Shown: piece by piece, positions 1-25,535 of the stretch
Position numbering within the stretch: position 1 is the stretch's first letter
How the letters are laid out: each line of letters opens with the position of its first letter
IMG/VR virus record: IMGVR_UViG_3300025759_000628
Coordinates: 1-25,535 of that record
Reading direction: 5' to 3' (one strand)
From: a virus
Length of the DNA: 25,535 nt
Translations under genes and position numbers: made by a program
Notes under the pieces: generated by a model
What the model was told of the DNA's origin: nothing
Seen by the model: only the letters and a program-made list of their open reading frames with translations
The model's database searches: none

Positions 1-31
1 CAACTAACCGATAAACTTAGAGGAAACAAAA

Positions 32-1075
32 ATGAGCAAAGTAAATATGGCGGTAGAGTTATCAAAATCGAGTGTAGATGCAGCAGAGTGGTTTGAGCCG
101 CGTAGCGAAATTGATGAGGAGGCGGTGGAATATTCCAGCCATGGTTGCCCCAAAACCCATCGGGTCTGTGAGGCTATACAAAATAAGTTTGCTAAGTGTG
201 ATGTAGGGTTACTGCTACATTATATAGGCGGCCCTTCGGGTAATTGGGTGGGTGTACTGCCAACCAGCCCCGCCAAAAGTTTGTTTTACACAGCACTAAT
301 TTGCTACATACCAGCCGAGGATACTTACCTGATACAGTCTTTGCGTATAAACCGCGACAGAGACATACCTTATAAGTACGATAAGTGTAGCGATTATTCA
401 TTACGAACGAGGTCGGTTGTTGCCAAAAGACCAGAGAAGGTAGCTAGTATTGTGGCAGGCTTTAGCCCGTTCCTAGATGATGAAGTAAGTAAGGCAAATG
501 TTGATAGATACTTACGTCCGGCTCTTCTAGAAGATATGGGCAGCGAGAAAACAGAATTAGCCCAAGCCTTTAGAACCTTCAGGTGGCCGTTGGATAATGA
601 GTCTTATGCGTTAGATGTTATTACCCTTTTGGAAGCGGCAGTTGCCGGTAGGGTTGCGGACTTGGGGGTGGCAAATGTACTTATGCCACACTACAAGAAT
701 TATCTAGATAAGAAAGCCAAGGCTATGGCCAACGGATCGCCGGATGCTAACAGTGTTACGATGGTTTATTTGCACGGAGATACTACTGCTGCTGATAGCA
801 AATACATAAACATGGTTACAGAAACCCCAGACGATAATATAAGGTCGTACGTGTTTGAGGATTTTGAAAAGTTACCCCTGTGTGTACGTAGACAAGTACA
901 CATATTAGAGGTAGGGGAAAAGCGACCTGTTGGGGATCGACTACTACAACTCCAAAATGTTGGGGTCTGTGGGCGTACTTACGCCGGACTTGAGAGCATG
1001 GCGGTTATAGTAAATGCGACTGAGTTAAATGAGGAGCTTTGCTCGAACACATCGGTGGTAATGCTTAATGTATAG
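32..1075 (+). CDS. Hypothetical phage protein, 347 aa
   Basis: I do not recognise the N-terminal and central parts. The start is supported by an AGAGGAAA ribosome site at about 19-26, nine bases before the ATG. The protein is soluble-looking, with no signal peptide or membrane segment. It has scattered cysteines (for example SHGCPK near residue 37) but no clear metal site. Near residues 278-310 it carries a short stretch, EKLPLCVRRQVHILEV followed by a QNVG element, that resembles the middle of the next gene (DKLPLWLHRKLAILQV then ENIG), so the two neighbours may share a small domain. The stop overlaps the next start by 8 bases, which suggests translational coupling. It is the first complete gene of the plus-strand early block. 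Function unknown. Confidence 0.8.
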   Translation: MSKVNMAVELSKSSVDAAEWFEPRSEIDEEAVEYSSHGCPKTHRVCEAIQNKFAKCDVGLLLHYIGGPSGNWVGVLPTSPAKSLFYTALICYIPAEDTYLIQSLRINRDRDIPYKYDKCSDYSLRTRSVVAKRPEKVASIVAGFSPFLDDEVSKANVDRYLRPALLEDMGSEKTELAQAFRTFRWPLDNESYALDVITLLEAAVAGRVADLGVANVLMPHYKNYLDKKAKAMANGSPDANSVTMVYLHGDTTAADSKYINMVTETPDDNIRSYVFEDFEKLPLCVRRQVHILEVGEKRPVGDRLLQLQNVGVCGRTYAGLESMAVIVNATELNEELCSNTSVVMLNV

Positions 1076-1394
1076 TGACGATAGTTTATTGCGTGTGGAG
1101 TTTGCTGGTTCTGTAGTTAAGTTAGATACAGTTGGATTAAAAACAATGCTGCTGGCATTAGACTTACCATATGAAATGCCTGTAGATAAGCTACCTTTAT
1201 GGTTACATAGAAAACTGGCAATACTGCAGGTGATGCCTTATGACCCACCAACCCAGCATGTGGAGAATATAGGTAGGCGGATGAGTGAGAACGTGTTCTG
1301 GGTACAGTACGAAGAGGAAGATATACATGGCTATGACACCGGAAAAACGAGTGAAGAACAAAGTAGTGAAGCAGTTGAAAGAGCTAGGGAATGA
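1068..1394 (+). CDS. Small conserved-type phage protein, 108 aa
   Basis: The ATG overlaps the upstream stop (ATGTATAG). The core, residues about 38-80, reads KLPLWLHRKLAILQV, then a short variable part, then an N-I-G-R-R-x-S-E-N-V-F-W-V element. From memory this pattern (LP-x-W-x-x-R/Q-K-L-A-x-L ... GxR ... FWV) recurs in small phage proteins of unknown role; I have not verified this by search. The C-terminal 30 residues are charged and overlap the next gene by 68 bases in another frame, so the last third may be constrained by that overlap. Function unknown; possibly a small regulatory or host-interaction protein, which is a guess. Confidence 0.7.
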   Translation: MYSDDSLLRVEFAGSVVKLDTVGLKTMLLALDLPYEMPVDKLPLWLHRKLAILQVMPYDPPTQHVENIGRRMSENVFWVQYEEEDIHGYDTGKTSEEQSSEAVERARE

Positions 1395-1632
1395 TGTGTA
1401 CTATTTCTTCCCAGCTACTGGAGGCTACGGTCGTTCTGGTGTGCCGGATATAGTCGGGTGCTACAACGGTAAGTTTTTTGCCATAGAGTGCAAAGCCGGA
1501 AAGAATGTTCCTACTAAGTTACAGGAACTAGAACTTAAAGCTATCGGTTTGGCAGGTGGTGTACCGTGGGTAGTTAACGAAAGCAACATGGATACAATAG
1601 GGGATGCAGTTAAAAGTTTGGGGGTCAGATGA
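1327..1632 (+). CDS. VRR-NUC domain endonuclease, 101 aa
   Basis: A stand-alone VRR-NUC protein of the PD-(D/E)xK nuclease superfamily. Visible motifs: G-V-P-D-I-V with Asp41, then A-I-E-C-K with Glu54 and Lys56, then L-Q (Gln66), the order and spacing expected for VRR-NUC. Its roughly 100-residue length is typical of the phage stand-alone form. In phages such enzymes are thought to act on branched or nicked DNA during replication and recombination; the substrate here is inference. I chose the ATG at 1327 over one at 1285 because GAGGAAG sits six bases upstream (1314-1320) and the domain begins immediately after; the 14 extra residues from the earlier start match nothing. The gene lies 68 bases inside the end of the preceding one. 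Confidence 0.9.
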   Translation: MAMTPEKRVKNKVVKQLKELGNDVYYFFPATGGYGRSGVPDIVGCYNGKFFAIECKAGKNVPTKLQELELKAIGLAGGVPWVVNESNMDTIGDAVKSLGVR

Positions 1633-1735
1633 CACCCCGCAAGCGGAGGATTTTCCGTCCTCGTTTACCTCCGCTAAATACCCCAGTGGCAGGTGGGTAG
1701 ATGGTTCATGGCCAGAAAACAGCCACAGCTTGTGA
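1604..1735 (+). CDS. Possible mini-gene, 43 aa
   Basis: Tentative. A frame opening at ATG 1604, inside the end of the nuclease gene, runs to TGA 1733-1735. Its product looks like natural protein: acidic, rich in Ser, Gly and Asp, with segments such as GSDDTPQAEDFPSS and SGRWVDGSWPENS. No homologue is recognised. Against it: the ribosome site (AGGGG) abuts the ATG with no spacer. For it: without it this is the longest stretch without a gene in the plus-strand block. A competing ATG at 1629 in another frame gives only 23 codons of a very basic peptide, which looks less plausible. Confidence 0.3.
   Translation: MQLKVWGSDDTPQAEDFPSSFTSAKYPSGRWVDGSWPENSHSL
1642..1675 (+). promoter_or_regulatory. 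Hairpin after the nuclease gene
   Basis: A perfect 8-bp inverted repeat, AGCGGAGG (1642-1649) with CCTCCGCT (1668-1675), enclosing an 18-base loop. The loop allows a competing smaller stem (GAGGA with TCCTC). It begins about ten bases after the nuclease stop and lacks a following T-run, so it is not a standard terminator. It could be a processing site or part of a structured leader; it also lies inside the possible 43-codon frame. Confidence 0.4.
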
Positions 1736-1788
1736 TACAGACAAACGGTTACTTTGCGGACCTCCATCTGTATGCACAAACCGAGTAA
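1708..1788 (+). CDS. Possible mini-gene, 26 aa
   Basis: Tentative. An ATG at 1708 opens a 26-codon frame ending TAA 1786-1788, overlapping the end of the 43-codon frame by 28 bases. The product starts MARKQPQLVIQTNG and continues with a hydrophobic/aromatic stretch, which looks protein-like. A weak AGGTGGG element lies at about 1691-1697. It is in the -1 frame relative to the 43-codon frame, so the two could also be halves of one small gene split by a frameshift. No family recognised. Confidence 0.2.
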   Translation: MARKQPQLVIQTNGYFADLHLYAQTE

Positions 1789-1805
1789 GCCGCGCTAAGG
1801 CTAGT

Positions 1806-1861
1806 CGTGGTGCTTACACTTACGGGCTCTGAATAGGTGGAGTAGGGGTGTAAGTACCACG
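1806..1861 (+). promoter_or_regulatory. Long hairpin in the leader of the gene at 1888
   Basis: CGTGGTGCTTACAC (1806-1819) pairs with GTGTAAGTACCACG (1848-1861): 14 bp with a single G-U wobble, enclosing a 28-base loop. It ends 14 bases before the strong ribosome site of the next gene. There is no T-run, so it is more likely a leader structure, transcript-processing site or protein-binding site than a terminator. A smaller stem with one bulged base (1732-1740 with 1768-1777) lies just upstream, suggesting that 1633-1875 is largely structured RNA. Confidence 0.5.
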
Positions 1862-1875
1862 CACTTTAACTAACA

Positions 1876-1882
1876 AAGGAGG
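1876..1882 (+). promoter_or_regulatory. Strong ribosome binding site
   Basis: AAGGAGG, a near-consensus Shine-Dalgarno sequence five bases before ATG 1888. It is notably stronger than most in this block, and it fixes the start of the 78-residue gene after the hairpin-rich gap. Confidence 0.75.
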
Positions 1883-1887
1883 CGAGT

Positions 1888-2124
1888 ATGGTAGGTAAAT
1901 CTTTTTATAAGTCTGAGGATGGTGATGTGTGGGAGTACAAGTTGGTACTCAATCCGCCGGAGGCAATCTACTGGCAGCCTAAGAGTTACCGCTTAAAGGT
2001 TACAGATATAAAGGTGCTAACAGAAGCCCCAGCAGATGTTAAGAAGAGTATACGCAGAGATATACTTGAAGATATAAAACTAACCGACACTAGAGGGAAT
2101 AAAAACAATGCTAATAGAATGTGA
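1888..2124 (+). CDS. Hypothetical small protein, 78 aa
   Basis: Begins at an ATG with the AAGGAGG site at 1876-1882. The product has an N-terminal part with beta-type spacing of Tyr/Trp/Val residues (residues 5-40) and a highly charged C-terminus. No known domain is recognised. The last 17 bases overlap the next gene, whose ribosome site (GAGGGA) lies inside it, indicating coupled translation. It is the first gene after the structured 1633-1887 stretch, and its strong start suggests a product needed in quantity early in infection (inference). Confidence 0.75.
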   Translation: MVGKSFYKSEDGDVWEYKLVLNPPEAIYWQPKSYRLKVTDIKVLTEAPADVKKSIRRDILEDIKLTDTRGNKNNANRM

Positions 2125-2626
2125 TGCAGATACTTATTTGTCTTATATAAAAGACGATCCTGTACGTAAGGGTTTGTTTGATGACGAGTCTGTAAGATTT
2201 AAAGGTAACTTCAGAGTCTTCGCTGACATAGACAAGTCTGGTTTTGATACTGTCGTTAACGCTATTGTATGCGTGGTAATAAGTCCTACGGTTCCACATA
2301 GTGAACACGTTTTACGTTTTATACAGGAACTTGGTGAAGAACTTAACGAAGACTGGGAGAACGATACAGGCACTAGTTTTGGTTTGGTACTCTGTCCGTA
2401 CTCTTTGTGGTCATATAACAAAGGGGCAGGTAGGCGGTTGATAAATAATTTGTTGGAAGCTGTACCTGTAATGTACCCAAAGGTACAGGGAGTAATAACC
2501 ATGTCACCTAAAACTGATATGGCTATGAAATTTCATTTAGGTAACGGCGCTGAGATTATGGAAGTAAACCCAGAAACGATTAATTATCTTTACGATCTTT
2601 CAGACAATGATGTTACGGTACATTGA
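2108..2626 (+). CDS. GNAT-like acetyltransferase, 172 aa
   Basis: Resembles GCN5-related N-acetyltransferases. Residues 60-120 give a beta strand, a long helix rich in Glu and then a strand (TSFGLVLCPYS) leading into N-K-G-A-G-R-R-L-I-N-N-L-L (104-116), which matches the acetyl-CoA pyrophosphate-binding loop and helix of motif A. Downstream, K-F-H-L-G-N-G-A (141-148) matches the usual motif B region in which a residue-N-G-A turn precedes the last strands. Length is normal for a single-domain GNAT. From memory, similar proteins are common in marine phages; the acceptor substrate is unknown and could be a host protein, a small molecule or a virion component. Ribosome site GAGGGA at about 2094-2099. 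Confidence 0.6.
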   Translation: MLIECDADTYLSYIKDDPVRKGLFDDESVRFKGNFRVFADIDKSGFDTVVNAIVCVVISPTVPHSEHVLRFIQELGEELNEDWENDTGTSFGLVLCPYSLWSYNKGAGRRLINNLLEAVPVMYPKVQGVITMSPKTDMAMKFHLGNGAEIMEVNPETINYLYDLSDNDVTVH

Positions 2627-2661
2627 AACCAGTTACTGCTAAACACACAAGGTAAGTATAA

Positions 2662-2805
2662 ATGAGCAAAGTTAAGATAGAGCTTGATGACCAAGAAGTC
2701 ATAGAAGAAGTTATAAATACTTTAGAACGTCTAAAGAGAATAGAAGACTCTCTTGAAGTAATTAAGATATACATAGAAGAGTTAAAGGGTGACGGCTGTG
2801 ACTGA
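2662..2805 (+). CDS. Small acidic coiled-coil-like protein, 47 aa
   Basis: A short gene starting ATG 2662 with a modest AAGGTAAG site upstream. The product is almost entirely heptad-like, with alternating Leu/Ile/Val and Glu/Lys (for example VINTLERLKRIEDSLEVI), so it is probably a helical coiled coil that dimerises or caps a partner. Its stop (2803-2805) overlaps the start of the next gene. No family assigned. Confidence 0.6.
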   Translation: MSKVKIELDDQEVIEEVINTLERLKRIEDSLEVIKIYIEELKGDGCD

Positions 2806-3019
2806 TGATTTGACAACTAAACCATGCAGATGTGGTGGTGTGAAAAAGCAACTACTAAACTTTATATCCCCCGAAGGCACAGACTTATCTGTACCTGTAC
2901 GCGCTGGCTGGTATTGTGAAAGCTGTGGGGAGTTTGAGAAAGCCATACTGAGAGAGCGGGTTGTTGCAGGTATGACCGAGAAAGACTTGGAGAGGCGAGA
3001 TGGAAAAGAAGATCAGTAA
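2798..3019 (+). CDS. Zinc-ribbon protein, YgiT/MqsA N-domain-like, 73 aa
   Basis: Four cysteines in two knuckles, C-R-C-G-G (Cys10, Cys12) and W-Y-C-E-S-C-G-E (Cys40, Cys43), separated by a beta-rich linker. This resembles the YgiT-type zinc finger that forms the N-terminal half of the MqsA antitoxin, where it binds zinc and the toxin. Here the C-terminal half is a short charged helix without the DNA-binding HTH of MqsA, and no MqsR-like toxin is adjacent, so an antitoxin role is not supported. I prefer GTG 2798 over GTG 2789 because AAAGGG (2784-2789) is properly spaced from it and it overlaps the preceding stop in the usual way. Confidence 0.65.
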   Translation: MTDDLTTKPCRCGGVKKQLLNFISPEGTDLSVPVRAGWYCESCGEFEKAILRERVVAGMTEKDLERRDGKEDQ

Positions 3020-3209
3020 TTCTCTCAGCAGGGTAAAGAACAAGCAATCCGACAGAGATAGGATAGCTGAAGACATCAAGAAGTACTTAGCCGAGGGAGG
3101 AACTGTAGAAAAAGTACCGGTTGGTGCGTCAGGTGACAATGAAGTCACAAAAGAACGCCCGTCATCGGTTCGATTTCGTCCTATCTGGACAGTTTATAAA
3201 AAGGAGTAA
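3000..3209 (+). CDS. Small basic phage protein, 69 aa
   Basis: Starts inside the end of the zinc-ribbon gene (20-base overlap), preceded by GGAGAGGCGAG. Residues 20-45 include IAEDIKKYLAEGGTVEKVP followed by a G-A-S-G turn. A helix ending in F/Y-L-A-x-G-G-x-(I/V)-x-x-(I/V)-P is a pattern I associate with short phage and gammaproteobacterial proteins of regulatory type, but I cannot name a family. The C-terminus is basic and beta-like. Function unknown. Confidence 0.65.
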   Translation: MEKKISNSLSRVKNKQSDRDRIAEDIKKYLAEGGTVEKVPVGASGDNEVTKERPSSVRFRPIWTVYKKE

Positions 3210-3216
3210 AAGAAAG

Positions 3217-3435
3217 TTGAAGACACTTGTACACGTAAACCAACATCTCATAAGAGCCAATGCAAAAGATGGTGGAAACAGGCCAGTACTAACTGTTAAG
3301 ACCTACAAGTCTAATATTAAATGTAACAGAGTAAGATTTAACGGGGGCGAAGTAGTTTACAGCCCTGATAAACCTTTGAGTTGTGGAGCTAGAGTATGGA
3401 TAGAATCAACAGAACCCGTAGAGATATTAGAATAA
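3217..3435 (+). CDS. Small conserved-type phage protein, 72 aa
   Basis: The product begins LKTLVHVNQHLIRANAK and continues with a beta-rich body containing VLTVKTYKSN and two cysteines (C-N-R-V-R and S-C-G-A-R). The opening H-V-N-Q-H-x-I-x-x-N is a pattern I recall at the start of a widespread phage hypothetical protein, which supports an unusual TTG start at 3217 with GGAG at 3203-3206. Longer readings from 3121 or ATG 3139 would overlap the previous gene and add a basic leader that looks unrelated. It overlaps the next gene by 40 bases. Function unknown. Confidence 0.6.
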   Translation: MKTLVHVNQHLIRANAKDGGNRPVLTVKTYKSNIKCNRVRFNGGEVVYSPDKPLSCGARVWIESTEPVEILE

Positions 3436-3611
3436 AAACGTGTTTGTATACGTTGCTTGCTGCTCTATTGATTGCCAGTGTATTTGTGATAGGGGTGAGG
3501 GTCGGGCATTTACTTGTTCAACAGTCCTGTCAGGAATACAACGGGTTTACCGGAACTGTAAGTAGTATAACTAATACGAACACGTACTACCACTGTACGA
3601 AAATGCAATGA
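3396..3611 (+). CDS. One-pass membrane protein, 71 aa
   Basis: A basic N-terminus (six Arg/Lys in the first 14 residues) is followed by one hydrophobic helix at residues 16-36 (LYTLLAALLIASVFVIGVRV), then a polar Ser/Thr/Asn/Tyr-rich tail with two cysteines. By the positive-inside rule the tail would face the periplasm. A small inner-membrane protein in an early phage block could be an exclusion, lysis-timing or host-membrane factor; nothing in the sequence decides between these. It is not a classic holin, having a single helix and no lysis neighbours. It starts within the previous gene. Confidence 0.65.
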   Translation: MDRINRTRRDIRIKTCLYTLLAALLIASVFVIGVRVGHLLVQQSCQEYNGFTGTVSSITNTNTYYHCTKMQ

Positions 3612-3621
3612 GGACACTTAA

Positions 3622-3951
3622 ATGAAAATACATAACTTAAACAACGAGATAGATACACTAATCGCAGACCAAATAGATGAGGTTATACGTCACGGGGAAT
3701 TTGACCCATCACCCAGAGTTTTGGATGATGTTGTACACTTGATGGGTAAAACTTGGGGGTCATACAACCTGTTTTATAATACTTTGGACGGCGACGAACA
3801 ATTTGCAGATTATTTTGTGTCCGGCGATTTTGATAAAGCTGACACACGATTTCGTAATTTAGCAAGACAATGGGCAGAGATGCAGATGCGTTCAAGAGAG
3901 CATGTTGCATGGGAACTATGGGAACTACGTAGAATGCCACAAGGGCAATAA
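3622..3951 (+). CDS. Hypothetical acidic protein, 109 aa
   Basis: Preceded by GAGG at 3609-3612. Mostly helical and acidic in the first two thirds, with the C-terminal helix rich in Arg, Glu and Trp (WELWELRRM). It ends five bases before the polymerase start, so it is co-translated with it. No motif recognised. Its place immediately ahead of the polymerase makes a replication accessory role possible, but this is position only. Confidence 0.7.
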   Translation: MKIHNLNNEIDTLIADQIDEVIRHGEFDPSPRVLDDVVHLMGKTWGSYNLFYNTLDGDEQFADYFVSGDFDKADTRFRNLARQWAEMQMRSREHVAWELWELRRMPQGQ

Positions 3952-3956
3952 TAAAA

Positions 3957-5828
3957 ATGGACATAATTACTATAGATTTTGAAACATATTACGACAAAGA
4001 CTTTTCTCTAGGTAAGCTGACCACAGAACAGTACGTGCGTAGCGCGGATTTTGAAGTCATAGGTGTAGGTGTTAAGCGCAATACGGAAGCTACGGTATGG
4101 GTAAGTGGGGGGCATGATGAGATCAAGAGGTATTTACACAATAATTATGTTTGGGAAGATTGCGCTGTTCTTGCCCACAATACTATTTTTGACGGCGCTA
4201 TACTTGGTTGGGTGTTTGATGTTCACCCTAAGCTATACCTTGACACGCTTTGCATGGCTCGCGCATTACACGGTGTGGAAGCAGGGGGGTCGCTTAGGTA
4301 CTTATCTGATAGGTACGGAATCGGAAAAAAGGGAGACGAAGTAATTCATGCGATAGGTAAGAGGCTTACCGATTTTACTTCGGAAGAACTAGATAGGTAT
4401 GGAGATTACTGCAAACAGGATGTGGAGCTTACTTACAGGCTATTCAACATATTCATACAGGACAAAAAATTTCCCCGCAAAGAACTAAAAGTTATAGATA
4501 TGACTTTACGTATGTTCATCGACCCAGTGCTCGAACTAGACATAGTAAAGCTGGAAAACCATTTAGATAACCTGCAACTACAAAAAGAGCACCTCCTGAA
4601 AGAGTGCGGCATAGGCAAAGATGAACTCATGTCGAATCCAAAATTTGCCAAGGCGCTAGAGTCTTTAGGTGTAGAGCCCCCAAAGAAAGTCAGTCTACGA
4701 ACTGGAAAAGAAACTTTTGCTTTTGCTAAAAGCGATGAGGGGTTTAAAGCCCTGCAAGAACACGAAGACCCGCGAGTGCAAGCCTTAGTCGCAGCTCGTG
4801 TAGGACTTAAGAGTACGTTAGAGGAAACACGTACTGAGAGATTTATTGACGTAGGAACACGTGGGGCATTGCCAGTCCCAATAAAATACTATGCTGCTCA
4901 TACCGGACGTTGGGGTGGGTACGACAAGATTAACATGCAAAACCTACCGTCACGTGGAGCCAACGCTAAAGTACTTAAGTCCTGTATATGCCCACCAGAC
5001 ACCCATACTTTAATCCATGCCGATTCTGCCCAGATAGAGGCTAGAGTATTGACGTGGTTAGCGGGTCAAGATGATGTGCTTGATTGTTTTAGGAAGGGGG
5101 AAGATGTATATAAGAAAATGGCGGCTACCATATACCGCGTGTCGGAATCTAAAGTAACTCCCCGCCAAAGGTTTATTGGCAAGACTACAATTTTAGGGGC
5201 TGGCTACGGTATGGGCGCGGTTAAATTCCAAGACCAGCTAAAAACTTTTGGTGTTGATGTGGAGCCCGACGAAGCCAAACATATAATTCGTACTTACAGG
5301 TACACACACTACGCGGTTACTGAGTTATGGAAGAAAGCGCAGACTGCACTGATGTGTATGTACCAAGGCTATTATGCAGAACTTGGACGTGAAGGAGTGC
5401 TCGAAGTAGTGCCCAGTCTAAACGCTATACAGCTTCCGTCGAATCTTATGATGTACTACAACGACTTGAAAGCCGAAGATTCCGAGAAGGGTGTACAGTT
5501 TTCTTACAGTACACGTAGGGGGCAAGTGAAGATATACGGCGGTAAAGTTATAGAGAACGTGTGTCAAGCTATTGCCCGATGTATCATGGCAGAGCAAATG
5601 CTTGAAATACAAAAGAAATATCCAGTCGTACTAACTGTACACGATTCTGTGATATGCTGCGTTAAGGATGCAGAAGTAGACGAAGCGGCTGCTTATGTGG
5701 ATTCCTGTATGCGTTATACACCAGAGTGGGCTACCGGCTTACCTGTCCGTGGTGACGTGGAAATTGGTAAGAATTACGGAGATTGTACCGAATGGAAACC
5801 AAACCAGCGTGGTCATTTAGCAGCATAA
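3957..5828 (+). CDS. polA: Family A DNA polymerase with 3'-5' exonuclease, 623 aa
   Basis: Replicative phage DNA polymerase of the Pol I/T7 type. The proofreading domain is intact: Exo I D-F-E-T (Asp7, Glu9), Exo II H-N-T-I-F-D (Asp79), Exo III Y-C-K-Q-D (Tyr151, Asp155). The 5'-3' nuclease domain is absent, as usual in phages. The polymerase domain shows T-G-R-W-G-G and N-M-Q-N-L-P near 318-332, motif A D-S-A-Q-I-E (Asp356, Glu361), motif B R-F-I-G-K ... L-G-A-G-Y-G (Arg405, Lys409, Leu413, Tyr417, Gly418) and motif C V-H-D-S (His562, Asp563). Leu413 occupies the place of E. coli Phe762, and Ser564 replaces the usual Glu of HDE. It is followed with a 37-base overlap by the Cas4-like nuclease. 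All key catalytic residues are present, so it should be active. Confidence 0.97.
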   Translation: MDIITIDFETYYDKDFSLGKLTTEQYVRSADFEVIGVGVKRNTEATVWVSGGHDEIKRYLHNNYVWEDCAVLAHNTIFDGAILGWVFDVHPKLYLDTLCMARALHGVEAGGSLRYLSDRYGIGKKGDEVIHAIGKRLTDFTSEELDRYGDYCKQDVELTYRLFNIFIQDKKFPRKELKVIDMTLRMFIDPVLELDIVKLENHLDNLQLQKEHLLKECGIGKDELMSNPKFAKALESLGVEPPKKVSLRTGKETFAFAKSDEGFKALQEHEDPRVQALVAARVGLKSTLEETRTERFIDVGTRGALPVPIKYYAAHTGRWGGYDKINMQNLPSRGANAKVLKSCICPPDTHTLIHADSAQIEARVLTWLAGQDDVLDCFRKGEDVYKKMAATIYRVSESKVTPRQRFIGKTTILGAGYGMGAVKFQDQLKTFGVDVEPDEAKHIIRTYRYTHYAVTELWKKAQTALMCMYQGYYAELGREGVLEVVPSLNAIQLPSNLMMYYNDLKAEDSEKGVQFSYSTRRGQVKIYGGKVIENVCQAIARCIMAEQMLEIQKKYPVVLTVHDSVICCVKDAEVDEAAAYVDSCMRYTPEWATGLPVRGDVEIGKNYGDCTEWKPNQRGHLAA

Positions 5829-6472
5829 AAACCTTCGACCAGTGCCCTAAAAAATATTATCACGTAAAGGTAGCTAAAGATTACGAAGAAAACTTTGAAA
5901 CCGAAGCAATACTTTACGGAAACGAATTTCATAAAGCTGCTGAAGATTATGTAGGTGGTACGGTAGATAAGTTAGACCCTAGATTCGACTACGCTAAAAC
6001 TGTATTGGACAAACTACTGTCCATGAAAGGGGAGAAACTTTGTGAGTATCGTATGGGGCTTACAGAGAATTTGGAACCATGCGACTTTTTTGCAAAAAAT
6101 GTTTGGTACAGAGGCATAGCTGATTTAATAATCTTAGATAGAGAAGCCGGAATTGCCAAGGTACTAGACTACAAGACTGGTAAATCTGCTAGGTATGCAG
6201 ACAAGGGGCAGTTAGAACTTATGGCTCTGTGTGTGTTCAAGCATTTTCCGGAAGTAAAAACAGTTAAAGGTGGGTTGCTTTTTGTTGTATGTAATGCGTT
6301 TGTGAAAGATACATATACCATAGATAAACAATCCGAGTTGTGGCAAAAGTGGCTGTCTGCTTACGGTATATTAGAAAAAGCATATGCAAACGACGTATGG
6401 AACCCACGGCCAACTGGGCTATGTAAGGCTCATTGTATTGTCACCGAATGCCCACACAATGGTAAAAGATAG
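5792..6472 (+). CDS. Cas4/RecB-like PD-(D/E)xK exonuclease, 226 aa
   Basis: A PD-(D/E)xK nuclease of the Cas4/AddB/RecB group. Motifs: N-terminal F-D-Q-C-P (Cys18), G-N-E-F-H (His47), G-I-A-D-L-I (Asp111), L-D-Y-K-T-G (Asp126, Lys128) and Q-L-E-L (Gln140). A C-terminal cysteine group C-x3-C-x4-C (Cys211, 215, 220) together with Cys18 matches the layout of a 4Fe-4S cluster in Cas4 and AddB, although the spacing is not the commonest. The likely role is processing DNA ends during replication or recombination. I use ATG 5792 rather than TTG 5783; GGAG at 5778-5781 serves it. It overlaps the polymerase end, so the two are probably made together. No CRISPR array is present; a CRISPR adaptation role is not suggested. 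Confidence 0.9.
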   Translation: METKPAWSFSSIKTFDQCPKKYYHVKVAKDYEENFETEAILYGNEFHKAAEDYVGGTVDKLDPRFDYAKTVLDKLLSMKGEKLCEYRMGLTENLEPCDFFAKNVWYRGIADLIILDREAGIAKVLDYKTGKSARYADKGQLELMALCVFKHFPEVKTVKGGLLFVVCNAFVKDTYTIDKQSELWQKWLSAYGILEKAYANDVWNPRPTGLCKAHCIVTECPHNGKR

Positions 6473-6481
6473 GAGAAGGTT

Positions 6482-6799
6482 ATGCCGTATGTAAATAAAA
6501 AGCGTCCGTACAAGAAGGAATACACCCAACAAAAGGCTCGTGGGGAGCATGGGGATAGAATGGAAAGGCAACGAGCAAGACGGGCTGTAGATAAGACAGG
6601 GGTGGATAAGAATAAAAATGGTAAAGCAGATAAGCGTGAGGGCAAGGACGTAAGCCATCAGAAAGCGTTAAGTAAAGGTGGTAAAAACTCCGACGGTACT
6701 AAGATAGAGAGTAGCGCCCGTAATCGGTCGTTCCGTAGAAATGCCCAAGGCAAACTAGTTTCTGAAACAAGTAAACGCGAACGTAAAAAAACTAAATAA
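6482..6799 (+). CDS. Very basic HNH-like small protein, 105 aa
   Basis: Strongly basic throughout (Lys/Arg-rich at both ends). The centre has D-K-N-K-N-G-K-A-D (resembling a calcium-loop or linker), then D-V-S-H-Q-K-A-L-S-K-G-G at about 56-67 and A-R-N-R-S-F-R-R-N. The latter pair resembles the D-H-x-x-P-L-S-K-G-G ... N-R-S-F core of minimal phage HNH-type proteins, but the canonical Asp-His pair is altered to V-S-H and the usual Pro to Ala, and no zinc cysteines are present. It may be a degenerate or minimal HNH nuclease or simply a DNA-binding protein. The ribosome site TAGGAGAAGG ends just before the ATG, predicting strong translation. Confidence 0.6.
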   Translation: MPYVNKKRPYKKEYTQQKARGEHGDRMERQRARRAVDKTGVDKNKNGKADKREGKDVSHQKALSKGGKNSDGTKIESSARNRSFRRNAQGKLVSETSKRERKKTK

Positions 6800-6852
6800 A
6801 CCTAAATAAGAACGCAAAATACGTAGATTAACAGTAACAGGAGTGTAAACAC

Positions 6853-8391
6853 GTGCGTGTAGTTGACAACAGAGGCTTGCTTCTGCGGGTTCGTAATCCC
6901 GAAAAAATTATTGCAGCAATACCTAACAGTAAAAAGTTAAATTCTAATGATGTCTTGGTTAAATGGGGTATAGATGAATCTCGCGTACTACAGAATCTAA
7001 ACATAAATGCACCTTCCCCAATAACAGGACAATACGATTGGCCCGGAAGATACACGCCGTTTGAACATCAAAAGGACACCGCTTCTTTTCTTACCCTTAA
7101 CCCACGAGCGTTTTGTTTTAACGAACAAGGTACAGGTAAAACTGCATCTGCTATATGGGCGTCGGACTTTTTATTAAATCGCGGAATAATAAATAGGGTA
7201 CTCATTGTATGTCCTATATCTATTATGGATTCGGCTTGGCGTACCGACCTATTTAACTTTGCCATGCACCGCACTGTAGATATTGCCCATGGGAGTAGAA
7301 AGAAGCGGCAGGACATAATAAACAACGGTAGTGAGTACGTAATAATAAACTACGATGGGGTTGAAATTGTAAAAGACGAGATAGCAAATGGGGGGTTCGA
7401 CCTTATCATTGTAGACGAAGCTACTCACTATAAGAATTCTCAATCAAAAAGGTGGAAGATATTAGCAAGCCTTGTAAAACCAGAAACATGGCTGTGGATG
7501 ATGACTGGCACACCCGCTGCACAATCCCCAGTAGATGCGTACGGTTTAGCTAAACTAGTTAATCCTAAAAGTGTGCCGCGATTTTTCGGTGCTTTTAGGG
7601 ACTCAGTTATGTACAAGGTCACGCAATTTAAGTGGGTACCTAAACCTCACGCAAAAGACATAGTATTTAATGCACTACAACCTGCCATCCGGTTTACTAA
7701 AGAAGAGTGCTTAGACCTACCAGAAATGACTTACGTAAAGCGGCAAGTAGAGCTTACCGCACAACAAAAGAAATACTACAAACATTTAAAAGAACAGTTA
7801 GTTGCAGTAGCTGCGGGGGAACAAATAACAGTTGCAAATGCCGCAGTTGGTATGAACAAGTTACTGCAATTATCTTGTGGGGCGGTGTATACAGACAGCG
7901 GGGAGACCGTAGAATTTGATATAAAGAATAGGTACCGCGTGTTACAGGAAGTAATTGCCGAATCTAGCCAGAAGGTACTTATATTCGTTCCCTTTAAACA
8001 TGTAATTGATGTGCTATCCGATAAACTAAGCACTGACGGCATTACTAATGCCGTAATACGTGGAGACGTTAGTGCCGCAAAACGCACAGAAATATTTTCT
8101 AGGTTCCAAAATCAGGAAGACCCCAGAGTTTTGATAATACAACCTCAAGCAGCAGCCCATGGAGTAACACTTACGGCGGCGAACACGATTGTTTGGTGGG
8201 GGCCGACATCTTCTTTAGAAACTTACGCTCAAGCCAATGCGAGGGTACATAGATCAGGACAAAAACATCCATGCACGGTGGTTAGATTAGAAGGATCAAA
8301 TGTAGAGCAGCATATTTATAAGATGTTGGATCAAAGAATCAACGTCCACACACAAATGATAGACCTATACAAAAATATACTTGACCTCTAG
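6853..8391 (+). CDS. SNF2-type DEAD-like helicase, 512 aa
   Basis: A superfamily 2 ATPase closest to SNF2-type. Motif I E-Q-G-T-G-K-T (Lys96), motif II D-E-A-T (Asp188, Glu189), motif III M-T-G-T-P (218-221), motif V Q-A-A-A-H-G-V-T-L-T (432-441) and motif VI Q-A-N-A-R-V-H-R-S-G-Q (460-470, arginine finger Arg467). Between the lobes is a Lys-rich segment. The H-R-x-G-Q ending is diagnostic of SNF2 rather than DnaB-type helicases. It could remodel forks, unwind branched DNA or displace bound protein on the template. It starts at GTG 6853 with AGGAG at 6839-6843. It sits between nuclease and ssDNA-binding genes, so a recombination/replication role is likely. Confidence 0.92.
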   Translation: MRVVDNRGLLLRVRNPEKIIAAIPNSKKLNSNDVLVKWGIDESRVLQNLNINAPSPITGQYDWPGRYTPFEHQKDTASFLTLNPRAFCFNEQGTGKTASAIWASDFLLNRGIINRVLIVCPISIMDSAWRTDLFNFAMHRTVDIAHGSRKKRQDIINNGSEYVIINYDGVEIVKDEIANGGFDLIIVDEATHYKNSQSKRWKILASLVKPETWLWMMTGTPAAQSPVDAYGLAKLVNPKSVPRFFGAFRDSVMYKVTQFKWVPKPHAKDIVFNALQPAIRFTKEECLDLPEMTYVKRQVELTAQQKKYYKHLKEQLVAVAAGEQITVANAAVGMNKLLQLSCGAVYTDSGETVEFDIKNRYRVLQEVIAESSQKVLIFVPFKHVIDVLSDKLSTDGITNAVIRGDVSAAKRTEIFSRFQNQEDPRVLIIQPQAAAHGVTLTAANTIVWWGPTSSLETYAQANARVHRSGQKHPCTVVRLEGSNVEQHIYKMLDQRINVHTQMIDLYKNILDL

Positions 8392-8451
8392 AAACATCTT
8401 AACTAAACTACGCAAAACATAAACAAACAAGACTATACAACGAGGCACATT

Positions 8452-8850
8452 ATGACACTTACGCCAGACCTAGAGCGTTTAGTATCTGTCTACATAAAAA
8501 TACGAGATAAGAAAAACGAAGTCGCTGCCAAGGCTCGTGAAGAAGAACAGGAACTAAGCGATAAGTTAAAAATTATTGAGACTGCATTACTGGAACACTG
8601 TAAAGATTCCGGAGTCGAGTCTGTACGAACGGCATCAGGTACATTTTATCGTTCGATACGCCAAAAATATTGGACTTCCGACTGGGAAGCCATGAACGAA
8701 TTTATTCTAGATCACGGGGTCCCCGAGCTTCTAGAGAAACGAATCCATCAAGGTAACATAAAGCAGTTTCTTGAGGATAATCCCGAGCTACTACCACCGG
8801 GGTTAAATTGCGAAAGCGAATACACTGTTACAGTAAGGAGGAAAAAGTGA
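8452..8850 (+). CDS. Phage protein with N-terminal coiled coil, 132 aa
   Basis: Residues 10-50 form a charged amphipathic helix (IRDKKNEVAAKAREEEQEL), followed by a compact domain: V-R-T-A-S-G-T-F-Y-R-S-I near 58-69, W-T-S-D-W-E, L-L-E-K-R-I-H-Q-G-N near 93-102, and a C-terminal strand T-V-T-V-R-R-K-K. I recall this arrangement (coiled coil, a GTFYR turn, and a closing VRRK) in uncharacterised phage proteins encoded beside ssDNA-binding proteins, but cannot name the family. GAGG at 8440-8443 precedes the start. It is translationally coupled to the next gene through a GTGA overlap. Confidence 0.75.
   Translation: MTLTPDLERLVSVYIKIRDKKNEVAAKAREEEQELSDKLKIIETALLEHCKDSGVESVRTASGTFYRSIRQKYWTSDWEAMNEFILDHGVPELLEKRIHQGNIKQFLEDNPELLPPGLNCESEYTVTVRRKK
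8835..8841 (+). promoter_or_regulatory. Ribosome site deciding a GTG start
   Basis: AAGGAGG lies five bases before GTG 8847 and inside the end of the preceding gene. It decides the start of the helix-turn-helix gene in favour of 8847 over the in-frame TTG at 8808. Confidence 0.75.
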
Positions 8851-9098
8851 CGGAAGATACCTACTCTCCAGTAGATGATCTAGCAAACTATCTTTCTGTC
8901 AAAGTTCCCACTATTAGAGACTGGGTTACAAAGGGATACATACCCAAAACCACATATATAAAGGTTGGGAATACGTACCGTTTTAATATACCGGCTGTAG
9001 TGGCAGCTTTGAAACAGGAAGCACCAGAGCAGGACACTACCCCTGTTAAAAACCCAAAACAACTTGAGTTAGATTTTGACGACGAGGAAAATTTATGA
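8847..9098 (+). CDS. Excisionase/MerR-like helix-turn-helix protein, 83 aa
   Basis: Residues 7-55 fit the helix-turn-helix_17/excisionase pattern: V-D-D-L-A-N-Y-L-S-V, V-P-T-I-R-D-W-V (recognition helix), G-Y-I-P and a wing with V-G-N-T-Y-R-F, then I-P-A-V-V-A-A-L. The tail is Asp/Glu-rich. The starting GTG overlaps the previous stop (GTGA) and the end overlaps the next ATG (ATGA). No integrase is seen, so excision is unlikely; a DNA-binding regulator or a replication-origin binder is more plausible. The position between an unknown protein and the ssDNA-binding protein supports a role in the replication block. Confidence 0.8.
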   Translation: MTEDTYSPVDDLANYLSVKVPTIRDWVTKGYIPKTTYIKVGNTYRFNIPAVVAALKQEAPEQDTTPVKNPKQLELDFDDEENL

Positions 9099-9979
9099 GC
9101 GAAATAACTTTATTTGAGAACATGCCAGCCGAATACAAAGACCTACTGGCACAGCTTCAACCAGATACTAACGCTTCCGGACGCATATCCAGTGGCGGAA
9201 CCAATCGCCTAAGTATTCGGGGTGGTGTTTTCCGAAAAGTAGTAGGGGGTCAAGAGGTAGGAGAACTTGAACAGCGGGCTATAAACGTGGTGATAGTTAA
9301 AACTGCACCCATATCTCGCATGTATTTTGCTGGGCAGTACGTACCGGGACAAACTAATCCACCTACTTGTTGGTCTGGCGATACAAAAACTGGGCGACCT
9401 TCCGAAGACGTTTTAGCTGATGACGTACAGTCCGATACATGTTTCGACTGTCCTCAAAACGTCAAAGGTTCCGGCATGGGTGAAGGTAGAGCGTGTCGTT
9501 ATTCTCAACGAGTAGCGGTTATGTTGGCAGACGAGACTGGTACTGTTAAGTCTAAAGACGTATACCAACTATCCTTACCTGCAACTAGTGTTTTTGGTGA
9601 TAACAAACAAAAGATGGGGCTTCAAACCTACGCCCGTTTTTTAGACTCTCAGAAAGCGCCGTTGGCTTCTCTACTTACAGAAATACGTTTCGATACTGAT
9701 TCATCTACACCCAAGCTATGCTTTAAGCCGGTGCGTATGTTGGATAAAGACGAACTTATGATGGCATTGGAAAATCAGAAATCTGAAGACACAGCAAGGC
9801 TAATTGCTTTAACAGTAAAACCAAAGGAAGACAGTGATGCACCAGCATTGCCAAAACCGAAGGTAAAGGTCGAAGCATCTGAAGAAGAACCCAAGGTCAA
9901 GAAGTCGAAGAAAAACAAGAAAGTCGAGTCTCCGGCTGACATTGATCTTGCCAGTTTGTTGGCTGACTTCGACGATTAA
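9095..9979 (+). CDS. Probable ssDNA-binding protein, 294 aa
   Basis: A beta-rich core (residues 30-220) with four cysteines, Cys92, Cys116, Cys119 and Cys134, in the pattern T-C-W-S ... D-T-C-F-D-C-P-Q-N ... R-A-C-R-Y, consistent with a bound zinc. The tail (about 245-280) is Lys/Glu/Pro-rich and disordered, ending in an acidic-hydrophobic tip (D-I-D-L-A-S-L-L-A-D-F-D-D), as in bacterial SSB, T4 gp32 and T7 gp2.5, where the tip recruits other replication proteins. From memory, this cysteine arrangement recurs in phage proteins annotated as ssDNA-binding or unknown. It is placed directly upstream of the primase-helicase. The OB-fold assignment is inference. Confidence 0.7.
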   Translation: MSEITLFENMPAEYKDLLAQLQPDTNASGRISSGGTNRLSIRGGVFRKVVGGQEVGELEQRAINVVIVKTAPISRMYFAGQYVPGQTNPPTCWSGDTKTGRPSEDVLADDVQSDTCFDCPQNVKGSGMGEGRACRYSQRVAVMLADETGTVKSKDVYQLSLPATSVFGDNKQKMGLQTYARFLDSQKAPLASLLTEIRFDTDSSTPKLCFKPVRMLDKDELMMALENQKSEDTARLIALTVKPKEDSDAPALPKPKVKVEASEEEPKVKKSKKNKKVESPADIDLASLLADFDD

Positions 9980-10005
9980 AACTTAAACTATTATACATTA
10001 TTTAC

Positions 10006-10025
10006 AGGGGCACTGCGGTGCCCCT
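10006..10025 (+). terminator. Intergenic hairpin with a UNCG-type loop
   Basis: A perfect 8-bp stem, AGGGGCAC (10006-10013) with GTGCCCCT (10018-10025), closed by TGCG, a C(UNCG)G-type tetraloop expected to be very stable in RNA. It sits in the 68-base gap between the ssDNA-binding and primase-helicase genes. The downstream sequence is T-containing but has no continuous T-run, so it may act as a partial terminator, attenuator or mRNA-stability element. It ends 22 bases before ATG 10048. Confidence 0.55.
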
Positions 10026-10047
10026 AATCCTCTTATACGGAAAAACT

Positions 10048-12960
10048 ATGGAAACCAAGGAATTTCTTGAGGCGGTTCTTGGTGACGAAGGATATTACTG
10101 CATAGTAGGTATAAAAGAAGATAAGGTAATACACAAATTCGTTACTTCGCTAACTGAAGCCGAGCAAGAAGCGCGTAATTTTGACGACAGTGGGTTTGAC
10201 GCATACTTCAGTTTATCAACTTTTAAGAACGGAGATAGCCGTAAGGCAGCAAATTCGTTACAGATAAAGAGTCTGTTCATAGACTTAGACTGTGGAGTTG
10301 GTAAGCCATACGCTACCCAAGCAGATGGTATAAAAGCACTACGAGAGTTCAGGGTAAAGTATAAACTACCTGCATTTACTGCGGTTGTTAACTCTGGGCG
10401 CGGCTTGCACGTGTACTGGGTACTTGATCGTGCGTATTCTAAAGAAGAGTGGAAACCTGTAGCCATTCGTTTGAAATCTGCCTGTATGGATTTCGGATTG
10501 GAGATAGACCGGACAGTAAGTGCGGATGCTGCGCGTATACTACGTGTACCTAATACCCATAACTTTAAAGGTGACCCACCGCTAGATGTTAAGGTAATAA
10601 ATAAAGAACTAAATCCAAGTGTTAGTTTGGATGTGTTTAATGAAAATTTACCTGACAACATATTGACTGTTTCGCCATCCGAATACAGCAGTGAAGATGC
10701 GAAAGACATGGCCCGTGCCATGGGGATAGATAAGTACCGCAAGCGGTTCGGTAAACTTTTGGAGGCTAATGCAGCAGGTAATGGGTGTGCTCAGATTCAC
10801 AGAGCTATAACAAAACCTAACGATCTTTCATATGCGGATTGGTTACACGTACTTTCTATAGCTAAGTACTGTGATGTAGATGGAGACAAAGCCATACACC
10901 TGATATCCAAAGGGTATGATAGGTATTCACCAGAAGAAACAGACAAAATAGCCGCCTCCATAGAAACCCCACACTTATGCAGTACGTTTGAATTCGATAA
11001 CCCAGAAGGATGCGAAGGCTGCCCACATAAGCAGTCAGGTAAAATTCGTTCTCCTATAAAACTATGTATGGAAATACGTGAAGCCGAATCTGCCGAGGTG
11101 GTAGTCGAGGTATATGACGAGCAATTTACCGAAGAGGGTACAGTAAACAGTAGTGAGGGTAGTGATAGTAACGACGAAGAAGGGATTCCGCTACCTCCGC
11201 CTACAAAAACACAGACAGTTAAAATACCAGAGTATCCGTTTCCATATAAAAGAGCAGCCAGTGGAGGAATTTACATAAGTGTAGAGAAGGATGACGGCAC
11301 CACATACGAAGAGACCATATACAAGCGACCTTTATATATAACCAAACGACTGCGTGATCCGTTTGAAGGGCCGTCATTTGAGTTTAAACACCATACCGAC
11401 AGAGAAGGCATACAGACTTTTGTAATACCCATGAGTGACTTGACTTCAAAAGAACAGTTCAGAAAGGTTATGGGTAAGAACGACATATTTGTTTTAAACA
11501 AACAGGCAGACGCGCTTATGGTTTATGTAGGGGCATGGATAAATAAACTGCAAGGTAAAGACGGGCAAGACTTCGTAGATGTACGGACTCAGTTTGGTTG
11601 GACAGAGGACATGAAGGCTTTTGTAATAGGGGAACGTGAGATACGGGCTAATGAGATTACTATAAATCCAGCCAGTTCGCGAACCGCTCAGTATTTTCCT
11701 ATGTTCCGTAAGAAAGGTACGTTAGAAGGGTGGAAACACGTAACTAAGTTCTACAACAAAGATGGGTTTGAAGAGCATCAGTTTATGTTCGGCCTGTCCT
11801 TTGGAGCTCCATTGATGCAGTTTATACCCAACGTTGCTGGAGCTATCTATCATTTAATGAGTACAGACACAGGTTATGGAAAAACTACCGGTATGCTGGC
11901 AGGAGCTTCGGTATGGGGCAATCATAAAAAGCTAGTTTTACGGGGTAAGGACACTGGCAATTCAGCGTGGAACAGGGCGGAAATATGGAAGAATATGGTT
12001 CTGTACATTGATGAGATAACTAACTACAAACCTGAACCCGCTAGTGAATTTGTGTACGGGGCTTGTGATGGAGAGCAGAAAAACAGGCTTAGTAGTAGTG
12101 GGCAAAACGAAGAGCGTTATAGAGGGGCAGAGTGGGCATTGCTTGTAGGCACTAGCGGGAACACAAGCCTACAGGAGATAGTTAGTAAGCACCGTACTCA
12201 TGCTAAGGGAGAATTCGGGCGTATGTTAGAAGTAGTGGCTAGTAAGAAGCTAACATCCAAAGCCCAAACAGATGCGGCTAATAAACTCAATGACGATCTT
12301 GCTAAAAACTACGGCCATGCAGGAGAAATATACATACAACATATACTTAACAATATGAAGTCGGTAGAAAAGCAGGTCTTGGACACTCGCAACCAGCTAC
12401 TGCAGGACGCGGAATTAGATTCACAACATCGTTTTTGGGTTGCTCAGACTGCTGTAGTATTTTCGGGTCTTACCATTGCAAAGAAAATAGGGCTGCTGGA
12501 TTGGAATTTGGAGGCTCTCTATGATTGGATGGTACAAAAACTTATGTTAGCAAAGGAGGATTTACAGGCTATGGTAGTGGATGTACAGGATTTAGTGGCA
12601 CAGTACTTGGCCGAACACCCACGGGGTATATTAAGGGTTCGTAGTACCGATGATGCACGTACTAATGATCCACAAAAGCAGCACCTTATAATGCCGGATG
12701 CTGTACCTCTTTATCAGTGGGTAGGCAGGTTAGAGTACGACATAAACAGATTGTACTTAGTCCCAGCACCGTTTAAAGAGTGGTGCGTTAAACGAGGACA
12801 TCACCACAATGGAGTACGTGAACTTTTAACTAAATACATGGGGGCACAAAAAGTAAGGATGCGGCTAGGTAAAGGTACGAAACTTAAAACGCCGCTACAG
12901 CACCTGTTGATGGTGGAATGGGAAGACGGAGAAAACGATGACGAGGTTCATGCTGACTGA
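10048..12960 (+). CDS. Primase-helicase: AEP-like primase, zinc motif, DUF927-type ATPase, 970 aa
   Basis: Three parts are visible. Residues 70-185 look like an archaeo-eukaryotic primase (RepB-type): F-I-D-L-D (Asp79, Asp81), S-G-R-G-L-H-V-Y-W (His121), then D-A-A-R-I-L-R-V-P-N-T-H-N (160-172). Residues 260-340 form a PriCT-like helical region with a probable zinc knuckle, C-S-T-F-E (Cys311) and G-C-E-G-C-P-H (Cys322, Cys325, His327). Residues 400-780 match DUF927/primase-associated helicases: Walker A T-D-T-G-Y-G-K-T-T (Lys612), Walker B Y-I-D-E (Asp655, Glu656), sensor G-T-S-G-N (701-705). It would make primers and unwind the fork for the polymerase. I chose ATG 10048; a GTG at 10018 lies within the hairpin stem. 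It overlaps the next gene by 23 bases. Confidence 0.88.
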   Translation: METKEFLEAVLGDEGYYCIVGIKEDKVIHKFVTSLTEAEQEARNFDDSGFDAYFSLSTFKNGDSRKAANSLQIKSLFIDLDCGVGKPYATQADGIKALREFRVKYKLPAFTAVVNSGRGLHVYWVLDRAYSKEEWKPVAIRLKSACMDFGLEIDRTVSADAARILRVPNTHNFKGDPPLDVKVINKELNPSVSLDVFNENLPDNILTVSPSEYSSEDAKDMARAMGIDKYRKRFGKLLEANAAGNGCAQIHRAITKPNDLSYADWLHVLSIAKYCDVDGDKAIHLISKGYDRYSPEETDKIAASIETPHLCSTFEFDNPEGCEGCPHKQSGKIRSPIKLCMEIREAESAEVVVEVYDEQFTEEGTVNSSEGSDSNDEEGIPLPPPTKTQTVKIPEYPFPYKRAASGGIYISVEKDDGTTYEETIYKRPLYITKRLRDPFEGPSFEFKHHTDREGIQTFVIPMSDLTSKEQFRKVMGKNDIFVLNKQADALMVYVGAWINKLQGKDGQDFVDVRTQFGWTEDMKAFVIGEREIRANEITINPASSRTAQYFPMFRKKGTLEGWKHVTKFYNKDGFEEHQFMFGLSFGAPLMQFIPNVAGAIYHLMSTDTGYGKTTGMLAGASVWGNHKKLVLRGKDTGNSAWNRAEIWKNMVLYIDEITNYKPEPASEFVYGACDGEQKNRLSSSGQNEERYRGAEWALLVGTSGNTSLQEIVSKHRTHAKGEFGRMLEVVASKKLTSKAQTDAANKLNDDLAKNYGHAGEIYIQHILNNMKSVEKQVLDTRNQLLQDAELDSQHRFWVAQTAVVFSGLTIAKKIGLLDWNLEALYDWMVQKLMLAKEDLQAMVVDVQDLVAQYLAEHPRGILRVRSTDDARTNDPQKQHLIMPDAVPLYQWVGRLEYDINRLYLVPAPFKEWCVKRGHHHNGVRELLTKYMGAQKVRMRLGKGTKLKTPLQHLLMVEWEDGENDDEVHAD

Positions 12961-13159
12961 TATTTCGCCGGATGGTATACGGGTAGTAATCGATTGGGAC
13001 AAGTTTACACCGGGGGCGTCAGTGTTTATTCCATGTCTGGATACAGCAAAAGCAGTAGAACATTTAGTAGAAGCAGCAAAAATAAATAAACAAGATATAG
13101 CCAAACGTGTTCGTATAGAAAATGGTAAGTATGGAGTTAGAGTTTGGAGACTAAAGTAA
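12938..13159 (+). CDS. Small phage protein, 73 aa
   Basis: Starts within the end of the primase-helicase gene, with GGAG about seven bases before ATG 12938. The product holds a strand V-V-I-D-W-D-K-F-T-P-G-A-S-V-F-I-P-C, a helix, and a closing strand Y-G-V-R-V-W-R-L. This looks like a small alpha-beta protein that I recall as a recurring phage hypothetical, sometimes near primases. An alternative start at ATG 12950 lacks as good a ribosome site. It is the last plus-strand gene, ending 23 bases before the terminator stem. Function unknown. Confidence 0.75.
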   Translation: MTRFMLTDISPDGIRVVIDWDKFTPGASVFIPCLDTAKAVEHLVEAAKINKQDIAKRVRIENGKYGVRVWRLK

Positions 13160-13182
13160 TACCGATTTCCTAAGAGGAGTTT

Positions 13183-13207
13183 TGCCCCCTACGTGGGGGC
13201 ATTTTTT
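13183..13207 (+). terminator. Rho-independent terminator of the plus-strand block
   Basis: Stem TGCCCCC (13183-13189) and GGGGGCA (13195-13201), loop TACGT, followed by six T (13202-13207). It stops transcription of the early block just where the convergent minus-strand virion genes end; its T-run overlaps their last stop codon (13206-13208). On the minus strand the hairpin is followed by CAAAAC rather than T residues, so it looks one-directional. Confidence 0.9.
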
Positions 13208-16200
13208 AGTCATATCCTTCTTCAAATTCTCGGTTAGATTGAATCATTTCTAAGACAGCGTTCCTTTCAACTGGAGCCCCACCCGTAAGTATTGCGCTTT
13301 CACTACGGCGCTGCCTCCCACTCATTGAACGTTTGATAGAATCTATAGATAAAGGTCTAGTTGGATGGTCTTTGTTGTATTCAGCCATATCCGCTATACC
13401 TTCCGATACCAGTTCCTCCCTTCCATTCTCTAGACCATAGATAATTTTATCCAGAATCTTAAGTGATCTAGCTTGCCTACCTTGATCCTTTCTAATGTTT
13501 ACAGATAATCTATCCCTAGCTGCTCTGTTTGAGGCGGGAGAAAAACCCATAGCCTGACCAATGATATCCGACATAGGCAGCTCTTCAGATATTATTGCGT
13601 CTCCCCTACCGGTTTCGTAACCTTTAGTGTAGAACCTGTAGGATTTAGCTACATTAGATAGTCCCGTAGGTATGAAGGATTCCAGAGCCCGATCTTTATT
13701 AGCTGGATTATCATCAAACAAGTCAATTAGACCACCCGCAGCCCGTATACCAACCCCATATGTAGGACCAAGCCATGCCTCGGCAAGTCCTTCCAGTTGA
13801 CTATCTGGTCGGTAATTACCTCTGTCTCGTACCATAAGGTTGGTTAACGCTATACGGTCTGTTAAATCTACCCCCGCATATGAGGCTATAAGTCCGTAGT
13901 ACTTCTCTTCCCCTATCATTTTAGCAATAAGGGTATTGGCGTCATCCTCATCATCTTCTAAGAACAAGTTCATAATAGAAGTTATTATACCGTACATCGG
14001 TATGCCTTTTACGCCAACCAACGCACCACCGGTTACAGTTAAGTAGAAGAACGTATTCCTTAATACTCTAGCTTCTTCTCGCTCCGTTTCAGTTCTAGCT
14101 TTACCGATAGCGTCGTCGAATAAAGTTTTAACCATACGTAGGTGAGTATAGAAAAACTGTGCCGGTACTCTTTTAAATTGCCACGCCAAAGCCCCAACCG
14201 AAGTCTGTGCAATTCTAGGCGCAGTAGTAAGCAGGGCCGATGAGTTAACGTACAAAGTTGTATCTATAGCGGTTTCGGCAGCCTGTTCTCCAAATTTGGC
14301 TATTTCGGCATCGGTTATATCTTTAAAAGAAACTTTACCTTCCTTGACCCCCCTGTCTTTCGCCACCAAGTTTTCTAACTCCAAACGATAGGTGCTCATC
14401 GCACTTACCTGCCTTATGCCGCGTTCAGAGTGGTTAAACAGGAATCCAGACCAATAATTTAGTTTGTTTACCCAAGGCGCTGTAGGGTTATCTAAGTCTG
14501 AGGTTTCACCAGCAATGGTTCGGGTATCCATACCACGATCTTTTAAGATTGTTTTGAGCGGATCATATTTAGCAAATCGGGCTTGTTTTTTAGTATCCCC
14601 AGAAAAATCGTTTGTTATAGAAAACCCGCCGAGTTCCAGTTTTGTTTTAGCCTCTCCAAGTGGTTTACCTTTTTCATCTACTTCTTGAAGGGCATCAACA
14701 GATACCATACCGAATGTGCTGGCATACTCTGTGGCTGCTATGGCTGTTGATTGAGTAGCACGTACACCACCATATTTACCAGCAAGTCTGGACTGTAGCA
14801 CCATAGGTACGATTGAAGAGTTAACTGCGACGGAGCTTATGTTACCCCCTAAAGTCCATACAAAGGTTCCGGAACGTAGCCAACGACTTATTGGCGGTAA
14901 ATACGGATTTTTAGCAAACTGTACATAACTTGGTAGTTTGCCAAACGCCTGCATCTCTCCAGTTTCTTGTGCCGTACCGGCTACTATAGTGGCAGCTTCT
15001 CTTGCTAAAGCCTCTTCTTCATCCAAGGCATCTCTTTGATTTCGTACCTTTTTACCCGCAAGTTCTAAATCTACAGAGTAAGTTAGTCCAGCTAGACTAC
15101 TTATAAACTGAGGAGCACGTTGTTGGAAAGAAGTAAGGGCGTCCCCCTCGAAAAAAGCAATTCCTTGTCGCACCATACGGGTTTGCATTAAGGTCTGATC
15201 TGGTAATGCTCGCAACATTACTTCAGATAAAAACTCGTTTACCTGTCTTTTACCTTCTTCGCTTTTTATATCCATAGCTTTAACTTTATTCTTTAAATCA
15301 GTTAAAAACGGGATAGGTATAGCGTTATCGTAAGTTCGCTTTTGTGTTTCCGCTAGAGACCTTGCTTTAACAGTTGAAGCATCTACTTCTGGAAGTGATT
15401 TAAGTTTTGTAATTGCTCTACTTCTTTGTAACCGAGAGTCAAACGAACCTGTACCGTATACGGTTTGTCCGTTTTCGTCTTTGTACATAAACTCTACCCA
15501 GTAGTCTCCGGAACGTGTTAGCGGGAAGTACGGCTCAATAAAACCGGCTTCTAGTCTTCTAAGAAACATTACATCTCGTATTGTCTTTTTAACGTCTTTT
15601 TCTGTTTCTAATTTATTTATATTAGCTTCTTCAGCTTTTATTATTGCTTCGTTTATGGCTTTGTAAAAATCTCTAAGCCCTGTGTACACACCACGCTGTT
15701 CTGCGTTAAGAGATTTAAACAACCTAACCACTTCTTCGTATTCTTTAATTCTTTTAGTGGTAGGTTCTATACTTTTTATTTCGCCAAGTATGATTGGGGG
15801 TTTGCCGGTTGCCTTTTCTGCTTCTTCTTGAGCCTGTTTATTGCCCTCCAACACAGCTTTGCGCTTATCCATAGCCTCTTTAGAGTTGAATTTCTCTTCC
15901 ACTCTTTTGTATGTGCCGGGGTCATCTTTAGTTTTACCGGGCGTAAATTCTCCATATACAAGCCAATGCTTACGTACTTTATCTTCGTCTATGGTAGGGT
16001 CTATGCGGTTTATAGTAGAAGAAGCCACTAGCGTGTTAAATGTCTCTCGTGCATTTTTGTTTCCTTTAAACGCTTTATTAGCTTGCTCAAGAATGTAATG
16101 GTACTGTTTCATACCATTTACTCTCACCCCATCAATTTTATACAGTATACGTTCTACTTCTTTTGCGGCGGGTATTTTATTTTTTAACAAATCTGTTATA

Positions 16201-19200
16201 GCTTCGAGACCAACTCCGTTCAAGAAATTAGCCCTTACCCGCTCTTCTGTACCTGCAGCCCAGTCATATATTGCAGATGATGTGAGCGGGGTGTCTTTTA
16301 TGAAATTTTTGTTATTAGCCAGCAGATGAGTTACTACTTCCCCATCCTTACCTTCTGCCAAAGCGGTTGGTATTACAGTAGCTTTTCTCGTATCAGGTGA
16401 GCTAGCTAATAATGTGTTTATGAGGTCTACGGCTTCTGTACCAGCACTTTCTGCTTTTAGGCCGAATATCCTTCCGACAGCTTCCCAGAATTTTTGCCAT
16501 CCAGTTTTAGCTTTACCCGACGGTCTGAAAGCAGCTAGCTTGGCTTGAAACTCTGGGTTTACGAATGCCTCAGTAACAAAATCATTTAGTGAAGTCATAC
16601 CATAATCTTTAGGTAGTTTACCCTTCAATGATTCGTACAGTTTAGTAAGTGCTTTTGTTGTAGGGTGGGATTTGTTTTCAAGTGTTTTAACCGTAGCGGC
16701 GTGCCCTGCCTCATGCAGAATAGCGTGTGTGCTAAGTTCTACGGACGTGTTTATTACAATCGTATCAGTATCTTTATCGTATATGGCAGCTAAGACGTTA
16801 CCTTTATCATCATTTAGTTCTGAAGTCGTAGTTAGTTTCACCCCGCGCACAGCTTTAGCTAACGCTACCGTAATACTTTTAACTTTTACATTAGGGGACG
16901 AATCAAACACAGCTTTAAGCGCACCGAGTATGCTGCCCCTATTAACTTGTTCTTGTACGGCAGCTGGCGCGTTTGCCATAGTAGCCGCAACAGCATCGGC
17001 CCGCAGTTTCTCTTGATCTGTAATAAAAGCATCCAAAGCTGCAAAAGGATCATCGGAATCGGATATACCCTTCCTACCTGCCGCTTTACCTATTTCGTCG
17101 CCTAAGTCCCCCTCGTAAAAACTTTCATCCTGATACGCAATAAAATCATTCATAGCCTCCATTGTCATTTTGTCGTCGGCTACATCTTCATTTACGTAAT
17201 CGTCTACTATAGATTCTTCTATGCGCTTACGTTTTCTAGAACGGTTTCTCTTTACGTCCTCTTCTGTACGCTTAATTTCATCTTTTTCCGCACGTTCTGT
17301 AAGTCTTTCTAATGCGGGTATATTCTCTGGAGCTCGATTTTCTAACCATTTTTTAGCTGCAGCTGCCCTTTTTCTTTCATTTTTGTTTTTTACGCTTTGC
17401 CCACGAGCTTTAACTGAGTCGAACGCTATCTCACGCAATGCTAAATCTACATCTCCTTCAGTTAGATTGATGTAGTAAGACATAGCACCGTCGGGTGTAT
17501 ATTTATTTTTAGTAGTTAATTTTGTTGCTGCTACTCTAGCAAGTTGGTCGGGAGAATTTTTAAGGTTTTTTACTGTTCTAGCCCGGTCTCTTGGGGTAGC
17601 GTTGGATTTAGGTAGCGCTACTTTTTTCTTAGCCGGTGCCTTCTTAGCCGGTGCCTTCTTAGCCGGTGCCTTCTTAGCCGGAGCTTTCTTTTCAGCTGGA
17701 GCTTTCTTTTCAGCTGGAGCTTTCTTTTCAGCTGGAGCTTTCTTTTTAGCTGCTACTTTTTTCTTTGCAGGGGCTTTCTTTTCAACCGGAGCTTTCTCTT
17801 CAACCGGAGCTTTCTCTTCAACCGGTGCCTTCTCTTCAACCACTACTTCTTGGGCCGGTGCCTTCTCTTCAACCACTACTTCTTGGGCCAGTGCCTTCTC
17901 TTCAACCACTACTTCTTGGGCCGGTGCCTTATCTTCAACCACTACTTCTTGGGCCGGTGCCTTATCTTCAACCACTACTTCTTGGGCCGGTGCCTTATCT
18001 TCAACCACTACTTCTTGGGCCGGTGCCTTATCTTCAACCACTGTTTCTTGGGCTGGGGCTTGCTGTCGAGCCTGTTTGGCTTCTTGGACGGCTTTTTGGA
18101 ACTGTTGTAAAGCAGTGGGCCTTTTACGAGTAGGTGTAAGCAAGTCAAGTTGAGCTGCTGCTTCGGGTGTTTGTTGTAGAAAATTATTTATATTAACCTT
18201 TGTTTGATTGCTGACGTTTGCGTTTCTACCTAAATTAGTTAGTTCTGTACGAACTTGTTCACTTGTAACATCTGCACCTTTGAGTCTCCTTCTAATTGGA
18301 GCGTAGGGTGATATACCGAGCCGGTCAAAGAACCGCTTATCTGCTTTTTGTACTCTTGGTTGAGCAGCAGGTTGAGCAGCAGGTTGAGCAGCAGGTTGAG
18401 CAGCAGGACGTGCGCGATTTACAGCGGGGAATTCTAGTTGTCCTTCTAACCCCCTTCCGCGACGGTCCATCTGTTCTCTATTAAGACGGGCTTTTTCCCT
18501 AGCCTGTTGTTGCCTTTCACTTATACGTGGGTCTACCGGCTGTGGTCGAACACGTTCCGGCACTATAGTTTCCAATTCGGATACACCCGCTGCCTGCTCC
18601 CTAGCTTGGGCGGTGGCTTGTTCAGCAGCTTGGGTTAGTTCATATGATCTAGCAGTTATAGCCGCAAGTTCTTCTTGGTTTGGGGTGGTATTTGTAAAAC
18701 CTTGTCTACCTAATTCCGCACTAAAAGCACGTTCAAGATTTGTTGCATCGGGGATATCTCGTCGAGCCAGTATAGGTGCTAATACGGCGTTACGTTTTTC
18801 TCTAGTCTCTGCCTCACGTTGTTGCTGGACTCTGCGGTCGGCTTCGCCTAACTCCATTTGTTGCTCTACTGCCGCTACTTCTTCCTGTGCCGCACGTCTA
18901 GTTGCGCGTTGTGCATCCTCTTCAGCTTGTAATGCGGCTAGTTCATCTTCATCCAACATTTCTTGTATTTGTTGGGTTTCGAGAGCGTCGATAAGGTCTA
19001 TCTGCTCGGGCGCACTTTCCGGAGCCATTTGGGGGGCAGGTCGCTCATCCACTTGAAATTCAGGACGGGACAATAGCGCGTCTATGCGAGATACGGTTTC
19101 TGGTTTATTAGCCTGTACCGTACCTCTATTCCTATAAGTCGTTAATATATCTCTTGCTTTGGTTAAGTCTTCAGTTTGACTAAAATCTAAACCAGCTAAA

Positions 19201-20204
19201 GACTCCGCAGTTTTAGAGTCGAGATTGAACCCCATATCCTGCAAATCATCTACAGATAAAACTGTACCTGCATCTTGTCTACCAAATAGGTCTCCGCGCC
19301 TTCCAGTGGGAGTAACGGGAGCAGCGGGAGGTTCCGTACCTTCTTCAAATACGCTTGTGTCGAAATCACCACGCGTACCGCGTTTTGGTTTTATTATGAG
19401 ATCGGCGAGAAACTGTAATATACCACCTACCCCACCGCCTATCTTGGCAGATTCCGATACGCCTTCAAATAACCCGGTGTCAGGATCGTAGATACCACGA
19501 GCAATTAGATTCTGTAAGGTTTCTGCTGATGCTTCTTGCGCTGCTTCTGTTAGTGCGGCTTCTCCTATACGCCCTACTCGGGTGTCCCCAACACGTTTAA
19601 TAAAAGATTTGTTAACAGCATCTACTATTTCGTCTGCGTTACGACCTAAAACTCTGCGGGCTATACGAACAGGCGTTATTACTTCAGTAACCCCCGGAAT
19701 CATACCGTAAGCTGCTGCCCTACTTATTTCTTCTTCAGTAGCCCCTGCCGCTTCAGCACGTTGAGCAGCCTCACCCGCGCCAGCACTTACCCCCATTCCC
19801 ACACCTAAAGCTATACCCGCAGGACCAGCAAGTGCTAAAGGTAGATATGGTGCGGTAGAACCTAACCCCCGCATAAGGTCTAAGTAAGTGCCCTCGTAGG
19901 CTTCATCAGGGGCAAGAGCCTCTTGTATACCCCCGCCAATTTCGGAAATCCTACGCCTAGCTGCTTGCTCTTGTTCTTCAGGTAAAAGAAAGGATAGTCC
20001 GGCAGCTGCCGACTCCAGCATACCCGCCCCACCAGCACCAAGGGCCTTTAATGTCTCAGCACCGTACCCCAGTAAAGATGTATCCTCTTCCGGTGGTTTA
20101 AAAGCATCCGGGTAATTCAAACTTATTATCCGGCGTATTTCTTCACGGGGCATTTCATCTGGAAACCGGACTAGTTGCCCATCTGGAGCGCGTACTATAG
20201 GCAT
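13206..20204 (-). CDS. Giant polyvalent/internal virion protein with HExxH metallopeptidase, 2332 aa
   Basis: Opens with M-P-I-V-R-A-P-D-G-Q and a P-D-x-M-x-x-E-E-I segment, an N-terminus I associate with phage internal virion proteins. Hydrophobic Gly/Ala segments at 44-75 and 113-147 and near 2050-2087 could insert in membranes. Residues 400-700 are Gln/Glu/Ala-rich coiled coil; 599-615 are (AAQP)n; 716-861 are nested repeats that go from acidic to Lys-rich. A zincin site H-E-A-G-H lies at 1164-1168 with Glu1212 (F-V-T-E-A-F) as candidate third ligand. Residues 1300-2300 are helical, typical of large polyvalent-protein regions. Size and last place after the transglycosylase gene suggest a T7 gp16-like ejection role. 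Weak AAGGGTAG ribosome site, 12-base gap from the gene before. Peptidase activity is inferred. Confidence 0.85.
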   Translation of the reverse strand: MPIVRAPDGQLVRFPDEMPREEIRRIISLNYPDAFKPPEEDTSLLGYGAETLKALGAGGAGMLESAAAGLSFLLPEEQEQAARRRISEIGGGIQEALAPDEAYEGTYLDLMRGLGSTAPYLPLALAGPAGIALGVGMGVSAGAGEAAQRAEAAGATEEEISRAAAYGMIPGVTEVITPVRIARRVLGRNADEIVDAVNKSFIKRVGDTRVGRIGEAALTEAAQEASAETLQNLIARGIYDPDTGLFEGVSESAKIGGGVGGILQFLADLIIKPKRGTRGDFDTSVFEEGTEPPAAPVTPTGRRGDLFGRQDAGTVLSVDDLQDMGFNLDSKTAESLAGLDFSQTEDLTKARDILTTYRNRGTVQANKPETVSRIDALLSRPEFQVDERPAPQMAPESAPEQIDLIDALETQQIQEMLDEDELAALQAEEDAQRATRRAAQEEVAAVEQQMELGEADRRVQQQREAETREKRNAVLAPILARRDIPDATNLERAFSAELGRQGFTNTTPNQEELAAITARSYELTQAAEQATAQAREQAAGVSELETIVPERVRPQPVDPRISERQQQAREKARLNREQMDRRGRGLEGQLEFPAVNRARPAAQPAAQPAAQPAAQPRVQKADKRFFDRLGISPYAPIRRRLKGADVTSEQVRTELTNLGRNANVSNQTKVNINNFLQQTPEAAAQLDLLTPTRKRPTALQQFQKAVQEAKQARQQAPAQETVVEDKAPAQEVVVEDKAPAQEVVVEDKAPAQEVVVEDKAPAQEVVVEEKALAQEVVVEEKAPAQEVVVEEKAPVEEKAPVEEKAPVEKKAPAKKKVAAKKKAPAEKKAPAEKKAPAEKKAPAKKAPAKKAPAKKAPAKKKVALPKSNATPRDRARTVKNLKNSPDQLARVAATKLTTKNKYTPDGAMSYYINLTEGDVDLALREIAFDSVKARGQSVKNKNERKRAAAAKKWLENRAPENIPALERLTERAEKDEIKRTEEDVKRNRSRKRKRIEESIVDDYVNEDVADDKMTMEAMNDFIAYQDESFYEGDLGDEIGKAAGRKGISDSDDPFAALDAFITDQEKLRADAVAATMANAPAAVQEQVNRGSILGALKAVFDSSPNVKVKSITVALAKAVRGVKLTTTSELNDDKGNVLAAIYDKDTDTIVINTSVELSTHAILHEAGHAATVKTLENKSHPTTKALTKLYESLKGKLPKDYGMTSLNDFVTEAFVNPEFQAKLAAFRPSGKAKTGWQKFWEAVGRIFGLKAESAGTEAVDLINTLLASSPDTRKATVIPTALAEGKDGEVVTHLLANNKNFIKDTPLTSSAIYDWAAGTEERVRANFLNGVGLEAITDLLKNKIPAAKEVERILYKIDGVRVNGMKQYHYILEQANKAFKGNKNARETFNTLVASSTINRIDPTIDEDKVRKHWLVYGEFTPGKTKDDPGTYKRVEEKFNSKEAMDKRKAVLEGNKQAQEEAEKATGKPPIILGEIKSIEPTTKRIKEYEEVVRLFKSLNAEQRGVYTGLRDFYKAINEAIIKAEEANINKLETEKDVKKTIRDVMFLRRLEAGFIEPYFPLTRSGDYWVEFMYKDENGQTVYGTGSFDSRLQRSRAITKLKSLPEVDASTVKARSLAETQKRTYDNAIPIPFLTDLKNKVKAMDIKSEEGKRQVNEFLSEVMLRALPDQTLMQTRMVRQGIAFFEGDALTSFQQRAPQFISSLAGLTYSVDLELAGKKVRNQRDALDEEEALAREAATIVAGTAQETGEMQAFGKLPSYVQFAKNPYLPPISRWLRSGTFVWTLGGNISSVAVNSSIVPMVLQSRLAGKYGGVRATQSTAIAATEYASTFGMVSVDALQEVDEKGKPLGEAKTKLELGGFSITNDFSGDTKKQARFAKYDPLKTILKDRGMDTRTIAGETSDLDNPTAPWVNKLNYWSGFLFNHSERGIRQVSAMSTYRLELENLVAKDRGVKEGKVSFKDITDAEIAKFGEQAAETAIDTTLYVNSSALLTTAPRIAQTSVGALAWQFKRVPAQFFYTHLRMVKTLFDDAIGKARTETEREEARVLRNTFFYLTVTGGALVGVKGIPMYGIITSIMNLFLEDDEDDANTLIAKMIGEEKYYGLIASYAGVDLTDRIALTNLMVRDRGNYRPDSQLEGLAEAWLGPTYGVGIRAAGGLIDLFDDNPANKDRALESFIPTGLSNVAKSYRFYTKGYETGRGDAIISEELPMSDIIGQAMGFSPASNRAARDRLSVNIRKDQGRQARSLKILDKIIYGLENGREELVSEGIADMAEYNKDHPTRPLSIDSIKRSMSGRQRRSESAILTGGAPVERNAVLEMIQSNREFEEGYD
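17622..18059 (-). repeat. Nested in-frame repeats with charge switch
   Basis: Inside the 2332-residue gene, residues 716-861. In protein order: seven 11-residue units of APAQEVVVEDK type (33-base period, 17835 onward), then 6-residue units APVEEK twice and APVEKK once, then APAKKKVAAKKK, three APAEKK, and four APAKK (15 bases). Every unit is a multiple of three bases. The net charge moves steadily from negative to strongly positive. The Lys-Ala-Pro end resembles histone H1 or AlgP-type tails. Confidence 0.95.
18362..18409 (-). repeat. 12-base tandem repeat, AAQP x4
   Basis: Four tandem copies of a 12-base unit within the 2332-residue gene, encoding (AAQP)4 at about residues 599-615. Codon-multiple unit; probably a flexible linker. 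Confidence 0.9.
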
Positions 20205-20216
20205 AGAAAACTACCC

Positions 20217-23200
20217 TTATTGCTCCGAAAGATATTCGGTGTAGTCCACTACTGATTCATTTCTTGAAGAAATAGGATTACCAACGCCTATCTCTCCTAG
20301 TAGATTCTGCATCTGCTCTATATACCCGCTGCGTTGTTCTTTTAGTGCGTTTATGTCAGCTTGTAATCGCTCGATATGTTCTGGTGGCAAGTCTGCAGAT
20401 TGTGCAAGTAGTAAATTTTCCTCAAGAGCTATAATTTGCTCGTCTATGTCAGCTATAAGTCTTTGTTGGGGTGATAGTAAAGCAGCCTTAGTTTGATCCT
20501 TTCTAGCTTGTATTTCTTCTTGAGCCAGCAACTGCTCTACTACGCCTTGCCGTTGTTGTTGCGCTCTGTCAGAAATTGCCTGTCGCATATTACGCAGGTT
20601 TTGAGTTCCATAACCAAGGGCGGCAGGAATAGAAGTTCCTTGGCTAGCCCCTATGGCAGTAAATATATCCGCAAGCCGACTGAGTTTCGATCTGGGTTTA
20701 TTTATCTCAGCTAGTTGCTGTTCTATTAACTCGTCAAACTTACTGCCTAACTGTCGGTCTTGTTGCTGTGAAGCTAGAGAACTTAGTCCTTCACTTTCTC
20801 TTTTACGTCTTGTTTCATCCACAGCAGCTTGAAGGAACTGCCGAGCTTCGTCGTCGTTACCTTCATTTTCTCTTTCTCTTTCTCTTTTACGTCTTGTTTC
20901 ATCCACAGCAGCTTGCAAGAACTGCCGAGCTTCGTCGTCGTTACCTTCATTTTCTTGAGGAGGTACGTTAGGGGGCTCTTTACGTTCTTCTCTTTCTCGC
21001 CTCATACGTTCTTGATATGTCTCTGGAGCATTAGTGGCAATTTCTCTACCCCCAGCAAATCTAAAAGTTCTTTCATTAGACGACTGATTTTCTTGTATTG
21101 GGTAAGTCTGCTCATCAATATACTCAGGCACAGTTGGGTAATCATGCTCGCGTTGTTTGCCGAGTAAATAAGCCTTGGGGGCTCCGCCCAGAGAATCAAA
21201 TATAGTAGGTAATCCAACTATACCACCGTTAGGCGATCTGCCGGACGCACGGGTACTAGTGGGTGTCTCAGGTCTTCTTGCGCTATTTTGCTCTTCGTAC
21301 CTAGCAAGAACTTTTGATGGATACTCTATGGTTTCTTTGGGCAATTCACCGCCTCGCAGTACTCTTCCGGGGCCCGCATTGTATGCTTGCAGTGCATCAT
21401 CCACGTTCCCAAATCTACCTACCATAGCAAGAAAATACTCTTCAGCAAGTCTTCTTTGCTGTTCCTCAGTAGCGTTTTCCAAGTCAATAGGTGTAACTCC
21501 ATACCCCGGATCACCGGCAGTATCAAGCATTATTTGGTAGAGGCCCCTAGCTCCTGCAGGGCTAACTGCATTTGGGTTGTCAGTGCTTTCTACAAACTTT
21601 ATAGCGTCCAGTATCTCTTCTAGAGTCATTCCTTCTTCTTCTAGCACCTTCCTGCCTTCTTCTATGTACCCACCATCCAAGTACCCGCGTTTTTCCGCTG
21701 CCTTCATAGCTTTTAATTTTTCGGTGAAGATGGGGTTTTTCTTTTTAAGTTTGAGAGGTCCTCCATACGACGCGAGATCATTCTCGGAATCCCTATAAAA
21801 CCCGTAAGGTCTCTTAGCGTATAACAGCGCCTCAAGTAAATTTATAGAGTTTTTTTCTTCTTCTCTGCGCTCTCGTTCTATAGCTGCTAGTTCGTCGTTA
21901 AACTCCTTACTACCGGGCCCAAAAGGCCCCATCGGGTTTCTAGTAGTAATCATCGTCGGATAAGCAGGGATATTAGCTCCGGTTCTACCCATTTGGTCAA
22001 AAAACGGTTCCCGACCAACATCACCACCCTCTGCGTACCCACGAACAATACCACCGCCCATCATGCCATTGAGACTGGCGTCTAGTTCGGATTGGGAATG
22101 CGCCATACCTTTTAAGCTGTCTATGTACTGCCTAACTTTGGCATAGCTGTTACCCATACGCCGAATATGTTCCTGCAGTAAAGTGTTAACCATTTCAGGG
22201 TCTGAAGTATTGGGGTTTTTAACTTGAGCCTCCAGCATCATAAGAAGTTCGGCATCTTCTTTAGCTTGTTCGTCTAATTGAGGAGTACCCATGTTAGGCG
22301 ACGCTCCCAGTTTGGGTTTAGTATCATCGACATCACCACCCTCTGCATACCCACGAACAATACCACCGCCCATCATACGGTTAGCTTGGCCTGTACCTTG
22401 TATTTGTTGCCCAAAGTTTTGTAGTTCTTGAGCGATCTGAAACGCTTTTTTAACGTTAGGGTCGTCCGACTTCTCCATTTCTTTTAGTTTTCGTTCGACT
22501 TTTTGTCGATCACCTTCCGGCACATTAGGGTCTTTCAGCATTCCTTCTAATACAGCAATTTGGAATACTTCCTTGTTAACTTCTTCCGAAACTTTAGGTA
22601 GCTCGGCTACTCCGCCTTCAGCGTAACGCCTATATCTGTCTCTACCTCTATCTCTATCTCTATCTCTATCCCTACCTCTGTACCTGCCTTCTGGATCGTA
22701 ATTAGGGGCCACTATGCCTGCCTCTTGGTATGGGTAAGGACCTCCGGGGGCTAGAGAAAAATCTGGGGCAAGACCAACTGGAGATTCAACTTCAAGCATA
22801 GGAGGCAAACCGGATATACCACTATCTACGTAACGCCTACCTCTATCCCTACCGCTATCCCTACCTCTGTACCTACCCTCTGGATCGTAATTAGGGGCCA
22901 CTATGCCTGCCTCTTGGTATGGCAATAAAGGCGTGGCGGGATTAACAATCCCTGTGACTGGAGGATACCCATAATCTGCAGAAGGGTCTTGGTAAGAATT
23001 ATCAGGAGCACCCATTATAGGTAGTGGGACTAGACCAACTGAAGAAGTATCTTCAGGCAGTAAGGGCTCAACAAACCCACCATCTGCGTAACCACGTAAC
23101 GACATTAACCCTCCACCAGCAGCCATGCGTGGCATACCTTGGGGCATACCTTGGGGCATACCTTGGGGCATACCTTGGGGCATACCTTGGGGCATACCTT

Positions 23201-23588
23201 GGGGCATAGGAGGACGAGCTTGAGGCAACCCAGCCAACCCGCCACCGGGCATAGCCGGTCTTTGGGGCATAGGAGGACGCCCCATTTGCTGTTGTTGCAT
23301 ACGTTGTCCTTGGATAGCCAGACCCGGCGCAACTCGCTGGGCTACTTCTTGTCTAGTCATACCCATAACTTGTTGTTCTAGTTGGTCTTTTACGCTATTA
23401 GCAGGTGTTTGTTGGCTCATTTGTATACCCCTAGCGGCGGCCTCTTTATCGTTTTTCACCTTCTGCAAGGCAAGTACTTCTACGATATCTTGACCCCGAT
23501 TCTGCTGCACCCGCTGCTGTAAATTTTGAGGGTTACCAGAGTTTAAGTCCGCTAGTATGTCAGATTGCCTATCTATACCGTATGCCAT
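20217..23588 (-). CDS. Virion protein with embedded lytic transglycosylase domain, 1123 aa
   Basis: The N-terminal 60 residues are helical, followed by a long Pro/Gly/Met/Gln-rich disordered part with tandem P-Q-G-M copies, Arg/Asp runs and repeated R-G-Y-A-E-G-G elements. Residues about 650-770 form an SLT (soluble lytic transglycosylase) fold: catalytic Glu667 in F-V-E-S-T, then S-P-A-G-A-R-G-L-Y-Q-I, then A-L-Q-A-Y-N-A-G-P-G-R-V. This would open peptidoglycan during DNA entry, as T7 gp16 does. The C-terminal third is Gln/Arg/Glu-rich coiled coil with a duplicated 28-residue unit. It lies between the 331- and 2332-residue genes, all minus strand. AAAGG precedes ATG 23588. The scaffold outside the SLT domain matches no family I know. 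Confidence 0.9.
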   Translation of the reverse strand: MAYGIDRQSDILADLNSGNPQNLQQRVQQNRGQDIVEVLALQKVKNDKEAAARGIQMSQQTPANSVKDQLEQQVMGMTRQEVAQRVAPGLAIQGQRMQQQQMGRPPMPQRPAMPGGGLAGLPQARPPMPQGMPQGMPQGMPQGMPQGMPQGMPRMAAGGGLMSLRGYADGGFVEPLLPEDTSSVGLVPLPIMGAPDNSYQDPSADYGYPPVTGIVNPATPLLPYQEAGIVAPNYDPEGRYRGRDSGRDRGRRYVDSGISGLPPMLEVESPVGLAPDFSLAPGGPYPYQEAGIVAPNYDPEGRYRGRDRDRDRDRGRDRYRRYAEGGVAELPKVSEEVNKEVFQIAVLEGMLKDPNVPEGDRQKVERKLKEMEKSDDPNVKKAFQIAQELQNFGQQIQGTGQANRMMGGGIVRGYAEGGDVDDTKPKLGASPNMGTPQLDEQAKEDAELLMMLEAQVKNPNTSDPEMVNTLLQEHIRRMGNSYAKVRQYIDSLKGMAHSQSELDASLNGMMGGGIVRGYAEGGDVGREPFFDQMGRTGANIPAYPTMITTRNPMGPFGPGSKEFNDELAAIERERREEEKNSINLLEALLYAKRPYGFYRDSENDLASYGGPLKLKKKNPIFTEKLKAMKAAEKRGYLDGGYIEEGRKVLEEEGMTLEEILDAIKFVESTDNPNAVSPAGARGLYQIMLDTAGDPGYGVTPIDLENATEEQQRRLAEEYFLAMVGRFGNVDDALQAYNAGPGRVLRGGELPKETIEYPSKVLARYEEQNSARRPETPTSTRASGRSPNGGIVGLPTIFDSLGGAPKAYLLGKQREHDYPTVPEYIDEQTYPIQENQSSNERTFRFAGGREIATNAPETYQERMRREREERKEPPNVPPQENEGNDDEARQFLQAAVDETRRKRERERENEGNDDEARQFLQAAVDETRRKRESEGLSSLASQQQDRQLGSKFDELIEQQLAEINKPRSKLSRLADIFTAIGASQGTSIPAALGYGTQNLRNMRQAISDRAQQQRQGVVEQLLAQEEIQARKDQTKAALLSPQQRLIADIDEQIIALEENLLLAQSADLPPEHIERLQADINALKEQRSGYIEQMQNLLGEIGVGNPISSRNESVVDYTEYLSEQ
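20796..20955 (-). repeat. Duplicated 28-residue coiled-coil unit
   Basis: Two near-identical 76-base copies, 20796-20871 and 20880-20955, at an 84-base period, each encoding EGNDDEARQFLQAAVDETRR plus KRE. In frame, so the copy number can change without breaking the gene. Confidence 0.9.
22019..22380 (-). repeat. Pair of GGGIVRGYAEGGDV repeats
   Basis: Two copies of about 50 bases (starting near 22019 and 22331, 312 bases apart, in frame) encode MMGGGIVRGYAEGGDV. They flank a helical segment of about 85 residues, as if marking its borders. Confidence 0.85.
22647..22670 (-). repeat. Hexamer repeat encoding Arg-Asp
   Basis: Tandem CTCTAT hexamers encode R-D-R-D-R-D in the 1123-residue protein. 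A short simple repeat likely to vary by slippage in six-base steps. Confidence 0.8.
22671..22922 (-). repeat. 63-base direct repeat pair
   Basis: Copies at 22671-22733 and 22860-22922 differ at two bases and are 189 bases apart, in frame. Each encodes PYQEAGIVAPNYDPEGRYRG. Confidence 0.9.
23131..23202 (-). repeat. 12-base tandem repeat, PQGM x6
   Basis: Six perfect tandem copies of GGCATACCTTGG (plus-strand sense) encode (PQGM)6, with a degenerate copy at the border. Perfect conservation suggests recent expansion. Confidence 0.95.
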
Positions 23589-23612
23589 CTTATTTACCTT
23601 TAATCCGTTCTA

Positions 23613-23717
23613 CGACCCAACATTTCCGTAATAAGTCGTATTAGTCGTATTAGTCGTGCCGCTATCACCACCGCCGCCGCTATTATCACCACCGCCGCCG
23701 CTATTACCACCACCTTA
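23613..23717 (-). other. In-frame Gly-rich tail after the UAA of the 331-aa gene
   Basis: The TAA at 23715-23717 is followed in the same frame by 34 sense codons, ending at TAG 23610-23612. They encode two and a half units of GGGGDNS type, then (TNT)-like repeats and Y-Y-G-N-V-G-S. No ATG, GTG or TTG lies in this frame after the TAA, so it can only be translated by readthrough. Its unit lengths (21, 18 and 9 bases) are codon multiples. With it, the gap to the next gene is 21 bases; without it, 126. Confidence 0.6.
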
Positions 23718-24710
23718 GCCCCAAATGTCCCAGTTCGGAAACAACGTTTTTAGTTCGTTCAAGCCTTCCAAACCAAAACCAAGAACACTAGCCATCTGTG
23801 CAAAAGTTGAAGACTCAGCTCGATCATATATGGTCTGTCCTAAAGGCAGTCCGCTTAACAGAGAGGAATACAGCGCAATATTTTTTAGGGGCCATCCGGT
23901 TTCCATTTCAAATTGTCGTAGTTGCGCGGCAACTTCATCGGCTTCAATACCACGCTCTATGCCACCGGCAGTAAGCAACTGGGACAATCTGTCGGCATCC
24001 AACTGATATCCAGCACGTAGCAGGTTAGCTTCTGACTGGAATGCATTAAGCGCATTATTAAGGGCCTGCATACCGTATTGTGCGGCAAACTGATTTGCAC
24101 TTTCCCCAAACTTGGCTGCGTCCAATGCGCGGGCTTGGTCTGCCGTAAATGCCTGCAACCCTTGCTCGTAAGCGCGTTGGTACCCCTGCCCAGTAATGTT
24201 TTCAACTTGTTGCTGAAAATTTCTTTCCCTCTCAGCATCCATTATGGCTTGGCGACCACCGCCAAAAGAACCAGCTTTAGCCATACGGCTAGCTTGCTGC
24301 TCACCACTAATATCCGATTGTCTTCGGGCTTCCGCTATTTGAGGTTGGACTACCCCTTCTATATAGGGCGACATGTACTCTTGGTAGAAATCCGGATACC
24401 TACCAGTAGTTAAAGCCCCAGACGGGGTATAAGTGCTTCCATACAAAGAACTTGCTATATTACCCATACCACTTTGCAGACCAGTGAAATCAGGTGTGGT
24501 TAAGTTTGGATACCCTGTAAAAGCAAGGTTTTGTAAGGAGCTAGCTGGAGCGGACAAAGAACCGGTATACGAAGGGTACTGGGCCCCAATTAGGTTACTG
24601 ATCCCCCAATTCAACATCCCATAAGTATAGGGTTCAGCCCAAGGGGATAAACTGTCTGCTTTACCTACTACTTGACCTGCTAACGGATCAGTTACGACTC
24701 CATCTGGCAT
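23715..24710 (-). CDS. Ala/Gln-rich virion protein, gp14-like by position, 331 aa
   Basis: The first 115 residues are Ser/Thr/Tyr/Pro/Gly-rich and low in charge. Residues about 115-260 are continuous amphipathic helix: M-S-P-Y-I-E-G-V-V, A-G-S-F-G-G-G-R-Q-A-I-M-D-A-E-R, and Ala/Gln-rich heptads. The F-G-G-x-R-Q-A-x-M-x-A-E-R element is one I associate with structural proteins of marine phages. It is the first of three genes that together look like an ejection set, so a T7 gp14 analogue is proposed by order and composition, not homology. The ATG overlaps the previous stop (TAATG), and GGGAGGGGAAG precedes it, predicting strong coupled translation. A Gly-rich frame follows its stop without interruption. 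Confidence 0.8.
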   Translation of the reverse strand: MPDGVVTDPLAGQVVGKADSLSPWAEPYTYGMLNWGISNLIGAQYPSYTGSLSAPASSLQNLAFTGYPNLTTPDFTGLQSGMGNIASSLYGSTYTPSGALTTGRYPDFYQEYMSPYIEGVVQPQIAEARRQSDISGEQQASRMAKAGSFGGGRQAIMDAERERNFQQQVENITGQGYQRAYEQGLQAFTADQARALDAAKFGESANQFAAQYGMQALNNALNAFQSEANLLRAGYQLDADRLSQLLTAGGIERGIEADEVAAQLRQFEMETGWPLKNIALYSSLLSGLPLGQTIYDRAESSTFAQMASVLGFGLEGLNELKTLFPNWDIWG

Positions 24711-25535
24711 TATCTTCCCCTCCCTGTACCGGGAACATAGTTATACGGATTAATTTGCCGCCCTTGATCTGGAGTTCCAGTGCGGGCAGTGCGGACACTT
24801 TCTAACATGTCGTATAGGACTTCGGCACCAGCATCTGAATTACCGTTACCGAGGTGGCTAACAACGTCTGCCGGTATTACAAACTCACCGTCACTTAAAG
24901 CAACCGGTTCTACGTTGTTGATATTACCGGGAATTTTATCAGCCATTCCGTCAGTTGGTCCACCTAAATATAGCCCCCTAGTTGCAATGGGGCCTCCCTC
25001 TGCAAAACCCATAAATCCTTTTTTCTTCACCGCACCACCAGAAGCAGCAAAAGAACTAAACATATCCTCTTCGGGTTTCTCATCGTCTTTGAGCATGTTT
25101 ATCAAATACTCAAACAAATCTTGGCCTTCCAGACCTTGCTGTTCGCCTTGCTCAAGTGCAGCTACTATATCCTGCCTATCAGTTTCTGCTAAATCAGGGC
25201 TACCCGTGTCGAATTGCCCGTAAGTAGTAGCATTTTCACCTTGGAATACTTCACCCTTATAAGGGTCGAAAACATCTTTTTTGGCGTAAAGGGGTTCTCT
25301 CCTACCCACATCGGAAGCAGACATACCCGTAAACCCAAATCCGCCAGAGGGAGGGGGAGGGGGCGGCGGTTCTACTTCACCATCTATTACTTCATCATCT
25401 ATTACTTCATCATCTACTTCATCATCTATTACTTCATCATTTACTTCATCATTTACTTCATCATTTACTTCATCATTTACTTCATCATTTACTTCATCAT
25501 TTACTTCATCATTTACTTCATCATTTACTTCTTTA
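24710..25535 (-). CDS. Virion protein, C-terminal part only (gene continues past the window)
   Basis: The frame is open from the right edge of the window to TAA 24710-24712, giving about 275 codons. An ATG at 25324 has no ribosome site and the frame continues upstream without a stop, so it is an internal Met. In order: a tandem D-E-V-N/D-E-V-I tract, a P-P-P-P-P-P-P linker, G-G-F-G-F-T-G, an acidic helical part, K-G-F-M-G-F-A-E-G-G-P, and a conserved-looking end with G-G-P-T-D-G-M-A-D-K-I-P, S-D-G-E-F-V-I-P-A-D-V-V and H-L-G-N-G-N-S-D-A-G. I recall that last block at the C-termini of many marine phage structural proteins. The function and the N-terminus cannot be seen. Confidence 0.8.
   Translation of the reverse strand, partial: KEVNDEVNDEVNDEVNDEVNDEVNDEVNDEVNDEVIDDEVDDEVIDDEVIDGEVEPPPPPPPSGGFGFTGMSASDVGRREPLYAKKDVFDPYKGEVFQGENATTYGQFDTGSPDLAETDRQDIVAALEQGEQQGLEGQDLFEYLINMLKDDEKPEEDMFSSFAASGGAVKKKGFMGFAEGGPIATRGLYLGGPTDGMADKIPGNINNVEPVALSDGEFVIPADVVSHLGNGNSDAGAEVLYDMLESVRTARTGTPDQGRQINPYNYVPGTGRGR
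25370..25535 (-). repeat. 12-base tandem repeats, (DEVN)n
   Basis: Eight units with a 12-base spacing run from about 25440 to 25531 (DEVN), preceded in protein order by the window edge and followed by degenerate units of DEVI-D and DEV-D type (25370-25440). All stay in frame. The true number of copies is unknown because the tract runs off the window. Confidence 0.9.

Follow-up and report, generated by a model that had tools for sequence, protein, structure and literature searches.

In phage T4, several internal proteins are sent into the head by a shared short peptide, the capsid targeting sequence, which is N-terminal and is removed by gp21. In P22, gp7, gp20 and gp16 constitute a block of co-ejected proteins, of which gp7 and gp20 enter procapsids via their N-terminal parts (PMC8402733). 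How ejection proteins come to be collected in the head, with their numbers and order fixed, is little understood even in this phage. Short glycine-rich motifs separate the modules of tail fibres (PMC7230728), and in lambda gpH, a tape measure protein of a long-tailed phage, [YF]AxGG stands on both sides of a GEFV-type module. The locus described here is part of the window, that is, the whole stretch of 25,535 nucleotides analyzed, which derives from an uncultured virus of bacteria. Its gene A also has a GEFV-type module with this kind of flank, but here a separate protein of smaller size contains the module, and copies of the flanking element are distributed among several genes of a putative ejection block. 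The likeness to P22 gp7, gp20 and gp16 lies in the predicted block of co-ejected proteins; these P22 proteins have neither [YF]xxGG nor its bipartite form, and gene C of the window, unlike the P22 block, has a transglycosylase. Like the tail-fibre motifs, the elements are short Gly-rich separators between modules, yet they occur in predicted internal or ejection proteins, mostly with an aromatic residue and in a fixed order. Unlike the T4 tag, the element lies inside the proteins and may occur in several copies, and no cleavage of it is known.

The genes of the block lie on the minus strand. Gene A (24710-25534) is 5'-open at the contig end, with 274 aa seen (homologues in relatives are 187 to 1142 aa long), and has an acidic repeat at its start and, C-terminally, a tape-measure-like module. 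This GEFV module (24746-25006), FAEGG...YLGGPTDGMADKIP...LSDGEFVIPADVVSHLGNGNSDAGA...RTG...P, is defined by the columns invariant among 55 aligned sequences, that of the window included. Gene B (23715-24710; 331 aa), which contains no copy of the element, matched the ‘DNA ejection protein’ family phrog_4287 weakly in the window (E 0.0017) and with E values of 1.7e-5 and 6e-7 in relatives, so that an ejection-protein homologue is present, as in the P22-type block. Gene C (20217-23588; 1123 aa) carries an SLT transglycosylase domain (21345-21629; PF01464, E 5.8e-13, residues 654-748), as expected of an internal virion protein with a transglycosylase; such a domain was detected in just 6 of the 26 C proteins tested. 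The next gene in the block, D (13206-20204; 2332 aa), has no copy of the element, and its C-terminal part is similar to giant PLxRFG/DarB-like phage proteins. No head genes were recognized in the window, which is part of a genome, and the P22-type portal (PF16510) was found in none of 22 relatives. Several of the proteins that carry the element are probably shot into the host by the virus.

A search for [YF]x[DE]GG in all six reading frames of the window retrieved six copies on the minus strand, one in gene A and five in gene C, and one further match at 5087-5101 (plus strand) in a stop-interrupted frame. The copy in gene A, GFAEGG (24992-25009; FAEGG 24992-25006), stands directly ahead of the conserved GEFV module. 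In gene C, element 1, MAAGGGLMSLRGYADGGFV (23070-23126; YADGG 23076-23090), takes the place homologous to the element conserved across C proteins, and is followed by element 2, RRYAEGGVA (22605-22631; YAEGG 22611-22625). Elements 3 (22329-22376; YAEGG 22335-22349) and 4 (22017-22064; YAEGG 22023-22037), both MMGGGIVRGYAEGGDV, follow helical units 1 and 2, respectively, and element 5, RGYLDGGYIE (21660-21689; YLDGG 21669-21683), is located right before the SLT domain. Degenerate copies were found at 22899-22919 (YQEAGIV, within a 21-aa repeat), 22812-22832 (YVDSGIS) and 22710-22730 (YQEAGIV again, in a 63-base repeat identical to the first at 61 of 63 bases). Five copies in gene C compare with a shuffle mean of 0.097, at least five being reached in 0 of 2000 shuffles, while the single copy in gene A is, alone, unremarkable (122 of 2000 shuffles reach one). 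Predicted models had mean pLDDT values of 63.9 (A) and 56.9 (C), and elements 1, 3 and 4 of C, as well as the copy in A, fall at low model confidence, which shallow alignments may cause. The C model had no PDB match at E ≤ 0.001, nothing except a portal at E 0.73 was obtained when the A alignment profile was compared with PDB sequences, and the one match of the A model at E ≤ 0.001 in a viral library was an uncharacterized protein from an uncultured phage.

A prior sequence-only reading of this DNA had reported the six copies, all of which are present within a few bases of where it placed them, and a degenerate RYVDSG-ISGLP, which corresponds to YVDSGIS and to which the two YQEAGIV copies are now added. 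It had assigned the element to two successive virion proteins; A and C are instead separated by the copy-free gene B. The copies had also been said to differ in DNA, which does not apply to elements 3 and 4: they share a 48-base stretch with 46 bases identical, the identity stopping at both edges and the flanks being at chance level. This pair is the sole clear case of its kind, and DNA-level shuffling as a general origin of the copies was unsupported beyond it. The remark that copies often come after Met/Gly-rich stretches was correct, because the core in uncultured relatives, [YF]xxGG, is often the latter half of a longer motif, M-A-x-G-G-I-V-(x)-G-[YF]-x-x-G-G.

Relatives were collected via similarity to A, and A-bearing phages are consequently over-represented. 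Two listings contributed 80 loci each, among the matches listed, and at least seven loci of one set were the same contigs as those of another (e.g. L175 and L037). In the alignment of 59 unselected C proteins (58 relatives and the window), the first Gly pair was kept in 100% and 98% of sequences, Ile and the Gly that follows [YF]xx in 83% each, and Val in 75%; other well-kept places were a Gly at window residue 143 (98%) and a Pro at 295 (90%). Of these 59 proteins, 47 had the pattern GGx[VIMA]x(0-4)[YFL]xxG within their first 330 residues, compared with a shuffle mean of 2.5 (maximum 8) and with 3 of 59 reversed proteins. A second alignment contained 26 rows, the window's C and the C proteins from 25 of the 58 relatives (16-26% identity to it), picked by us mostly for a visible element. 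Here 3 of 2013 columns were invariant, all inside the element, and position 167 was Y or F in 25 of 26 proteins. No [YF]xxGG whatever was found in 8 of the 58 relatives' C proteins, and since none of these eight is in the 26-row alignment, its invariance is flattered by selection.

The element was also shared among genes of the block, as evaluated on a per-gene data set from which loci with a missing or too-short neighbour were left out (non-redundant counts at 70% identity). Sequences with [YF]xxGG amounted to 40 of 51 non-redundant C proteins (4.2 in shuffles, 8 with the reversed motif) and 35 of 64 A proteins (3.7 and 7, respectively); among the C-termini encoded by the gene preceding A, 22 of 55 had it (2.5 and 0). 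In A-B fused proteins it was found past the module in all 16 (1.9 and 1), a count that includes the conserved K-F-x-P-G-G, which itself matches [YF]xxGG. The N-termini of B were ruled out as carriers (2 of 38 non-redundant sequences vs. 0.9 in shuffles). A profile built from 20 distinct C elements, the window excluded, recovered the window's elements 3 (E 3.4e-4) and 4 (E 0.044), and at E ≤ 10 gave 103 matches, training rows included, vs. 2 in reversed proteins. When four records of 58-63 kb were scanned, the profile gave seven matches at E ≤ 1, six of them in A or C, and none in reversed proteins; at E ≤ 10 there were 33 matches vs. 13 in reversed proteins, so that only the stronger matches in these records mean much. 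Absence from homologues in related phages, or equal frequency in unrelated Gly-rich proteins, had been named beforehand as findings that would refute a shared functional motif. In many relatives, the order-specific element is common to several genes that neighbour one another in the block, which contradicts the former. The latter is half borne out: Gly-rich cellular proteins, too, contain the bare string GGIVGYxxGG, and one relative has the loose [YF]xxGG in tail-fibre-like ORFs rich in Gly, so that the string alone is not diagnostic. No description of the motif was found in a limited literature search (titles and abstract openings).

The element is conserved, order-specific, located near domain borders and shared among neighbouring genes. 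The explanation that we prefer, tentatively and with considerable doubt, is that it acts as a short linear docking motif in ejection (pilot) proteins, gathering them for ejection. The full motif, M-A-x-G-G-I-V-G-[YF]-x-x-G-G, would be situated chiefly in disordered linkers joining folded parts, and would be common to the ejection (pilot) proteins of this lineage and to the tape measure proteins of long-tailed phages. Through it, A and C, together with the product of the gene preceding A, may bind one putative common partner, or each other, via aromatic and aliphatic residues presumably held between Gly-Gly turns, and would thereby be collected into one pre-ejection assembly, either a procapsid core or the portal lumen. 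The five copies and three degenerate ones in the window's gene C would raise avidity. N-terminal entry of P22 gp7 and gp20 is what would be expected if the N-terminal element of C were the ticket. Gene B, the best ejection-protein match, is motif-free in the window and unenriched in relatives, an observation that counts against docking, as do the eight relatives' C proteins lacking [YF]xxGG and the other well-kept places of the C alignment. Being among the best-kept parts of a fast-changing ejection protein, the motif offers a testable handle on the head-loading step, and its occurrence in tape measures also connects, at the sequence level, the ejection machineries of short-tailed and long-tailed phages.

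It is possible, although doubtful, that nothing binds the element and that it is a flexible Gly-rich inter-domain spacer at module borders, easing swaps or duplication. The copies do lie near such borders (ahead of the GEFV module, after the helical units and ahead of SLT), as do the glycine-rich motifs of tail fibres, and the DNA of elements 3 and 4, nearly identical between flanks at chance level, implies that copy number in this gene can grow by DNA copying with no need for selection on binding, a further point against docking. Codon identity of the elements was likewise higher within an ORF than between loci (0.56 vs. 0.39), which shared codon usage could explain. A spacer, however, requires composition rather than order, and the reversed proteins gave 2 matches vs. 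103 with the profile and 3 of 59 vs. 47 of 59 with the pattern. Moreover, the aromatic residue that 25 of the 26 picked C proteins have and the Gly pair kept in 100% and 98% of 59 go beyond the needs of a spacer, and the codons of the element, third positions included, differ from phage to phage, indicating that the protein sequence is what is kept.

The role of the element could also be wider, and G-G-I-V-G-[YF]-x-x-G-G together with the GEFV module could be a general assembly or ejection tag, carried on one chain in long-tailed tape measures and on separate ejection proteins in short-tailed phages, both being versions of one portal-loaded, portal-exiting core. We consider this extension rather unlikely. 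Tape measure families accounted for 8 of the 10 PHROG families listed for A members, and 5 of the 6 long ORFs with GGIVGYxxGG that were scanned, of 14 listed, were tape measure proteins by PHROGs. The window's A module itself reached just E 0.025 (phrog_8892), and Tape_meas_lam_C (PF09718) was matched neither by the window's A (E ≤ 10) nor by any of 56 A members (E ≤ 1).

Less probable still is that the element is a proteolytic maturation site, at which a protease of the phage or of its host would cut [YF]xx|GG in head assembly and free the modules. Lambda gpH* has a mass of ~78 kDa. Cleavage of gpH has been described (PMC3224144), and the FATGG at 733 delimits an N-part of 79.9 kDa; the ejection protein gp7 of P22 loses 20 residues to host OpdA at ...SYPE|KGGKGG (PMC8402733), and in A-B fused relatives the element is located at the junction. 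Against this, position 3 was acidic (E/D) in 13 of the 26 picked C proteins and otherwise Q, A, N, P, K or V, so that neither the fixed acid nor the fixed P1 residue of a prohead protease substrate was found among them, and in the tape measure of T5 cleavage follows R1127. The prohead protease that the sequence-only reading proposed to look for did not appear either: S78, ClpP and S49 proteases were found in none of the 22 relatives' records of at least 30 kb. Among packaging-gene controls, Terminase_6C (PF17289) was found in 10 of 22 records, PF03237 in 6 and the phrog_2 terminase in 1, suggesting that packaging genes are often within the records, though the other 12 gave no Terminase_6C match; the S77 search gave no signal in any control and is hence uninformative. 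Of the two roles suggested at the outset, docking thus fits the data and cleavage is weakened, and the tag more likely aids co-assembly of the ejected proteins than marks a cutting site.

Finally, it is very improbable that the copies are weakly kept, duplicated remnants, by descent, of the flanks of a tape-measure GEFV module, since, in spite of the order FATGG (733), GEFV (754) and YATGG (778) that lambda gpH shares with A and its fused relatives, and of the matches of A members to PHROG tape measures (33 of 56 to phrog_3547 at E ≤ 0.1, best 1.3e-4; 11 of 56 to phrog_6090, best 2.4e-6), the Gly pair of the element belongs to the best-conserved positions of C proteins and the A module profile matched lambda gpH alone weakly (hhalign probability 62%). 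Among cultured relatives, in the stretches examined, CV-1-33 and HTVC024P had no [YF]x[DENTSQRKA]GG in ORFs of at least 80 aa, and PEp14, Rollin and RHph_TM27A had neither the element nor the GEFV module by regular expression; in MinM2, YAEGG is present in the homologue of A, and YADGG in the third gene.

The window is the complete virus record (25535 bases) and represents a partial genome, since gene A (24710-25534), the first of four large minus-strand genes, runs off the record end and is open there. It is followed on the same strand by genes B (23715-24710), C (20217-23588) and D (13206-20204), while replication genes (DNA polymerase A, SNF2-type helicase, DUF927 primase/helicase and exonuclease) lie on the plus strand. 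Based on sequence matches, A-D look like an ejection-protein block, because B matched the PHROG 'DNA ejection protein' family, weakly in the window (E 0.0017) and better in two relatives (1.7e-5 and 6e-7), and C carries an SLT transglycosylase domain (PF01464, E 5.8e-13).

A six-frame search recovered all six [YF]x[DE]GG copies reported by the sequence-only reading, plus one match in a stop-broken frame. Five copies (elements 1-5) lie in C, against 0.097 expected by shuffling (0 of 2000 shuffles reached five), and the sixth (FAEGG) in A; the two proteins, described as successive, are separated by B, which has no copy. The copies had also been said to differ in DNA, which fails for elements 3 and 4: these are not independent, as MMGGGIVRGYAEGGDV at 22329-22376 and 22017-22064 is identical at 46 of 48 bases. 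Flanking 12-base steps on either side agreed at 1 to 4 of 12 positions, and the helical stretches before the two elements showed a distant likeness (score 49; shuffles 25.5, with 3 of 1000 reaching 49). Other repeats in C include a 21-aa unit, YQEAGIVAPNYDPEGRYRGRD, present twice at 22668-22919 (61 of 63 bases identical) and followed by Arg/Asp-rich runs, and an 84-base tandem duplication at 20790-20955 (2.0 copies, 96% match) yielding two copies of ENEGNDDEARQFLQAAVDETRRKRE.

Searching IMG/VR with A returned at least 595 relatives, of which 80 were kept. In a first alignment of 26 hand-picked C proteins (16-26% identical to that of the window), only three of 2013 columns were invariant, Gly159, Gly160 and Gly170, all of them inside M-A-x-G-G-I-V-G-[YF]-x-x-G-G. 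Position 167 was Y or F in 25 of the 26, and position 169 was E or D in 13, otherwise Q, A, N, P, K or V. In the relatives' gene blocks the third position of the original motif is not confined to acidic residues, and the core is [YF]xxGG. As this pick had left out 8 of the 58 relatives' C proteins, those lacking [YF]xxGG, all 58 were aligned with that of the window over the first 420 residues. Conservation stood at 100% and 98% for the Gly pair, 83% for Ile, 75% for Val, and 83% and 69% for the two successive Gly residues that follow [YF]xx; two positions outside the element, window residues Gly143 (98%) and Pro295 (90%), were also well conserved. The pattern GGx[VIMA]x(0-4)[YFL]xxG occurred within the first 330 residues of 47/59 C proteins (shuffles 2.5; reversed proteins 3/59), and codons at the element's glycines differ among phages. 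Conservation is stronger for the element than for the enzyme, since only 6 of the 26 picked proteins had an SLT domain. It is a real, conserved element.

Its spread was counted in relatives made non-redundant at 70% identity, with the order-reversed motif counted in the same stretches. [YF]xxGG was found within the N-terminal 250 residues of C (40/51; shuffle mean 4.2; reversed motif 8), immediately ahead of A's conserved module (35/64; 3.7; 7), behind the same module where A and B are fused (16/16; 1.9; 1) and in the C-terminal 60 residues encoded by the gene preceding A (22/55; 2.5; 0), with no enrichment at B N-termini (2/38; 0.9; 0). Copies of [YF]xxGG per C ranged from 0 to 3 among 58 relatives; the strict [YF]x[DE]GG was absent from 39, single in 17, double in one and triple in one, making the window's five the highest seen. 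Trained on 20 distinct C elements, window excluded, a profile recovered elements 3 and 4 (E 3.4e-4 and 0.044) and gave 103 hits at E<=10, training rows included, vs 2 in reversed proteins. When four records of 58 to 63 kb (250 ORFs) were scanned piecewise, it gave seven hits at E<=1 (six in A or C, one in a 95-aa ORF; reversed 0), and 33 vs 13 in reversed proteins at E<=10. The loose [YF]xxGG was also repeated in Gly-rich, tail-fibre-like ORFs of one of these four records. Far from the A-C block, a small Lys-rich protein of a relative (record G018, 50496-50888) carried MNMGGMAMKKKGYAKGGKV, resembling the bipartite element; no second example emerged from a narrow search of other loci.

In the predicted structures of A (mean pLDDT 63.9) and C (56.9), values below 50 covered residues 105-122 of A, the location of FAEGG, and several segments of C, among them 146-305, 401-436 and 509-554, where elements 1, 3 and 4 lie. 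Helices 335-405 and 436-509 of C were of higher confidence; element 2 was placed at a helix end and element 5 between two helices. These models, built on shallow alignments, agree with a linker-borne linear motif in the case of three of the five C copies and that of A.

The element looks like a docking motif because order-specific residues are kept, mostly in disordered linkers, across several co-encoded proteins. An aromatic, an aliphatic pair and Gly-Gly turns, kept in order, would act in docking, likely where ejection proteins are gathered in the procapsid. The element's conservation, order, position and sharing among proteins were observed directly; from these we infer binding, a partner and a place of action. 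In P22, binding involves residues 21-154 of gp7 and the first 314 residues of gp20, and ejection proteins are recruited by scaffolding protein (PMC8402733). The element is best classed, with no more than moderate confidence, as a variant of shared assembly/targeting peptides.

Of the two roles originally offered, docking is the better half, and proteolytic cleavage is disfavoured: the acid at the would-be site is not conserved, with proline and lysine also found at the would-be P1, and no S78, ClpP or S49 protease was detected in 22 records of at least 30 kb (10 of them with a Terminase_6C match). A search for S77 was uninformative, as it picked up no control. Cleavage still has precedents: host OpdA cuts P22 gp7 ahead of KGGKG, lambda gpH is cleaved (PMC3224144), and in T5 the tape measure is cleaved following R1127 (PMC10038345). 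A C-terminal helix of lambda gpH (818-842) remains at the tip of the virion (PMC10721106). A plain spacer would be expected to keep composition and not order, and here the order is kept.

The window's A matched no Pfam or PHROG family at 0.001, nor the Pfam lambda tape-measure model. Among 56 A-family members at E<=0.1, 33 matched phrog_3547 (best 1.3e-4) and 11 phrog_6090 (best 2.4e-6); eight of the ten families listed for them are tape measure and two are unnamed. Lambda gpH carries FATGG, GEFV and YATGG at 733, 754 and 778, the same order as in A and its fused relatives, and profile-profile comparison of the A module, a conserved tape-measure-like C-terminal segment directly after FAEGG, with lambda-type modules (probability 62%, 27 columns) is only suggestive of likeness. 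A DNA pattern for GGIVGYxxGG matched at least 80 IMG/VR loci; among the 81 matches listed, 80 lay in ORFs of at least 100 aa, and in 38 of those 80 cases the same strand also carried a GEFV-type module. Where at least 2.2 kb lay upstream, the module was upstream in 34/60 and downstream only in 2. Six of the 14 long ORFs listed were scanned, five being tape measure by PHROGs and one unassigned. The pattern also matched at least 80 bacterial and archaeal loci (up to 8 kb each), with the module beside 0 of the 82 matches listed; many of these resemble GLUG-type repeat proteins. As such cellular matches exist without the module, it is the company of the string, not the string alone, that is diagnostic.

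The C-terminal part of D (13206-20204) resembled giant PLxRFG/DarB-like proteins (19-30% identity) of Klebsiella, Erwinia, Ochrobactrum and other phages of about 55-63 kb. At 17626-18053, D holds tandem arrays of 15, 18 and 33 bases, with tandem APAQEVVVEDK repeats ahead of a stretch that is rich in Lys, Ala and Pro and resembles a histone tail. In two relatives a class 3 lipase gene lies upstream of A (L167, 4679-5434; L170, 278-1018), assigned by PF01764 and PHROG esterase/lipase. At the contig end, a 12-base tandem array (25387-25531, 11.6 copies) encodes acidic EVND repeats at the start of A and is perhaps the point where assembly stopped.
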